Assembly: GCF_019900845.1 (NCBI RefSeq)
Contig: NZ_CP074570.1
Span: forward strand, 1,984,001 to 2,048,000
DNA from: Paraneptunicella aestuarii
Lineage (GTDB): Bacteria > Pseudomonadota > Gammaproteobacteria > Enterobacterales > Alteromonadaceae
DNA length: 64,000 nt
Reading direction: 5' to 3'
The position numbers and the translations under genes were made by a program. The notes below the pieces were generated by a model. The model had not been told where the DNA came from, did no database searches, and saw nothing but the letters and a program-made list of their open reading frames with translations. Numbering within the stretch: position 1 is the first letter of the stretch; each line of letters starts with the position of its first letter. Of the stretch, positions 1 through 64,000 are shown in pieces.

Positions 1-1
1 T

Positions 2-598
2 TTAGCGGCTTCTCAGCTGCAACGCTTAAAAGATCGCAATATTAAACTGACCGCCTGCGTTGATAAAGTGGCTGCCAGTGGAGGTTATATGATGGCATGT
101 GTGGCTGATAAAATCCTGGCTGCGCCTTTTTCTGCCATCGGTTCAATCGGTGTATTGGCTCAAATCCCCAATTTTCATAAGTTGTTGAAGAAAAACAACA
201 TTGAGTTTGAACAGCATACGGCTGGTAAATACAAGCGCACTATTACCATGTTTGGTGAAAACGACGATGAAGGTCGTGCTAAATTCCGGGAAGAGCTGGA
301 AGAAGTGCATGGCATGTTTAAGGACTTTGTTCATTCTCATCGTGAAAATCTGGATATGGAAAAGATCGCCACAGGTGAATATTGGCATGGCATTAAAGCC
401 CATGAGCTGGGCTTGGTCGATGAATTGAAAACATCAGATGACTATCTGTTGGAGTGTTATAAAGACAAAGTCATCTTCCAGATCTCTTATAAAATGAAGA
501 AGTCGGTAGCGGAAAAGTTGTCCAAGTCAGCTTCAATGACCTTGAATTCAGTTATTTCCAAGCTGTGGGAAAAACAAAATTCGGGTATGTGGCAGTAG
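2..598 (+). CDS. sohB: SohB, S49-family inner-membrane peptidase (C-terminal part)
   Basis: The reading frame is open from the left edge, so the N-terminus lies outside the window. The visible 198 residues contain the S49 nucleophile region (AASGGYMMACVADKI) followed by the GSIGV and AGKYKRT segments, the latter carrying the expected general-base lysine. Together with the FREELEEVHGMFKDFV region these are typical of SohB rather than the longer SppA. The family forms Ser/Lys proteases at the inner membrane with the active site on the periplasmic side. A hairpin terminator follows. In Enterobacteria sohB lies close to topA; here three genes lie between them. Confidence 0.93.
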   Translation, partial: LAASQLQRLKDRNIKLTACVDKVAASGGYMMACVADKILAAPFSAIGSIGVLAQIPNFHKLLKKNNIEFEQHTAGKYKRTITMFGENDDEGRAKFREELEEVHGMFKDFVHSHRENLDMEKIATGEYWHGIKAHELGLVDELKTSDDYLLECYKDKVIFQISYKMKKSVAEKLSKSASMTLNSVISKLWEKQNSGMWQ

Positions 599-635
599 TG
601 AAAAGACTCAGTTAATTTGAAAATGAGTTTGAAAA

Positions 636-677
636 AAGCGGGTCACTTTAGTTCATCAAAGTGAACCCGTTTTTTTG
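636..677 (+). terminator. Rho-independent terminator after sohB
   Basis: A GC-rich stem (CGGGTCACTT with AAGTGAACCCG, one bulged base) is followed by a run of seven T residues. It lies 40 bases after the sohB stop and could also serve the convergent symporter gene because A residues precede the stem. Confidence 0.85.
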
Positions 678-725
678 ATTTGGCGTTATTGATAAAGCTA
701 TGGATGAAGAGCTAAAACGACAGAA

Positions 726-2072
726 TCAGGCGTTTTCCTTAAAGTGCTCGAAATCGACATCTTCGTCTTTCTGACCCGCGTTGGGGTTATTGTAGGTATC
801 GATATTCAGTTGTTTTTCTGAATTCGCGACGATACAGGCTACTGTGCAGTCGCCAGTTACGTTAACCGCGGTTCGGGTCATATCCAATAAACGGTCAACA
901 CCGATAATCAATGCAATACCTTCAACTGGCAAGTTCACTTGTTGCAATACCATTGCCAGCATTACCAACCCTGCGGAAGGAACCCCTGCGGTGCCGACAG
1001 AGGCGAGCGTTGCCGTTGCGATAACCATCAGGTAGTCGTTAAGAGACAAGTCTACGCCGTAAATCTGAGCGATAAATACCGTAGCACAACCTTGCATTAT
1101 TGCTGTGCCGTCCATGTTAATGGTGGCGCCCAAAGGAATAGTGAAAGAAGCCACATTATTTTTAATGCCCAGCTTATGCTGCGCTGTTTCCATTGTGATG
1201 GGTAAGGTTGCGCTACTGCTGCTGGTAGAAAATGCAAACATCGCCGCTTCACGCATTTTGCGCAATAGCATGAGCGGGCTTAACCCTGTAAATACTTTCA
1301 ACAAGGTTGGATACACCACAAGTGCATGGACAAATAAGGTGACGATAACCAGAACGAAATACTTCATCAAGCTGACAATGGTATCTAGTCCAATACTTGA
1401 AAACAGTTTTGCCATGAGGGCAAAGACGCCAATCGGAGCCAAATTCATAATAATGGTAACCAGGCGCAATATGATGTGATTTAAGTCTTCAAAGATGGCA
1501 CCAAGTCGTTTTCCTGCATCGCCAGACATTGCCATTGCAATGCCAAATAGAATAGAGAAAACAATAACCTGTAGCATGTTGGCATTGGCCATCGCTGCAA
1601 TGGGATTGGTGGGAACCATGTTCACGATCACCTGAACCAATGAGGGCGCTTCTTTAGCGGCATAGGATGCATTGGTTGGTAGCGTAATGTCTTGTCCGGG
1701 TGAGACCAGTAAGGCTAGCGTTATTGCTATGGTGATGGCGATGGCAGTTGTACCAATGTATAAGGCAATGGATTTACTGCCAAGACGCCCGAGTTGACTG
1801 GGTTCACTGAGGCTGCTGGTTCCACAAACGAGGGAAACAAAAACCAGTGGAACGACCATCATTTTCAAACTGGCGATGAAGATTTGTCCGATAATGGTAA
1901 AAATACCATCTACTAAAAATCCATACGTTGAAAAGTCTGTCCCCAGTAGGTTTATTCTAAAATCTCCGCTATCATCAAACAGTGATTGCAGCAAAAAACC
2001 AGTAATGATCCCGGCAACCATGCCGATGAAGATTCTACTGGTAAGTGAAAGTGAGTTGAAAGAGGCTTTCAT
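726..2072 (-). CDS. Dicarboxylate/amino acid:cation symporter (DAACS family)
   Basis: This is a sodium- or proton-coupled symporter for C4-dicarboxylates or acidic amino acids, about 448 residues, matching the usual length. The family signatures are visible: the serine-rich loop STSSSSATLPIT, the NMDGTAIMQG motif of TM7, the VGTAGVPSAG hairpin and the DRLLDMTRTAVNVTGD stretch of TM8. The frame extends upstream to 2177, but that adds 35 residues with no family resemblance and would overlap the divergent lipoprotein gene, so the ATG at 2072 before KASFNSLSL is preferred. Substrate cannot be told from sequence alone (GltP-like or DctA-like). Confidence 0.9.
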   Translation of the reverse strand: MKASFNSLSLTSRIFIGMVAGIITGFLLQSLFDDSGDFRINLLGTDFSTYGFLVDGIFTIIGQIFIASLKMMVVPLVFVSLVCGTSSLSEPSQLGRLGSKSIALYIGTTAIAITIAITLALLVSPGQDITLPTNASYAAKEAPSLVQVIVNMVPTNPIAAMANANMLQVIVFSILFGIAMAMSGDAGKRLGAIFEDLNHIILRLVTIIMNLAPIGVFALMAKLFSSIGLDTIVSLMKYFVLVIVTLFVHALVVYPTLLKVFTGLSPLMLLRKMREAAMFAFSTSSSSATLPITMETAQHKLGIKNNVASFTIPLGATINMDGTAIMQGCATVFIAQIYGVDLSLNDYLMVIATATLASVGTAGVPSAGLVMLAMVLQQVNLPVEGIALIIGVDRLLDMTRTAVNVTGDCTVACIVANSEKQLNIDTYNNPNAGQKDEDVDFEHFKENA

Positions 2073-2167
2073 TTGATTCTGATATAGTTTTTGTTGTTTT
2101 ACGTAGCCTAACAAGTTTGCATTAGAAGCTAAACTAAAAATTAAAATAAAGCACGGAGGTAGTTCCT

Positions 2168-4471
2168 TTGGTCGCACAACAGCATATCTCTCTCTTGGTT
2201 AAGAGTTTAGTCATTGGGGTATACATACTGTTATTAAGTGCTTGTGGTGGAGGCGGTAGTATTTCCAGGGATCAAACAGACCAGGGGAATAACACAACTC
2301 AGGTATTGCAAATTGCACTTGAGATCGCAGAACGAGATTCTGGAAGCAGCAGTAATCAACTCAGCTCAAGTACACCACTCACCGTCACTGCAACGGTTAC
2401 TGATTCAAATGGTAATGCGATTAATGACGAATTGGTCACATTTAGTTTTACTCAAACCGATTTAGCCTTTTTTGAGCCTGCTAATGGCACTGCGCTCACT
2501 GGAACAGATGGTGTAGCTACTATTGATATAACCGTTGGTGAGCAAGCGGGGGCAGGTAAGGTCGTCGCGACGTTGGAGTCTGGAGAAACGGCTGAAATTG
2601 GGTTTGTATCCGAGGGGGGGGGAACTCTGGTAACGGATGTTCCTGCGACTCTGGATTTGTATACCAGCGCTATTCAACTTTCTTCCAGTGGTTCAGAAGA
2701 GATTGAACTGATTGCCTTGGTTAAAAATGCTCAGAATGTGCTTTTGGAAGGTGTTACGGTTTCCTTTTCATCAGATTCTGGCGAATTGCAAATCATTCAG
2801 GCTACTTCAGGAACTGATGGCACGGCTCGCGCTATTCTGACTTCTCAAAACAATCCTGAAAACAGAACATTTACCGTTTCTGCCGAAGTCGGTAGTTTGC
2901 GTCAGGAAGTCGATATTGATGTGGTAGGGACGGAAGTGAGAATTAATGGCCCGGCCTCCGTTATTCTTAATGACACTGCGGAAATTACTATCGTTGTTGC
3001 AGATTCAGATGGTAACGGTATTCCTAATAAACAAGTGCAACTGTCATCGGCTAATGGAAATGGCTTAAGTAACACTAATCCCCGCACTGACGAAACAGGG
3101 CAAATCACGGTCAATTACACTGCGCTAAATTCCGGTGTTGATGTGATTACAGCCTCTTCTCTTGGTGCTGTGGGCAGTACAAATATTAGTGTACAGCAAG
3201 ATCAGTTCAGTTTTTCAACAGTCCCATCAGACGATATTGAATTAAATACTAATGCCAGCTTAAAAGTAACCTGGTTACGGGAAGGCGTTCCGTTTACAAA
3301 TGGCACGGTTACATTCAGCACCACTCGTGGAACGTTAAATACGACAACAGGCACGACAGACGCGAACGGACAGGTTTCTGTGTCTATCAATTCAACCAAT
3401 GCGGGTAAAGCGACTGTCTTGGCGCAAGGCGTTGATAACGTTGGTGAGATTGTGAATGCGAGAGCGGATATTGAATTTATTGCTACGCAGGTCGACAACA
3501 TTCTTATTGAAGCCAGCCCAAGTTCTATTGGCCCCGATGGGCAAAAGAGCACGATTACGGCTGTGTTACGTGATCCATTGGGTAACCTGGTGAAAGGCAA
3601 AACCATTAATTTCACAGCTGATGATGTCAGTGGTGGAAGTATTTCTCCGGCAACGGTTGTAACGGATAGTAATGGTTTGGCTACCACGGTATACACATCT
3701 AACACGGTAACGAGTGAAGACGCGATTATTATTACTGCGACGGAACCTGATTCGAATATTCAGGCTAGTACAAGTCTGACAGTTGGGGATCGAGCGTTAT
3801 TCATTTCTTTAGGAACGGGTAACAAAATTGAATCTCCGGATGAAGCCAGTTACCTGAAAAAATTCACTGTGTTTGTTACGGATGCTAATTCAAACCCTGT
3901 TGACGGTGCTAATTTAACTATCAGTGGCACTCCTGTGAAATATAGTGATTTATTGTCTCCTAATGCTCAGCCCGGGGATCCTAATTATGGAGTGATACGC
4001 CCTGCTTTTTATAAAGGGTATTGGGCACCGTTTCCTAGCGCAGATGCATTCGAGTATTGGGTGCCTGTTAAGACCATCGGTTGTGCGAATGAAGATGTGG
4101 ATGATGACGCAATATTGGATCCCAATGAAGATACCAATGGTGATGGTAACATCTCACCAGGAAATATTATTGCGATTGATGGTAATGTAACCACGGATGA
4201 TAATGGGCAGGCTATATTAAATCTTCGTTATCCAAAAACTTTCGCAGCTTGGGTGACTGTTAAAATAACAGCCAAGACGTTAGTTGCGGGTTCTGAGTCA
4301 AGAGTTAGCCAGTTTTATACCTTATCTGCAAGTGCGGAAGATGTGTCTATTGAAAGCACTACACCTAATACGAATCCGTATGGTGATGGCAGATATTTCG
4401 TTGAAGATCCGAATAACCCTGGAACGTTTATTGATGATGGTTCAGCGCTAACCTGTACTAACTCACTGTAA
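2168..4471 (+). CDS. Large lipoprotein with repeated bacterial Ig-like (Big_1/invasin-type) domains
   Basis: The product (767 residues) starts at a TTG preceded by a good ribosome-binding site (GGAGGT, 8 bases upstream). A signal sequence ends in the lipobox LLSAC, so Cys26 should be lipidated, followed by a glycine/serine linker. The body is four to five Ig-like domains of about 100 residues, each with the recurring pattern VTDSNGN...GTDG.A..., as in invasin/intimin Big_1 domains. Near residues 643-663 an Asp/Asn-rich stretch (DVDDDAILDPNED, TNGDGN) resembles a calcium-binding EF-type loop. It is probably a cell-surface or periplasmic adhesin-like protein; no enzymatic domain is visible. Confidence 0.85.
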   Translation: MVAQQHISLLVKSLVIGVYILLLSACGGGGSISRDQTDQGNNTTQVLQIALEIAERDSGSSSNQLSSSTPLTVTATVTDSNGNAINDELVTFSFTQTDLAFFEPANGTALTGTDGVATIDITVGEQAGAGKVVATLESGETAEIGFVSEGGGTLVTDVPATLDLYTSAIQLSSSGSEEIELIALVKNAQNVLLEGVTVSFSSDSGELQIIQATSGTDGTARAILTSQNNPENRTFTVSAEVGSLRQEVDIDVVGTEVRINGPASVILNDTAEITIVVADSDGNGIPNKQVQLSSANGNGLSNTNPRTDETGQITVNYTALNSGVDVITASSLGAVGSTNISVQQDQFSFSTVPSDDIELNTNASLKVTWLREGVPFTNGTVTFSTTRGTLNTTTGTTDANGQVSVSINSTNAGKATVLAQGVDNVGEIVNARADIEFIATQVDNILIEASPSSIGPDGQKSTITAVLRDPLGNLVKGKTINFTADDVSGGSISPATVVTDSNGLATTVYTSNTVTSEDAIIITATEPDSNIQASTSLTVGDRALFISLGTGNKIESPDEASYLKKFTVFVTDANSNPVDGANLTISGTPVKYSDLLSPNAQPGDPNYGVIRPAFYKGYWAPFPSADAFEYWVPVKTIGCANEDVDDDAILDPNEDTNGDGNISPGNIIAIDGNVTTDDNGQAILNLRYPKTFAAWVTVKITAKTLVAGSESRVSQFYTLSASAEDVSIESTTPNTNPYGDGRYFVEDPNNPGTFIDDGSALTCTNSL

Positions 4472-4499
4472 GCGTAGGGCGATATAATTCGCTATGCAG

Positions 4500-4530
4500 T
4501 AAAAAGGGCTTCAATGAAGCCCTTTTTACG
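4500..4530. terminator. Bidirectional terminator
   Basis: The symmetric hairpin AAAAAGGGCTTC-AAT-GAAGCCCTTTTT lies between the convergent lipoprotein gene and astB and has A and T tracts on both sides, so it can serve both. Confidence 0.9.
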
Positions 4531-4597
4531 TTTTGCATTCTATATATTGGACGCTCTATAAATTGCAAGCGCTAAGAACTGCCCGGATAACCAGCTG

Positions 4598-5938
4598 TTA
4601 CACTCTCTGGAATGGGTAAACAGAGCCCAATTTAAGGATTTGAGTTAGTTCATCCAGGGAACTTCTGGATTCAGCCAGCAATGCCGGATCGCGCAGGTCA
4701 TCCAGGCTTAGCTCGTCACGGTAGTGCTTGTTTACCCAGTGAGTCAGTTTACTGTACAGCGCGTCGTTCATCAGAGTATTAGGATTAACCGCTTGTAGCT
4801 CTTGCTCCGTTAAGGCTACTCGAAGTCTCAAGCACGCTGGGCCTCCGCCATTTTTCATGCTTTGCTTTACATCAAAATAGTGAACCTGTTTGATTGGCGT
4901 ACCCATTTCCACCAGCTCATTTAGATAGCTTGATACTGCTGTGCTTTCCTGACATTCCGTAGGTGCTATGATCGCCATCTCGCCGTTAGGCAGGGTGATG
5001 ATTTGGGTATTAAACAAATAGGTTTTTACCGCTTCCTGCACGGAAACTGCATCGGTGCTGACCTTAATGAAATGTAATGGCGAATCGCCAAATTTCTGTT
5101 GAATTTCGTCCAGTGCAGAAACGGTGTCAGCGAAGGCTTGCTCATGATAGAACAGGACGTTTTGATTACCGACGGAAATAACATCGTTGTGGAATACGCC
5201 CTGATCAATCACATTTGGGTTTTGCTGAATATACACAACATTGTCATCACTTAAACCATGTAAACGTGCAATAGCCTGGCACGCTTCATAAGTTTGACGG
5301 GCAGGGTATTTGGTTGGCGCTGGCTTTGATGCATCAAAGGCATAACGTCCGAAGACAAATAATTCGACGCCTTCCTGACCATAGTCTTTACAAAGACGAG
5401 TGTGGTTTGCCGCGCCTTCATCACCAAAGTGTTCGTTATCGGGTAAATGCTTGTGATGGACAAAGTATTTACTGTCGTGAAATGTACCTTGCAGAATGCG
5501 CCCTGTGACTTCAGGCTCCAAAGAGCGATGGAATTTGTTTGTCAGGTTGGCTGGCGTGAAATGCACGCGTCCATCGGCGGTGTCAGCACTGGGTGATACA
5601 GTCGCAGCATTGGCTGTCCACATGCTGGATGCGGAGCAACAAGCTAAATGCACTTCAGGGGCTTTCTGAGCGGCTTTCTCCAGAACCTCGGCGTCTGACC
5701 CGGAAAAGCCTAGACGACGCAGTGTGTAAATATCAGGGCGCTCCTGTGGTGCTAATACACCTTGCTTCATGCCCATATCCGACAGCGCTTTCATTTTTGC
5801 CAGTCCTTGTAAGGCTGCCTGTTTTGGATGGCTGTTGGCACTGGCATTACTAAAAGAGGCAACATTACCAAAGGATAAACCTGCGTAATTGTGAGTCGGG
5901 CCGACAAGGCCGTCAAAATTCACTTCAAAATTCTTCAT
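4598..5938 (-). CDS. astB: N-succinylarginine dihydrolase AstB
   Basis: AstB hydrolyses N2-succinylarginine to N2-succinylornithine, ammonia and CO2, the second step of the arginine succinyltransferase catabolic pathway in the cytoplasm. The 446-residue product has the family start ([19 protein letters not shown]) and the conserved C-terminal [12 protein letters not shown] segment holding the catalytic cysteine. The ATG is preceded by a strong AAGGAGGT. The other ast genes are not adjacent, so the pathway is split in this genome. Confidence 0.96.
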
Positions 5939-6209
5939 TGATTACCTCCTTCTGTGTTTTACGTTGCACTGCAAACACATGCTATTTATGTAATTGGGCG
6001 GGAGAATATACGATTTTCTATCAGGCTTCCATTTCCTCCACCCCTTATTTTTACGGCTTATAGCCCTTTTCCTACATAACTATTAAGAAGAACTTGTTTT
6101 CTATCCACTTTGAAGATATATCTTAAAAAAAGAATGAAAGTTATAGCCACCGTAAATTTCCGGCTCGAATCTCCCCAACCCTAGTGAATATAAGGTTTAG
6201 CAAAAGAAT

Positions 6210-8840
6210 ATGGCAAAGTCTCTGGTTATTGTGGAGTCGCCAGCCAAGGCGAAAACAATAAATAAATATTTGGGCAAGGATTTTATTGTGAAATCCAGTG
6301 TTGGACACGTAAGAGACCTTCCTAAGAAAGCATTGGGTAAAGTTCCGCCTAAAAAAACAGCAAAAGAATTGAAGGCGTTTTCTGAACAGGATAAAGAAAA
6401 GTATTTACGCCAACATGAGTATGCGAAATTAGTTGATCGTATGGGTGTTGATCCCGAAAACGATTGGGACGCGCACTATGAAATCATGGAAGGTAAGGAA
6501 AAAGTCGTCAATGAGCTGAAAAAGCTAGCTAAAAGTGCCGAAAATATCTATCTCGCAACGGACTTGGATAGGGAAGGAGAGGCTATTGCATGGCATTTAA
6601 AATCCCTTATTGGCGATAAAGATACCAAGTTCCATCGTGTGGTGTTTAACGAAATTACCAAGAATGCAATAAAGGAAGCGTTCGAGCATCCGGGTGAGTT
6701 AAATTCTGAGCGTGTCAATGCGCAACAGGCTCGCCGTTTTCTGGATAGAGTCGTGGGCTTTATGCTTTCTCCTTTATTATGGAAAAAGGTGGCTCGTGGC
6801 CTTTCCGCCGGGCGTGTACAGTCTGTTGCTGTACGTTTGGTTGTTGAACGTGAGCGTGAAATTAAAGCCTTTGTTCCCGAAGAATTCTGGGATGTGCATG
6901 CGGATGTGAACAGTCCAGCTCAGCAATCTTTCAGAATGCTGGTAAGCAAGCATAAAGGCGAGACATTCAAACCTCGTAATGAACAGGAAACGCAATCAGC
7001 TCTGGCAATACTTAAAGATGCTGAATATGAAGTTGTTTCTCGCGAATCCAAACCGACACAAAGTCGTCCATCGGCACCATTCATCACATCGACATTACAG
7101 CAGGCTGCAAGCTCTCGATTAGGTTTCGGCGTTAAGAAAACCATGATGATGGCTCAGCGCTTATATGAAGCTGGGCATATCACCTATATGCGTACAGACT
7201 CTACCAATCTTAGTGCTGAAGCAGTGGCAAGCTGTCGCGATTATATTGAAGAGCAATTTGGCAGCCAGTATTTACCTGAAAAAGCGAATGTGTATGGTAG
7301 CAAAGAAGGGGCTCAGGAAGCTCACGAAGCTATCAGACCTTCTAATGTCCAGGTGCAATCAGCTAGCCTTGGCGATATGGAGAGAGATGCTCAACGTTTG
7401 TATGAGCTGATTTGGCGTCAATTCGTCGCTTGCCAGATGACACCAGCCAAATATGATGCAACCACTATTTTAGTGAAAGCCGATGACTTTGAGTTGGCCG
7501 CAAAAGGTCGAGTCATGAAGTTCGACGGTTGGACTCGTGTCCAAGAACAAATTAAGCGCAAAGGTGAAGACGATACGACTTTACCTGCCGTGAAAGAAGG
7601 TGATGTGCTGAATCTTTTGCATCTTGATCCCAAGCAGCACTTTACCAAGCCTCCAGCAAGGTTCAGTGAAGCAGCCTTGGTTAAGGAATTGGAGAAGCGG
7701 GGCATTGGTCGTCCTTCTACTTACGCCAGCATCATTTCCACCATTCAGGATCGTGGCTATGTCCGCCTTGAAAATAAGCGTTTTTACGCTGAGAAAATGG
7801 GTGAGATCGTCAGTGATCGCCTATTGGAAAACTTCAAGGATTTAATGAGCTACGACTTCACCGCGAACATGGAACAACACCTTGATGAAATCGCGGAAGG
7901 CAAGTTGTACTGGAAAGATGTTCTGAACGAATTTTATAAAGGTTTCTCCCAGAAGTTGTTAACAGCCGAAAAAGAGCCAGAAGATGGCGGGATGCATACC
8001 AACAAGGCAGTAGGAACAAACATTCCTTGTAATGTGTGTGGACGCCCCATGAACATTCGTACAGCAAGTACAGGGGTTTTCCTTGGCTGTTCAGGCTTTA
8101 ATCTGCCTCCGGATGAGCGTTGTAGCAATACCATGAACCTCACTCCCGGTGAAGAAGCCATTAATGTGGATGATGACGAGTCAGAAACAGAAATACTGCG
8201 TAACAAGAAGCGCTGTCAAAAGTGCGGTACGGCTATGGATAGTTATCTGTTAGACGAAACTCGCAAGCTGCACATTTGTGGTAACAACCCCAGCTGTGAT
8301 GGTCATTTGGTGGAAAAGGGCAGCTTCAAACTGAAAGGTTACGATGGCCCTCTGATTGAGTGTGATCGTTGCCATTCTGATATGGAGCTGAAAAACGGAC
8401 GTTTTGGTAAGTACTTTAAATGTACCAATGAAACCTGTGGTAACACGCGTAAGTTGCTGAAAAATGGTGAAGTTGCACCGCCTAAATGCGACCCCGTTGA
8501 TTTGCCAGAATTACCTTGTACCAAATCGGATGCTCACTTCGTATTGCGTGACGGGGCTTCGGGCGTGTTCCTTGCCGCACATAACTTCCCTAAATCTCGC
8601 GAAACCAGAGCGCCTCTGGTCGCTGAATTAAAACGATTTAAGGATAGATTGCCAGACAAGTTGAAATACCTGGCTGATGCGCCTGAGAACGATTCAGAGG
8701 GCAATGACAGTATTGTGCGTTTTAGCCGTAAAACGAAGCAGCAATACGTGATGACCGAGAATGAATCCGGTAAGGCAACGGGTTGGGCTGCCTGGTATAA
8801 AGGTGGTAAATGGCAGGTAGACGACAAGAAGAAAAAATAG
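6210..8840 (+). CDS. topA: DNA topoisomerase I
   Basis: This type IA topoisomerase relaxes negative supercoils. The 876-residue protein has the N-terminal TOPRIM domain ([20 protein letters not shown] and the [10 protein letters not shown] metal-binding motif), the active-site region [11 protein letters not shown] with catalytic Tyr326, and three C-terminal Cys4 zinc ribbons (CNVCG, CQKCG and CDRCH clusters), followed by a lysine-rich tail. Length and order match E. coli TopA. Confidence 0.98.
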
Positions 8841-8865
8841 TTCGTTATAAAGCTGAAAGTCTATT

Positions 8866-8900
8866 TAAAGAAAGCAGCCAGTTGGCTGCTTTCTTGTTTT
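8866..8900 (+). terminator. topA terminator
   Basis: The perfect hairpin GAAAGCAGCC-AGTT-GGCTGCTTTC is followed by TTGTTTTT, just after the topA stop. Confidence 0.85.
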
Positions 8901-8952
8901 TGGTTTCTTATATTGAGCCTTTATCAAGCTCTAAATAAGTGCGCATAACCGC

Positions 8953-9059
8953 AAGTCACCTACAGAAATTGAACGCAGACTCGCGGTAAATCAATCCCTT
9001 GAGGCTCCACAGCCGCATCCTTGTGGCTGTGGGTCTGCTCCCCACTTTCTTAGGTGACT
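8953..9059. repeat. Nested palindromic repeat, copy A
   Basis: Outer arms AGTCACCTA...TAGGTGACT are inverted repeats. Inside is an asymmetric core bounded by CGCAGACTCG and GGGTCTGC, containing a private hairpin (CCACAGCC / GGCTGTGG). The core is in the same orientation as copy D and opposite to copies B and C. It lies between the convergent topA and crystallin-like genes. Confidence 0.8.
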
Positions 9060-9144
9060 GATTATTTGGAACAGTTATTTAGCTTTGATGGGCGGCTTAG
9101 CTTTCAATGTGCAGTCACCGCTACCTTCAGCTTCGTTTCAGCCT

Positions 9145-10653
9145 CTACTGGCTAACGAATTTAGAAGAGGATATTTTGTCGCCAAAGCTTTGATTTTTCA
9201 GGTTGGAATAGGTTTGCAACGTACCCGTTCCACTTAACGTTAGTGCGCTACCACCGTAGCTGTCATTTTGATACACCTTCATGGCATAGCCGGATGGAAT
9301 ACACCAGCGAACAGATGAAGCTTTGTCGTTAAAGGACTCCATCGCATCATAGGTATAGTTCACGTAAGGCTTTAAGTTTCTGTCGACATAGTCAATTAAC
9401 AGGTGTCGGTCGCCGAAAGTATCGTCATCAAATAATTCGACCCAGGCGTCATTAATCGTTGGGCAGCTGGTTCTTTCAGCAGCAAATTCAGCCATTTTGA
9501 TAGAACCTGATGGCCCATCAAGTCCGTGCTCTGTGGAATACAAAATTAACTCACCTTGCGTATCCACATATAATCCCCCGGCAGCCAGAAGATCACATTG
9601 CTGAGCACTCAGTTCTTCGCACCAGACATGTTTCTTACCACGTTTGGTGAGTACCAGTGAATTACCGCTACCATTGGTGATGCGGTATAGGTCTGCCCAA
9701 TCTTCACCCCAGCCAGGAATGGCGACATTATTGTGCGTACCTGCTACGTAAATACTGCCGTTACAGCCCATCAGGAAAGTAATGGCCTGATAGGTCGTTG
9801 GTTGCGAATCTGGCCAGTTGTAATCAATGCTTCCCGAACCGAGGCCATCAACGGAGAAGCGCCAATGATAGTAAGGTGTGAAGCTGGTATTGGGATCTGC
9901 CAGAGAGGTGGTGGTTGAAACATAGAATTGAATACCCGTGTCTCTTCCCACACCCAGCAGATACTTGCCATTTTGAAGTCGGATAATAGCGACATTACCC
10001 GCGCTGTCATGTGATGAAGCTACGGAGTAGGGGCGAATGACCGGGTTGGCAGGGTTTGATACATCGTAAAACAATACTTCAGTGTTAATACTGGTGTTGG
10101 CTGAGTTGGTGCGATTCTCAGCTGGCAGTAATAACGTATCGCCATAGATCTGAATTCCGCCAATATGATCATAGCGATTACCGGTTGCCTGGCTTATCGG
10201 TAACACATGCTTGATGACTTTATCTGTGCTGACAGGAGCCGTGTCTTTGAATTTACTGTAGTAAGAAAAGCGGTTAGAGCGATAACGAACACCGTCTGTA
10301 TTTCTTGATGCCATTTGCGCAATGACAAATCCGCCAGTTGTTCCTGATGTGCTGTGAGATATGGCAACGTATTGATTGTTGCCATTTTGCAACCGAGCCA
10401 CACCTTGCCAGTGTCCGCCATTATGAGCGTAAACGCCTTTATGCACGCCCATAATGTCAGAACGGTTTCTAATGCGATTAAAGCTGCTTTCAACGTTAAC
10501 GACACACCTGTCTTGTAGGCTGTTAGCGCTGTATTGAACGTAGCCTGTCATTGCCTCATAAGCGTGACTGGTCGCTGTTACCAGCAAGGATACTGCTGTT
10601 AGGTAAAAGATTCGGTAAAAAGCTCGGTAAAACTTCGCAAGATAGTGTTTCAT
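9145..10653 (-). CDS. Secreted protein with C-terminal beta/gamma-crystallin-like domain
   Basis: The 502-residue product begins with a signal peptide (hydrophobic stretch ending in SHA, residues about 15-31). The central 350 residues are beta-rich and propeller-like in character, with no family I recognise. The last 100 residues look like a beta/gamma-crystallin domain: two Greek-key calcium motifs of the (N/D)(N/D)xxSS type are visible, NDKASS at 442-447 and a variant GDKISS at 491-496. Such domains bind calcium and often stabilise secreted proteins. Function is unknown. It is monocistronic, with elements on both sides separating it from topA and fadE. Confidence 0.75.
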   Translation of the reverse strand: MKHYLAKFYRAFYRIFYLTAVSLLVTATSHAYEAMTGYVQYSANSLQDRCVVNVESSFNRIRNRSDIMGVHKGVYAHNGGHWQGVARLQNGNNQYVAISHSTSGTTGGFVIAQMASRNTDGVRYRSNRFSYYSKFKDTAPVSTDKVIKHVLPISQATGNRYDHIGGIQIYGDTLLLPAENRTNSANTSINTEVLFYDVSNPANPVIRPYSVASSHDSAGNVAIIRLQNGKYLLGVGRDTGIQFYVSTTTSLADPNTSFTPYYHWRFSVDGLGSGSIDYNWPDSQPTTYQAITFLMGCNGSIYVAGTHNNVAIPGWGEDWADLYRITNGSGNSLVLTKRGKKHVWCEELSAQQCDLLAAGGLYVDTQGELILYSTEHGLDGPSGSIKMAEFAAERTSCPTINDAWVELFDDDTFGDRHLLIDYVDRNLKPYVNYTYDAMESFNDKASSVRWCIPSGYAMKVYQNDSYGGSALTLSGTGTLQTYSNLKNQSFGDKISSSKFVSQ

Positions 10654-10942
10654 TCTTTCTCCCGCTGAGATCTTGTTAAAAGTGGCTCCATTAATGATTG
10701 GAGCGATGAAATGTAGAGGTCATGAGAATTGCATGGGTAATATACTTTACCTCTTGGTTTTGGCAAAAGGAAAGATGTCATGACAAATGAGACAACTAAT
10801 CTGAGAGGGAACTGACAATGTGAAGAGCGGTTGACGATGTGGAGGGAAAAGTGCTGTGTGGATTACTGGGAGAGTGAGAGATAGTGTGAGAGAGAAGCAG
10901 CCACCACCCAATAGAGCGATGGCTGTCATTTAGACGTTTTGA

Positions 10943-13399
10943 TTAAGCTGCTTTAGAGCTGGCTTTTTCTGTCTTTTTCGATTTGTCAGCCAGTAATTCT
11001 GCTGGATCAAAATCATCAACATTGATAACGCGAAGTCTTTCTTCTTCGGTTTTACGAAGTAAGTCCGCTTCTTTTTCATTAATCACGCCAAGCTCAAGCC
11101 CTTTATCTGCAACCAGATTAAGTTGAGTAAATGGCAGCTTTTCGCCAGCTGCTTTACAAACGCGATCAAAGATAGGCTCTGCGTTCAAAATGTCTTTTAA
11201 GGCTGTTTCCAACTGACCAAATGGGTTGTTTTCATGATCAGTCAGATATTGCCCTTCACCTAAACGGTTTCTGGCTTCACAAGGCGTTTGCAGAATATGC
11301 GCAATTTTGTGTTCCAGTATATCGCTCGGTTTCTTATGGCGGCGACCAAATGGCATGATCATTACTTTTAACACCATTCCCATTGCTTTGATAGGGAAGT
11401 TGTCCAGCAAGTCGACCATTGCGGTTTCTGCACGGTACAAGGAATCTTGCATTGCCCAATGCATCATAGGTGCGTCATCGCTCTTACGGCCTTCATCATC
11501 AAAGCGTTTCAGAATGGTCGAGCCAATAAACAGGTAACTTAAAATATCACCCAAACGAGCAGAAATACGTTCTTTACGCTTCAATTCTCCGCCCAGTACA
11601 GCCATGCACAGATCAGACAATAACGCCAGGTTACTGCTGAATTTGGTCATAGACTGATAATAACCTTTGGTTTGGTCATTAAATGGTGTGCCAACCAGAT
11701 GACTACCGCCCCAACCAAACCAGAAGCTTCTGGCAAAGTTGCTGATAGCAAAACCTACGTGACCAAACAACACATTATCGAATTCTTCCAATGCTTGTGA
11801 TTCATCAGGATTAGCCGAAGCTTGCATTTCTTTCAGTACGTATGGGTGACAACGCAATGCGCCCTGACCATAAATCATCATGTTACGGGTTAGAATGTTG
11901 GCACCTTCAACCGTAATCGCGATAGGCGCGCCCTGATAACCTCTGCCCAAATAGTTGTTTGGGCCAAGCATAACGCCTTTACCGCCATGAATATCCATTG
12001 CGTTAGTGACCGCCTGACGCATTTTCTCGGTGGTATGGTATTTTGCAATAGCAGAGATAACCGACGGTTTTTCGCCTAAATCAACGCCTTTGGTGGCAAA
12101 GCGGGTGATAGCATCCATCATGTAAGCATTACCACCAATGTGCCCCAGCATTTCTTCAATGCCTTCCATTTTCGCGATAGGCAATTTGAATTGGCGACGA
12201 ATTCTGGCATAAGCACCAGTTGCCAAAGCAATGGTCTTAACGCCACCCGTGGAGTTAGACGGTAAGGTAATGCAGCGACCTACAGACAAGCATTCCACCA
12301 GCATTCTCCAACCATGGCCGGCCATTTCAGGTCCGCCAATGATGTAATCCAGAGGAACAAAGATATCTTTGCCGCGCACAGGGCCATTTTGGAATGGCAC
12401 GTTTAATGGAAAGTGGCGATTGCCAATGTCTAAACCTTCGGTGTCGGAAGGGATCAGCGCACAAGTGATACCAATATCTTTCTTGTCGCCCAGCAAACCG
12501 TCAGGGTCAACCATTTTAAAAGCTAAACCAACAACGGTAGCAACAGGTGCAAGCGTAATATAGCGCTTGTTGAAGGTTAGCTTCATACCAATGATTTCTT
12601 CACCGTTCCATTGGCCTTTGCACACAACGCCCAAATCCGGGATTGCGCCTGCGTCGGAACCCGCTTCCGGGCTGGTTAGAGCAAAACAGGGAATCGCATC
12701 ACCTTTTGCAAGTGCTGGTAAATAGTGCTGCTTTTGCGCTTCTGTACCGTAATGTTGTAATAGTTCGCCTGGGCCTAATGAGTTAGGTACACCAACCGTA
12801 CTGGACAGTACGCTGCTCACCCCTGACAGTTTTTGCAGAACGCGCGACTGGGCATAAGCAGAGAAGTCTAAACCGCCATATTCTTTCTTGATGATCATGG
12901 CGAAGAATTTGTTGTCTTTCAGGTATTGCCATACTTCCGGGGGAAGATCCGTGCGGCGGTGAGTTACGTCCCAGTCGTTAACCATGCTACATACGGTTTC
13001 TACCGGGCCATCAAGGAAAGCTTGTTCTTCCGGGCTTAAACGCGCTTCCGGAATTGCGTGAAGGTTATTCCAGTTAGGGTTACCACTGAAAATTTCACCA
13101 TCCCACCAAACTGTACCAGCATCAATCGCATCACGCTCTGTGCTGGACATTTCCGGCATGATCTTACGATATAAATTCAGTGCAGGTTTTGAGAGATATT
13201 GTTTACGAATAGAAGGTGAATTGAGAGGAATTGCCAGTGCCAGGAAGACTAACCAACTCACTGTACCGACGATATCAGCGCTGGTTCCAATAAGCATCCA
13301 CACTGCGACAGCCAAGGTTGCATTGAACAGTTTGATTCTAAAATAGCTGCTCACACCGATAAGCGCGATGAGAACAAATACCCAAGCCAAGATGTACAT
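10943..13399 (-). CDS. fadE: Acyl-CoA dehydrogenase FadE
   Basis: FadE performs the first oxidation of fatty-acid beta-oxidation, acyl-CoA to trans-2-enoyl-CoA, with FAD. The 818-residue protein is the long, membrane-tethered gammaproteobacterial form: two hydrophobic N-terminal segments (about residues 1-60), then the acyl-CoA dehydrogenase core including CFALTSPEAGSDAGAIPD and the IHGGKGVMLGP region, and the FadE-specific C-terminal extension ending in a lysine/serine tail. The ATG at 13399 is chosen because GGAG lies 7 bases upstream; the frame continues upstream to 13453 without a convincing site. Confidence 0.95.
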   Translation of the reverse strand: MYILAWVFVLIALIGVSSYFRIKLFNATLAVAVWMLIGTSADIVGTVSWLVFLALAIPLNSPSIRKQYLSKPALNLYRKIMPEMSSTERDAIDAGTVWWDGEIFSGNPNWNNLHAIPEARLSPEEQAFLDGPVETVCSMVNDWDVTHRRTDLPPEVWQYLKDNKFFAMIIKKEYGGLDFSAYAQSRVLQKLSGVSSVLSSTVGVPNSLGPGELLQHYGTEAQKQHYLPALAKGDAIPCFALTSPEAGSDAGAIPDLGVVCKGQWNGEEIIGMKLTFNKRYITLAPVATVVGLAFKMVDPDGLLGDKKDIGITCALIPSDTEGLDIGNRHFPLNVPFQNGPVRGKDIFVPLDYIIGGPEMAGHGWRMLVECLSVGRCITLPSNSTGGVKTIALATGAYARIRRQFKLPIAKMEGIEEMLGHIGGNAYMMDAITRFATKGVDLGEKPSVISAIAKYHTTEKMRQAVTNAMDIHGGKGVMLGPNNYLGRGYQGAPIAITVEGANILTRNMMIYGQGALRCHPYVLKEMQASANPDESQALEEFDNVLFGHVGFAISNFARSFWFGWGGSHLVGTPFNDQTKGYYQSMTKFSSNLALLSDLCMAVLGGELKRKERISARLGDILSYLFIGSTILKRFDDEGRKSDDAPMMHWAMQDSLYRAETAMVDLLDNFPIKAMGMVLKVMIMPFGRRHKKPSDILEHKIAHILQTPCEARNRLGEGQYLTDHENNPFGQLETALKDILNAEPIFDRVCKAAGEKLPFTQLNLVADKGLELGVINEKEADLLRKTEEERLRVINVDDFDPAELLADKSKKTEKASSKAA

Positions 13400-13721
13400 T
13401 ATTAACTCCAATTTATTAATGGAAAAGTTGCAATAAGCACTGCTACAACTCATCCGACCATAATCACTATAATGTATCTAAAAAAAGTAAAAATTCAAAC
13501 AGGCGTTTAACTTTATTTGCTATTAAAAATCCAGATTCATGCTGCAAACAGGATAAGCCTTGATGCATGGGTTCTACAGCGCCGACAGTTGGTATGACTT
13601 CTCATCCTTGATTTAACCATAACCTGCGGCTTTATTGCATTTTCCTGTAGTGAGAACAATACTTCTCTGCGAAATCTTACTGAGAAAGTGAATGTGAAAC
13701 AGAATGTAAGGAGTGATATTC
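13400..13721. other. Intergenic region at left edge of accessory island
   Basis: It lies between the divergent fadE and the small coiled-coil gene. No RNA gene, repeat or operator was recognised. It marks the transition to the more AT-rich accessory segment. Confidence 0.5.
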
Positions 13722-14207
13722 ATGAGTGAGGAATCAGTTAAAAAACTGCTAAAAGTCACAATCGACGAATTGTCAGAGCAGAAATCATCCAAGAGTTTGT
13801 TTGAACGGTTGCCAGTGATAACGGCACTTATTGCGGCTTTGGGATCCTTTGGTGGTGCAGTTGTTTCGGTGCAGACTGCCGTCGATACCAAGAATAAACA
13901 GGATGATATTGCAAAAACGCAGGAGAAAATTGACAAGAAGCAAAAGGAGCTTGATGACAACCAGTTGATATTAAATGAACGGCAAAAACTGATGGATATT
14001 CGCCAAATACGCACTGATGAAAATAGCAGAATAGGGAGGCTTTCATATACTCAAGGGCACTATTGTTCCTCAATACCGGCGGATGATGATCAAGCATGGA
14101 AAGATTACTTTAGTTGCTATGATAAGCAGGAAGTAAACACGTCGATTGATACTGATAGCAGAAGACTCATTTGTGCCGGGCAATATCTTCCCTGCAATAA
14201 GGTGTAG
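13722..14207 (+). CDS. Small membrane-anchored coiled-coil protein (frameshifted at the 3' end)
   Basis: An ATG with GGAG about 8 bases upstream opens a 161-residue frame: one hydrophobic helix (about residues 32-52), a charged coiled coil rich in K, D and Q (about 55-90), and a cysteine-containing C-terminal region. The frame ends at TAG 14205. Reading on from 14204 in the next frame gives 32 further residues (KACQDKAT, LCSEKVS) that match the C-terminus of the related copy at 16860-17192, so this gene appears to have suffered a frameshift near 14203. No function is recognised. Confidence 0.65.
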   Translation: MSEESVKKLLKVTIDELSEQKSSKSLFERLPVITALIAALGSFGGAVVSVQTAVDTKNKQDDIAKTQEKIDKKQKELDDNQLILNERQKLMDIRQIRTDENSRIGRLSYTQGHYCSSIPADDDQAWKDYFSCYDKQEVNTSIDTDSRRLICAGQYLPCNKV

Positions 14208-14302
14208 AGCAGACCAATATGAAGGCTTGCCAGGATAAAGCTACGAAAAAGTGGAACTTATGTTCTGAGAAAGTGAGCTTTATACATAGCTCTGAAAGCT
14301 GA
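14204..14302 (+). pseudogene. Out-of-frame 3' end of the coiled-coil gene
   Basis: These 32 codons plus stop continue the preceding gene in another frame. They align with the intact C-terminus of the paralogue ending at 17192 (shared KACQ, KAT and LCSEK patterns), which indicates that a single indel near 14203 separated them. Confidence 0.6.
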
Positions 14303-14422
14303 TTATTGGAAAATGCAGGACGTCGGTTGTATTAACTGCTTGATATGAATTAGCCTCATTTTCTCCAATTTTTATCCCTTTGATATAGAACTGCTCTCGC
14401 CTTTTGTGATAAAAGGTAACCT

Positions 14423-14545
14423 AAATAACCATTGTGTGTATTTGTGATGTGTTGTTAATATTAGGAAAAATAAACCACTATTGCGATAGCTGGCGTGTGT
14501 GGATTTTGGGCATACAGCGAATTCGCAGTAATACATTGTTATATG
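14423..14545 (+). other. Possible degenerate attC site (attC0)
   Basis: The ends AATAACCATTGTG and ATACATTGTTAT are weakly complementary, in the arrangement of a large VCR-like attC, and a cassette gene with its own ribosome-binding site starts 15 bases later. The interior pairing is poor, so this is tentative. Confidence 0.35.
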
Positions 14546-14559
14546 TCAAGGAATCAGCA

Positions 14560-15000
14560 TTGGTAGAACATTCAAAGATAGTTAAATTGCTCGCCTATAC
14601 ATGTGGGGTATTATTGATACCAGCATTTTTGGGAGGCGCAGTGGCGATTCCCTACATAATGCTCACCAATGACGTAAAATATGAATTATGGCCATTAGTC
14701 TTTTTAACATTTCTCAGTATTGGAATAGCTATTTATTTTATAAGAAACTTTTATTTATTAGTGCGCTTTATCGGCACAATTAATCATAAATTTGAGTTTG
14801 ATGAAAATGGTATAACGATGCTTCGAGATAGTCAGGCGTTTCATCTAAAATGGGAAGCCTTGAAACGCTCAAAAGAATACAAAGACTGCCAAATTTTCTG
14901 CTTGGTAGATGAATCAGGAAAACATTTAATATCAGTTTGGGAGTACGCTAGCAATTACAGCTATTTCCGAGAAATGGCAAAAGAGAAACTTGGCATATAA
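14560..15000 (+). CDS. Cassette-encoded two-helix membrane protein
   Basis: A TTG start at 14560 with AAGGA 6 bases upstream gives 146 residues; the longer frame from 14434 would run through the putative attC0 and is less likely. Two membrane helices (about residues 8-34 and 45-68) are followed by a soluble beta-rich domain with alternating aromatic residues, which looks like a YcxB- or PH-type fold, although I cannot confirm this. The stop codon overlaps the start of attC1, the usual arrangement of an integron cassette. Function unknown. Confidence 0.65.
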   Translation: MVEHSKIVKLLAYTCGVLLIPAFLGGAVAIPYIMLTNDVKYELWPLVFLTFLSIGIAIYFIRNFYLLVRFIGTINHKFEFDENGITMLRDSQAFHLKWEALKRSKEYKDCQIFCLVDESGKHLISVWEYASNYSYFREMAKEKLGI

Positions 15001-15095
15001 CAAAGCAATAATGAAAGGGACGCAAAAAGCTTGGCTGCGTCACTTCGTTCCTAATTTTAGCCAAGCTTTTATGCGCCCATATTGCGGCGTTACGT
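14995..15095 (+). other. attC recombination site (attC1, VCR-like, 101 bp)
   Basis: The left end TAACAAAGCAATAATG pairs imperfectly with the right end CATATTGCGGCGTTAC. Inside are a GGGACGC / GCGCCC pair and a perfect 12-bp pair, AAAAGCTTGGCT with AGCCAAGCTTTT. Unpaired bases and a large interior are as in Vibrio-type attC sites. It separates the two-helix gene from the zinc-ribbon gene. Confidence 0.8.
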
Positions 15096-15119
15096 GTCCC
15101 TACTTTACGGAGAGATTGG

Positions 15120-15401
15120 ATGAATCCTGAAAAATACAACAGAAGTATAAACTTGCTTTGTCCTACATGTGGCTGTTCAGACTTTTCTTATGAAGAAGGG
15201 ACTGATGAAACAGTACAAATTATGACTTGCGTGTCATGTGAGCGTAAGTTTAATAAAGACGAGCTAATCCGAGAAAATGGCGAAAATATTGAAGAGCATC
15301 TTTCAGAGATGAAGAGAGAGGTAGTTAAAGATGTTGCTGACGAACTTCGTAAGTCTTTGAAGAAGGCATTTTCTGGTAGCAAAAATATAAGGTTCAAATG
15401 A
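15120..15401 (+). CDS. Cassette-encoded small zinc-ribbon protein
   Basis: The 93-residue product has a Cys4 zinc ribbon near its N-terminus (CPTCGC and CVSCE, about residues 14-40) followed by a charged amphipathic helix that may form a coiled coil. GGAGAG precedes the ATG and the gene starts 24 bases after attC1. Its stop codon overlaps the start of the next gene (ATGA), so the two are translationally coupled within one cassette. It resembles small uncharacterised zinc-binding proteins found in mobile regions; the role is unknown. Confidence 0.75.
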   Translation: MNPEKYNRSINLLCPTCGCSDFSYEEGTDETVQIMTCVSCERKFNKDELIRENGENIEEHLSEMKREVVKDVADELRKSLKKAFSGSKNIRFK

Positions 15402-15874
15402 TGCCAATAAATATTGACGCGGGCGATGTGATAGCCGGGTTAGCATTTTTGTTATCTGGCTACGCAACTTGGCAAACGGTTAGCTTTAACAAAAAGCAGA
15501 AATCTCTTATCGAAAGCCAAGAAAAATTAAACAACCTTCTTTTGGAAAAAGAAAATGAAGGTGCTGTTAAGGAGAAAAGTGCGGATCTCGGAGCGTCATT
15601 TATCAAGTTAGGAAGTAGTAAATGTAGGCTCAAGATTTGGAATAAAGGTTCTGCCACAGCCAGAAATGTCAGAATTGAATTTCCCGAAGGAAACAATGTG
15701 GTTATTGATTCGGAAGTCTCTGATAAATTTCCGATGGAAAGCCTTGAAAGACATCAGTCCGTTGAGCTTATTGCAGCTGTCCATAGGCAAACGAAACAAA
15801 AGCTCATTGTTCGGCTAATTTGGGAAGATGATGCACAAACTCACAATGAAAAGTTGTCTTACCTCACGATATAA
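15398..15874 (+). CDS. Cassette-encoded membrane-anchored protein with a C-terminal beta domain
   Basis: The 158-residue product has one N-terminal membrane helix (about residues 9-28), a coiled coil (about 32-60) and a beta-sandwich-like domain (CRLKIWNKGSATARNVRIEF and following). The start overlaps the stop of the zinc-ribbon gene by 4 bases. The stop lies immediately before attC2. The pairing suggests a two-gene functional unit carried by one cassette; no known function was recognised. Confidence 0.7.
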   Translation: MMPINIDAGDVIAGLAFLLSGYATWQTVSFNKKQKSLIESQEKLNNLLLEKENEGAVKEKSADLGASFIKLGSSKCRLKIWNKGSATARNVRIEFPEGNNVVIDSEVSDKFPMESLERHQSVELIAAVHRQTKQKLIVRLIWEDDAQTHNEKLSYLTI

Positions 15875-15876
15875 AC

Positions 15877-15938
15877 ACGTAACAAGGCGCTCAAGCAAGG
15901 ACGCAGCAAAGCTGCGCCGCTTAGCCTGGCGTTACATT
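15877..15938 (+). other. attC recombination site (attC2, 62 bp)
   Basis: The left simple site (ACGTAACAAGGCGCTCAAG) and right simple site (CTTAGCCTGGCGTTACAT) are in the same layout as the aadA-type attC, with an inner GCAGC / GCTGC stem. This is the clearest attC in the region. Confidence 0.88.
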
Positions 15939-15954
15939 CATAATTAGGAAAAAA

Positions 15955-16062
15955 TTGACTTTTGATACAGGTGAGGCTGATGCTCAGCTTGGTTTGCAGC
16001 ACAATAATGGAAATGTGGAGGTTAATAGCGTTCGTTTTCTATCTGACTTTCTTCTCAAATAA
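15955..16062 (+). CDS. 35-residue cassette ORF (possible)
   Basis: TTG at 15955 is preceded by AGGA at suitable spacing and opens 35 codons ending at TAA 16062, filling almost the whole of a roughly 130-bp minimal cassette between attC2 and the putative attC3. The peptide has a Sel1- or ankyrin-like flavour (GEADAQLGLQHNNG) and may be the remnant of a longer protein. Coding status is uncertain. Confidence 0.35.
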   Translation: MTFDTGEADAQLGLQHNNGNVEVNSVRFLSDFLLK

Positions 16063-16065
16063 AAT

Positions 16066-16136
16066 GTGTAACAAGCGCAAACAGTTCTGCTCTTCGAGCT
16101 TCGATTTGGTTTCACTCAGCCCTTGTTGCCAACGCT
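16066..16136 (+). other. Possible attC site (attC3, mutated right end)
   Basis: GTGTAACAAGCGCAAACAG at the left faces CTTGTTGCCAACGCTAG at the right. The right simple site would be GCTAGAAC rather than the canonical GTTRRRY, so it is probably inactive. It sits where a cassette boundary is expected, just before the next gene. Confidence 0.45.
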
Positions 16137-16158
16137 AGAACTACAGAACAATAAGAAT

Positions 16159-16722
16159 ATGAAAGAAATTGAATGGGCAAAACTAGTCGCAGTGAAACTT
16201 GATAACGCACTATCAGGATATAGTGTCGAGGCAGGAAAAAAGCTGTTATATGCAAATGAAATTGTAGAGTATGGAGGCAATTCCCCCTCATACAATGAAA
16301 TGGCTTATGAAACCGATATATTAGTATTTGAGAGCAAGAATGACTCATGGAAACCTAGAGTAGTCATAGAAACAAAGCTTGATAGCGTTACTACCCATGA
16401 CTCAATCACTTATAGCCAGAAGTCTGCAACTCACAAATATGTTCATCCTTACCTAAGATATGGCATCTTTCTAGGCCATAGGGAACATCATCCTCTTCCT
16501 GGTCGACTATTCAGGCATGGTGCTCATTTTGACTTCATGCTGTCATGGAAAAATTACGAGCCAGAAGAGCATGAGTGGAAAACGTTATTAGATATTGTAA
16601 AAAAAGAAATTAAAGCATCACATCAATTAGAAGAAATGATTTTTAACAGCAGAAGCAAGCAAAGAGAGAAATATATTGCGTTACATAAACCTCTTGTTAC
16701 AACGAGTGCCAAAAAGCTCTAA
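16159..16722 (+). CDS. Putative PD-(D/E)XK nuclease-like protein
   Basis: The 187-residue product has a hydrophobic strand ending in ETDILVFE (Asp53) and, after a short loop, VVIETK (Glu71, Lys73), which fits the D...E-x-K core of the PD-(D/E)XK nuclease superfamily. A glutamate/lysine-rich helix follows. ATG 16159 is chosen over the upstream TTG/ATG starts because it begins the charged N-terminal helix. A truncated, frameshifted duplicate of the 3' half lies at 18870-19086. It may be a defence or DNA-repair nuclease on a cassette; this is inference from motif spacing only. Confidence 0.55.
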   Translation: MKEIEWAKLVAVKLDNALSGYSVEAGKKLLYANEIVEYGGNSPSYNEMAYETDILVFESKNDSWKPRVVIETKLDSVTTHDSITYSQKSATHKYVHPYLRYGIFLGHREHHPLPGRLFRHGAHFDFMLSWKNYEPEEHEWKTLLDIVKKEIKASHQLEEMIFNSRSKQREKYIALHKPLVTTSAKKL

Positions 16723-16741
16723 ATAAATGTGCATAGCTGCA

Positions 16742-16848
16742 AGTCACCTATAGAAAGTTATGAGCAGACCCTCCGTCGCAGGGAAGCGACGGTGGAGCCT
16801 CCATGGAAGGATTAACGGCGAGTCTGCGATTACTTTCTATGGGTGACT
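16742..16848. repeat. Nested palindromic repeat, copy B
   Basis: 27-bp near-perfect inverted arms (from AGTCACCTATAGAAAGT inward to GCAGAC) enclose a core with a CCGTCGC / GCGACGG hairpin. It is nearly identical to copy C, with the core inverted relative to copies A and D. It sits between the nuclease-like gene and the truncated coiled-coil copy. Confidence 0.85.
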
Positions 16849-16859
16849 GATCGTTTTAT

Positions 16860-17192
16860 GAGCGGCAAAAACTGATGGATATTCGCCAAATACGCACTGA
16901 TGAAAATACTCGAATAGGCAGGCTTCAATACACAACCGGATATTTCTGTGCTTCTATTCCTGTCGACGATAAAGTCGCATGGGATGCTTACTATGCCTGT
17001 CATAACGATCAAGATAATAAAGTAGATGATTCGATTGCTACTGATAATTTAAGGCTAATCTGCGCTACGCAATACCTTCCTTGTCATAAAAATACGGTAA
17101 CGGAACAGTTTAAAGCCTGTCAGAACAAGGCTACCAATGAGTGGGCGCTATGCTCTGAAAAGCTAAGCTTGATGAAAAGTGCTGGGAACTGA
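16860..17192 (+). pseudogene. 5'-truncated copy of the coiled-coil membrane protein gene
   Basis: The sequence is almost identical to 13975 onward of the coiled-coil gene for about 45 bases and then remains clearly homologous, with the C-terminus in one frame to 17192. The membrane helix and most of the coiled coil are missing: similarity starts immediately next to palindromic repeat B, so a rearrangement at that repeat probably removed the 5' end. An internal ATG at 16875 could in principle give a 105-residue soluble protein. Confidence 0.65.
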
Positions 17193-17287
17193 TGATTGGA
17201 AAGCGGACGAAGCTTTAGGCATTAACTGCCCGTGTGATTACCATTAATTTACACCCCATAACAAACTATTAAAAAACAGCTCATAAA

Positions 17288-17326
17288 AACAAAAAGCCAA
17301 GCGTCTTTTTCAGCCTGGCTTTTCTT
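17288..17326 (-). terminator. Terminator of the 17386-18564 gene
   Basis: On the minus strand AGCCAGG pairs with CTTGGCT (one G-T pair) and is followed by TTTTTG, about 60 bases past the stop. Confidence 0.65.
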
Positions 17327-17385
17327 CATTCAACAGCATGTCTAACAATGGCTGTTCTTGTTACTAACGGAAAGTTGGTTGGAAT

Positions 17386-18564
17386 TTAGGCGATTGGCAT
17401 GCCACCCGCACCAGTTGGAGGTTCCCAATCAATTACACCTTCAACATTATAGGAAAACAGTCCAAGCTGAGCTGAAATATCCACATGAGCGTTAAACTCT
17501 GCTGAACCATCATGATTGTATGGAATTTCTCCAGTAAATAAGCAATACATACCGAATTTGTGAGAAATATAGTCGTCCTTCATCTCACTTACTGTCTTGT
17601 TCTCTAAATCGGATGGATTTCCAAGCTGCTTACGCACGCGCAATTTTGCCCAGTTTTGGAAGCTGTCTTCAACATTGTCTTCATTGATACCCATCACTTG
17701 TTGAGTAGAACACTTTACTTCCGACCAATTATAAGCTCCATCAATAGTCTTACTTTCAGTCTTGTAGGTAACATTAGTGAAATGCTTTTCCTCTTTCCTT
17801 TGTATACCCACAAAAATATCTGCCATTTGGATTAGCGGTGTTCTATCCCCTTTGTTCTCATGTAACTCCTGAACATAAATGTCCATTTTATAAGGCTCAT
17901 TGGTATTCGGTTTAAAGTAGATATAAACAAAGATTTTAGCCTGTAGATCATCATCATAGGATTTGTTTTCATCAGACCATTTATACTTGTACCAAACATC
18001 AATGACTTGTGACACACCATTGCTTAGATAACCATCTTTTTCCCAATCCCAAATTGCTAACTGGCAAGTATCATGATTGAAACCATTAAAGCTACCTTGG
18101 TTATTAAACTGAATATTAATAAATTGCGAAGGATCCTGATTCTGCTGTGAGGTAAGAGCTGCACCTAACCCACTTGACCCCATCTTACCAACGTTAAAAT
18201 TCCAATAGCCTTCGGGTAACTGCCCGCCAGCACCGACAATAGTGGCATTATCATCCATCTTGGGGCCACACATATTAAAGGCTACCGTTGCATACACATT
18301 CCAATTGTTCATCTTTACTTCGGGGGCAGGTATCCCTAATAGCCCCATCATAACTTCTGACCATTGGATTAGTTCATTTAGTACCGAGGGTTCTCCCGGA
18401 TTAAAAACATCCATATCTAAAAATGTATAAAAAGCTTCCTTCATCCACCCGTTAAACCCACCACTACTCAATTCAGTAACTTGAGGATTGACCGTTGGTG
18501 TTTCTGTTCCTGATTTAATTTCACTCACAATAAATGCCTTATTCAAAAAATTATCACCTAACAC
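17386..18564 (-). CDS. Uncharacterised 392-residue protein
   Basis: I do not recognise this family. The product has no signal peptide or membrane helix, is acidic and rich in N, D, W and Y, and is probably beta-rich and soluble. It ends in a proline/glycine tail (WEPPTGAGGMPIA). The GTG at 18564 lacks a ribosome-binding site; a TTG at 18546 has AGGTG about 9 bases upstream and may be the true start. The gene is AT-rich, stands alone with its own terminator and lies between two duplicated segments of the island, which suggests horizontal acquisition. Confidence 0.6.
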   Translation of the reverse strand: MLGDNFLNKAFIVSEIKSGTETPTVNPQVTELSSGGFNGWMKEAFYTFLDMDVFNPGEPSVLNELIQWSEVMMGLLGIPAPEVKMNNWNVYATVAFNMCGPKMDDNATIVGAGGQLPEGYWNFNVGKMGSSGLGAALTSQQNQDPSQFINIQFNNQGSFNGFNHDTCQLAIWDWEKDGYLSNGVSQVIDVWYKYKWSDENKSYDDDLQAKIFVYIYFKPNTNEPYKMDIYVQELHENKGDRTPLIQMADIFVGIQRKEEKHFTNVTYKTESKTIDGAYNWSEVKCSTQQVMGINEDNVEDSFQNWAKLRVRKQLGNPSDLENKTVSEMKDDYISHKFGMYCLFTGEIPYNHDGSAEFNAHVDISAQLGLFSYNVEGVIDWEPPTGAGGMPIA

Positions 18565-18869
18565 AAGGTGAACTTTGCTATATGAGAAGTTAAAAGTTGC
18601 GCGAAAAACATATGCTTTGTTTACATATTTGTCATGCGCGCGGATATTATTAATTACCTTATTGTTTTTGCGAGTAATATTTTAAACTTTTGTATTATTT
18701 TAGATTATGTGAATATTGGATGGCATTGTCTCGATGGTGTTGTCGAATAAATGAGCTGAGCTTTTGTTTTTCACAATGCGCAAATCACAAAATCATTATC
18801 GTAGCGTCCCTCATGCTAGAGCCGACATACCGAGCTAAAACAGGGAGGCAATGCAACTCTATTACGGGT
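18565..18869. other. AT-rich intergenic region
   Basis: It contains no supported gene. It should hold the promoter of the leftward 392-residue gene, and ends where the duplicated nuclease fragment begins. No repeat or RNA gene was seen. Confidence 0.4.
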
Positions 18870-19086
18870 CTATTATTCCAGTATGGTGCTCATTTAGACT
18901 TCATGCTTTCATGGGAAGATTACGAGCCAGAAGAGCATGAGTGGAAAACGTTATTAGATATTGTAAAAAAGAAATTAAAACATCGCATTAATTTAGAAAA
19001 TGAGATTTAACAGTAGAAGTGAGCAAAGAGCGAAATATATTGCGTTACATAAACCTCTTGTTACAACGAGTGCCAAAAAGCTCTAA
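18870..19086 (+). pseudogene. Truncated, frameshifted copy of the nuclease-like gene
   Basis: This segment repeats about 200 bases of the 3' half of the gene at 16159-16722, starting near its FRHGAHFDFMLSW codons. It lacks the catalytic half. A one-base deletion near 19008 shifts the frame, after which the remaining C-terminal codons can still be followed to the equivalent stop at 19084. Homology continues straight into palindromic repeat C. Confidence 0.75.
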
Positions 19087-19105
19087 ATAAATGTGCGTAG
19101 CTGCA

Positions 19106-19212
19106 AGTCACCTATAGAAAGTTATGAGCAGACCCTCCGTCGCAGGGAAGCGACGGTGGAGCCTCCATGGAAGGATTAACGGCGAGTCTGCGATTAATTT
19201 CTATGGGTGACT
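19106..19212. repeat. Nested palindromic repeat, copy C
   Basis: Same arms, same internal hairpin and same orientation as copy B, with only a couple of substitutions. It was carried along in the segmental duplication with the nuclease fragment. Confidence 0.85.
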
Positions 19213-19289
19213 GATCGTTTTGAACTATTTGTTATTTAGCCCAAATATGAGCTATCTCAGATGATAGGGATAATTAGCCGTAATGCGGA

Positions 19290-20090
19290 TTACTCCGCAT
19301 TACCTGAAGGCTTACTTTCTGGAGACTTTGAAGAGGGGGCTTTTTCTGGCTCTGGTGCATCCAGTATGAATTTGCTTAACTGAATATCACCTTGTTCATC
19401 GCCATCTTTAAATTGTTGAATGCGAACGAGCAGGTAGTTCAGTTCCGGGGCAAACCAGGTATAGGTTTGACGCTTTTTGTTATCACGGATGGTCTCTACC
19501 TTAATGGTTTTGAGTTTCCCATAAGGTAAATCAAGCATTTCTTCGCCATTCACCTTGAACTTGTAATGACGCTTTTGCCCGCGATAGTTGATCACGTCAA
19601 ATTCAAAATCCGTTTTGCCTTCTTTTAACGCCTTTTGTGAAGCCAGCATATAAAGTTGGTTGTCCAGCTCACCTTGCCATTCCATGCTTTGGTTGCCGCT
19701 CATATAAATAAGCTTTTTGTCCTGATTAAATTCCAAGGCTAAAGCACTGTCTTTAAAAGTGCTGTCTAACTTGAAAGTGTATTTATAGGGGATCAGAGCG
19801 TTGTTTTCATTGCTGAACAAGCTGACTTCTTCACGTTTATCGCTGAAAAAGAACAGAGAGGCTTTACTGGTAAAACTGACTTTAAAGCGTTTATCGCCTA
19901 GTGACTCAAGGTGCATCTCAGCATGCCCGACTTCAGAGCCGCTTCTATACGCTTTATATTTTGCCGTGTAGGGGTCTAAAAGCTGCGCATGGGCGACATT
20001 CAAAACGAGCAGGCTTGCCAAAGCTGTTACTGATATGACAGCACCCTTGCCAAAAGGCAATAAGTTACGTAGAGATTGGATTACCCGCAC
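19290..20090 (-). CDS. DUF3108 domain-containing periplasmic protein
   Basis: The 266-residue product has a signal peptide (hydrophobic stretch about residues 16-34, ending AHAQ) and the DUF3108 body: an N-terminal YTAKYKAYRSGSEVGHAE, a central beta-rich domain and the characteristic WFAPELNYLLVRIQQF segment near the C-terminus, then a proline/serine/glutamate tail. Its function is not established. The start overlaps the end of purN by 26 bases, a coupling seen in related genera. Confidence 0.85.
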   Translation of the reverse strand: MRVIQSLRNLLPFGKGAVISVTALASLLVLNVAHAQLLDPYTAKYKAYRSGSEVGHAEMHLESLGDKRFKVSFTSKASLFFFSDKREEVSLFSNENNALIPYKYTFKLDSTFKDSALALEFNQDKKLIYMSGNQSMEWQGELDNQLYMLASQKALKEGKTDFEFDVINYRGQKRHYKFKVNGEEMLDLPYGKLKTIKVETIRDNKKRQTYTWFAPELNYLLVRIQQFKDGDEQGDIQLSKFILDAPEPEKAPSSKSPESKPSGNAE

Positions 20091-20706
20091 TGTCTAACTC
20101 CTTATTGTCTAGGTATGCTTTGCCATCAAGCATACATAATCTGTCGTGACAGAACCACTTGATTGCTGTCGGATAAATGACATGTTCCTGCACATGTACT
20201 TTCTTTTGCAGAGACTCAGCCGTATCGGATGCTTCTACAGGCACTTTGCCCTGAATAATCACTGGCCCATCGTCCAGCTCAGGCGTGACAAAGTGAACAC
20301 TGGCACCATGATAAGGCACTTTGGCATCTAACGCTCGCTGATGCGTGTGTAAGCCTTTGAATTCTGGAAGCAATGAGGGGTGAATATTGATCATTCTCCC
20401 CATGTAATGATTCACAAATTCCGGGCTGAGTATGCGCATGTAGCCAGCCAATACCACCAAATCAGGTTTGTATTCATCGATTTGATTCATGATCTCGCGA
20501 TCGAATGCTTCTCGAGAACCGCCTTTTTGAAAGGTGAAAACGTGAGTTGCAATATCGGCCTGCTGGGCACGCTGCAAACCATAGGCGTCTGCCTTATTCG
20601 ATATGACAGCAGATATTTGCCCTGGTTCATCAGTATTGTGGATTTCATCAATCACGGCCTGGAGGTTAGTACCTCCGCCGGAAATTAATACAACGATTGA
20701 TTTCAT
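20065..20706 (-). CDS. purN: Phosphoribosylglycinamide formyltransferase 1
   Basis: PurN transfers a formyl group from 10-formyl-THF to GAR in purine synthesis. The 213-residue protein has the N-terminal VLISGGGTNLQAVID phosphate-binding loop, the LAGYMRILSPEFV segment, and the signature INIHPSLLPEFKGLHTHQRAL with catalytic Asn and His, and HFVTPELDDGPVI with the catalytic Asp. It directly follows purM. Confidence 0.97.
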   Translation of the reverse strand: MKSIVVLISGGGTNLQAVIDEIHNTDEPGQISAVISNKADAYGLQRAQQADIATHVFTFQKGGSREAFDREIMNQIDEYKPDLVVLAGYMRILSPEFVNHYMGRMINIHPSLLPEFKGLHTHQRALDAKVPYHGASVHFVTPELDDGPVIIQGKVPVEASDTAESLQKKVHVQEHVIYPTAIKWFCHDRLCMLDGKAYLDNKELDSAGNPIST

Positions 20707-21750
20707 CTAGTTGTTGATCTCAACCTGAGCATCGCTGTCGGATGCGGATTCAATCTCACCCAGCAACCATGCTTGCTCGCCACAGGCTTTTAATTCAGCC
20801 AAAACAGCATCTGCTTGCGCTTCGGGTACAACCAGAATCATACCGACACCACAGTTAAAGGTGCGATACATCTCGTAGGTTTCAACATTGCCGTTTTTTT
20901 GCAACCAGTTGAAGATTTCCGGCCACTGCCAGCTGTTGCCATCGATCACGGCTTTTGTGCCTTTAGGCAATACGCGAGGAATGTTTTCCCAGAAACCACC
21001 ACCGGTAATATGAGAAATTGCATGAACCGGTAACGTTTCCAGTACCGACAACACCGATTTAACATAGATGCGAGTGGGTTCCAGCAGATGTTCGCAAAGG
21101 GTTCTGTCGCCCAATTGCGAAGAAGGATCAGCTTCGCTCACTTCCAAAATTTTGCGGATCAGCGAGTAACCGTTGGAATGAGGGCCACTGGACGCCAATG
21201 CGATAATCTTATCGCCTGGGGCTACTTTGGAACCATCAATCACATCATCATGCTCAACCACGCCAACGCAAAAACCTGCGATGTCATAGTCATTGCCATG
21301 ATACATGCCGGGCATTTCTGCGGTTTCGCCGCCGATCAGGGCACAGCCTGACAGTTCACAGCCTTTACCAATACCGGTAACAACCTCTGCGGCAACGTCG
21401 ACATTAAGTTTACCTGTTGCGTAATAGTCCAGGAAAAACAGCGGTTCTGCGCCCTGAACAATCAAATCGTTTACACACATAGCGACCAAATCAATGCCAA
21501 CACCACCGTGTTGTTGCATGTCCATTGCCAGACGCAATTTAGTACCGACACCATCAGTACCAGAGACTAATAGCGGGTTTTTATACTTCTGGGGAATGGC
21601 ACACAAAGCACCAAAACCACCCAAGCCACCTTTGACTTCGGGGCGAGCGGTGCGCTTGCTGACATCTTTGATTCGTTCGACTAACTGGTTGCCTGCGTCA
21701 ATATCCACGCCGGCATCTTTATAACTAAGCGGGGTAGGGGATGTAGCCAA
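20707..21750 (-). CDS. purM: Phosphoribosylformylglycinamidine cyclo-ligase
   Basis: PurM closes the imidazole ring, converting FGAM to AIR with ATP. The 347-residue protein has the family start [13 protein letters not shown], the [12 protein letters not shown] nucleotide motif, [18 protein letters not shown] and [16 protein letters not shown]. It is immediately upstream of purN with no gap, so they are co-transcribed. No PurR operator could be recognised upstream. Confidence 0.97.
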
Positions 21751-21942
21751 GATACTTCTCGTTCATTTCATGTTGATGACCGGAGCGAATTATAGCGACA
21801 TATATCCCATTTGGATACGTCATCGGAGGAGAAGAGCGTAAAAGACTGTCAATATTTGTGCAATTAGTTAAAGAAAAGATGATCTTTGTTCAAATATGAA
21901 TGACAATTCGCACTGAATTGAGATCGATTTAAAGAGATAAAT

Positions 21943-23166
21943 TTGTTTAAGTTTTTGATTCGATGCTTGTCTGGAATAAAGCCAAGAGTAGCGTTTACAA
22001 CCGTTTACTCAGTGGCTGCATTGTTTGCAACCGGGGTTGCCGCCGATGTGGTTACCGGTTTGTATGAAGCGCGCGTTCCGGTCAGTAGTCAGTCTAACAG
22101 TGCGCAACAAATCGCTATTCAGCAAGCTTTCGGGCAGGTGCTGATTAAGGTTAGTGGTACCAAAGCCATTTTGGATAGTGATGACATAAAAGACGACATT
22201 AAACGTGCCCGTCAATATGTGCGCCAGTATCAGTTTGAAAATGAAAATAACGAACTTTATCTGGTCGCCAGTTATGAACCGGAAAAAGTCGATAACCTTA
22301 TTCGCAACTCCAATTTTCCCATCTGGGGCAGTTATCGCCCTGCCACTTTAATCTGGCTTGCCGAAGAATCTGAGAATTTAGAACGTCAGTTATATTCGGA
22401 ACACACAGAAACCGAATTGAAATCGGCGATTCAAAAAGGCGTTAAGCGTCGCGGCTTGAGCTTGGTATTTCCTGTGTTGGACTTATCTGACTTAAACCAG
22501 GCTGGGCTGTACGATGTTTGGGGTCAGTTCACTGACAATATCGTAGCAGCCAGTAGCCGTTACAATGTTGAAGCAGTGATGTCGGCTCGTGTTTATCCTG
22601 AGCAGAATCTTGATAGCGGGTTTGTGGAGTCTAATGCCGTATTGGCTGGAAGTAGCGAAGCTGTATTAGAAACTACGCAAAGCCAAGAACCGCCTGAGCA
22701 GCCGGTTCAGATTGGTGAGAGTGTAGCACCTAAACCAACTCATACAGGTTGGCAGTCCGATTGGCTGATATTGCAAAACGGTGAATTCAAATCAGGCACT
22801 CTGCGCAATGACGACAAACAGGCTCTGGCGCAAGAATTAATGGATATTTTGGCCGACAAACTGGCTTCTCAGTACGCTGTAAAATCGGTGTCTGGCGGCA
22901 ATGGTAATGCCCAGGCGGTTATCACTATTCGTAACCTCGATTCCCTTACTGCTTATGTTCAGGCAACCCGTTATTTTGAATCCTTGAGTGCTGTGACGTC
23001 TGCTCAGCTGGTATCCTTGAATGGGCAACAAGGGGTTTATCATTTGTCCCTGGTTGGGCAGCTACAAGACCTGCTAAGCGTGTTGCAATTGGATGATAAG
23101 GTACAGCGCTTAACTGACGCCTTTGGCAGACCAACCTCTGAGCTGGAATTTACGTGGAACCCATAA
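21943..23166 (+). CDS. DUF2066 domain-containing exported protein
   Basis: The 407-residue product starts at a TTG with AAAGAGA upstream. A signal peptide (about residues 14-34) is followed by the DUF2066 region (YEARVPVSSQSNSAQQIAIQQAFGQVLIKVSG). The family is uncharacterised but is conserved between purM and hda in this group of bacteria. It overlaps hda by 13 bases, so the two are probably coupled. Confidence 0.88.
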   Translation: MFKFLIRCLSGIKPRVAFTTVYSVAALFATGVAADVVTGLYEARVPVSSQSNSAQQIAIQQAFGQVLIKVSGTKAILDSDDIKDDIKRARQYVRQYQFENENNELYLVASYEPEKVDNLIRNSNFPIWGSYRPATLIWLAEESENLERQLYSEHTETELKSAIQKGVKRRGLSLVFPVLDLSDLNQAGLYDVWGQFTDNIVAASSRYNVEAVMSARVYPEQNLDSGFVESNAVLAGSSEAVLETTQSQEPPEQPVQIGESVAPKPTHTGWQSDWLILQNGEFKSGTLRNDDKQALAQELMDILADKLASQYAVKSVSGGNGNAQAVITIRNLDSLTAYVQATRYFESLSAVTSAQLVSLNGQQGVYHLSLVGQLQDLLSVLQLDDKVQRLTDAFGRPTSELEFTWNP

Positions 23167-23876
23167 TCGATAATCAACTTGTGTTGCCTGTATCTCCGCC
23201 GGAGTCCTATCGGTTCGATGATTTTGTGCCGGGAGAAAACCAACAGGTTGTTGATTATTTACAAGAGCTTGTGCTTGCCCAAGATGTGAGTACACATTTG
23301 TGCTATTTGGCCGGAGCTTCTGGCCTGGGTAAAACTCATCTCTTATATGCGGTGTCGGAATTAGCCAATGAGCAGGTTGGTGATCATGGGGTATCTGCTA
23401 TTTATCTGGATTTAAATGAGCTCATTGCCTATTCAGAAGAAAGTTTGTTAGGGCTGGAACAATATCAGGTTGTCTGTATCGACAATGTTCAAGCCGTTGA
23501 AACTCACAAGCATTGGCAGCAAGGCATTTTTGATCTGATTAATCGGGTGTTGGAAGTCGGGCATTACCTGGTATTTAGTGCTACTAGTATGCCTAAGTCT
23601 TTAAATATCGAGTTGAGAGATCTGGTGTCGCGTCTGGATTGGGGCGTGTGTTTTAAATTACAGCCTTTATCCGATGAACAGCTTGTGGATGCTTTGGTCT
23701 CCAAAGCGTTAGCCAAAGGCTTGAAACTGCCATCGGAAGTGGCCAGTTTTTTGATTAAGCATTACCGCCGCGATATGAAAAGCCTGGTGTCTGTATTGGA
23801 ACTTCTGGATAAGCGTTCATTACAAACTCAGCGCAAGCTGACCATTCCATTTGTTAAGCAAGCGCTTGAGTTATAG
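23154..23876 (+). CDS. hda: DnaA regulatory inactivator Hda
   Basis: Hda, bound to the DNA-loaded beta clamp, stimulates ATP hydrolysis by DnaA and so limits replication initiation. The 240-residue protein has the N-terminal clamp-binding motif (QLVLPV, residues 8-13) and a DnaA-like AAA+ core with Walker A GASGLGKTHL. The GTG start lies inside the upstream gene. It is relevant to the DnaA boxes found in the CRISPR leaders, although physically distant from them. Confidence 0.93.
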   Translation: MEPIIDNQLVLPVSPPESYRFDDFVPGENQQVVDYLQELVLAQDVSTHLCYLAGASGLGKTHLLYAVSELANEQVGDHGVSAIYLDLNELIAYSEESLLGLEQYQVVCIDNVQAVETHKHWQQGIFDLINRVLEVGHYLVFSATSMPKSLNIELRDLVSRLDWGVCFKLQPLSDEQLVDALVSKALAKGLKLPSEVASFLIKHYRRDMKSLVSVLELLDKRSLQTQRKLTIPFVKQALEL

Positions 23877-23885
23877 CTTCTAGTA

Positions 23886-25844
23886 TTATTTCGACTTCGG
23901 CAGTTTCGGTCTACCAGCTTCATCATGAGCGCCAAAACGAAAATCATTGATACTGGCTTGGGCTCTTTTGATCGTTCCAGCAGCCTGAAAATTCTCAGTA
24001 TCAGCCATCAAATTATCAAACCAGGACACGCCTCGAACCATGTTTTCCTGCTGTGGTAAATCCGCTAATAATTGCGCAGGAGAAACCTCGGGGAAAATCG
24101 TTCTAACCACGTAGTCAGTGCGCGATTCCAAGGTGGCATCATTGATACGATTGCGTTGTCCCCAATGCACGTCAAAATCGGGATTGTTATCCACATCAAT
24201 CACTGCAACATCGGCAGACACACCCAGGCGATACAACATCATAAAGCGCTCGAACAACATGGCAAAGTCTTCACGAGTGGTGGAATAACTGTAGTAATCG
24301 GTGGCGTCATCAGGGCGGAAAAAGCTTTCAACATCTGATGATAAATAGGACTTCTGAGTATTGTTCGCTGATTGCCCGGCAAAGCTTACCTGTGCCAGAG
24401 ATTTCATTTCCAATGACGTCAAAGGGTAGGATTGCGACAAGGTATCGGAGGAGACATCGTAACGGTTCACATAGCTTAATGGCGAATCGGAAGCGCTAAT
24501 ACTGGCGTGTCGAATGGGCGGGAAGAAATCATTGGCATGAGCCAGCTCATGATACAGCAACCAGGTGATATCGGCTTGAACATCCTGAGTTGAGCGTTGT
24601 AAACGATAAGCGGCTGGATAGTTGGATCTGTTCAGATAGTTTTGCCCGTCTTTAACATAGCGCCAGGGAACGATGAACTTCAAGTCGCGACCAAAGTTGC
24701 TGCGATAGTCAGGCACATCATTGAGCGTGTCTCGCTCTTGTGGTGTAACCCAAAAGTTAGCCGGGTCGAGATAAATCGCCCCAGTCGCCGCCCAATAAAA
24801 GCTGGGGCGTACATCATTTGCGATGACGATGCCTGTTACGGCTTTTAGCAATCGACGAATGTCTTCTGAAACGGGAGACGTTTCAAGATACTGTTGAAAA
24901 CGCTGTGCCATCCAATCATGGGAAACCACAACGCGTTGCATAATGGTTTCGATGCTTGGAACATTGTTAGACGATGCGCTTTGATCTTTGGCGATAATTG
25001 GCAAGGTAGAGAACAGGCAAGATTCATCAATCAAATTATTGTACAAACAATCCACCAACGCATTGCTGTAAGCAGTATTGCTGATGTATGGATAGACATC
25101 TTCAGACACAACCCGTTCTACAACATCGGGGAAATAACCGCTATTGTTAATGGCGGTGTTTTTAACCAGCACAAAAGCCGTGTCTGAGAGTTGCTGACCA
25201 CCTTCCGTGGTAATCGTCGCTCTAAATTCCAGTAGTTCATCTTCTAAAACCACAGGTGCATCGAAAAACAGGTATTGCCCTTGAACTGTCATGGAACTGG
25301 TGGGAATACTCACCCCAGCCACTTGCTGCCATGACACATTGAACAAACTATCTGGCACACTGCTGTCTACTCTTAACGATACTTTGCCTTGTTCTGTTAC
25401 GGCATGATCCAACCTGACATTGGCTTGTTCTGAGCTGGAATTGGGAACGGCTGTAAAACTGATTTGTTGCTCGGCCGTTGCGCCTGTGGAGTCGGTTGCT
25501 GAATAACTAAAGGTATAATCGCCAGCTTCGGCAACATCGAAGCCTATTACCTGACTATTGCCGGCGAGGAACGTGACTTCGGGGCCACTGATTTGTTGCC
25601 AGTGTGATGACACAATTTCTGCGCCACCATCAATATGGGCAACTAACCCGGTGGCTTGGTAGGCTGTGATGAGGTTAGGAGCGATAAGGGATAAACGCTC
25701 ATTTAATGGGGCGGTATTGATGGTTGAGGAACTACTATTAGCGCTTGATGAGTTCTTGCTGGAACTTGAAGAGCCGCCTCCACACCCATTTAACGTCGCT
25801 AATGCGAATGAAGAAACAAGTAACACTGCAATTTGCTTTTTCAT
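23886..25844 (-). CDS. Putative zinc-metalloprotease lipoprotein
   Basis: The 652-residue product has a lipobox (LNGC, Cys21) followed by a long serine-rich linker (about residues 22-45). Residues about 55-230 form two PKD- or Ig-like domains (HWQQISGPEVTF and SWQQVAGV patterns). The C-terminal half carries LLYHELAHANDF, an HExxH zinc site at residues 432-436, within a helix, and the sequence remains rich in aromatic residues. It is therefore probably a surface- or periplasm-facing gluzincin-type peptidase; a third zinc ligand could not be assigned. The gene is convergent with hda. Confidence 0.7.
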   Translation of the reverse strand: MKKQIAVLLVSSFALATLNGCGGGSSSSSKNSSSANSSSSTINTAPLNERLSLIAPNLITAYQATGLVAHIDGGAEIVSSHWQQISGPEVTFLAGNSQVIGFDVAEAGDYTFSYSATDSTGATAEQQISFTAVPNSSSEQANVRLDHAVTEQGKVSLRVDSSVPDSLFNVSWQQVAGVSIPTSSMTVQGQYLFFDAPVVLEDELLEFRATITTEGGQQLSDTAFVLVKNTAINNSGYFPDVVERVVSEDVYPYISNTAYSNALVDCLYNNLIDESCLFSTLPIIAKDQSASSNNVPSIETIMQRVVVSHDWMAQRFQQYLETSPVSEDIRRLLKAVTGIVIANDVRPSFYWAATGAIYLDPANFWVTPQERDTLNDVPDYRSNFGRDLKFIVPWRYVKDGQNYLNRSNYPAAYRLQRSTQDVQADITWLLYHELAHANDFFPPIRHASISASDSPLSYVNRYDVSSDTLSQSYPLTSLEMKSLAQVSFAGQSANNTQKSYLSSDVESFFRPDDATDYYSYSTTREDFAMLFERFMMLYRLGVSADVAVIDVDNNPDFDVHWGQRNRINDATLESRTDYVVRTIFPEVSPAQLLADLPQQENMVRGVSWFDNLMADTENFQAAGTIKRAQASINDFRFGAHDEAGRPKLPKSK

Positions 25845-25884
25845 TTTTAACCTTCCTCAACTCATCCTTTACAATTAGAACCTG

Positions 25885-26268
25885 CTATTCCGTTTTTAAT
25901 TTCTTCAATCCCAAACCTAATTCTCTGCCTCTAAACCTTGCATAGAAGCTACACCCGATAAACATCGCAGTTGCCAATAATATCTCGATAAGCGCATAAA
26001 CCCATTCATCGGCATTTGAATAGATAGCGGTTAATCCATGCAATAGATAAAACATAACAATAAAGTTAGCCCAAGCGTGGGTATAAGGCTTGCCTTGGAT
26101 CATGCCTTTTAGTGGCAATAGCAAAGGAACAATCCAGAACAGTACCCGGAATAGCACCGAGTAGGGAGAGTCGGGAATAAGCACGAAATGCCAAAGCACC
26201 ATCCAGATCAGCAATCCAAAATAGCCAAATAATGCAATTGCTCTGAACAGTTTGGTTTTATCAGACAT
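25885..26268 (-). CDS. DUF2069 small membrane protein
   Basis: The 127-residue product has four hydrophobic helices and the WANFIVMFYLLHGLTAIYS segment typical of DUF2069. It is the last gene of an arsC-wrbA-DUF2069 operon, 8 bases after wrbA. Function is unknown. Confidence 0.85.
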   Translation of the reverse strand: MSDKTKLFRAIALFGYFGLLIWMVLWHFVLIPDSPYSVLFRVLFWIVPLLLPLKGMIQGKPYTHAWANFIVMFYLLHGLTAIYSNADEWVYALIEILLATAMFIGCSFYARFRGRELGLGLKKLKTE

Positions 26269-26276
26269 GAGTTACC

Positions 26277-27199
<923 letters not shown>

Positions 27200-27319
27200 G
27201 GTGTTTGTTATCTATTCGCTAATCAAATTTCGGGTATTTTATACCGAAATTGCTGTTAAATGGCACTTGAATTGAACCTTCTAGGCAGAACTAATGATGA
27301 TCGAATGTAAGGAGCTCTC

Positions 27320-27811
27320 TTGAATAAATCTCTTTTAATAGTTGGAGCCGCGTTGGCAATGGTCTTGGGTGTTGCGGTGCAACAAATGATGCGGTTTGAT
27401 TTTCAAACTGTGCAGGGAGATAAAATCTCCTGGAGCGAGCTTCAAGGTGAATGGGTGGTATTGAACTATTTTGCCGAGTGGTGTGCCCCTTGTTTACGCG
27501 AAGTGCCGGAGCTAAACGAGTTTCATCATCAGATTCAAGGCAAGAATATCAAGTTAATTGCTGCCAGTTATGATGCTTTAACCTTGGAAGAACTTACTGC
27601 GCTAAAGCAGAAATATGACATGCAATTTCCAGTGGTAAGAACCGATCCTGAGCCTAATTTAATGGTTCCAAAGCCGCAACAGTTACCCGCTACTTTCCTG
27701 ATTTCTCCAGAAGGTAAGGTTGAGAAAAAGCTGCTTGGCGAACAAACCTCAGAGACCTTGTTTGCCGCTATTGCCATGTTGCAAAGTCAGGCGCACAAAG
27801 GTCAAAAATAG
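27320..27811 (+). CDS. TlpA-like thioredoxin-fold protein
   Basis: A TTG with AAGGAG 7 bases upstream starts a 163-residue protein with an N-terminal membrane anchor (residues about 4-22) and a periplasmic thioredoxin domain carrying the redox motif WCAPC (Cys55, Cys58) and a cis-proline segment (QLPATFLI). It is likely a thiol-disulfide reductant of the TlpA/ResA type. Confidence 0.9.
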   Translation: MNKSLLIVGAALAMVLGVAVQQMMRFDFQTVQGDKISWSELQGEWVVLNYFAEWCAPCLREVPELNEFHHQIQGKNIKLIAASYDALTLEELTALKQKYDMQFPVVRTDPEPNLMVPKPQQLPATFLISPEGKVEKKLLGEQTSETLFAAIAMLQSQAHKGQK

Positions 27812-27854
27812 CTGGTTCAAAATATCAAGAGATAGCTCAGGCAAATGGCTCGAT

Positions 27855-29306
27855 CTAAAGTTTCTGAACCTGTTCCTGAGCTTCTCTAAACTGTTCTATT
27901 CGAGCACGAATACGTTGCTTTTCCAGGTGATTATCTTTGGCGTAGTTATAAGCTGAATGTAACTCATCAATGGCATTGGGGTAGGCGCCCATCAACGAAA
28001 ACCATTCCGCACGGGTTTGGTGCATTTCCAGCATCTGGTTATTGCTACCATAAGACTCAATCAGCAACTGATACGACAGCGTATGTTCCGGATTTATCAA
28101 TAAATAATCTTTAATGATATTGGTGGCGTATTGGTATTTCCCCTGTTTTATTGCTGCATTAGCCAGATTTAGCGTGATCACGCGATTTCTCGGCATTTTT
28201 TTAGCTAACACTTCCAGCTTGCTAACGGCTTTTTGCGATTGTCCTTGAGCCAGATAGATGTCGGTAACAACATCCAGATAAAACAGGTTTTCAGGATCTT
28301 GTGCCAATAGCTCATTGATTAATGCTTCCGCTTCATCGGATTGGTTATTGTTCAGATATGACATGGCTAAACCATATTTAGCTGCCTCTTCAAAGACATA
28401 TTCCTGCTTTTCAATCTGGTTCTGGAAAAACTGGATATTGTATTTCTCATCGCCCGAGTATCGAGCGATCACGCGCGCTTTCGCTAAATGGAAAGCCAGG
28501 CTTGGTGCTATGGAATTGGCTTGGCTGAGTAATTGACGATTACGAGCATCAGCTACCCGAGATTCTGGGCGAGGGTGCGTCATCAAAAATGCTGGCGCTT
28601 TTGAGCGAGAGCGCTCTTTTGCTGCCAATTTGCCAAAGAAAGTGGCGGAGGCGTTGGTGTCAAAGCCGGATTTACGCATAATCTGGAATCCAACGCGGTC
28701 AGCTTCCTGCTCATTTGAGCGAGTATAGTTAATGCTGAATTGTTGGCTTGCGGCATTGGTTGCCGATATAGCCGCAATACCGGCTTCCGGGTTTACGGCT
28801 GCCAGGATCAACCCGCCAATCAGGCTGGCTACCTGTAGCGGTGAGCTTTTTTGTCTTGCTGCAATGGTTCGTGCCACATGGCGTTGAGTGACGTGGCTGA
28901 TTTCGTGTGCAAGTACCGAAGCCAACTCGCTTTCGTTGTCAGCGGCTAACATCAGTCCTGTATGCACGCCTACATTACCGCCAAAGAAGGCGAAGGCATT
29001 GATATCTTTATTGTTTAGCCAAAAGAAGTTAAACGGGAATTTGACATCTTCGGCTTGAATAACAAGACGATTCCCCAGGTCGTTGAGGTATTCCTCCAGA
29101 ACCGGATCCATGATGATGGGCGCTTGTGCTCTGAGTTGACGCATCAAGGCGTCGCCAATGAGCTGCTCTTTTTCAATGCTAATCGCTTCGGATGCAACAA
29201 CGCCAATAGAAGGCAAAGCATTCTTCTGAGAATTAATATGCTGTGTTTGTGCCAGGCTGGAAAAACTTAAAAAGCATGACAATAAAAAGAAAAATGTTTG
29301 TTTCAT
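27855..29306 (-). CDS. bepA: BepA-like M48 metalloprotease with TPR domain
   Basis: BepA is a periplasmic chaperone/protease that assists and polices outer-membrane protein (LptD, BamA) assembly. The product has a signal peptide (KQTFFFLLSCFLSFSSLAQ), the M48 zinc site VLAHEISHVTQRH, and a C-terminal TPR region (from about residue 300). The ATG at 29306 directly before the signal sequence is preferred to the ATG nine codons upstream. Confidence 0.92.
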   Translation of the reverse strand: MKQTFFFLLSCFLSFSSLAQTQHINSQKNALPSIGVVASEAISIEKEQLIGDALMRQLRAQAPIIMDPVLEEYLNDLGNRLVIQAEDVKFPFNFFWLNNKDINAFAFFGGNVGVHTGLMLAADNESELASVLAHEISHVTQRHVARTIAARQKSSPLQVASLIGGLILAAVNPEAGIAAISATNAASQQFSINYTRSNEQEADRVGFQIMRKSGFDTNASATFFGKLAAKERSRSKAPAFLMTHPRPESRVADARNRQLLSQANSIAPSLAFHLAKARVIARYSGDEKYNIQFFQNQIEKQEYVFEEAAKYGLAMSYLNNNQSDEAEALINELLAQDPENLFYLDVVTDIYLAQGQSQKAVSKLEVLAKKMPRNRVITLNLANAAIKQGKYQYATNIIKDYLLINPEHTLSYQLLIESYGSNNQMLEMHQTRAEWFSLMGAYPNAIDELHSAYNYAKDNHLEKQRIRARIEQFREAQEQVQKL

Positions 29307-29517
29307 GAATGATTGAGTTATTGGCAACGACATTATTTTGGATTTGAACCGATGTTGTTTGAACTGACCTTGAATTTACTATTTTGAAATAAATGACAAG
29401 GAATAGTTCCGTAAAATGCATTTTAAACGCTTTGCTTGCTGATTTTCTCAACAATACTGAAGCGATGTTAAGTTATATTGACCGCTATTTCCTATCTATT
29501 GTTTCTTACTTTTATTT

Positions 29518-30099
29518 TTATTTTTTAAGTGTGTCTTCAATTTCACTGAGCACATCTTTAATTGATTGCCCTTTGTATTCTTCTATGTCGACTTCACTTG
29601 CGAGCGTTGTGAGTAAATTATCAATGATATCTGACGTGTATTTTATCAATATACGATCCGCTTCATCTCCCTTACGGTAGGCATGGACGATAAAATCTGC
29701 AAACTTGGGCAAACGTAGAATGCATCCCATTGTGGCGGGATCCCAGACCCTAAAATCAATAAAGGGGTCGCCTTTGGCATAAACAAACACCGGGCCGCCC
29801 TGGCTGGTAGGAGCGCAATGTATCTCGTAATTGCCATCATGGAACTTACGATACAAGGTTAATTTGGGTTTGCGCTCAACCTGGATTTCGCCATTGAGAT
29901 CCATTTTTCCTTTCAATCTATCCAGATTCCAGTTTTGGCGATTAATCAGGCGTTTTAAAGGGTGTTCAAATCCGTGAGTATGAATGCCTTCAAGTTCTGC
30001 AACCGAGTTGGCGATCATGTGATAGAAGGGAGGTAACTCACCCCAGCTAAGCCTTTTTTTCAAGATATTGATTTCTTTCAGAGATTCGGGGCTATTCAT
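29518..30099 (-). CDS. Uncharacterised protein
   Basis: This product of about 193 residues has no signal peptide or membrane helix and is not a family I recognise. It has an N-terminal helical region, a central segment with FHDGNYEIHCAPTSQGGPV, and an acidic helical C-terminus (IKDVLSEIEDTLKK). The frame extends nine codons upstream to a GTG at 30126, but neither start has a clear ribosome-binding site. It interrupts the bepA-perM neighbourhood known from E. coli. Confidence 0.7.
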   Translation of the reverse strand: MNSPESLKEINILKKRLSWGELPPFYHMIANSVAELEGIHTHGFEHPLKRLINRQNWNLDRLKGKMDLNGEIQVERKPKLTLYRKFHDGNYEIHCAPTSQGGPVFVYAKGDPFIDFRVWDPATMGCILRLPKFADFIVHAYRKGDEADRILIKYTSDIIDNLLTTLASEVDIEEYKGQSIKDVLSEIEDTLKK

Positions 30100-30242
30100 G
30101 CGGCGTTTTCCGGTAACTTTTCTCACGAATTTAGTTAACTATAACACGCAATTAAAATTTTGGGATGGATACTTCTTTGCTAAGATGATGATCCTGTCTC
30201 TCCTGATTCAGATGCATCAGTTTTATATTAAAAGGAAATCAA

Positions 30243-31316
30243 ATGTTCGAAGTGTTTGGTCGCTGGTATAAACGCAAGTTCTCAGATCCAGATTCAGCCA
30301 TGCTGCTGTTTTTGTTAATAATTTCGAGCCTGATTTTACTATTCTGGGGAAATATGCTGGCCCCTGTTATTGTTGCCATCGTACTGGCATATCTGCTCGA
30401 CTGGCCAGTGGTTCGTTTGCAGAATATGGGTTTGAGTAGAACTTACGCCAGCAGTGTCGTGTTGCTCTTATTTGTTGGTTTGGTGACGTTAGCCACAATA
30501 GGTTTGGTTCCGGTTATCTGGCAGCAAAGTTTGAACCTGGCAAATGAAATGCCACAGATTTGGGAACAGGCGCAGGCGTGGATAACCGCGTTGCCGAATA
30601 ACTACCCGCAATTTATCAATGTAAATCAAATCGAGAAAATGCTCAGTGGTGTTGATGAGCGAGTTGTGAAGATTGGGGAGGGGCTATTGTCTGCCTCATT
30701 TAGTTCATTGTTTGGTGCGGCAGCATTACTTATCTATTTGATATTGGTGCCTATTATGGTGCTGTTTATGCTCAAGGATAAGCAGCAACTGCTTGATAAT
30801 ATTTCCAATCTTTTGCCAAAAGAACGCCGCTTGATCAAGCAGGTGGGGCAGGAAATGAATATTCAGATTCTGAACTATATTCGTGGCAAGGTAATTGAAA
30901 TTATTATTGTGGGAACCGTTTCAACTATCACCTTTGCTCTGATGGATTTGCGCTATTCATTGTTGTTGGGTGTCTTGGTCGGTTTCTCTGTATTGATCCC
31001 TTATATTGGTGCAGCCGTTGTGACGTTACCCATCGCTGCCGTGGCATTATTTCAGTGGGGTATTACGCCCGATTTTTGGTCGATTATGGTTGCTTACGCT
31101 ATTATTCAGGCGCTTGATGGCAACGTGCTTGTACCTGTGCTGTTTTCTGAGGCGGTCAGTTTGCACCCGGTCTACATCATTATTGCCGTGTTGTTTTTCG
31201 GAGGTTTATGGGGGTTTTGGGGCGTGTTCTTCGCAATACCTCTAGCCAGCCTGGTACGTGCTTTATTCAATGCCTGGTCATCACCAAAGGAATTCTCTAA
31301 AGCCTGTGATGAGTAA
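30243..31316 (+). CDS. perM: AI-2E family transporter (PerM-like)
   Basis: The 357-residue integral membrane protein has about eight helices, with the early MLAPVIVAIVLAYLLDWPV segment, the long amphipathic linker region (residues about 95-150), and the C-terminal GVLVGFSVLIPYIGAAV and DGNVLVPVLFSEAV motifs of the AI-2E exporter family. An AAAGGA lies upstream. Its location next to bepA corresponds to E. coli perM; the substrate is unknown. Confidence 0.9.
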   Translation: MFEVFGRWYKRKFSDPDSAMLLFLLIISSLILLFWGNMLAPVIVAIVLAYLLDWPVVRLQNMGLSRTYASSVVLLLFVGLVTLATIGLVPVIWQQSLNLANEMPQIWEQAQAWITALPNNYPQFINVNQIEKMLSGVDERVVKIGEGLLSASFSSLFGAAALLIYLILVPIMVLFMLKDKQQLLDNISNLLPKERRLIKQVGQEMNIQILNYIRGKVIEIIIVGTVSTITFALMDLRYSLLLGVLVGFSVLIPYIGAAVVTLPIAAVALFQWGITPDFWSIMVAYAIIQALDGNVLVPVLFSEAVSLHPVYIIIAVLFFGGLWGFWGVFFAIPLASLVRALFNAWSSPKEFSKACDE

Positions 31317-31493
31317 CGTTCGTTAAAAACATTCAAGGGATAGCGGTGTGTATCAGGCCGCTATCCGTCGCCATGCCTGTATTGCAACAATTTCTCTTCT
31401 TTTCTATTTTATTGAAGTCGGTCACTCATCAAATTCAACACATTTGATTCAATGTTCAGTTTGGAAAGGTTCTGGCAAGATTGAAGTGAAACG

Positions 31494-31766
31494 TTATTCC
31501 ACTTCTATTTCGATATTCGTTTTCGGTACGCAGCAGCAGGGCAGGATTTCGTCGTCGTCGACGTAGGCGAGTGGGGCGATCTTGTATTCCACTTCGCCTT
31601 GTTTCAAGCGGGTGCGGCAAGCACCACAAAACCCTTCACGGCAGTGGTACTGTACCTCAATATTCCTGTTTTCAAGGCATTCGAGTACCGTTTCTCCGCT
31701 GCTGTACTCGATGGCTTGTTGGGAATTGATGGTGATCAATAGAGTCTCTTTTGGATCAGACATCAA
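31494..31766 (-). CDS. yfaE: YfaE-type 2Fe-2S ferredoxin
   Basis: The 90-residue plant-type ferredoxin has the CREGFCGACRTRL cluster motif (Cys at about 38, 43, 46) and a fourth ligand in the C-terminal PCCCVP. It serves to maintain and regenerate the tyrosyl-radical diiron centre of NrdB. It lies 6 bases after nrdB in the nrdA-nrdB-yfaE operon. Confidence 0.94.
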   Translation of the reverse strand: MMSDPKETLLITINSQQAIEYSSGETVLECLENRNIEVQYHCREGFCGACRTRLKQGEVEYKIAPLAYVDDDEILPCCCVPKTNIEIEVE

Positions 31767-31772
31767 CCAAAA

Positions 31773-32903
31773 CTACAGGTCGAAATCATCAAAATCGTTG
31801 GCGCTGACTTCACTGTCAATTTGCCCCACCAGATAAGAGCTGATTTCTGCTTCTTGTGGCGCGACCTGGAAGTTGTCAGAGTTGAGGTAATTGTTCATCC
31901 AGGGCAGCGGGTTACTTTTCACGTCAAAAGGTTTACCCATACCGATGGCTGCCATACGCTCATTGGAAATGTACTCAACGTATTGACACAGAATTTCTTC
32001 ATTCAAACCAATCATGGAGCCATTCTGGAACAGGTATTTTGCCCATTGCTTCTCTTGCTCTACGGCTTTGAGGAATATATTGGTTGCGTCTTCTTTGCAC
32101 TCTTCGGCAATTTCTGCCATTTCCGGGTCGTCTTTGCCTTTTGCCCAGATATTCAAAATATGCTGGGTCGAGGTTAAGTGCAGGCTTTCGTCACGGGCGA
32201 TAAGGCGAATGATTTTAGAGTTACCTTCCATCAGCTCGCGTTCTGCAAAAGCAAAGGTACAAGCGAAAGAGACGTAGAAGCGCACTGCTTCCAAGGCATT
32301 AACCGAGTTCATGCACAAGAACAGCTTTTTCTTCAGTTCGTGCTTGGTAACAATGTGACGTTCCCCGTCAATGGTATGAATGCCTTCCCCCTGTGTTTGC
32401 CAAAGCTGAGTGTAGTAAATCAGATCATCGTAGTATTTGGAGATGTCGGTGGCGCGACGCTTAATTTCTTCGTTAACCACGATATCTTCAAAAATGGCAC
32501 TGGGCTCACTGAACAGGTTGCGCAAAATGTGCGTGTAAGAACGTGAGTGAATGGTTTCAAAGAAAGACCAGGTTTCAACCCAGGTTTCCAGTTCAGGTAA
32601 CGATACGATAGGCAAGAAAGCGATGTTAGGGCTTCTGCCTTGCACGGAATCCAACAGGGTTTGGTATTTCAGATTCGAGATAAAAATATGCTTCTCTGAG
32701 TCAGACAGCTTTTGAAAATCAATACGATCTTTGCTGACGTCAACTTCTTCTGGACGCCAGAAGAAAGAGATTTGCTTTTCAACCAGCTTTTCAAAAATGC
32801 TGTGTTTTTGTTGGTCGTAACGTGCAACGTTCACCGGATTACCGAAGAACATAGGTTCCTGAAGCGGATTCGTCGTAAACTGGTTAAAAGTGGTGTATTT
32901 CAT
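31773..32903 (-). CDS. nrdB: Class Ia ribonucleotide reductase small subunit
   Basis: NrdB carries the diiron-tyrosyl cofactor that starts radical chemistry in NrdA. The 376-residue length equals the E. coli protein. Diiron ligands lie in [21 protein letters not shown] and RDESLHL; the C-terminal DFDDFDL tail is the NrdA-binding peptide. Confidence 0.97.
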
Positions 32904-33032
32904 TGCTTGACTCTTGTTATTCGCTACTTGGTTCTGCCTTGAACTTAATACCTGATCTTATTTGTCTGGCTTTTGCCAACACTTCAAATGCAATACCTGT
33001 TTATGTGCAGGTAAAACGCAGGATGCGTGCAA

Positions 33033-35354
33033 TTAGATTTTGCACGCACCGCCAGCGCAATCATCGTCTTCCTGCTCTATCACTTCTTCAGCCTGGTTCG
33101 CCTGACCGCTAGTGGCTGAATCGGAGAGGGATGCGTCCGCAGCACCATCACGGGTGTTATGGTAGTAGAAGGTTTTTACGCCCAGTTTATAGGCTGTCAG
33201 TAAGTCTTTAAGCAACAGCTTCATCGGCACTTTACCGCCTTCGTACTTACCTGGGTCGTAGTTAGTGTTGGCTGAGATGGTTTGGTCGACAAACTTCTGC
33301 ATAATAGCAACTAACTGAATGTAACCATCGTTAGAAGGGATGTCCCATAACAGCTCATAAGCATCTTTGTACTTGTGATATTCAGGTACAACTTGCTTCA
33401 AGATACCGTCTTTACTGGCTTTTACACTGATATGTCCACGCGGAGGTTCAATGCCGTTAGTGGCATTGGAAATTTGCGAGGAGGTTTCAGACGGCATCAG
33501 AGCGGATAAAGTTGAGTTACGTAAGCCGTGCTCTACGATGTCTTTACGTAATGTTTCCCAATCCAGATGCAAAGGTTCATTGCAGATACTGTCCAGATCT
33601 TTTTTGTAGGTATCAATGGGCAGCAAACCTTGAGAATAAGTTGTTTCGTTGAATTTCGGGCAAGCGCCTTTCTCTTTCGCCAGTCCGTTTGAGGCTTTCA
33701 ACAAATAGTATTGAATCGCTTCAAAGGTTCTGTGAACCAGACCGTTGGCGCTGCCATCGGAGTATTTCACGCCATTCTTCGCCAGATAATAAGCAAAGTT
33801 GATCACGCCTACACCGAGTGTACGACGTCCCATAGTCGCGTTGTATGCAGCAGGAACCGGGTAGTCTTGATAATCCAACAGATTGTCTAAAGCACGTACC
33901 GCCAGGTCTGCCAGTTCGTCCAGTTCATCCAGAGAATTAATCGCACCCAGATTGAACGCCGACAGCGTACAAAGGGCAATTTCACCATTCTCGTCGTTAA
34001 CATGGCTAAGTGGCTTGGTTGGCAAGGCAATTTCCAGGCACAGGTTGCTTTGGCGGATCGGTGCAACTTCCGCAATAAACGGGCTGTGAGTATTACAGTG
34101 ATCCACGTTTTGCAGGTAGATACGACCCGTGCTGGCACGTTCCTGCATGAACAGGCCAAATAACTCGATGGCTTTAATGCGTTTTTTACGAATACTGTCG
34201 TCTTGCTCGTACTGGGTATACAGCTGTTCAAACTTATCCTGATTTTCAAAGAAGGCGTCGTACAAGCCGGGAACATCGGATGGGCTGAACAGGGTGATGT
34301 AATCGTCTTTAATCAGGCGCTGATACATGGTCTTGTTGAATTGCACACCGTAATCCAGATGACGGACACGGTTTTCTTCAACACCGCGGTTGTTTTTCAG
34401 AACTAACAGCGATTCAACTTCCAGGTGCCAAAGTGGGTAGAACAGGGTAGCCGCGCCACCGCGAACACCACCTTGTGAACAGCTTTTTACAGCCGTTTGG
34501 AAGTATTTATAAAATGGAATACAACCGGTGTGGAATGCTTCACCGCCACGAATAGGGCTACCTAAAGCACGAATGCGACCGGCATTAACGCCGATACCAG
34601 CGCGTTGGCTGACGTATTTTACGATAGCGCTAGCAGTGGCGTTAATGGAATCCAGGCTGTCACCCGTTTCAATCAGTACACATGAGCTGAACTGACGGGT
34701 AGGAGTGCGCACGCCTGACATAATTGGCGTAGGCAAAGAAATCTTGAACTGTGATGTGGCATCGTAAAAACGACGAATGTAACCCATACGGGTTTCTTTT
34801 GGATACTTGGAGAACAGGCAGGCTGCAACCAGAATATACAGGAACTGAGCGCTTTCAAAGATCTCGCCTGTAACGCGGTTTTGTACCAGATACTTGCCTT
34901 CCAGCTGTTTAACGGCTGCATAGCTGAAATCCATGTCACGCCAGTGGTCGACGTATTCATCCATTTGTTCCAGTTCGGCTTCACTGTAATCTTCCAGAAT
35001 GTGCTTATCGTATTTGCCGTTCTCGACCATGTTGCGAACATGATCCAGCAATTTGGGTGGTTCAAACTGCCCAAAAGCTTTTTTACGTAAGTGGAAGATG
35101 GCTAATCGTGCTGCAAGATATTGATAATCCGGAGATTCTTTGGAAATCAGGTCGGCTGCTGATTTAATCAGTGTCCCGTGGATTTCTTCGGTTTTGATGC
35201 CGTCAAAGAATTGGATGTGAGCCTTAATTTCAACCTGGGAGACAGATACGTTATCGAGTCCTTTCGCCGCCCATGTGATTACTTTGTGGATTTTATCGAG
35301 ATCGAGGGGTTCCCTCTCGCCATTACGCTTGGTAACTAAAAGGTCGTTATTCAT
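33033..35354 (-). CDS. nrdA: Class Ia ribonucleotide reductase large subunit
   Basis: NrdA reduces ribonucleoside diphosphates to deoxy forms. The 773-residue product begins with the ATP-cone domain (LLVTKRNGEREPLDLDKIHKV), and has the active-site cysteines in SSCVLIET and ALCTLSAF and the NLCLEIALP radical site. The C-terminal DDDCAGGACKI tail holds the redox-shuttle cysteine pair. Confidence 0.98.
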   Translation of the reverse strand: MNNDLLVTKRNGEREPLDLDKIHKVITWAAKGLDNVSVSQVEIKAHIQFFDGIKTEEIHGTLIKSAADLISKESPDYQYLAARLAIFHLRKKAFGQFEPPKLLDHVRNMVENGKYDKHILEDYSEAELEQMDEYVDHWRDMDFSYAAVKQLEGKYLVQNRVTGEIFESAQFLYILVAACLFSKYPKETRMGYIRRFYDATSQFKISLPTPIMSGVRTPTRQFSSCVLIETGDSLDSINATASAIVKYVSQRAGIGVNAGRIRALGSPIRGGEAFHTGCIPFYKYFQTAVKSCSQGGVRGGAATLFYPLWHLEVESLLVLKNNRGVEENRVRHLDYGVQFNKTMYQRLIKDDYITLFSPSDVPGLYDAFFENQDKFEQLYTQYEQDDSIRKKRIKAIELFGLFMQERASTGRIYLQNVDHCNTHSPFIAEVAPIRQSNLCLEIALPTKPLSHVNDENGEIALCTLSAFNLGAINSLDELDELADLAVRALDNLLDYQDYPVPAAYNATMGRRTLGVGVINFAYYLAKNGVKYSDGSANGLVHRTFEAIQYYLLKASNGLAKEKGACPKFNETTYSQGLLPIDTYKKDLDSICNEPLHLDWETLRKDIVEHGLRNSTLSALMPSETSSQISNATNGIEPPRGHISVKASKDGILKQVVPEYHKYKDAYELLWDIPSNDGYIQLVAIMQKFVDQTISANTNYDPGKYEGGKVPMKLLLKDLLTAYKLGVKTFYYHNTRDGAADASLSDSATSGQANQAEEVIEQEDDDCAGGACKI

Positions 35355-35741
35355 ACTTATAGATCAGCCATTTTTTAATTTTTATCGTAATTCAGGCGCA
35401 AAACAACACCGATTGCTACCGGGATGATAGTTACCGGGATATTGAATTATTCCTGTTAGCGCACTCGAACAGCTATTATTATTTTTTGTTCAGCCATTCC
35501 CGGGAGCTCAATTAGTCGCCACTAATTGTAGTATCCGAAACACAAGATAGTGAGGTTTTTAAATAAATTCAACCCAAGATATTGGGGCATAGGTATTACT
35601 AAACATACATGTGACTTTTTGTTAGTAGGAGCTAACTTAAAACTTCAAAAACGATAGTTAATTTATCAAAATCAAGAAAATGATTACCGAATAAAAAATT
35701 TAAAATATTTTTATTCGGCTCAGTCTGAATTGCTCAAAAAA
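35355..35741 (-). promoter_or_regulatory. Long leader region upstream of nrdA
   Basis: There is no gene in these 390 bases. If transcription starts near the NrdR-like boxes at 35742-35788, the nrdA mRNA has an unusually long 5' untranslated region. No riboswitch architecture was recognised. A closer promoter inside this AT-rich region is equally possible. Confidence 0.4.
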
Positions 35742-35788
35742 ACACTACATATAGTGCTGGTAAATATATTTCTCGCAATATATGGTGT
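35742..35788 (-). promoter_or_regulatory. Pair of NrdR-box-like sites
   Basis: ACACTACATATAGTGC (35742-35757) and TCGCAATATATGGTGT (35773-35788) each match the palindromic NrdR consensus (close to ACACWATATATWGTGT) at about 13 of 16 positions. Their starts are 31 bases apart, the three-turn spacing usual for NrdR repression of ribonucleotide reductase operons. They lie between nrdA and the HAD phosphatase gene. Confidence 0.65.
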
Positions 35789-35790
35789 TT

Positions 35791-36447
35791 TCATGATCTG
35801 AGGTGTGCGAGTAATTCCAGCGCATGATCAATATGGATATCTGCTTGCCATTGTTCGGGTTTATCGTGTTCGGAAATATACCCATAGTTGGCTAGCACCG
35901 ATTTCATATTAGCGGCTTTTGCGGCAATGATGTCTCTTTCGGCATCTCCCACATACACAATATATTGTGGTTCTTCATCAATATGTTGTGCCGCATGTAA
36001 TAGAGGTTCCGGATGAGGTTTGGCTTTTTCCAGTGTGTCGCCAGACACAACCACTTTGCATTGATTAAAGGCATTAAAATAGGGGAGCAGGCGTTCAGTC
36101 AGGTAAGCCGGCTTGTTGGTGACAATACCCCAACTGATGCCAAGTTCATTCAATGACATGAGCATTTCTTCTGTGCCCGGAAACAACTCGGTGTCACGAC
36201 AAATATTGTTTTCGTAGTGATCCAGAAACTGTGTTTTTAATTGCTCAAAATCGAATTCAGAAAATCGTTCACCAAATCCCAGTTCCAACATACGCTTGGA
36301 ACCATGTGATGCCGTACTGCGATATTGCTCCAAAGTGCAAATGGGTAAACCGTGGTATTCCAGTACATGATTCAGGGCGTTGCCCAAATCTTTGGCGGTA
36401 TCCAGCAGTGTTCCATCCAAATCAAATAATACGGCGCGAATGCTCAT
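35791..36447 (-). CDS. HAD-IA phosphatase (Gph- or MupP-like)
   Basis: The 218-residue HAD hydrolase has the nucleophile motif VLFDLDGTLLDT, motif II in IVTNKP, and motif III/IV in KPHPEP and VYVGDAERDIIAA. It lies 15 bases after ubiG in the same direction. Beside ubiG, such genes encode phosphoglycolate phosphatase or, in Pseudomonas, MurNAc-6-phosphate phosphatase MupP; the sequence alone does not separate these. Confidence 0.85.
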   Translation of the reverse strand: MSIRAVLFDLDGTLLDTAKDLGNALNHVLEYHGLPICTLEQYRSTASHGSKRMLELGFGERFSEFDFEQLKTQFLDHYENNICRDTELFPGTEEMLMSLNELGISWGIVTNKPAYLTERLLPYFNAFNQCKVVVSGDTLEKAKPHPEPLLHAAQHIDEEPQYIVYVGDAERDIIAAKAANMKSVLANYGYISEHDKPEQWQADIHIDHALELLAHLRS

Positions 36448-36462
36448 ATCTGCGTTAATCCT

Positions 36463-37161
36463 TTATAGTTTTTCGCAGAAGGCGATGTAGTTTACATCGA
36501 CATTGCTGTCGGAAAGATAAAACTCTCTAGAGATAGGATGCATATGCAAGCCGGTAATATCTCGGGCTTTTAATCCCGCATTGTCGGCAAAGCGCAATAA
36601 CTCAGAGGGTTTGATAAATTTGTTGTAGTCGTGAGTGCCTTCAGGCACCAGGCGCAGTATTTTTTCAGCCCCTAAAATCGCCATCAGATACGCTTTGGTA
36701 TTACGGTTTAAGGTTGAGAAAAACACATAACCACCGGGTTTACACATTTTGGCACAAGCACGCACGATAGATTCCGGGTCAGGTACGTGTTCCAGCATTT
36801 CCATGCAAGTGACAATATCGGCTTGTTCTGTGTGTTGCTCGGCATAATCCTCTGCCGGGATTTGCTCGTAACTCACTTCTACACCAGTTTCCAAGCTATG
36901 TAAGCGAGCAACCTGCAATGGCGCTTCACCCATATCAATGCCGGTGACTTTACCGCCTAATCGAGCCATGCTTTCTGCAAGAATACCGCCGCCACAACCG
37001 ACATCAACAATACGTTTGTCGAACAGGCCGTTGGCATGGTTGGCAATGAAATCCAGTCGTAAGGGGTTAATAGCGTGGAGTGGTTTAAACTCGCCTTCAA
37101 GATCCCACCAACGAGATGCCAATTGTTCAAATTTTTCTATTTCTTGCGGATCAACGTTCAC
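36463..37161 (-). CDS. ubiG: Ubiquinone biosynthesis O-methyltransferase UbiG
   Basis: UbiG performs both O-methylations in ubiquinone synthesis using SAM. The 232-residue protein starts at GTG, has the [18 protein letters not shown] start motif, SAM-binding [12 protein letters not shown], and the conserved [17 protein letters not shown] end. It forms an operon with the HAD phosphatase. Confidence 0.96.
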
Positions 37162-37730
37162 TTGCTTGACTCAAACTCTAATTACTTGCGGCGCATTATA
37201 GGGAGATCATGGGGGGAATAACAGAAAAAACAAGCCTGGGAAACAAGGTGTTAAAGGCGGTATCGCTCAATCTTTGTAATTCTGAATTTAACAAATTTCC
37301 CCCATTCGTAAAATTTTTGTGAATTTTTTGTCATTTATTTTTTGTTGTTATGGCGGATTTTTGTTTGCCATTCGTTTTTGTTTATGTCCCGGTGCGTCAA
37401 AGGCTTTTTAAGCTTGATTGGAAAGTGTTTTGGGCTCGGGAATTTTTGTGTGTTGTCTGTGTGGAGATCAACAAGGCGGCCTAATGTGTTCAGCATCATA
37501 GCTTTAGGTCGTTTTGTTGGTTTTTTAGTGTTCAGAGAGTGAAGCATCAGAATAAAAGCGTTTTATCTGGCTAAGTGAATAGCGCTGCGATTGCTGCTTA
37601 AAGGGTGCTGACAATTGGTTGAACTGTCTCTCATCTTCTATGAGACAAGAATGATGCTCATAGACTCAGAACACTGGTTCATACATGGCAACTCACAACG
37701 AGATAACAAAAAACAAGATCGAGTGAACAC
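37162..37730. other. Long intergenic region upstream of the TonB receptor
   Basis: Promoters of ubiG (leftward) and the receptor (rightward) must lie here. The middle part (37300-37540) is T-rich with only unsupported ORFs on both strands. A TCTCAT-N5-ATGAGA palindrome at 37629-37645, about 85 bases before the receptor start, could be an operator. Confidence 0.4.
37629..37645 (+). promoter_or_regulatory. Candidate operator before the TonB receptor
   Basis: A perfect 6-bp inverted repeat, TCTCAT-CTTCT-ATGAGA, lies in the promoter-proximal region of the receptor gene. The binding protein is not identifiable. Confidence 0.3.
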
Positions 37731-40634
37731 ATGTATAAACGAACGAAACTTTCTACGGCTGTTGTTACCGCGTTGGTAACGATGGCTGGCAACCCGATGG
37801 CGGTTGCTCAGGAGCAAGCTACAGGAAACGGTAATCGTCCGGAAAACGTTGAAACCATTCAGGTTCGCGGTATTCGCGCCAGTATGGTTCGTGCTATGGA
37901 CGTGAAAAAAGAATCGGGTGGGGTGGTTGATGCTATTTCTGCTGAAGATATCGGTAAATTTCCAGACACTAACCTTGCAGAATCACTACAGCGTATTTCT
38001 GGGGTATCAATTGACCGCTCAGGCGGTGAAGGTCAGCTAATTACAGTACGTGGTTTTGGCCCGCAGTTTAATACGGTATTGGTCAACGGACGCCAAATCG
38101 CCTCTGAAAACCAAAGCCGTGCCTTTAGTTTTGATACTATTGCATCGGAATTGGTTAGCAGCCTGGATGTACATAAAACCTCAACCGCGACCATGCAATC
38201 GGGTGGTGTAGGTTCCACCATTAACGTGAACACAGCGAAACCTTTCAGCATTAAAGGCTTTAAGGTAGCGGGTAGCGTTAAAGGTGTGTACGACGAAAAC
38301 AGCGAAGAAGCGACCCCTCAGGTTTCTGCCTTGATCAGCAATACCTTCGACAATGAACGTTTTGGCGTGTTGTTGGCGGTCTCGCATCAAGAGCGTGACA
38401 CCCGTTTGAATCAGGCGCAAATGGACGGTTGGTTGGAAAACGTCGGTATTCCCAATCCTCAAACTGAAAGTGGTGCGGATTGGAACGGAACGGTATTTTC
38501 ACCTCGTAACTATGACCACAAGGTGACATTTGAAAACCGTAAGCGCACTAACGCGAATCTGGTTTTCCAGTATGCATTGAATGACGATGCGACCTTAACC
38601 GCTGATGTTTTGTATTCTGACTTTGACGTCGAAACCAATGCCACTTCTTACGGTCACTGGTTTACTGCGCCCAACGTTCAAGGCGTTAACGACGATGGCA
38701 GTCTGTTTGATGCCGATGGTAATCGTGTTCGCCCTACGGTGGATGAAAACGGCACGGTTATCGACTTGTATCAGGAAGTGGGTTTGGCAACGGACATGCA
38801 CGCCAAGAAGTTCGACCGACTAACCGACACTATCGCTTACGGTTTGAACCTGGACTGGAATGTGAATGATAAGTTGAACCTGAAGTTCGATTTGTCGCAT
38901 TCAGAAGCCGAGCGTGAAGCCAATAATGGTCGCGGTAATCAGCTTTCATTGATTGGTTATGCCAACCGTGTGCGTTTTCAGGTAGACGATAATATCCTCC
39001 CTGTTGCCAGCATGTTCGCTGATGCCAATGGCAATATTTACAGTGGTCAGCAAGAAATTGATGGTGCAATTGGTGTGTCTCCTATTGATGGATTCCCTGC
39101 CTATGACCCTAACGTTCCACCTGCGGGCGTCAGTGATTTGCTGGATCCTGCGAATAGCCGTGCTCACGTTATGTTACGCCGTGGCTGGGCGGTAGATGAT
39201 AAAATCACTCAGTTCCGCCTGGATGGCGATTATATGGGCGATCAAGGTATCGCTAAAGCCAAGTTTGGCTTGCAATACAGTAAGGAAACCAAAGCGTTGA
39301 CTCGTTGGGATAACGAAGGCGTAGGCATTCATTGTACTTACTGCGGTTATCCTGATGTGCCGGGGATTCCTGCGTCGGCGCAATATGTCTTTGATGCGGG
39401 CAGCGACTTCCTAAGTGGCGTAAGTGGCAGTGGCAGAATGCCGACTCAGTGGTTGGCGCATGACGGTGAAGCGCACTTCGTGTATTTGGAACAGCAATCA
39501 GGCTTAAGCTTTGATGCAGTACGTCGTAATAACTCTTTTGAAGTGGAAGAGGAAACTATTGCGGCGTATTTGGAATTGGACTTTGAAGGTGAAATTGGCG
39601 GTATGCCGTTGTTTGTGACAACCGGTGTACGCGTTGAGCAAACCGATGTAAAAGTAACGGGTACTGAAGCGCCAATTATCGGCTTAACCATTCTGGATCA
39701 AACAGAAATGTTAGCTCAGTTTGGTGATGCACAGGCTTTCTCTGTTAACAATGACTATGATGCGATCCTGCCGAATTTCAGCGCTAAATTGGAATTGACC
39801 GATGACCTGATTGCTCGCGTAGCCGCGTCGAAAACCTTGACTCGCCCAACATTGGAAAGCATGTCGCCAGTCACGGTGATCACAACGACTCGTCAGGGCG
39901 GGGACTTAACCTCGACTTCGGGTAACCCCGAGTTGGAGCCTTTTGAGTCTGACAACTTCGATTTGTCGTTGGAGTGGTACTACGGTGATGCCAGTTATGC
40001 CTCTGTAGGATACTTCAAAAAAGACGTAGCGAACTTTATTGTTAATGCTCAGGAAGACCGTACTTTTGTTACAGCTTCTGGCGGCACCTTGGTTGACCCT
40101 TCCACTGGCAGTGATTCAGGTGCAGCAGATGCTGATGACGCGGTTGCCGTGTTTACCAATACCTTGCCGAACAATGGTGAAAATGCCACAGTGGACGGCA
40201 TTGAAGTGGCTTGGCAACATACGCTGGATTCTGGCTTTGGTGTTTTGGCTAACGCCACTTTTGTAGATAGCAATGCGGATCTTGATCCGGCTGATACTAC
40301 TCAGGTGTTTGCTGTGACGGGGTTGAGCGATTCATTGAACCTTGTTGGCTTCTATGAAGACGGCCCATTGCAAGTACGTTTGGCCTGGAACTGGCGTGAT
40401 GAGTTCGTTCAGTCGTTAACTCAGGTTCAAGGTGATGGCCCAACGATTGTTGAGGATTATCATCAATTGGATATGAGTGGTAGTTACGATATTAGCGATA
40501 ACATCACGGTATTCTTTGAAGGTATTAACCTGACAGAAGAGTATGTTCATAAGCGTGGTCGCTTTGCCAACCATTTGTTGTTGGTTGAAGACAGTGGTCG
40601 CCGTTGGGCATTAGGCGTAAGAGGCAGCTTTTAA
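37731..40634 (+). CDS. TonB-dependent receptor
   Basis: The 967-residue outer-membrane receptor has a signal peptide (to about residue 26), a plug domain (DAISAEDIGKFPDTNLAESL, the GVSIDRSGGEGQLITVRG segment), and a large beta-barrel ending in the typical aromatic C-terminus (GRRWALGVRGSF). The plug subtype is that seen in Alteromonadales and Caulobacterales receptors for oligosaccharides, often adjacent to tryptophan-halogenase and SapC genes as here. Substrate is unknown; the neighbours suggest a carbohydrate or related nutrient. Confidence 0.93.
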   Translation: MYKRTKLSTAVVTALVTMAGNPMAVAQEQATGNGNRPENVETIQVRGIRASMVRAMDVKKESGGVVDAISAEDIGKFPDTNLAESLQRISGVSIDRSGGEGQLITVRGFGPQFNTVLVNGRQIASENQSRAFSFDTIASELVSSLDVHKTSTATMQSGGVGSTINVNTAKPFSIKGFKVAGSVKGVYDENSEEATPQVSALISNTFDNERFGVLLAVSHQERDTRLNQAQMDGWLENVGIPNPQTESGADWNGTVFSPRNYDHKVTFENRKRTNANLVFQYALNDDATLTADVLYSDFDVETNATSYGHWFTAPNVQGVNDDGSLFDADGNRVRPTVDENGTVIDLYQEVGLATDMHAKKFDRLTDTIAYGLNLDWNVNDKLNLKFDLSHSEAEREANNGRGNQLSLIGYANRVRFQVDDNILPVASMFADANGNIYSGQQEIDGAIGVSPIDGFPAYDPNVPPAGVSDLLDPANSRAHVMLRRGWAVDDKITQFRLDGDYMGDQGIAKAKFGLQYSKETKALTRWDNEGVGIHCTYCGYPDVPGIPASAQYVFDAGSDFLSGVSGSGRMPTQWLAHDGEAHFVYLEQQSGLSFDAVRRNNSFEVEEETIAAYLELDFEGEIGGMPLFVTTGVRVEQTDVKVTGTEAPIIGLTILDQTEMLAQFGDAQAFSVNNDYDAILPNFSAKLELTDDLIARVAASKTLTRPTLESMSPVTVITTTRQGGDLTSTSGNPELEPFESDNFDLSLEWYYGDASYASVGYFKKDVANFIVNAQEDRTFVTASGGTLVDPSTGSDSGAADADDAVAVFTNTLPNNGENATVDGIEVAWQHTLDSGFGVLANATFVDSNADLDPADTTQVFAVTGLSDSLNLVGFYEDGPLQVRLAWNWRDEFVQSLTQVQGDGPTIVEDYHQLDMSGSYDISDNITVFFEGINLTEEYVHKRGRFANHLLLVEDSGRRWALGVRGSF

Positions 40635-40661
40635 TTTTTAAATTGCAAAGTTGATTGATGT

Positions 40662-40778
40662 GCCATAAATAGAAACTTAACGCAGACTCGCCGTGAATCC
40701 ATCCCTGGAAGCTCCATGCTTTTCATGATGGCCGCGTCCATGCGGCTGAGGGTCTGCTTAAAAGTTTCTATTTTTGGC
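40662..40778. repeat. Nested palindromic repeat, copy D
   Basis: The core (CGCAGACTCGCCG...GGGTCTGC) is shared with copies A-C, but the outer arms are different: GCCATAAATAGAAACTT pairs with AAGTTTCTATTTTTGGC (16 of 17 positions). The internal hairpin is GCCGC / GCGGC. It lies between the receptor and halogenase genes and could attenuate or process a transcript there. Confidence 0.8.
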
Positions 40779-40848
40779 TTATAGACGATTAAGTATTAGG
40801 AAAGTGCATTTAAAAAGTGCATTTAAAAAGAACAAACAAGATATTTCT

Positions 40849-42420
40849 ATGCAACAAGCAATTCGCAAAATAGTAGTTCTGGGTGGTGGTGCAGCCGGTT
40901 GGCTGACTGCTGGAAGAATTGCGGCGAAACACAAGATCAAAACTAACCCTGCTATTCAGGTGGTGCTGGTTGAATCGCCTAATGTGCCGATTATTGGCGT
41001 GGGTGAGGGAACCTGGCCAACCATGCGTAATACGCTCATTCAATTGGGCATTAGCGAAACCGACTTTATTCGTGAGTGTGATGCCAGTTTCAAACAAGGC
41101 GCTAAATTCGCACGTTGGGTCGATGGCAGCGATAGCGATTTTTACTATCACCCACTGGTGTTACCGCAAGGCTTTGGCAAAGTGAATTTGGTTCCTTATT
41201 GGCTTAGAGAGCGGCTAAGAGAACGGCAACAAAACACGCAACAAAAGCATTCTTTCTCCCAGTCGGTATGCTTTCAGGAAGCCGTTTGTGAGCAAGGCTT
41301 GGCGCCTAAAACCATTCGCACCGCCGAATTTAATGCCGTAGCTAACTATGCCTACCATTTAGATGCCGGAAAGTTTGCTCAATTGTTGCAGCGTCATTGC
41401 ACAGAAAACCTGGGCGTACAGCATGTGTTAGACGATGTGGTCGATATTCGCAATGCTGACAATGGCGATGTTGCAGCCCTTGTTACGGCACAAAATGGCG
41501 ATATTCACGGCGACTTGTTTGTTGATTGTTCCGGTTTTAAATCGTTGTTGTTAGGTGAGCATTTAGGTGTGCCATTTAAAGACTGTAGCGATGTTCTCTT
41601 TATTGACAGCGCGTTAGCTGTGCAGATTCCATACGATTCGGAAGATTCGCCTATTGCGTCGCATACCATTTCTACGGCACAGGAAGCGGGTTGGATTTGG
41701 GATATTGGATTAAAGCATCGTCGTGGCATTGGGCATGTATTTTCCAGCCGTCATACCGATGAGCAAGCGGCTTACGAAGCGTTGGGGCGTTATATTGGCA
41801 GAGATTTGGGCGAATATTCAGTACGTAAAATCGACATAAAAAGTGGTCATCGAGCCAAATTCTGGCAAAAGAATGTCGTTGCTGTTGGTTTATCTGCCGG
41901 GTTTTTAGAGCCGTTAGAAGCTTCGGCTTTGGTGCTGGTTGAGCTTTCAGCGCAGATGATTGCCGAGCAGTTACCAGGAAATCGTACCGTTATGGATATT
42001 GTCGCCAAGCGTTTTAACGAAACCTTTTTATATCGCTGGGATCGCATTATTGATTTTCTCAAGTTGCATTACATTCTCAGTAAACGCACGGATAACAAAT
42101 TTTGGGATGATAATCGTGATCCTCAAACCATTCCTGACAGTTTGCAGGAGTTAATGACCCTATGGAGATATCACCCTCCTTATGATCATGACTTCACCAG
42201 TAATAACGAAGTATTTCCTGCTGCCAGTTATCAATATGTCCTCTATGGAATGGGCTTTGAATCGGATTTAAGCCATATTCAACATGGCCTGATGGATGCT
42301 GAACTTGCTAACGAGCAGTTTATGATGAATCAAAAAAATATCGCACAAGCCTGTGCCAAATTACCCAGTAATCGAGATTTGTTAAATAAAATTGCTCAAT
42401 ATGGGCTACAAAGGATTTAG
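40849..42420 (+). CDS. Flavin-dependent tryptophan-halogenase family protein
   Basis: The 523-residue product has the FAD-binding GGGAAGWLTAGRIA motif (residues 12-25), the VGEGTWPTMRNTL region, the lysine-containing FKQGAKFARW segment (81-90) expected to hold the catalytic lysine, and WIWDIGLKHRRG, close to the WxWxIP signature of halogenases. ATG 40849 is chosen; the frame extends upstream through a short direct repeat. These receptor-linked members have no proven halogenase activity. Confidence 0.88.
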   Translation: MQQAIRKIVVLGGGAAGWLTAGRIAAKHKIKTNPAIQVVLVESPNVPIIGVGEGTWPTMRNTLIQLGISETDFIRECDASFKQGAKFARWVDGSDSDFYYHPLVLPQGFGKVNLVPYWLRERLRERQQNTQQKHSFSQSVCFQEAVCEQGLAPKTIRTAEFNAVANYAYHLDAGKFAQLLQRHCTENLGVQHVLDDVVDIRNADNGDVAALVTAQNGDIHGDLFVDCSGFKSLLLGEHLGVPFKDCSDVLFIDSALAVQIPYDSEDSPIASHTISTAQEAGWIWDIGLKHRRGIGHVFSSRHTDEQAAYEALGRYIGRDLGEYSVRKIDIKSGHRAKFWQKNVVAVGLSAGFLEPLEASALVLVELSAQMIAEQLPGNRTVMDIVAKRFNETFLYRWDRIIDFLKLHYILSKRTDNKFWDDNRDPQTIPDSLQELMTLWRYHPPYDHDFTSNNEVFPAASYQYVLYGMGFESDLSHIQHGLMDAELANEQFMMNQKNIAQACAKLPSNRDLLNKIAQYGLQRI

Positions 42421-42421
42421 A

Positions 42422-43201
42422 ATGGCTACTCAAGAAAATCTAGCAAGACAATATCGGACAGATAAAGCCATGACAAAACTTGTAGCATTGGATAGTCGCG
42501 CCCATCGTTTTGTGCGCGTAAGAACAGATAAGGTAGAAGCGGAAGGCGCTGTACTGCATTTAATTCCTGTGGTCGTGAGTGAATTTATGCAATTGGTTGT
42601 TCAATATCCCATTGTGTTTACCAAACATGCAGAAACCGGTGAATTTTTATGTTCTGCCATGATGGGGTTAGACGCTGGAGAGAATTTGTTCTGGGAACAA
42701 GGCAAGTGGCAAGGCATTTATATTCCGCTACAAGTTGTGCGCCAGCCTTTGTTTTTAGGGCAGGATGATGAATCCGAAGGACAATATGTGATTTGTCTGG
42801 ACGCTGAAAGCGATTGCCTATCGGATAATGATGGTGAAGCTCTATTTGACGATAGTGGTGATCCAACAGCTTATCTTGAGGCGCAAAATGCAAACCTGGT
42901 GCAGCTTTTGGAAGGGGAGTTTGCAACTAGTCGTTTTATCGAAAAAATGTTGCAGCTTAAACTGGTGACACCATTGTCTCTGGAAATTACTTTGTCTGAT
43001 GGTTCAAGCCATACAGTTACGGGCATTTACACCATTGATGAAGACGCGCTGCAAGCCTTATCGCCAGAGCTGCTTGTTGAACTGCAACAGGATGATTATT
43101 TGCGTCCAATCTACGCCATGATTGCGTCACAAGGGCAGATTTACAATCTCATCGATAGAAAGAACAAGATGCTGGAGAACGCCAGGCAGTGGTTTCAGTA
43201 A
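42422..43201 (+). CDS. SapC family protein
   Basis: The 259-residue product starts at ATG 42422 with AAGGA 7 bases upstream. It shows the SapC pattern: HRFVRVRTD near the N-terminus, LIPVVVSEFMQLVVQYPIVF, the GLDAGENLFW segment, and the C-terminal LRPIYAMIASQGQIYNLIDRKN. The family is named after a Campylobacter S-layer gene, but here it belongs to the receptor-halogenase cluster, with unproven function. It starts 1 base after the halogenase stop. Confidence 0.88.
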   Translation: MATQENLARQYRTDKAMTKLVALDSRAHRFVRVRTDKVEAEGAVLHLIPVVVSEFMQLVVQYPIVFTKHAETGEFLCSAMMGLDAGENLFWEQGKWQGIYIPLQVVRQPLFLGQDDESEGQYVICLDAESDCLSDNDGEALFDDSGDPTAYLEAQNANLVQLLEGEFATSRFIEKMLQLKLVTPLSLEITLSDGSSHTVTGIYTIDEDALQALSPELLVELQQDDYLRPIYAMIASQGQIYNLIDRKNKMLENARQWFQ

Positions 43202-43977
43202 CGCTTGACCAGAACACTTCGACAACCGATGTTTTATTTCGCTTTGATGTTAACCCAAAAGCGCAGTGGCAGTGCATTAGTGTAGGCAACGAAGCACTGC
43301 CTGTCTGGATTGTGGATGACTTCTGGTTGCAGCCCCAAGCTCTTGCTGAATTAGCCGCTTGCGCTGATTCGAAAGAAGAATTCGCCGAAGAACCCGGTGA
43401 TTATTACCCCGGCGTTAGACGCTATTTTTATCGAAGTGGTACAGATGTTTCTGATATAGGAGCATATCTGCAAAAGTCTCTCGCCAGCGCTTTAAATAAG
43501 CAACTGCAACAAGCCGGAACACTGGAGTTCTTGGCATTGTCATTAGCCACTAAATCGCCGCAGCAGGTGAAACCTATCCAGCTTATTCCTCATTTCGATT
43601 CCGTCAGCGAACAGCAATACGCCGTTGTTGGTTATCTGTTCAAAAATGACTCAGGCGCAAATGAGCAAACCAGTGAGCATGGTGGCACTTCATTCTATCG
43701 CCACCGAGAAACCGGGTTTGAAAGCATTACCCAGCAACGAGCGCCGCAATATATGAAAACCTTGCAACGACAGGCGACGACAGTGGGAATGCCCAAAGGT
43801 GAATTCATTAACGGCGATACCGCGCTGTTTGAACGTATTTATCAGGTTCCCGCTAAATTCAATCGCATGCTGGTGTATTCTGCCAACTTACTGCACTCAG
43901 GCGACCTGCAAGCCAATAGCTTAAGCGCCAATCCTAACATTGGGCGCTTAACCTGGAATGCGTGTTTTAATTGTTAG
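43189..43977 (+). CDS. DUF6445-like protein (2OG-oxygenase-like)
   Basis: A GTG start inside the SapC gene (13-base overlap) gives 262 residues. The motif PHFD (His135, Asp137), followed by HGGTSFYRHRETGFE and later YSANLLHSGD, fits the HxD...H metal site of a jelly-roll 2-oxoglutarate/Fe(II) oxygenase fold, as described for the DUF6445 family. It is a regular partner of the halogenase and SapC genes. Activity is not established. Confidence 0.75.
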   Translation: MVSVTLDQNTSTTDVLFRFDVNPKAQWQCISVGNEALPVWIVDDFWLQPQALAELAACADSKEEFAEEPGDYYPGVRRYFYRSGTDVSDIGAYLQKSLASALNKQLQQAGTLEFLALSLATKSPQQVKPIQLIPHFDSVSEQQYAVVGYLFKNDSGANEQTSEHGGTSFYRHRETGFESITQQRAPQYMKTLQRQATTVGMPKGEFINGDTALFERIYQVPAKFNRMLVYSANLLHSGDLQANSLSANPNIGRLTWNACFNC

Positions 43978-44081
43978 TTTGGGCAGGAAAAAATTAAATC
44001 TGGCGATTTGTGATGATGTTGAAAGAGGGGGGGCTTTGTTAAAACAGAACCCCAGAATCGTAAATAAAGCTAACTAGACGC

Positions 44082-44543
44082 TTAACCGTTCAAATAATCC
44101 AAAACCACTTCATGATGATCCTTGGTTTTGAATTTATCAAAAACATGTTCAACCATGCCGTTTTCATCAATCAAAAAGCTGATGCGGTGAATACCGTCAT
44201 ATTCTTTACCCATGAACTTTTTGGGGCCCCAAACACCAAAGGCGTCGGCGACAGCGTGGTCTTCATCTGACAACAAGGTGAAGTTTAATTCATCGCGCTC
44301 AACAAATTTGGTCAGCCGTGGTACGGCATCAATGCTAATACCCAATACAACCAACCCTTTGGCATCAAGCTCGGCTTTTGCGTCGCGCAAGCCTTGTGCT
44401 TGTACTGTACAGCCCGGCGTCATGGCTTTCGGGTAAAAGTAAACCAATACCTTTTTACCCTTCAGTTGTGACAGGGTAACCGTCTTATCGTTTTGATCTT
44501 GTAAGCTAAAATCTGGTGCGGGTGTACCAGCTTGAATAGGCAT
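44082..44543 (-). CDS. bcp: Bcp/PrxQ-type peroxiredoxin
   Basis: The 153-residue thiol peroxidase has the peroxidatic cysteine Cys45 in YPKAMTPGCTVQAQG and the FGVWGPKKFMGKEYDGIHR segment of Bcp. The E. coli enzyme has a resolving cysteine five residues after the peroxidatic one; here that position is Gln50, and no other Cys is present, so this is a 1-Cys version relying on an external thiol. Conserved neighbour of gcvR and dapA. Confidence 0.95.
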   Translation of the reverse strand: MPIQAGTPAPDFSLQDQNDKTVTLSQLKGKKVLVYFYPKAMTPGCTVQAQGLRDAKAELDAKGLVVLGISIDAVPRLTKFVERDELNFTLLSDEDHAVADAFGVWGPKKFMGKEYDGIHRISFLIDENGMVEHVFDKFKTKDHHEVVLDYLNG

Positions 44544-44560
44544 AGTGTGTTTCCTGTTGT

Positions 44561-45100
44561 CTAGGTTTTTTCTTCTATGTGACCGGATAACTCAAATTCT
44601 TCCAACAGCTTCATGTAATCGGTGCTGAGTTCATCAAATGAAATCCCCGAAGGTAATGAAGCAATCATTTTGCACTTCACATTGTCGGTGTCTTTATTGT
44701 GCTGGCGAAATGCGGTAATGCGAATATCTTTACTGGCACAAAACGCCATAATTTCCGCAGTGCGTTCAACCGCGCCAGTACCAAAGAAACTCATATCTGC
44801 CAGCCTTTCAAGATGTTGTTTATTATGATGACGGGTACGTTTCATCATCGACAACAACTCTAACTTCAAGCATAAGTGTGGCAGTTCGCATTCCATTTTG
44901 GTGATGCTGTTCAAGGAACCTTCCAGGATCATGGTCAAGGAAAAATCCTCGCCATAAATCGCTTGGCGACTATCCAAAATGTTGCAGTTGTATGCACTTG
45001 CCAGGTTGGCAACTTGGCTCAAAATGCCAGTTCTATTGGCACCTAAAAAGGTCACAATTAATTGATGCTTCATAATTACTAAACTGTGTGAGGTAGTCAT
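44561..45100 (-). CDS. gcvR: Glycine cleavage system regulator GcvR
   Basis: GcvR binds GcvA and antagonises activation of the gcvTHP operon. The product has two ACT domains (HQLIVTFLGANRTGILSQVA and the second half from about residue 100). Two ATGs are possible, 45100 and 45073; the shorter begins at KHQLIVTFLG, closer to the family start, but neither has a clear ribosome-binding site. Confidence 0.88.
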   Translation of the reverse strand: MTTSHSLVIMKHQLIVTFLGANRTGILSQVANLASAYNCNILDSRQAIYGEDFSLTMILEGSLNSITKMECELPHLCLKLELLSMMKRTRHHNKQHLERLADMSFFGTGAVERTAEIMAFCASKDIRITAFRQHNKDTDNVKCKMIASLPSGISFDELSTDYMKLLEEFELSGHIEEKT

Positions 45101-45201
45101 CTCAGAATTTTCTGTCGATTACCTGATATTATTACTGCTTGGTGACTTGTTTTTGCAGGCACAGGTCATTACCATTAGCGCTCATTTTTTCGGGAGTTAC
45201 T

Positions 45202-46083
45202 ATGTTCAAAGGCAGTATCGTTGCTCTGATCACTCCGATGACGCCATCAGGCGATGTCGATTATGCTTCATTGCAAAAACTTGTGCAATTCCACATCGAA
45301 AACGGAACTGATGCTATCGTGTCAGTTGGCACCACTGGTGAGTCAGCAACATTGCCAGTTGAAGAGCATATTAAGGTTGTAGAAAAAACGGTTGAATTCA
45401 GCGAAGGTAAAATCCCTGTCATCGCTGGTACTGGCGCGAACTCTACCCAGGAAGCGATTGAACTGGGTGACGCAATGAAAAACAGTGGCGTTAAAGGTTT
45501 TTTGAGTGTTGTGCCTTACTACAACAAACCGCAACAGCGCGGTATGATTGCTCATTTTAATGCCATTGCTGACGCTGCCCCTGTGCCTGTCCTGCTTTAT
45601 AATGTGCCTTCCCGTACCGTAGCCGACCTGAGTAATGAATCTGTGGCTGAATTGGCTAAACACCCGAATATTGTTGGTATTAAAGACGCAACAGGCGATT
45701 TGGCGCGTTTGGCGGATTTGAAACCTCGTGTTCCCGATGATTTTGTCATTCTAAGTGGTGATGACCCATCGGGCTGTGACTTTTTATGCGCGGGTGGCGA
45801 TGGCGTGATTTCCGTGACCGCCAACATCGTACCGGCACAAATGAAACAGATGTGTGATGCGGCGCGAAACGGTGATTCTGCATTGGCACACAAGATTAAT
45901 GACGAAATTGCGGAACTTCACACCACTTTATTTATCGAACCTAATCCGGTAGTACCAAAATGGGTGCTGTATAAAATGGGGCTAACTCAAACTCCAGCAC
46001 TAAGACTACCTATGGTTGAACCTGAACCCGAAACCCAAAATACAGTGATGAAATTGTTACAGGGCATGGGAATTGTTGCATAG
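45202..46083 (+). CDS. dapA: 4-hydroxy-tetrahydrodipicolinate synthase
   Basis: DapA condenses pyruvate with aspartate semialdehyde in lysine and diaminopimelate synthesis. The 293-residue TIM-barrel protein has GTTGESATL, the YYNKPQQRG and YNVPSRT segments with the catalytic tyrosine, and the Schiff-base lysine in VGIKDATGDL. ATG 45202 is preceded by GGGAG. It is followed closely by bamC. Confidence 0.97.
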   Translation: MFKGSIVALITPMTPSGDVDYASLQKLVQFHIENGTDAIVSVGTTGESATLPVEEHIKVVEKTVEFSEGKIPVIAGTGANSTQEAIELGDAMKNSGVKGFLSVVPYYNKPQQRGMIAHFNAIADAAPVPVLLYNVPSRTVADLSNESVAELAKHPNIVGIKDATGDLARLADLKPRVPDDFVILSGDDPSGCDFLCAGGDGVISVTANIVPAQMKQMCDAARNGDSALAHKINDEIAELHTTLFIEPNPVVPKWVLYKMGLTQTPALRLPMVEPEPETQNTVMKLLQGMGIVA

Positions 46084-46093
46084 AGGATTTACT

Positions 46094-47194
46094 TTGCATA
46101 AGTACGCATTAGTTTGCTTGGGAACGATTTCGCTTTTGTCGGCATGTAGTACGGTGGAAACCCGTCATGCGGCAAGTGGCGGATTTGATTATCTGGAAGA
46201 AGCGAAAACCACGAAGTTAGTGATCCCTGAAAATAAGGACAGACCTGACTTCTCAGACGAATACACCTTACCGGCCTTAGGTGAACAAGCTCCCCGAGAT
46301 TTATTGGGCAGTAAATTGAGTGTTCAGTCACCTCAATTAGTGTTGCCTTTGGTAACGGGCTCTCATATCACAGAAGGTTCGCGTGAAGCTGTTGTCTGGT
46401 TTGATCAGGTCGATGATTCTCAACCTTTAGACGAAACCATCTGGAATTCCCTGCTGAACTTCCTGGATGAACAAGGTATTGGCGTTGTGTCATTCGACAA
46501 AGACAAGCAACGGTTAGTCTCTGACTGGATGGTGATTGAAAACGTTGAAGATTCTGCCTGGTATAGCTGGACAAAAACCGAGCGTAGCGTTGGTCAGCGT
46601 TTCGAGTTCCAGTTGGATGTTAAGCCTCATGGTCGTTCTGCCGCCTTGAAAGTGGAGCTGAAAGATTATCTGGAAACCGTCAACGATCAAGTTATTGCTG
46701 AACTGGACGAATCCACGGTTCGACTGAAAGAAATCGAAATTCTTAACAGCGTCATCAGCCATTACGCCAAGCAAATTCGTATTGCCGATGCGCGTCGCTT
46801 ACGCCAGATTCAACAAGGTTTGAAGATGGAATTGGGCTTTAATGCTGATGGTGATCCAGCCTTTATGGTCGATGCCAGCTATGAAATTGCCTGGTCTCGT
46901 TTGTTGCTGGTGTTGCGTAAAATGGGCTTCAACGTAAAAGATTTGGATAAATCCAACGGACTGTTATTCGTCAACTATACTGGTATTGATTCCGGTTGGT
47001 GGAGCGGTATCTGGGGGGGAGCGGATGAATTACCTCTGGAAAAACAGGAATACCGTTTGAAAGTGGTGCAGCAAGGTGAAAAAACCAGCATCACATTCCA
47101 GGATAGTGAGAGTAAAGCACTATCGTCGCAATTGGTAACCGACCTGTTTAACCCCATTGCCGAAGTGATGGCGACCGACGATTTGGACATCTAA
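46094..47194 (+). CDS. bamC: Outer-membrane assembly lipoprotein BamC
   Basis: BamC is a lipoprotein subunit of the BAM complex for beta-barrel insertion. The product of about 366 residues has a lipobox (LLSAC), an N-terminal unstructured segment (DYLEEAKTTKLVIPENKDRP, the BamD-contacting part) and two helix-grip domains. The TTG at 46094 has AGAGGA 7 bases upstream and is favoured over the TTG at 46073 inside dapA. Confidence 0.92.
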   Translation: MHKYALVCLGTISLLSACSTVETRHAASGGFDYLEEAKTTKLVIPENKDRPDFSDEYTLPALGEQAPRDLLGSKLSVQSPQLVLPLVTGSHITEGSREAVVWFDQVDDSQPLDETIWNSLLNFLDEQGIGVVSFDKDKQRLVSDWMVIENVEDSAWYSWTKTERSVGQRFEFQLDVKPHGRSAALKVELKDYLETVNDQVIAELDESTVRLKEIEILNSVISHYAKQIRIADARRLRQIQQGLKMELGFNADGDPAFMVDASYEIAWSRLLLVLRKMGFNVKDLDKSNGLLFVNYTGIDSGWWSGIWGGADELPLEKQEYRLKVVQQGEKTSITFQDSESKALSSQLVTDLFNPIAEVMATDDLDI

Positions 47195-47321
47195 CCAGCA
47201 AGGTTAAACCCGATAGGGTAAAAAGAATTCGAGAGCACGGTAACGTGCTCTCCTTGTTAGTGGCAGAGAAATAATCTCTAGCCCTGTTTATTAATATTGC
47301 AATGTAAGGCAGTACGATAAG

Positions 47322-48032
47322 ATGCAAAAACGAGAAGAACTGTACCGTGGCAAGGCCAAAACTGTTTATCGCACCGACGATGAAAACCTGTTGGTGTTGC
47401 ATTTCCGCAATGACACGTCTGCATTCGACGGTCAAAAGGTAGAGCAACTTCAACGCAAAGGTATGGTGAACAACAAGTTTAACCATTACATCATGCAAAA
47501 GCTGGAAGCAGCCGGTATTCCAACACAAATGGAACAACTGCTATCCGACGACGAATGTCTGGTGAAAAAGCTGGAAATGATCCCGGTTGAATGTGTCGTT
47601 AGAAACCGTGCTGCTGGCTCTATTTGCCGTCGTTTGGGAGTGGAAGAAGGCTTGGTACTTAACCCGCCAACCTTTGAATTCTTCCTGAAAAACGACGCCT
47701 TGCACGACCCTATGGTGAATGAATACCACATCCGTTCATTCGGTTGGGCGAAAGACGAACATATCGCCAAAATGAAAGAACTGACCTTCAAAGTGAACGA
47801 CGTGCTAACCGCACTGTTTGACGCTGGCGGCATGGTTTTAGTGGACTACAAACTGGAATTCGGCTTGTTCAATGGCGAAATCGTACTGGGCGATGAATTC
47901 TCACCCGACGGCTGCCGTTTGTGGGACAAGGAAACCAATAAGAAGATGGACAAAGACCGCTTCCGCCAAGGCTTGGGTGATGTCATCGAAGCCTACGAAG
48001 AAGTGGCTAACCGTATTGGTTTGACGTTTTAA
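47322..48032 (+). CDS. purC: Phosphoribosylaminoimidazole-succinocarboxamide synthase
   Basis: PurC (SAICAR synthetase) joins aspartate to CAIR with ATP. The 236-residue protein shows the short bacterial form: [39 protein letters not shown], and the LVDYKLEFG and [12 protein letters not shown] motifs. Its position after bamC matches E. coli gene order. Confidence 0.97.
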
Positions 48033-48045
48033 TATCGTTTCTTAA

Positions 48046-48108
48046 ACGCATCGCACTAGTTGGATATTAGTTAATCTTGATTCGCTAGTGCGATAGTTTT
48101 TTGTTTTA
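48046..48108 (+). terminator. purC terminator
   Basis: A 10-bp perfect stem (ATCGCACTAG / CTAGTGCGAT) with a loop of about 28 bases is followed by AGTTTTTTGTTTTATTTTT. Confidence 0.75.
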
Positions 48109-48411
48109 TTTTTATCTCTTTTCTTTTTAATTTCCTTCCTTTCAACTTCCTCTGTTTTATAACTTCTAAACCTGTTTCTGATTAATCTTCCTGTAGAATC
48201 TCAGGCGTTAAAGCAATTTACCAATAGGTTGATAAATTTATATCTAATTGAAAAATAAAGACAAAATATCGTTTTTCTGGTTGTTTCTGTTTTCCTTTCT
48301 TCTCTATACTCGGTTAAAAATATCAGCGGTTTGTGTTTCAAGTGTATGGCTCTTTATCTAAAGCGTATGCCTTGAAACCAAAACCCGAAGAGCTTATCCG
48401 AGAGAGACAAC
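48109..48411. other. AT-rich intergenic region before the carbamoyltransferase gene
   Basis: It is T-rich, with no gene, repeat or ARG-box-like operator recognised. It should contain the promoter for the following gene. Confidence 0.4.
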
Positions 48412-49338
48412 ATGCATTTCCTTACCTTACAAAATCTAGATCCCGAGCGTTTATTACAATTGGTCGAGCGTGGTATCGACATGATTGAAAACGGCATTCA
48501 GGCACATCATCGTTTGGACGACAAAATTGTCGGTTTATTTTTCGCCGGGCATTCAACACGTACTCGTACTTCTTTTGCTGCTGCGGCGCTTAAGTTAGGT
48601 GCCAAAATTATTCAATATGGGCCCAATGAATTGCAGCTTTCTACCGGGGAAACGCCGGAAGATACCGGGCGGGTATTAGCCCAATACCTGGATGCCTTGG
48701 TGGTTCGTACCAATGGTAAGGATTCAGACATGCAAGCCTTGGCTGCCCAAGAGCAAATGAGCGTGATCAACGCTATGAGTGAGTCGGAGCATCCGACCCA
48801 GGCCATTGCCGATCTGATTACCATACGTGAAGCTTTCGGCAGCTTTGATGGCTTGCATCTGGTGTATATGGGCGAGGGCAATAACAGTGCGGCGGCCTTG
48901 GCTTACGCCGTGTCTTTGATCCCTAATATGCGATTGACCTTGTTAACGCCAGAAGGATATGGCTTGAATTCGCAGGTATTGGAAAGCACCAGCTCTAAAG
49001 CTCATGCTATCGGTTCTACTATTATTGAAAGCCATGATATTGCTGATTTACCTATGCGTGCCGATGTGGTGTACACAACGCGTTGGGAAACCATGGGCGT
49101 GTCGCATCCAGACCCAAACTGGAAAGAAGCATTCCGTCCTTTTAAGGTGACTCAGGGCATTATGGATACGCTGAACCAAACCGGTAAAACCTTGTTTATG
49201 CATGATTTACCCGCGATTCGTGAACAGGACGTGGCGAACAGCGTGTTGGATGGTGAGTACAGTATTGCTTTTCGTCAGGCATTGCATAAACAAACTGCGG
49301 CAATGGTGGTGTTACAGGAAGTGTTATTGCATCGGTAA
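48412..49338 (+). CDS. Ornithine/aspartate carbamoyltransferase family protein of unclear specificity
   Basis: The 308-residue product carries the carbamoyl-phosphate site STRTRTSF (residues 48-55) and HPTQAIADL (127-135), so it belongs to the carbamoyltransferase superfamily and has OTC-like length. The amino-acid site is unusual: the canonical HCLP of ornithine carbamoyltransferase is HDLP (264-267), and the SMG loop reads TMG. It stands alone, without arg genes. It may be an arginine-pathway enzyme, a catabolic transcarbamylase, or one acting on another amine. Confidence 0.75.
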   Translation: MHFLTLQNLDPERLLQLVERGIDMIENGIQAHHRLDDKIVGLFFAGHSTRTRTSFAAAALKLGAKIIQYGPNELQLSTGETPEDTGRVLAQYLDALVVRTNGKDSDMQALAAQEQMSVINAMSESEHPTQAIADLITIREAFGSFDGLHLVYMGEGNNSAAALAYAVSLIPNMRLTLLTPEGYGLNSQVLESTSSKAHAIGSTIIESHDIADLPMRADVVYTTRWETMGVSHPDPNWKEAFRPFKVTQGIMDTLNQTGKTLFMHDLPAIREQDVANSVLDGEYSIAFRQALHKQTAAMVVLQEVLLHR

Positions 49339-49602
49339 GTATCTACGACATTTTATTTGGGAGAGATGGATTACATTACATCAGTGGCTTTAGTGATTTA
49401 GTCTTTGCTCCTAACTTGTCGGGTACACGCAATATCGACAAATGAATACGTGAAGTGATATTTCTCATTTAGGAAAAATCAATACTTACTGCAATAGTGA
49501 TAAGTTTTTTGATTTTTCTGCCTCTCTTTTTCTCCTTTGGGTAAGAATACCCGGGCTCTGAATTCTTTCGGTAAAATAATTATTAACCTTTTTTACACAA
49601 TA

Positions 49603-49651
49603 GTCCCAAAAATGGGACGGCTAGGTGTATAATCTTTCCCTGATCTGGGAC
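49603..49651 (+). promoter_or_regulatory. Tandem TCCC-N6-GGGAC sites (candidate enhancer for a sigma-54 activator)
   Basis: Two copies of TCCC-N6-GGGAC begin at 49604 and 49637, 33 bases apart, placing them on the same face of DNA. The first is part of the perfect palindrome GTCCCAAAAATGGGAC. They lie about 85-125 bases upstream of the expected start of the promoter at 49701. Confidence 0.5.
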
Positions 49652-49700
49652 TTGGTATCGGTAAGTAATATATTTTCCTTTTAAATCATGGTGATGCAAG

Positions 49701-49718
49701 TTGGCATGATATTGGCTT
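49701..49718 (+). promoter_or_regulatory. Candidate sigma-54 promoter of the export operon
   Basis: TTGGCATGATATTGGCTT matches the -24/-12 consensus: GG and GC dinucleotides are exactly 12 bases apart. Two positions deviate (T for C after TTGGCA, G for T before GC). It lies 112 bases before the first ATG of the HlyD-ABC-FtsX operon. Confidence 0.5.
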
Positions 49719-49829
49719 GTGGGGTCATGTAAGGTAAATAAATTCATGCTGGTGCTGGAAGTTTCATCCAGATAGTCGGATTCATTAAGTTGAAGTTGTG
49801 TCCAATAGCGGAATCTATACGGAGTATCG

Positions 49830-51092
49830 ATGCAAATTAACGTAACTGAGAACAAACCCAACAAGAAAAAATTCAATAACAAAAAGATATTGATGATTCT
49901 TGCTGCTGCTATTCCTGTCCTGTTCCTGATTAATTATGTTTGGGTGATGGGGCAAGCTGATTTTAGTATCAATCGAAGCTCTCTGACCATCGGTGAAGTG
50001 AAGCGTGGTAATTACACTGTATCAGTTCGTGGTACAGGTTTATTGGTTCCGGACAAAATTCACTGGTTAGCGGCAATGACCGACGCAACCGTTGTTCGCG
50101 TTGTGCTGAAAGCCGGTAACATTGTTAAAGAAGGCGACCTCATCGTTGAGATGACCAACCCTCAATTGATTCAGCAATTGGCCGAAGAAAAGTGGGAACT
50201 GGAAGCCTTAACTTCTGAACATGAAGCGGCTCGAGTTGCTCAGGAAACTCAGCTATTGGAAATGAAATCTAACTTGCTGAATTTGAAGCTGGCTTACGAA
50301 CATGCCGTGAATGAATACAATGCTCACGAAGAATTGATTCAAACTAATGCGGTATCCAAATTGGACTACCAGCGCTCCAAAGTAGAAATGGATCAAACGC
50401 TACAGCGTTGGGAATCCGCGCAAGAAGAATATAAAAAGTCTCAAGAGAACCTGAAGGTTCAAAACATTGCTCGCTCAGCTCGCTTGAACAAAACCAAGAA
50501 GAGCGTAGAGCGAATTCAGCAACAGGTTGATGCCTTGATGGTTATTGCCACAATGGACGGTACTATTCAGGAAGTCCCTTTGGATCCGGGTCAACGTGTT
50601 CGTATGGGCGACAACATTGCCAAGCTGTCTCAACGTGATTCTTTGATTGCCGAGTTGCAAGTGCCTGAAATCCAAATTCGTGATGTTGCGATTGGTCAAC
50701 ACGTAACCATCGACACTCGTAATAGCAAAATCGAAGGGATTGTATCCCGTATCGACCCCGCAGTTATTAACGGCAACGTTCAGGTTGACGTAGCCTTTAC
50801 TCAAGAATTACCCGACGATGCTCGTCCTGATTTGAGCGTCGACGGCGAAATCAAGATTACTGAAATTGAAGATGCGTTGTATGTAGAGCGTCCTTTATTT
50901 GCGCAAAGCCGCAGCCAATCCTCTTTGTACCGCTTAACTGATGGTGGCGAGTTCGCCGAGCGTGTCGAAGTGCAATTGGGTTACGGCTCTGTCAGTGAAA
51001 TCCAGGTATTGGATGGACTGCAAGTAGGAGATCGAGTGGTGATTTCAGATCCAACTCGTTTCGAGAGCTACAACAAATTCCGCATCAATTAA
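49830..51092 (+). CDS. HlyD/MacA-type periplasmic adaptor
   Basis: The 420-residue product has one N-terminal membrane helix (about residues 19-40), a split lipoyl (barrel-sandwich hybrid) domain (ATVVRVVLKAGNIVKEGDLI and IATMDGTIQEVPLDPGQRV), and a long coiled coil between (about 125-235), then a beta-barrel domain. GGAG lies 5 bases upstream of the ATG. It should link the ABC permease to an outer-membrane channel. First gene of a three-gene operon. Confidence 0.92.
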   Translation: MQINVTENKPNKKKFNNKKILMILAAAIPVLFLINYVWVMGQADFSINRSSLTIGEVKRGNYTVSVRGTGLLVPDKIHWLAAMTDATVVRVVLKAGNIVKEGDLIVEMTNPQLIQQLAEEKWELEALTSEHEAARVAQETQLLEMKSNLLNLKLAYEHAVNEYNAHEELIQTNAVSKLDYQRSKVEMDQTLQRWESAQEEYKKSQENLKVQNIARSARLNKTKKSVERIQQQVDALMVIATMDGTIQEVPLDPGQRVRMGDNIAKLSQRDSLIAELQVPEIQIRDVAIGQHVTIDTRNSKIEGIVSRIDPAVINGNVQVDVAFTQELPDDARPDLSVDGEIKITEIEDALYVERPLFAQSRSQSSLYRLTDGGEFAERVEVQLGYGSVSEIQVLDGLQVGDRVVISDPTRFESYNKFRIN

Positions 51093-51137
51093 TAAATAAA
51101 AGACAGAATTTAACGAATTTATTCGAGAGGAAAACAA

Positions 51138-51908
51138 ATGAGCGACGCATTGATTAAATTAGAAAATATTAAGAAAGTATTTTACGCGGAAGAAGTCGAA
51201 ACTCACGCTCTGGAAGACATTAGTTTCACCATTAACAAAGGCGAGTACGTCTCCATTTCTGGTCCTTCTGGTTGTGGTAAGTCTACTTTGCTATCGGTTT
51301 TAGGATTATTGGACACCAGCACTGGCGGTACTTACATGCTGGCTGGTCACGATGTATCTAACATCAACAAAGCGGAACGTGCGCGTATCCGTAATCAGGA
51401 AATTGGATTTATCTTCCAATCATTTAACCTGATCAGCGACCTGGACGTTGAAGAAAACGTTGAGTTGCCTTTGACCTACCGTCCAAACCTGTCTAAAGCC
51501 GAGCGTAAGCAAATGGTGAAAGATGCATTGGAAAAAGTAGATATGGGGCACCGCGCCAAGCATTACCCCTCACAGCTTTCAGGTGGTCAACAACAGCGTG
51601 TAGCTGTTGCTCGCGCCATTGCCGGTAAGCCTTCTCTACTACTTGCGGACGAACCTACTGGTAACCTTGATACCAAAAACGCCATGTCAGTCATGGAGTT
51701 ATTGGACAAGTTACATCAAGAAGGTTCTACCATTGCAATGGTAACGCACGACCCTCGTTCAGCATCTCGTACAGAACGTATCATTGAAATTCTGGATGGT
51801 CGCGTTGTCGCTGACAAGAAAGTTTCAGACGCTGACAAGCAAGCAGCGTTGGAATCAGTAAGAAAAGAAGCTGAAGCCAAGAACAGTGCGGTTGAGGAGT
51901 CAGCATAA
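51138..51908 (+). CDS. ABC transporter ATPase (MacB/LolD-like)
   Basis: The 256-residue ATPase has Walker A GPSGCGKST, the Q-loop region IGFIFQSFNLI, signature LSGGQQQR, and Walker B LLLADEPTGNLD, typical of the MacB/LolD/FtsE group. A C-terminal acidic/lysine extension (about residues 225-256) is longer than usual. GAGAGGA precedes the ATG; the stop overlaps the next gene's ATG. Confidence 0.95.
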   Translation: MSDALIKLENIKKVFYAEEVETHALEDISFTINKGEYVSISGPSGCGKSTLLSVLGLLDTSTGGTYMLAGHDVSNINKAERARIRNQEIGFIFQSFNLISDLDVEENVELPLTYRPNLSKAERKQMVKDALEKVDMGHRAKHYPSQLSGGQQQRVAVARAIAGKPSLLLADEPTGNLDTKNAMSVMELLDKLHQEGSTIAMVTHDPRSASRTERIIEILDGRVVADKKVSDADKQAALESVRKEAEAKNSAVEESA

Positions 51909-54331
51909 TGATTCTGAGTGATATTAAATATGCCATAAGGCTACTCACCAAAAGACCAGGATTTACCATCCTGACGACTTTGGTAATGACAACCGGTATC
52001 GGTTTGAGCGTATACCTGTTCTCATTCTTTAACGTCATGGTTTTCAAGGCATTGCCTTTTGAAAATGGTGATACCTTGGTGCAAATGAGTGCTTCACGTA
52101 ACAATTTCAAAGGCATGGATATGATCAATCTCCATGACTATTACGAAATTCGTAAGAACGTGAAGGGATTAGGCGAGTTTGGTGCTTACCGTAATGTCAG
52201 CTTGAACGTTTCGGGTCGTGATGGTGCGCGTCGTTATGGCGGTATCGCAGCCGAGCCAAATGTCTTCAAATTGACTCGTACCAAGCCTATTTTAGGTCGT
52301 GAATTTACTCAAGCTGAAAACCAGCCTGGCGCAGAGCGTGTGGTTGTGATTGGCTATGACGTATGGCGTACCCAGTTTGGTGGCGACAAAAACATTATCG
52401 ACCAATCTCTGAAAATTAATGGTGATTCTCACCGCATTATCGGTGTTATGCCGGAAGGTTACTTCTTCCCATACTCATCTGAAATGTGGGTGCCATTGCG
52501 TGAAGATGCAACCAAGTCTAACCGTGGCGACGCGGGCTCTGTATTCGGTCTTGCTCACCTGAATCCGGGCATTACCATTGAAGACGTTGATAAAGAACTT
52601 GCGATTATCATGCAACGTTTGGAGCAACGTTATCCTAAAACTAACACCGGTGTTGGTGCCTATATCACAACCATTCCAATGGCAGATATCGAAGACGGTG
52701 CGCCGTTCATTTACTCTCTGCACGTTGTTGCGGTACTTATCTTGATTCTTGCAGCGATTAACGTGGCTAACTTGCTACTTGCCCGTGCCATTGAGCGTGG
52801 AAAAGAAACTGCGATCCGTGTTGCATTAGGTGCGCCTCGCTTCCGTTTGGTTATGCAAATGTTGTGGGAAAGTGTACTTATCTGTGTCACCGGCGGCGTT
52901 ATCGCAGTGCTTCTATTAGCCTGGGGCTTGGAAGTTACCGAAGGTGTGACCAAGTCATTCTTCGTTGAAAAGCCTAAATTCTGGTGGAAGTTCGGCGTAG
53001 ACAGCTACACCTTGTCTATCTGTATTGCTTTCGTTATCGGTACTATTTTAACCACGGGCTTATTGCCAGCGTGGAAAAACTCGGGTGCAGACTTCAACGC
53101 GGTATTGCGTGACGGTACTCGTGGTGCGCTAGGTAAGAAAGCAGGTCGTTTGAACAAGGTTCTGGTTATCAGTGAAATCTTCGTTTCCATGACGGTATTG
53201 ATTGCCGCCACGGTAATGTCGGTGGTTAACTTCAAAGCTACTCAAGCGGATTACGGTGCGGATCCTGAAGGTATCTTGTCTGCTCAGGTACTGATGACAG
53301 GCTCTAACTACGACACGCCTGAAGAAAGAGCTATTTTCCTGAAGAACTTGCAAGCACGTTTGGAAAACAGCACTGGTATCGGCAAAGTCATGATTTCATC
53401 TGAATTGCCGGGCGAAATGGGTGCCAAGCCAAACATTGCCATTGAAGGCCGTGAATACACCAAAGATCAAGGCTACCCACAAGCTAACTACATCAGCATC
53501 TTACCGGGTGCATTGAAGAAGTTGGGTGTTGAATTGCGCGAAGGTCGTTACTTCAACAGCGGTGATGATGGCCTGGATAAAACCACTGTTATCGTGACAG
53601 AATCGTTTGTAGAGCGTCATTTCCCGAATGGTAACCCAATCGGCAAACGTATTCGTAACGTTGAAGCTGACGGCAATGCACCACATTGGTTGACCATTGT
53701 GGGTGTGGTTGAGCATACCATTCAAGGTGAGTCTTTCGGTCAAAACTCGAAAACACCTTCTATTTTCAGACCTGCTACTCAGGATCCTACAGAGCAAGTA
53801 ACTGTAGCGATGGAAATGAAGGCCGAGAAATCAGACGTAACTCACACCTTGCGTGATGTGTTGAAGTCTATCGACCCTGAATTGCCAGCGTTTAACATCG
53901 AGCTATATACACAAAGTATCGAGCGTTACACAGCACCGCTAATCTTCATCACAACCGTCATCTTGTTGTTCGGTGTGGCGGCAGCGGTATTGGCAACCAG
54001 TGGTATCTACGGCGTTATGTCTAACACCATTAACCAACGTACTCAGGAAATCGGCGTTAAACGTGCTTTGGGTGCAGACGAGTCTCGCATCACCAAAGAG
54101 TTCCTGATGACAGGCGTGAAACAACTGCTTATCGGTGGTGTTCCAGGCGTGATCATGGGCTGTATGATGGGTGTTGCCATGTCTGAACTGTTCCCGGTAA
54201 CCATTGTTGACTTGACTATCATCTCGTCCGTAATTGTCACCATCGTAGGCGGCGCAGTGATTATCGCCACTTACGTACCAACCAAACGCGCGTTGGATAT
54301 GGAACCAAGCCAGGCACTACGCCACGAGTAA
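51908..54331 (+). CDS. ABC permease with two MacB/FtsX domain pairs
   Basis: The 807-residue permease has duplicated architecture: an N-terminal helix (about 18-42), periplasmic MacB-PCD-type domain, three helices (about 270-390), a second helix at about 415-435, a second periplasmic domain and three C-terminal helices with the GVKRALGADESRI FtsX motif. It starts by overlapping the ATPase stop. The operon most likely exports a peptide, lipid or toxic compound; the substrate is not evident. Confidence 0.92.
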   Translation: MILSDIKYAIRLLTKRPGFTILTTLVMTTGIGLSVYLFSFFNVMVFKALPFENGDTLVQMSASRNNFKGMDMINLHDYYEIRKNVKGLGEFGAYRNVSLNVSGRDGARRYGGIAAEPNVFKLTRTKPILGREFTQAENQPGAERVVVIGYDVWRTQFGGDKNIIDQSLKINGDSHRIIGVMPEGYFFPYSSEMWVPLREDATKSNRGDAGSVFGLAHLNPGITIEDVDKELAIIMQRLEQRYPKTNTGVGAYITTIPMADIEDGAPFIYSLHVVAVLILILAAINVANLLLARAIERGKETAIRVALGAPRFRLVMQMLWESVLICVTGGVIAVLLLAWGLEVTEGVTKSFFVEKPKFWWKFGVDSYTLSICIAFVIGTILTTGLLPAWKNSGADFNAVLRDGTRGALGKKAGRLNKVLVISEIFVSMTVLIAATVMSVVNFKATQADYGADPEGILSAQVLMTGSNYDTPEERAIFLKNLQARLENSTGIGKVMISSELPGEMGAKPNIAIEGREYTKDQGYPQANYISILPGALKKLGVELREGRYFNSGDDGLDKTTVIVTESFVERHFPNGNPIGKRIRNVEADGNAPHWLTIVGVVEHTIQGESFGQNSKTPSIFRPATQDPTEQVTVAMEMKAEKSDVTHTLRDVLKSIDPELPAFNIELYTQSIERYTAPLIFITTVILLFGVAAAVLATSGIYGVMSNTINQRTQEIGVKRALGADESRITKEFLMTGVKQLLIGGVPGVIMGCMMGVAMSELFPVTIVDLTIISSVIVTIVGGAVIIATYVPTKRALDMEPSQALRHE

Positions 54332-54420
54332 ACAATTTTGAGAGCAGGGGGCTGTTTTTAGGAGAGCTAAGAGCACTGTTTAGTCCCCAGCCGCTATGTA
54401 AAATTGAGTGTAAAAAAGTA

Positions 54421-54456
54421 AAAACCCCGGAGGTGAAAACCACCGGGGTTTTTTAA
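54421..54456 (+). terminator. Terminator of the export operon
   Basis: AAAACCCCGG and CCGGGGTTTTTT flank an AGGTG/CACC extension and an AAAA loop, forming a strong hairpin with a T tract. It also marks the left boundary of the CRISPR region. Confidence 0.9.
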
Positions 54457-54495
54457 TGCCTGATTGTGCTTGGTGAGGTCACTTCAAACAGTTGG

Positions 54496-54603
54496 TTTTT
54501 CACCTTTCCATCGTCATGCTGAATTTATTTCAGCATCTATTTTTTCAACCATCTTGCTAACTGTTTAGAGGTCCCGAAACAAGTTCGGGATGACCTTTGG
54601 TCA
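54496..54603. repeat. REPIN-like insert E1 (type 1) in the distal repeat of array 1
   Basis: Two hairpins, ATGCTGAA/TTCAGCAT and TCCCGAA/TTCGGGA, are bounded by GTCAT and ATGAC, followed by TTTGGTCA. The left part of the host repeat is degenerate. Confidence 0.85.
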
Positions 54604-54754
54604 CTTCAAACAGCTAGTGGTTCCAGACAATGCAGCCTCAGCAGCCAATGCAAATGCAGCGTCTCAACAGCTTCAAACAGCTAGTGGTTCCAGACGCAGA
54701 AAATAGTAAGGGGGCTTTACCAGTAGTAGTAGTCTCAACAGCTTCAAACAGCTA

Positions 54755-54895
54755 TCCCAAAGTCATGCCGCACGAAGATGCGGCATCCAGTTGCACCTTT
54801 AGTCGCAAATATCACCCAAGTTTCAGCATCTCTTTTCCAACCATCTTGCTGACTGTTTAGAGGTCCCGAAACGAGTTCGGGATGACCTTCGGTCA
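54755..54895. repeat. REPIN-like insert E2 (type 2)
   Basis: Left hairpin ATGCCGCA/TGCGGCAT, then a segment joined to the right half of a type 1 element (TCCCGAA/TTCGGGA, ATGAC). It splits the repeat at 54732 and is identical to insert E4. Confidence 0.88.
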
Positions 54896-54980
54896 CTTCA
54901 AACAGCTAGTGGTTCCAGACTCTTCTCTCGCAACAAAACGTGCTCGATTTGCTTAAGTCTCAACAGCTTCAAACAGCTAG

Positions 54981-55088
54981 TTTTTCACCTTTCCGTCGTC
55001 ATGCTGAATTTATTTCAGCATCTCTTTTACCATTCATCTTGCTAACTGTTTGGAGGTTCCGAAACAAGTTCGGGATGACCTGCGGTCA
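54981..55088. repeat. REPIN-like insert E3 (type 1)
   Basis: Same two-hairpin layout as E1; the second stem has a mismatch (TTCCGAA). It splits the repeat at 54957. Confidence 0.88.
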
Positions 55089-55306
55089 CTTCAAACAGCT
55101 AGTGGTTCCAGACCGTATTATGCTAATGGCTGCGGCGGCTATGCCTGTCTCAACAGCTTCAAACAGCTAGTGGTTCCAGACAAAAAAGGCAAAATTACAA
55201 TTAGACTTAAAATAGTCTCAACAGCTTCAAACAGCTAGTGGTTCCAGACAAATTCTTTTTTGTTTTGTGTCTTTCCTTTGACAGTCTCAACAGCTTCAAA
55301 CAGCTA

Positions 55307-55447
55307 TCCCAAAGTCATGCCGCACGAAGATGCGGCATCCAGTTGCACCTTTAGTCGCAAATATCACCCAAGTTTCAGCATCTCTTTTCCAACCATCTTG
55401 CTGACTGTTTAGAGGTCCCGAAACGAGTTCGGGATGACCTTCGGTCA
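55307..55447. repeat. REPIN-like insert E4 (type 2)
   Basis: Identical in sequence to E2 over all 141 bases, including flanks, which suggests copying by recombination. It splits the repeat at 55284. Confidence 0.88.
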
Positions 55448-55821
55448 CTTCAAACAGCTAGTGGTTCCAGACTATAGGAGTAGAATATGAGAAAGTATAC
55501 TGATTGGTCTCAACAGCTTCAAACAGCTAGTGGTTCCAGACCTAAACACGATCTTCCTTTGTTGCGCCAATATCACGGTCTCAACAGCTTCAAACAGCTA
55601 GTGGTTCCAGACAGGATTTAGATAAAAGAGTGGAAGCTCTAAAAGGTCTCAACAGCTTCAAACAGCTAGTGGTTCCAGACTGGCATATCACCCTAAGGAC
55701 GTACCGGATACAGATGTCTCAACAGCTTCAAACAGCTAGTGGTTCCAGACATTTAGTTTTATCAAAAGTAGTTTTACCAGGAGTAAGTCTCAACAGCTTC
55801 AAACAGCTAGTGGTTCCAGAC

Positions 55822-56112
55822 TGCACCTATTTTAGCCTGTGTCATACAAGGGCTGGAGGGGGTATTTTGGCGAACCTCTGAGGAATTGTCCAGAAACCTG
55901 TGGATAAGTGCTGGAATTATTTGGGCGATGGCGTTGCAGCCCTTTATTGGCGTGGGTTGGCGAGTCTCGGCTTGTTTTTGATGAGGGCTTTTTGAACCTT
56001 TTTCTCTATTTTTCAATCAATTACCCTTAATTTATTAATGTTATCCACAGGTAGCGAAATAGGTTCGCCAAACTGAGTTATCCACAATTCAAAAGGTTTT
56101 TTCTGTGAATAA
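55822..56112 (-). promoter_or_regulatory. Leader of CRISPR array 1
   Basis: About 290 bases to the right of the last repeat are nearly identical to the leader of array 2, with complete identity for most of the first 200 bases. An ATTTTA (TAAAAT on the transcribed orientation) lies 8-13 bases from the repeat and may be a -10 element. The leader has a perfect 12-bp inverted repeat, TTTGGCGAACCT (55866) and AGGTTCGCCAAA (56061). It ends just before the stop codon of cas2. Confidence 0.85.
55899..56112. promoter_or_regulatory. Four perfect DnaA boxes in leader 1
   Basis: Boxes: 55899-55907 (TTATCCACA, minus), 56041-56049 (TTATCCACA, plus), 56078-56086 (TTATCCACA, plus) and 56104-56112 (TTATTCACA, minus). 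All match the TTATNCACA consensus exactly; three are of the high-affinity R1/R4 type known from E. coli oriC. Confidence 0.8.
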
Positions 56113-56131
56113 CTGCCTTTATTGTTGGGGT

Positions 56132-56425
56132 TTAGTGTATCAGAATAGCTGCTGGCCAGTAACCTAAAGGTTTGTCGGGAATTGCTTTGGAGGTTTTTCT
56201 ACATTGATGGCATAAACGATAAAATCGTATTTCATCGCCCGGCTCTAACAGCGCTTCCAGTTTTATCTGCATTTTCTGCATATCGCCAAGGCGTTTAAAT
56301 GCCAGTTCAAAAACCGAGTATTGCACTCGGTCTCCGTATTGCATTAATGCCTTTACCACGTTACGACGCACTTTATCGTCAGAGATATCGAAACAGACAA
56401 CATATATGCTTAACGTACCCGCCAT
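56132..56425 (-). CDS. cas2: CRISPR-associated endoribonuclease-fold protein Cas2
   Basis: Cas2 forms the dimeric core of the Cas1-Cas2 integrase. The 97-residue protein has the ferredoxin-like start IYVVCFDISDDKVRRNVVKAL with the conserved aspartate and GDRVQYSVFEL, the usual Cas2 motifs. The start overlaps the end of the fusion gene by 16 bases, so the two are translationally coupled. A CHQC motif near the C-terminus (residues about 72-75) is slightly unusual. Confidence 0.95.
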   Translation of the reverse strand: MAGTLSIYVVCFDISDDKVRRNVVKALMQYGDRVQYSVFELAFKRLGDMQKMQIKLEALLEPGDEIRFYRLCHQCRKTSKAIPDKPLGYWPAAILIH

Positions 56426-59400
56426 GGTGTAAATTCTCCTTGTTGCTGATGGTAATTCACCAAACTGACCGCTTGTTGGTAAAGTGCTTGCGAGGGTGTG
56501 ACGGTGTCTTCCTGCTGATAGGTGGCGGCGGGGCTTTCCATTAATGTCAACAAGTGCCCCAAAAAGATTTTTCGCCCTTCGGAATTAATGTAACAGGCGA
56601 TTTTTCCCGATTCGTTTTCGTTTAGCGTAAAGTGTTCCCGGGTGATCTGGTTGCGCCTTAACAGGGTTAAAACGCTACGTTCTACCAGATGCCTGAAAGG
56701 CTCCATCAGGTCTGAGGCCAGTGCTGCATGGGTTCCCCCCGATTGGTGAAACACGCCTATCCAGGGCAGAAGTCCTGCCACTCTTATGAGTGTGTCGCTG
56801 TAGCCGTACAGTAATGTATAACCGAGGGACAATAAGGCATTGGCCGGGTCGGGGGGCGGCCTGCGTTGCCTGTGGTTAAACTCGCACCACTCGGGCAGTA
56901 GGTCGGTAAACGCATGGAAAAACTGTTGTGTTGCCGCGCCCTCGTAACCACGCAGCATGTTAACATTGGAGGCCATCAATGCGGCTTGAACCAGTGGTGA
57001 CAGCGCTTGGGTGTTGGGGCTGTTGTGGCGGCGTAGTACGTCTTGCATATTGCGAATGCGGCATTCTACCAGTTGCTGGCTTAAGGCTAACTGTTGCTCG
57101 TTACTTAATTGATGTTGTTTCTGCCATAACTGCTGCGAATAGCTTTGTGTTATGGGGGCACTGGTGCAGCCAATATAGCGCCCCATTGTGGTGGCATAAT
57201 GCACGGGAATATGTGCTTGCATTAGCTGGTGTAAACATTGGCTGGTAATTTGATGGTGCCCAAATAGTACAATACAGCGGATGGCGCTGAAGGGTTGGTT
57301 AACCACAACTTCTTCATCCCGAGAGACCGACAGCCTTTGCTGGTGGCAATGAATAGTGCAAGCGTCGCCACTGACACACAGCAAGGTTCCTTGCCTATCT
57401 CTTTCGCCAACCGGTTGAATGGGGGAGTCGTTTAAGGCCGAAGGTGAGGAGTGTTGTTCAAGCAGATAATCTGTGAATTTTACGGTTGTTTCCTGCGCTG
57501 TGCTTTCAATGTTTGAGCTTTCAATGCCTGTGTTCTGAGAGTTTGTGCTCTTAACTCTTGTATTGAGGGGCGGCTCTGGGTGTTCAATCGGGTTGGATAC
57601 ATTCGCCGCCAAGGCTTGGTCGGGTTCGCTGGTGCTTGGTTGTGGGGTTTCATCTGGTGTGGTTGTGCTGTTGTTTAATGCCAATTGTTGCAACGATTCG
57701 GGTAGTGAAGCCAGCCATGAACCGGATGGAATGCCTTGCTTTTGTTTCGAGGCAGGTGCTTTGCTGGGCAGTGCCAGTTCCCCCACAATCAAATAGCCTA
57801 GAAAGTGAAAGCCTTGATCCAGTGATTTAATTGCGGTTTTACGTTTATTCAGTTCCAGGTCGTGTTCAGCCAGTGATTCTGTCGCGAGCGCCAGCGCTTG
57901 TTCAGCTTGTTCTTTGCTTTTGCACATCACAATAAAGTCGTCGGCAAAACGAATAAGCCTGAATCCTTGAGCTTGTAGATCGTTGTCAAAATCGTCCAGT
58001 ATCAAGTTTGCCACTAACGGACTTAATGGGCTGCCTTGAGGGATCCCCATTTTGCGTTCCACGGCATGGCCGTTGAAAACCACCGGAGCGGCTAACCAGT
58101 TAATAATTACCTGAACGAATTCGGCTTCCCCGAATAAGCCGAACAAGCGTTTTTGGATATGGTCGCGATTAACCGAATCAAAAAATCCATCAATGTCCGA
58201 TTCAAAAACCCAGTGGTAGCCTTCCCGTTTGGCTTGTCGAATATCCATTAAGGCGTTTAGGCGCGATTTATTGGGGCGATAACCGTAGCTTTTTTCATAC
58301 ATTAAGGCTTCTATACTGGGCTGAATGGCTTGTTGTATTACCCGTTGTAATACTCGATCCAGAAACGGGGGAACGGCTAAGGGGCGCGGCGCTTTACCAG
58401 GTTTTTGTAATATGCTGCCCTCCAGCATGGGAACGGCGTAGTGATTTTGAGCGATTTGTTCCAGTTGCTGTTTAAGCGAGGTGATATCGGTGTTGCTGCT
58501 GGCCTGGCTTTTTTCCAGCGCTAACTGTAATAACTCGTCACGTTGAATGTGTTTTAACCAGGGGGTAGCCGCGTTGATCGGTGGAGGTATTTGTATTGGC
58601 TGTTGTTGGGCGTCGAATAATGCATAACGACCCAGCCCAAACTGGCGGTTTTGCCCTATGCCCAGAAGTTGGCTGAGCAGGATCACCTGTAACCAGAAGT
58701 CGTCAATGTCTGATATATGTAAGCGGCATTCACCAAACATTCCGCCACACTGTTTGCTGTTCTTGTTATTTTTATAGTCGTTGTTTTTGTAGTCGTTATT
58801 GAGCCAAAACCAGTGGCTTTCACTACTGCTGCCAGTAGGCAATGTTGGCATTTTAGGCCGGGGGGGAGGGGTAAATTCACTCAACAGTGTTGCAATGCCG
58901 GTATACATACGTTCTAGCAAGAGTTCTAGAGTGATGTCTTTTGCATCCCGAGCGAATCGGGCTTCTCCTTTGGCGGTTTCACGGTCTTTAAAGGATTTTA
59001 ATAGCCGGGTTGGGGCGGTCAGGCGCAATAAACAACCCTGAGGCGAAGCCAGTGCTTGTTTGAGTTGCTGGCTTAAGCAAGCGAAGCTAAGGCTGGTCAG
59101 CGCGGTGAAGTCATTTGCGTGGAATACCTCGGTTTGGGTTAAGGCGTCGGTCAGGGTGAGCAATTCCAGGTTGTTATTAAATGCGGCTTTGGCTTCCAGC
59201 GGCTTGGCGCTGACGGGTAAAGCGCGTAACTGGCTTATCAGGAAATTAAAAAATTCCGCTTCAGGGCGCACTAAAATGAGCCGGAATTGATACTCATCCC
59301 CCTTGTTGTACGCCACCCGGCTACATTCAGGCAAATCCAGGAAAAAAGCCGGTGTTTGAGTATGGTTGTTGAGCAAATGCTTTAGCCAGCCATATACCAA

Positions 59401-59490
59401 AGGATGATGAAAGGGTGAGCATTGCACGGCTTGTAGCCACTTTAAACGGATATCCAGTACATAAATGGGAAAGAGTGCATCAAAAGGCAT
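56410..59490 (-). CDS. Cas6-reverse transcriptase-Cas1 fusion protein
   Basis: The 1026-residue protein joins three activities. Residues 1 to about 300 are Cas6-like (RAMP), ending in the glycine-rich loop GIGQNRQFGLGRYAL (277-291). About 340-570 is a group II intron-like RT: motif A SDIDGFFD with Asp432, the GIPQGSPLSPL motif (482-492), and catalytic FADD (515-518). A low-complexity linker (about 575-695) leads to Cas1 (about 700-1026), with Glu850 (GYEG), His915 and Asp927 (DLMEPFR) as the expected metal ligands. By analogy with Marinomonas type III-B systems it should acquire spacers from RNA as well as DNA and process pre-crRNA. All catalytic residues appear intact. Confidence 0.95.
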   Translation of the reverse strand: MPFDALFPIYVLDIRLKWLQAVQCSPFHHPLVYGWLKHLLNNHTQTPAFFLDLPECSRVAYNKGDEYQFRLILVRPEAEFFNFLISQLRALPVSAKPLEAKAAFNNNLELLTLTDALTQTEVFHANDFTALTSLSFACLSQQLKQALASPQGCLLRLTAPTRLLKSFKDRETAKGEARFARDAKDITLELLLERMYTGIATLLSEFTPPPRPKMPTLPTGSSSESHWFWLNNDYKNNDYKNNKNSKQCGGMFGECRLHISDIDDFWLQVILLSQLLGIGQNRQFGLGRYALFDAQQQPIQIPPPINAATPWLKHIQRDELLQLALEKSQASSNTDITSLKQQLEQIAQNHYAVPMLEGSILQKPGKAPRPLAVPPFLDRVLQRVIQQAIQPSIEALMYEKSYGYRPNKSRLNALMDIRQAKREGYHWVFESDIDGFFDSVNRDHIQKRLFGLFGEAEFVQVIINWLAAPVVFNGHAVERKMGIPQGSPLSPLVANLILDDFDNDLQAQGFRLIRFADDFIVMCKSKEQAEQALALATESLAEHDLELNKRKTAIKSLDQGFHFLGYLIVGELALPSKAPASKQKQGIPSGSWLASLPESLQQLALNNSTTTPDETPQPSTSEPDQALAANVSNPIEHPEPPLNTRVKSTNSQNTGIESSNIESTAQETTVKFTDYLLEQHSSPSALNDSPIQPVGERDRQGTLLCVSGDACTIHCHQQRLSVSRDEEVVVNQPFSAIRCIVLFGHHQITSQCLHQLMQAHIPVHYATTMGRYIGCTSAPITQSYSQQLWQKQHQLSNEQQLALSQQLVECRIRNMQDVLRRHNSPNTQALSPLVQAALMASNVNMLRGYEGAATQQFFHAFTDLLPEWCEFNHRQRRPPPDPANALLSLGYTLLYGYSDTLIRVAGLLPWIGVFHQSGGTHAALASDLMEPFRHLVERSVLTLLRRNQITREHFTLNENESGKIACYINSEGRKIFLGHLLTLMESPAATYQQEDTVTPSQALYQQAVSLVNYHQQQGEFTPWRVR

Positions 59491-59634
59491 TGCCAGTCCT
59501 TGTCCGTTGTAGAGTTTCGGCGGGGAATAAACAACTATCCCGAGTTATTTAACGGGGAGTAATACTAGCCGAAAGTTACGCCGTTGCAAGCTGGATAGAA
59601 TGAAATTGGCAGAGAATATGACCTTAAAGGTAAG

Positions 59635-59670
59635 GCGGTTTTTACGGGGGAGTCATTGTAAAAACCGCTG
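59635..59670 (-). terminator. Hairpin at the distal end of array 2
   Basis: An 11-bp perfect inverted repeat, GCGGTTTTTAC and GTAAAAACCGC, lies at the end of array 2 transcription and upstream of the cas operon start. It has no T tract on the minus strand, so it may be a processing or anti-readthrough structure rather than a classical terminator. Confidence 0.5.
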
Positions 59671-59779
59671 GTTTTTCCCCTTTCCGTCGTCATGCTGAAT
59701 TTATTTCAGCATCTCTTTTTTCAACCATCTTGCCAACTGTTTGGAGGTCCCGAAACAAGTTCGGGATGACCTTCGGTCA
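59671..59779. repeat. REPIN-like insert E5 (type 1)
   Basis: Two-hairpin GTCAT...ATGAC element in the degenerate terminal repeat of array 2; the partial repeat to its right received a second element (E6). Confidence 0.82.
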
Positions 59780-59793
59780 CTTCAAACAGCTAG

Positions 59794-59900
59794 TTTTTCA
59801 CCTTTCCGTCGTCATGCTGAATTTATTTCAGCATCTCTTTTTCAACCATCTTGCCAACTGTTTGGAGGTCCCGAAACGAGTTCGGGATGACCTTCGGTCA
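59794..59900. repeat. REPIN-like insert E6 (type 1)
   Basis: Type 1 element separated from E5 only by a 14-base repeat fragment, with no spacer between, so it represents an insertion into the partial repeat left by E5 (or a tandem duplication). Confidence 0.85.
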
Positions 59901-60119
59901 CTTCAAACAGCTAGTGGTTCCAGACTTGTCAAAATGGTGATTTTTTTGAGGTCAGCATGTCTCAACAGCTTCAAACAGCTAGTGGTTCCAGACCTCTAGA
60001 TCATCACGGCACTTTGCCTCATTTAAAGGTCTCAACAGCTTCAAACAGCTAGTGGTTCCAGACGACACTTTTACGTTATTCTTGGATACGAAGATATTCT
60101 CAACAGCTTCAAACAGCTA

Positions 60120-60259
60120 TCCCAAAGTCATGCCGCAGAAGATGCGGCATCCAGTTGCACCTTTAGTCGCAAGTATCACCCAAGTTTCAGCATCTCTTTT
60201 CCAACCATCTTGCTAACTGTTTGGAGGTCCCGAAACGAGTTCGGGATGACCTGCGGTCA
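60120..60259. repeat. REPIN-like insert E7 (type 2)
   Basis: Type 2 element, a close relative of E2/E4 (small indel in the first hairpin loop, CGCAGAAGATGCG). It splits the repeat at 60097. Confidence 0.87.
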
Positions 60260-60341
60260 CTTCAAACAGCTAGTGGTTCCAGACGGTGGAAACCAAGGAA
60301 CAAGAACCACAGCATTTGTCTCAACAGCTTCAAACAGCTAG

Positions 60342-60451
60342 TTTTTCACTCTTTTCCATCGTCATGCTGAATTTATTTCAGCATCTCTTTTTTCAACCAT
60401 CTTGCCAACTGTGTGGAGGTCCCGAAACGAGTTCGGGATGACCTGCGGTCA
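60342..60451. repeat. REPIN-like insert E8 (type 1)
   Basis: Type 1 element splitting the repeat at 60318; TCCCGAA/TTCGGGA and ATGACCTGCGGTCA end as usual. Confidence 0.87.
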
Positions 60452-60612
60452 CTTCAAACAGCTAGTGGTTCCAGACAATTTGGGGAATGTTTTTTGAATA
60501 AAGAACAAAAAGTCTCAACAGCTTCAAACAGCTAGTGGTTCCAGACCTAGAGTGAACTGAAAATGTTCCTTCCAACTTGTTGTCTCAACAGCTTCAAACA
60601 GCTAGTGGTTCC

Positions 60613-60738
60613 GTCATCCCCGCGAAGGCGGGGACCCATAAACACAGGCGTTTGAGAATGTAACAGCCCTCAACTATTTCGCACTATATCAGTGCGGAGT
60701 TAATGGATTCCTGCCTTCGCAGGAATGACTGCGTGATA
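60613..60738. repeat. REPIN-like insert E9 (type 3)
   Basis: A different element family, starting GTCATCCCCGCGAAGGCGGGG and ending with an ATTCCTGC/GCAGGAAT hairpin plus AATGAC. A third hairpin (GCACT/AGTGC) lies in the middle. It has the cleanest junctions: the 21-bp repeat segment 60592-60612 is repeated exactly at 60739-60759. Confidence 0.9.
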
Positions 60739-60826
60739 CTTCAAACAGCTAGTGGTTCCAGACTTAGCTAGCGTGATAGGAAAGGAGGCGTGGTGGTCTC
60801 AACAGCTTCAAACAGCTAGTGGTTCC

Positions 60827-60924
60827 CCTTTCCATCGTCATGCTGAATTTATTTCAGCATCTCTTTCAACCATCTTGCTAACTGTTTAGAGGTCCCGAAA
60901 CAAGTTCGGGATGACCTTTGGTCA
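60827..60924. repeat. REPIN-like insert E10 (type 1)
   Basis: Type 1 element with the same 21-bp flanking duplication as E9 (left copy ends ...GTGGTTCC at 60826, right copy begins CTTCAAACAG at 60925). Confidence 0.88.
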
Positions 60925-61006
60925 CTTCAAACAGCTAGTGGTTCCAGACAGTTGATCGATATTCTGCTGGTTGCCAAGTTATTGTCTCAACAGCTTCAAA
61001 CAGCTA

Positions 61007-61149
61007 TCCCAAAGTCATGCCGCACGAAGATGCGGCATCCAGTTGCACCTTTAGTCGGCAAGTATCACCCAAGTTTCAGCATTTCTTTTTCCAACCATCT
61101 TGCTAACTGTCTAGAGGTCCCGAAACAAGTTCGGGATGACCTTCGGTCA
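61007..61149. repeat. REPIN-like insert E11 (type 2)
   Basis: Type 2 element, first of three in one repeat (61007-61393). Confidence 0.87.
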
Positions 61150-61163
61150 CTTCAAACAGCTAG

Positions 61164-61273
61164 TTTTTCACTCTTTTCCATCGTCATGCTGAATTTATTT
61201 CAGCATCTCTTTTTTCAACCATCTTGCTAACTGGTTAGAGGTCCCGAAACAAGTTCGGGATGACCTTCGGTCA
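61164..61273. repeat. REPIN-like insert E12 (type 1)
   Basis: Type 1 element, separated from E11 and E13 only by partial repeats beginning CTTCAAACAG. Confidence 0.87.
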
Positions 61274-61295
61274 CTTCAAACAGCTAGTGGTTTCC

Positions 61296-61393
61296 CTTTT
61301 CCATCGTCATGCTGAATTTATTTCAGCATCTCTTTCAACCATCTTGCTAACTGTTTGGAGGTCCCGAAACGAGTTCGGGATGACCTTCGGTCA
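61296..61393. repeat. REPIN-like insert E13 (type 1)
   Basis: Type 1 element, third in the tandem series; its left partial repeat has one extra T (GTGGTTTCC). Confidence 0.87.
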
Positions 61394-61764
61394 CTTCAAA
61401 CAGCTAGTGGTTCCAGACTCAGTTGGTCAAACAAATGAATGACAAGCTTTCAGTCTCAACAGCTTCAAACAGCTAGTGGTTCCAGACGAAGCGAAATACA
61501 AGTCGTGGAGGGGCATATCTGTCTCAACAGCTTCAAACAGCTAGTGGTTCCAGACTAGAATCGATGAGGTTGCCAGCTTGGCTGGTTTATGTCTCAACAG
61601 CTTCAAACAGCTAGTGGTTCCAGACAAGAGTGAGCAGTCGATTTCCTTAGCTACAAAAATGTCTCAACAGCTTCAAACAGCTAGTGGTTCCAGACGACTT
61701 ATAATTCAAATTCAAAAGCAGGGCCTTAAGTCTCAACAGCTTCAAACAGCTAGTGGTTCCAGAC

Positions 61765-62055
61765 TGCACCTATTTTAGCCTGTGTCATACAAGGGCTGGA
61801 GGGGGTATTTTGGCGAACCTCTGAGGAATTGTCCAGAAACCTGTGGATAAGTGCTGGAATTATTTGGGCGATGGCGTTGCAGCCCTTTATTGGCGTGGGT
61901 TGGCGAGTCTCGGCTTGTTTTTGGTGAGGGCTTTTTGAACCTTTTTCTCTATTTTTCAATTGATTACCCTCAATTTATTAATGTTATCCACAGTTGATGA
62001 AACAGGTTCGCCAAATTGAGTTATCCACAATTAAAGACGCTTTTTCTGTGAATAA
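61765..62055 (-). promoter_or_regulatory. Leader of CRISPR array 2
   Basis: It duplicates the leader of array 1, including the same 12-bp inverted repeat (TTTGGCGAACCT and AGGTTCGCCAAA) and the -10-like TAAAAT near the first repeat. The two leaders differ mainly after the second DnaA box and diverge completely beyond 62056. Confidence 0.85.
61842..62055. promoter_or_regulatory. Four perfect DnaA boxes in leader 2
   Basis: Boxes: 61842-61850 (TTATCCACA, minus), 61984-61992 (plus), 62021-62029 (plus) and 62047-62055 (TTATTCACA, minus). Offsets from the first leader base are 77, 219, 256 and 282, identical to leader 1. Confidence 0.8.
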
Positions 62056-62543
62056 CCTGGTTTTTAACCTCTCAACCTATAAAACTTGTTGTCCGAGCTA
62101 GCCGCGAAACAGCTTGGTTGGTGCGATTATAACGTAATATAGCTACACATTCATTGCTTAATATCAGCTGGTTGGAGAGGGGAAGTCGATACCTTAGCGT
62201 TCTCAGGCGTGAGACAGGCGATGACTAAAAGCCAATCTGTTTACTTTAATTTTATGGGGTTGTATGGTTATAATCCGGTGCTTCTTTGGGGGCTTTGTTG
62301 TTGTGCGTTATTTTTAAAGAAGGTTGATAAAATGCGCCTTGCTAGTGTGGGGCGCCTGTTGTAAACAATCTATTTTTTTGTTTTTTCTATTGTCTGTTTT
62401 TTCTATTGAGAAGCGCGCTACGATCACAAAACACTGAAGAAGGCAAGGGGGATAAGGAGTATGTGGTTTATCCGTTAATGATGTTGCCATTCCTGTTCGA
62501 GCAAATGTTCGTGTTATGGTTTTAGTCAGGGATTATACAAATA
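62056..62543. other. Intergenic region between leader 2 and the membrane-protein gene
   Basis: No well-supported gene. A 47-codon frame (62221-62364, ATG, weak ribosome-binding site) and two very short frames just before the next gene (62461-62478 after AAGGAG; 62478-62525, overlapping it by ATG/TAA) are possible leader peptides. The T-rich stretch at 62370-62410 probably includes the promoter. Confidence 0.4.
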
Positions 62544-64000
62544 ATGTCCAGAATTGCTGGAGAGCCTTTCCATTTTTTATGGCGCAAATATGCGTCTTAT
62601 GTACATGATTTTTTCTTATTACTGCTTACGCTGATTTTTCTGATTAGCGTTAACTGGCTTGCAAAGCTGGTGATCCAGTTTTTCTTTGGCTCAAGTGCCG
62701 ATGACAATACGCTTCTTTTGTTAAAACATCATAGTCTTACTGTAGCGAACCATTTTACTGTGCAGGTAAATCTGGTTTGGCTGGGGTTGTGTCTGCTGTT
62801 GGGTGTGGTTGTGATTAAGGTTGTCTGGTATCACTTTTCCAAAACTCAACAGGAGCGCCGGGCGATGGACTTTGGGCATTACCCCGGCATTTCCTTGTTT
62901 CCGGGAACCTTGCAACATGCGGCGTTATTAACCTTTCTGGTGTTTTTTGGCATTGCTCTGGGGTGGCTAAGCGACGGCATTAGTGCTGTGTTACAAAGCC
63001 ATTGGCTGAACAGTTCTCGGCTTTGGCTTTTTAGTGGCGGTTTGCTGCTTGTTTTAACCGTGTGCCAACGGTTGTCGCTTCAGTTGGGGGTTATTGTCGC
63101 GGTTAGTGCTTATACCTTGCTCCTTATGTATTGCACTGCTCCTCTGTGTTGGGCGTTGGTGTTGTCGTTGCTTACCGGATATGTATTTTTTGAGCAGGTG
63201 AAAGCTTATGCTCAACCCAAGAGCGTTACGTTAGGTAAAAATGAAGGGCATCCTGCTTTTGGCCATTTGATTGTGTTTTTATCTGCATTGAATAAGCCTG
63301 TGCAACAGGCTGTGTTTCCTGCCGATGTTCGAGAGCGTTTGCGCAGTCAACTCAATGATGTGGTGGATGAAGCCTTAATTCAAGCACTTGGGCAACCCGT
63401 CTGGCATAAAGACGGGGTTGATAAAATAAGGGATAAAGGCAAGACGATGCAAAAGGTTTTGCAAGATGATCCCAATCTGAAAGAGATAAAAAGTTTGCTA
63501 GACGATGCTCATTATTGGCTGGATTTTATTCGGCTGGTGTTGGCGTGTTGTGTGCAAAAATCAAAGGTGCTTGATTTAGAGAAACGAGATTTAAAGGCGT
63601 TAGATTTCCAAGGGCGAGAATTGCGCCCATTGCCAATATTGCTAAGCCAGGTTGTGTGTTTTGTTGATGCGGTTACCAGCAAGGTGACTAACTGGCAAAT
63701 GATGTTGATCGCGATGGAGCATCATCTCGGTTTTAACCGGTGTTCCAGGCTGGGTATGGGGCCTCCTGCCCCTTTGCCTTTGGTAGATGCCAGCAAGTTG
63801 AGAATGAGTTTTCTGCTGTCAAAAGATGAGCAGTTCTTTGGTAATACGAGTGCGTCCAGTATGAGTGAATTAGGCTTGTTGCAATCTGTTTTTGCGCTTT
63901 ATAGCGATCCTCAGTTAGGGGCCTTGCTTCAGCCCGCGAATTGCAATGGCAACAAGGTTTTCGACCCTAAAAAACAGTGCTTTGTATATATGGATACACA
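62544..64000 (+). CDS. Multi-pass membrane protein with cytosolic domain, partial (possible CRISPR ancillary protein)
   Basis: The frame is open to the right edge (485 codons seen). Hydrophobic helices lie at about residues 23-48, 74-96, 124-145, 158-174, 180-197 and 200-216; the rest is a soluble region. That region has a strand-like HLIVFLSALNKP (241-252), an intervening helical insertion, then TNWQMMLIAMEHH (382-394) and KLRMSFLLSK (418-427). The alternation of hydrophobic strands and helices could be a Rossmann-like (CARF/SAVED-type) sensor, but I cannot confirm it. It diverges from leader 2 and probably starts the operon that continues outside the window. Confidence 0.6.
   Translation, partial: MSRIAGEPFHFLWRKYASYVHDFFLLLLTLIFLISVNWLAKLVIQFFFGSSADDNTLLLLKHHSLTVANHFTVQVNLVWLGLCLLLGVVVIKVVWYHFSKTQQERRAMDFGHYPGISLFPGTLQHAALLTFLVFFGIALGWLSDGISAVLQSHWLNSSRLWLFSGGLLLVLTVCQRLSLQLGVIVAVSAYTLLLMYCTAPLCWALVLSLLTGYVFFEQVKAYAQPKSVTLGKNEGHPAFGHLIVFLSALNKPVQQAVFPADVRERLRSQLNDVVDEALIQALGQPVWHKDGVDKIRDKGKTMQKVLQDDPNLKEIKSLLDDAHYWLDFIRLVLACCVQKSKVLDLEKRDLKALDFQGRELRPLPILLSQVVCFVDAVTSKVTNWQMMLIAMEHHLGFNRCSRLGMGPPAPLPLVDASKLRMSFLLSKDEQFFGNTSASSMSELGLLQSVFALYSDPQLGALLQPANCNGNKVFDPKKQCFVYMDT

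Follow-up and report, generated by a model that had tools for sequence, protein, structure and literature searches.

DnaA is the protein that starts chromosome copying, and in type I-E CRISPR systems IHF bends the leader. As a DNA-bending protein of the host chromosome with sites in the leader, IHF offers a parallel to what is proposed here for DnaA, although it is a different protein and the boxes described below lie much farther from the repeat. DnaA boxes also cluster away from oriC, at DARS1, DARS2 and datA of E. coli. Among CRISPR loci of the RT-Cas1 kind, the literature describes that of Marinomonas mediterranea MMB-1, and in Alteromonas gilva and on the Vibrio aerogenes plasmid pLMG19650 the array and leader adjoin cas2 and a gene of the Cas6-RT-Cas1 type, as in the locus studied here. 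Passages of two papers report that in E. coli dnaA46 Cas1 foci are seen when replication can start, and that after a shift that stops initiation there are none or the bright foci are lost (PMC10359635, PMC13244154). A leader with built-in DnaA boxes would be a direct and easily mutated candidate link between replication and memory formation and, if true, would make DnaA a direct cell-cycle regulator of adaptive immunity. In the open-access literature (most subscription papers lie outside this coverage) none of the papers we found connects DnaA boxes to a CRISPR leader.

Here, we have analysed a stretch of 64,000 nucleotides of the Paraneptunicella aestuarii chromosome (NZ_CP074570.1, positions 1,984,001 to 2,048,000; the window), which holds a type III-B system of the RT-Cas1 kind. 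Its CRISPR features, in window positions, are as follows.

54604 to 55821, minus strand: CRISPR array 1 (called by script; repeat of 35 bp, with no more than 3 substitutions in 8 copies and inserts that split the others)
55822 to 56131, minus strand: CRISPR leader 1 (310 bp; by sequence, the stretch that separates the 3' end of cas2 from the first array 1 repeat)
56132 to 56425, minus strand: cas2 (TIGR01573, above its cut-off)
56410 to 59490, minus strand: Cas6-RT-Cas1 fusion, 1026 aa (Cas1 profile TIGR00287, above its cut-off, at residues 711-1021)
59780 to 61764, minus strand: CRISPR array 2 (called by script; 8 repeats have up to 3 substitutions and the others are interrupted)
61765 to 62056, minus strand: CRISPR leader 2, a copy of leader 1 (by alignment)

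Read along the minus strand, the order is leader 2, array 2, cas6-RT-cas1, cas2, leader 1 and array 1, and transcription into array 1 runs on that strand. The fusion protein matches an RT/maturase profile at residues 337-569, below its cut-off, and its N-terminus would be Cas6, as suggested by relatives with PF10040. To the right, in the plus direction, a profile search identified cmr1, cas10/cmr2, cmr3 (below the curated cut-off) and cmr6; a 582-aa ORF lies ahead of cmr1 and two ORFs separate cmr3 from cmr6. Leader 2 is homologous to positions 1-292 of leader 1, and the two are 95% identical over 292 of the 310 bp and 97% identical over a 300-bp pair.

Leader 1 contains four exact copies of TTATNCACA, which are putative DnaA boxes and are called D, A, B and C in order of position. 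The same four are found in leader 2.

55899 to 55907, minus strand: DnaA box D of leader 1, TTATCCACA, exact match
56041 to 56049, plus strand: DnaA box A of leader 1, TTATCCACA, exact match
56078 to 56086, plus strand: DnaA box B of leader 1, TTATCCACA, exact match
56104 to 56112, minus strand: DnaA box C of leader 1, TTATTCACA, exact match; the good alignment of the leaders ends just beyond it
61842 to 61850, minus strand: DnaA box D of leader 2, exact match
61984 to 61992, plus strand: DnaA box A of leader 2, exact match
62021 to 62029, plus strand: DnaA box B of leader 2, exact match
62047 to 62055, minus strand: DnaA box C of leader 2, exact match

The preliminary description had reported four perfect boxes in leader 1, three of them within 72 bp, and had put the number expected by base composition below 0.01. 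The positions were reproduced exactly and the expectation was about right, since shuffling gives ∼0.01 per leader. The finding is correct and larger than first noted, in that leader 2 carries an identical set at an offset of 5943. When the 310-bp leader was shuffled 20,000 times with its dinucleotides preserved, 19,818 shuffles had no box, 181 had one, one had two and none had more, so consensus boxes in this intergenic promoter region exceed chance. Because a scan that allowed one mismatch added no further box within the leader, there are four perfect sites and nothing intermediate. Past box C, a 1-base insertion is followed by poor alignment between the two leaders. Since the leaders are copies of 95-97% identity, the boxes in both represent one event that was duplicated rather than two independent ones.

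The pattern of substitutions between the two copies is consistent with selection on the boxes. Over positions 55822-56112 there are 14 substitutions, all outside the 36 box bases, although this alone does not reach significance (p 0.15). The distal 72 bp (56041-56112) hold ten of them, and these leave intact the 27 box bases as well as the 12 bases of AGGTTCGCCAAA, an inverted copy of a leader motif described below. The hypergeometric p value for this sparing is 1.7e-4 for boxes and AGGTTCGCCAAA together and 0.006 for boxes alone; as the zone was chosen after viewing the alignment, these values serve as a guide only. The host DnaA has the canonical box-reading domain: its domain IV aligns over 77 residues with PDB chain 1j1v_A at E 6.5e-42, with 69 of the 77 identical. 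We take this chain to be domain IV of E. coli DnaA, whose structure was solved with a DnaA box.

To place the leaders in the context of the 4.91-Mb chromosome, we counted 139 TTATYCACA sites, 54 of them TTATCCACA and 85 TTATTCACA (against 30 and 65, respectively, for the reversed control words); the count leaves out TTATACACA and TTATGCACA, which account for 78 further sites. Six of the 54 TTATCCACA lie in the two leaders. At least three TTATYCACA within 300 bp occur in only four places: the two leaders, the promoter of polA and a gap next to mnmG that resembles oriC. The oriC-like cluster (chromosome positions 4,900,852-4,900,959) lies in a GATC-rich gap beside mnmG, with two more ORFs and then mioC beyond, and we presume these mnmG/mioC surroundings of the gap at 4.9009 Mb to be the usual oriC neighbourhood. 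The leaders themselves do not have the oriC combination of an mnmG neighbourhood, GATC sites and a DnaA cluster, and GATC is absent from both. Elsewhere, boxes pair up upstream of dnaA, in an intergenic stretch at 1,969.6 kb and within two coding sequences. The intergenic pair at 1.9696 Mb (L065 1003-1100) consists of two TTATCCACA with two 1-mismatch boxes between them, and is possibly a DARS- or datA-like site. The two coding pairs were taken as incidental. One, at 439.6 kb, is within a coding sequence that is presumably hisF. The other, near the type I-C cas1 (L043 10614-10640), is an 18-bp tandem coding repeat (SVDKEVSVDKE) with two perfect DnaA boxes, at the end of the gene before cas1, which we read by eye as cas4.

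Could an AT-rich leader have given DnaA-like words by chance, with the duplication then doubling them? Being copies, the leaders do provide only four independent sites. Against this, none of the 20,000 shuffles reached three boxes, and when 135 sites (the genome's 139 TTATYCACA minus one leader copy) were placed at random in 20,000 simulations, three fell within 205 bp in 46 of them and four in none. Moreover, the leaders hold no near-miss boxes of the kind that drift would leave. We therefore regard chance as highly improbable.

The polA promoter shows how the same word behaves where DnaA is a likely regulator. Its cluster lies upstream of polA at chromosome positions 16,364-16,515 (L044 6365-6516) and comprises four boxes in one orientation, spaced by 55, 44 and 44 bp. 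Since these boxes stand so far apart, spaced single boxes are not foreign to the likely DnaA targets of this genome. As a positive control, we took a single polA promoter from each of 30 genomes, our own among them, out of 39 in which a match had been found. The word TTATNCACA was found within 500 bp upstream of polA in 25 of the 30 promoters, that is, in 24 of the 29 relatives, and in none of the 30 within 500 bp downstream. From these counts we conclude that, within the clade, the word has the conservation expected of a DnaA site. The polA promoters of this genome and its relatives resemble the leaders in having several perfect, well-separated boxes in one intergenic stretch, a rare arrangement genome-wide. 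They differ in that the four polA boxes of our genome are co-oriented and the word is kept in most relatives, whereas the leader boxes are of mixed orientation and are found in none of the relatives examined.

Taken together, the rarity of the boxes, their duplication, their sparing by substitutions, the matching host DnaA and the conservation at polA suggest that the leader boxes are probably real DnaA sites under selection. The feature is real and rare, and it is probably functional; the leaders would then represent a DnaA-box form of a known type of CRISPR leader. We give about an even chance to the reading that DnaA truly binds the chromosome at both leaders of this type III-B RT-Cas1 locus and that they most probably serve as promoters under its control. 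That DnaA binds here, which way it regulates and that it links the arrays to replication are what we infer from the sequence.

How DnaA may act on the arrays is suggested by the surroundings of box D. The only sigma-70-like call in the leader is listed below and points into array 1.

55864 to 55892, minus strand: sigma-70-like promoter TGGACA-17-CAAAAT into array 1 (weak; a single hit, where chance would give 0.7)

Box D lies 6 bp upstream of the predicted -35 TGGACA, and 3 bp further along the minus strand is a second box, TTCTGGACA, which matches at 7 of 9 positions and overlaps the predicted -35. For boxes A, B and C the best partner at 2-3 bp matches at no more than 4 of 9. As ∼2.5% of random boxes have a partner of at least 7/9 (495 of 20,000 draws), such a partner for one box in four is weak evidence. 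In E. coli, according to passages of PMC11317965, DnaA has a preference for boxes separated by 2-3 bp, can activate or repress promoters and can act as a roadblock to RNA polymerase, with polA and nrdA described as positive targets. The same source counts against our reading in stating that only 13 of 32 consensus boxes in E. coli are in DnaA-bound regions (PMC11317965). We favour control of array transcription, in a manner similar to polA, because of the arrangement of box D and the predicted -35, together with what those passages of PMC11317965 say of DnaA at promoters.

We propose that DnaA would occupy box D together with its weak neighbour at 3 bp, which overlaps the -35 call, while DnaA at the A-B-C cluster, ∼140 bp upstream, could contact or loop onto the array promoter. 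The activity of this promoter would then shift with the DnaA-ATP level of the cell. A further possible effect of the A-B-C cluster is to stop transcription that runs on from cas2 before it enters array 1. In this way, replication initiation or replication stress would set how the arrays are transcribed and perhaps how open the leader is to spacer integration, so that the four perfect boxes in the control region of each memory bank may tie immune memory to the cell cycle. That DnaA times array transcription and spacer uptake to initiation or replication stress, together with its hold on polA, is a more tentative proposal, which we consider possible but doubtful. An intrinsic terminator formed by the inverted boxes B and C was considered and rejected: the two could form a stem of 11 pairs, yet a T-run and a terminator call are both missing and folding is only modest (DNA z -1.59 and -2.38).

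The preliminary description had also suggested that the leaders could act like datA or DARS loci. Under this reading, the leaders would titrate DnaA or exchange its nucleotide in the service of replication control and not of CRISPR. It draws on the eight consensus boxes within ∼6 kb, on the three TTATCCACA per leader, where the oriC-like gap has two and polA one, and on one 1-mismatch IHF-like site per leader between boxes D and A, although such a site is at chance level (at least one in 778 of 2000 shuffles). The likeness to the E. coli loci does not extend to spacing, orientation or the IHF site. The cores of DARS1 and DARS2 are arranged +/-/- at 14 and 12 bp, whereas the leader trio is +/+/- at 37 and 26 bp; the essential datA boxes, in passages of PMC5742627, are co-directional, whereas boxes D (minus) and A (plus) are opposed. 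Counted from the oriC-like gap, the leaders also lie at ∼83% of the distance to its antipode, and relocating datA near terC in E. coli, as PMC4585315 reports, led to asynchronous initiation. Finally, the boxes track the leader copies exactly. The suggestion thus found no match in DARS core spacing and orientation or in the box direction and IHF site of datA, and we consider it unlikely; DnaA-regulated array promoters remain our preferred reading.

Besides the boxes, the leaders carry a repeated motif, whose two copies in leader 1 are as follows.

55866 to 55877, plus strand: leader motif copy 1, TTTGGCGAACCT, with its core GGCGAACCT from leader position 48
56061 to 56072, minus strand: leader motif copy 2, inverted (AGGTTCGCCAAA on the plus strand), between boxes A and B and spared by substitutions

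Both of our leaders have TTTGGCGAACCT and the inverted copy AGGTTCGCCAAA. As in ours, the leaders of A. gilva and V. aerogenes have a GGCxAACCT-type motif at position 48 and further distal copies: the A. gilva leader has three GGCAAACCT, and each V. aerogenes leader has two GGCCGATCT and two near copies. Across five leaders (our leaders 1 and 2, A. gilva and two from V. aerogenes; two slices were corrected for 1 and 11 repeat bases), the first copy of GGC(G/A/C)(A/G)A(C/T)CT is at leader position 48, in three species whose leaders are otherwise very different (L040 7754-7762 and L047 15568-15576 in the relatives). The inverted distal copy is at 240 in ours and at 238 in A. gilva, and the last copy in V. 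aerogenes is at 218 and not inverted. In shuffle controls, a 9-mer occurred three times on either strand in 36 (our leader), 26 (A. gilva) and 9 (V. aerogenes) of 2000 shuffles, and some 12-mer occurred twice in 77 of 2000 shuffles of our leader. As the controls also give repeats, repetition of the motif is modest evidence and its shared position is stronger. The motif is possibly an anchor for the integrase or a regulator site. Adjoining both an array and cas2/RT-Cas1, and with the motif at position 48, leader 1 has the make-up of an RT-Cas1 leader.

Boxes D and A each stand next to one motif copy, with box and motif in matching order, and the gaps of 21 and 11 bp that separate them are about one helical turn apart. 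This arrangement, the shared position of the motif core in all five leaders and the lack of an exact IHF consensus in our leader would fit DnaA as an architectural factor for spacer integration that bends the leader like IHF, with the position-48 motif anchoring the Cas1 complex. However, the relatives retain the motif and are without boxes, and the passages on RT-Cas1 integration in vitro in PMC11014452 and PMC8102632 name no host factor. In those passages, M. mediterranea RT-Cas1 is assayed on DNA that includes 40 or 20 bp of leader; for the Thiomicrospira complex the length is 49 or 163 bp (PMC11014452, PMC8102632). As these leaders are short and our boxes start at leader position 78, with the rest mostly past 219, the integration chemistry is unlikely to require such boxes in general. 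We consider an architectural role improbable and return to promoter control, in which the boxes would have been added in this lineage around the older leader motif.

The motif is common to the leaders of three species and the boxes are found only in our own. Enrichment of boxes in related RT-CRISPR leaders, which the preliminary description had set as its own refutation test, was not observed: an exact box lies near none of 13 other arrays. Nine of these were scanned within 600 bp, and for only some of them is the leader side known. They comprise one array from A. gilva, two from V. aerogenes, one each from G979 and G1064, two from G800, one from G184 and one from a Cas6-RT-like locus of our own genome; the flank is incomplete on one side in G979, G1064, the second G800 array and G184, and only some have a full RT-Cas1. 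The remaining four are in viral contigs, whose loci have no exact box anywhere. Outside the 13, our own type I-C array also has no box within 600 bp. One-mismatch boxes number one in each V. aerogenes leader and none in A. gilva. The A. gilva and V. aerogenes arrays therefore contrast with our leaders, which have four exact boxes each. As none of the 13 arrays has a box nearby, there is no cross-species conservation of the boxes and, as far as seen among the arrays examined, DnaA boxes in leaders are confined to this lineage.

Close relatives of the locus are few. Full-length Cas6-RT-Cas1 proteins are found in 2 of 395 family genomes (our own and A. gilva, G395), and two others match the RT part only. 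RT-Cas1 is present in 1 of 59 genomes in the genus of G395 (G395 itself), among 394 genomes of the order in our own only, and in 6 of 368 other genomes in a draw from the class. The A. gilva protein, the nearest with DNA, is 46-49% identical to ours, and the closest protein (P0002, on a metagenome contig) is 65-68% identical. The leader matches 20 of 389 other family genomes, over 21-57 bp only. In viral contigs, five stretches have the composite pattern of box and motif, and an array was detected in none of them.

That a related RT-Cas1 locus is on a plasmid, pLMG19650 of V. aerogenes, and that an AT-rich stretch (56002-56061, 70-77% AT) adjoins and overlaps box A would suit boxes that are functionless relics of a plasmid or phage origin acquired along with the CRISPR locus. 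Yet the pLMG19650 leaders are without exact boxes, the leader has no match among plasmid records, and no replication gene was recognised by eye in the ORFs beside the arrays. Substitutions between the copies also avoid the boxes in the diverged part. A fossil origin is thus very unlikely in our view.

The same genome has a second RT-CRISPR locus at ∼3.01 Mb (L042), with a Cas6-RT-like protein and its own array. The start of its leader resembles the others (AGCGGGCTTCTGGATGCC...), without a repeated motif of this kind and without boxes.

Both arrays of the window also hold a repeated insert, with ∼105-140 bp between the repeat halves (54480-55470 and 59656-61412). The insert splits repeats, duplicates CTTCAAACAGCTA of the repeat and is present in 12 copies at no less than 60% identity; it resembles a small mobile element that targets CRISPR repeats.
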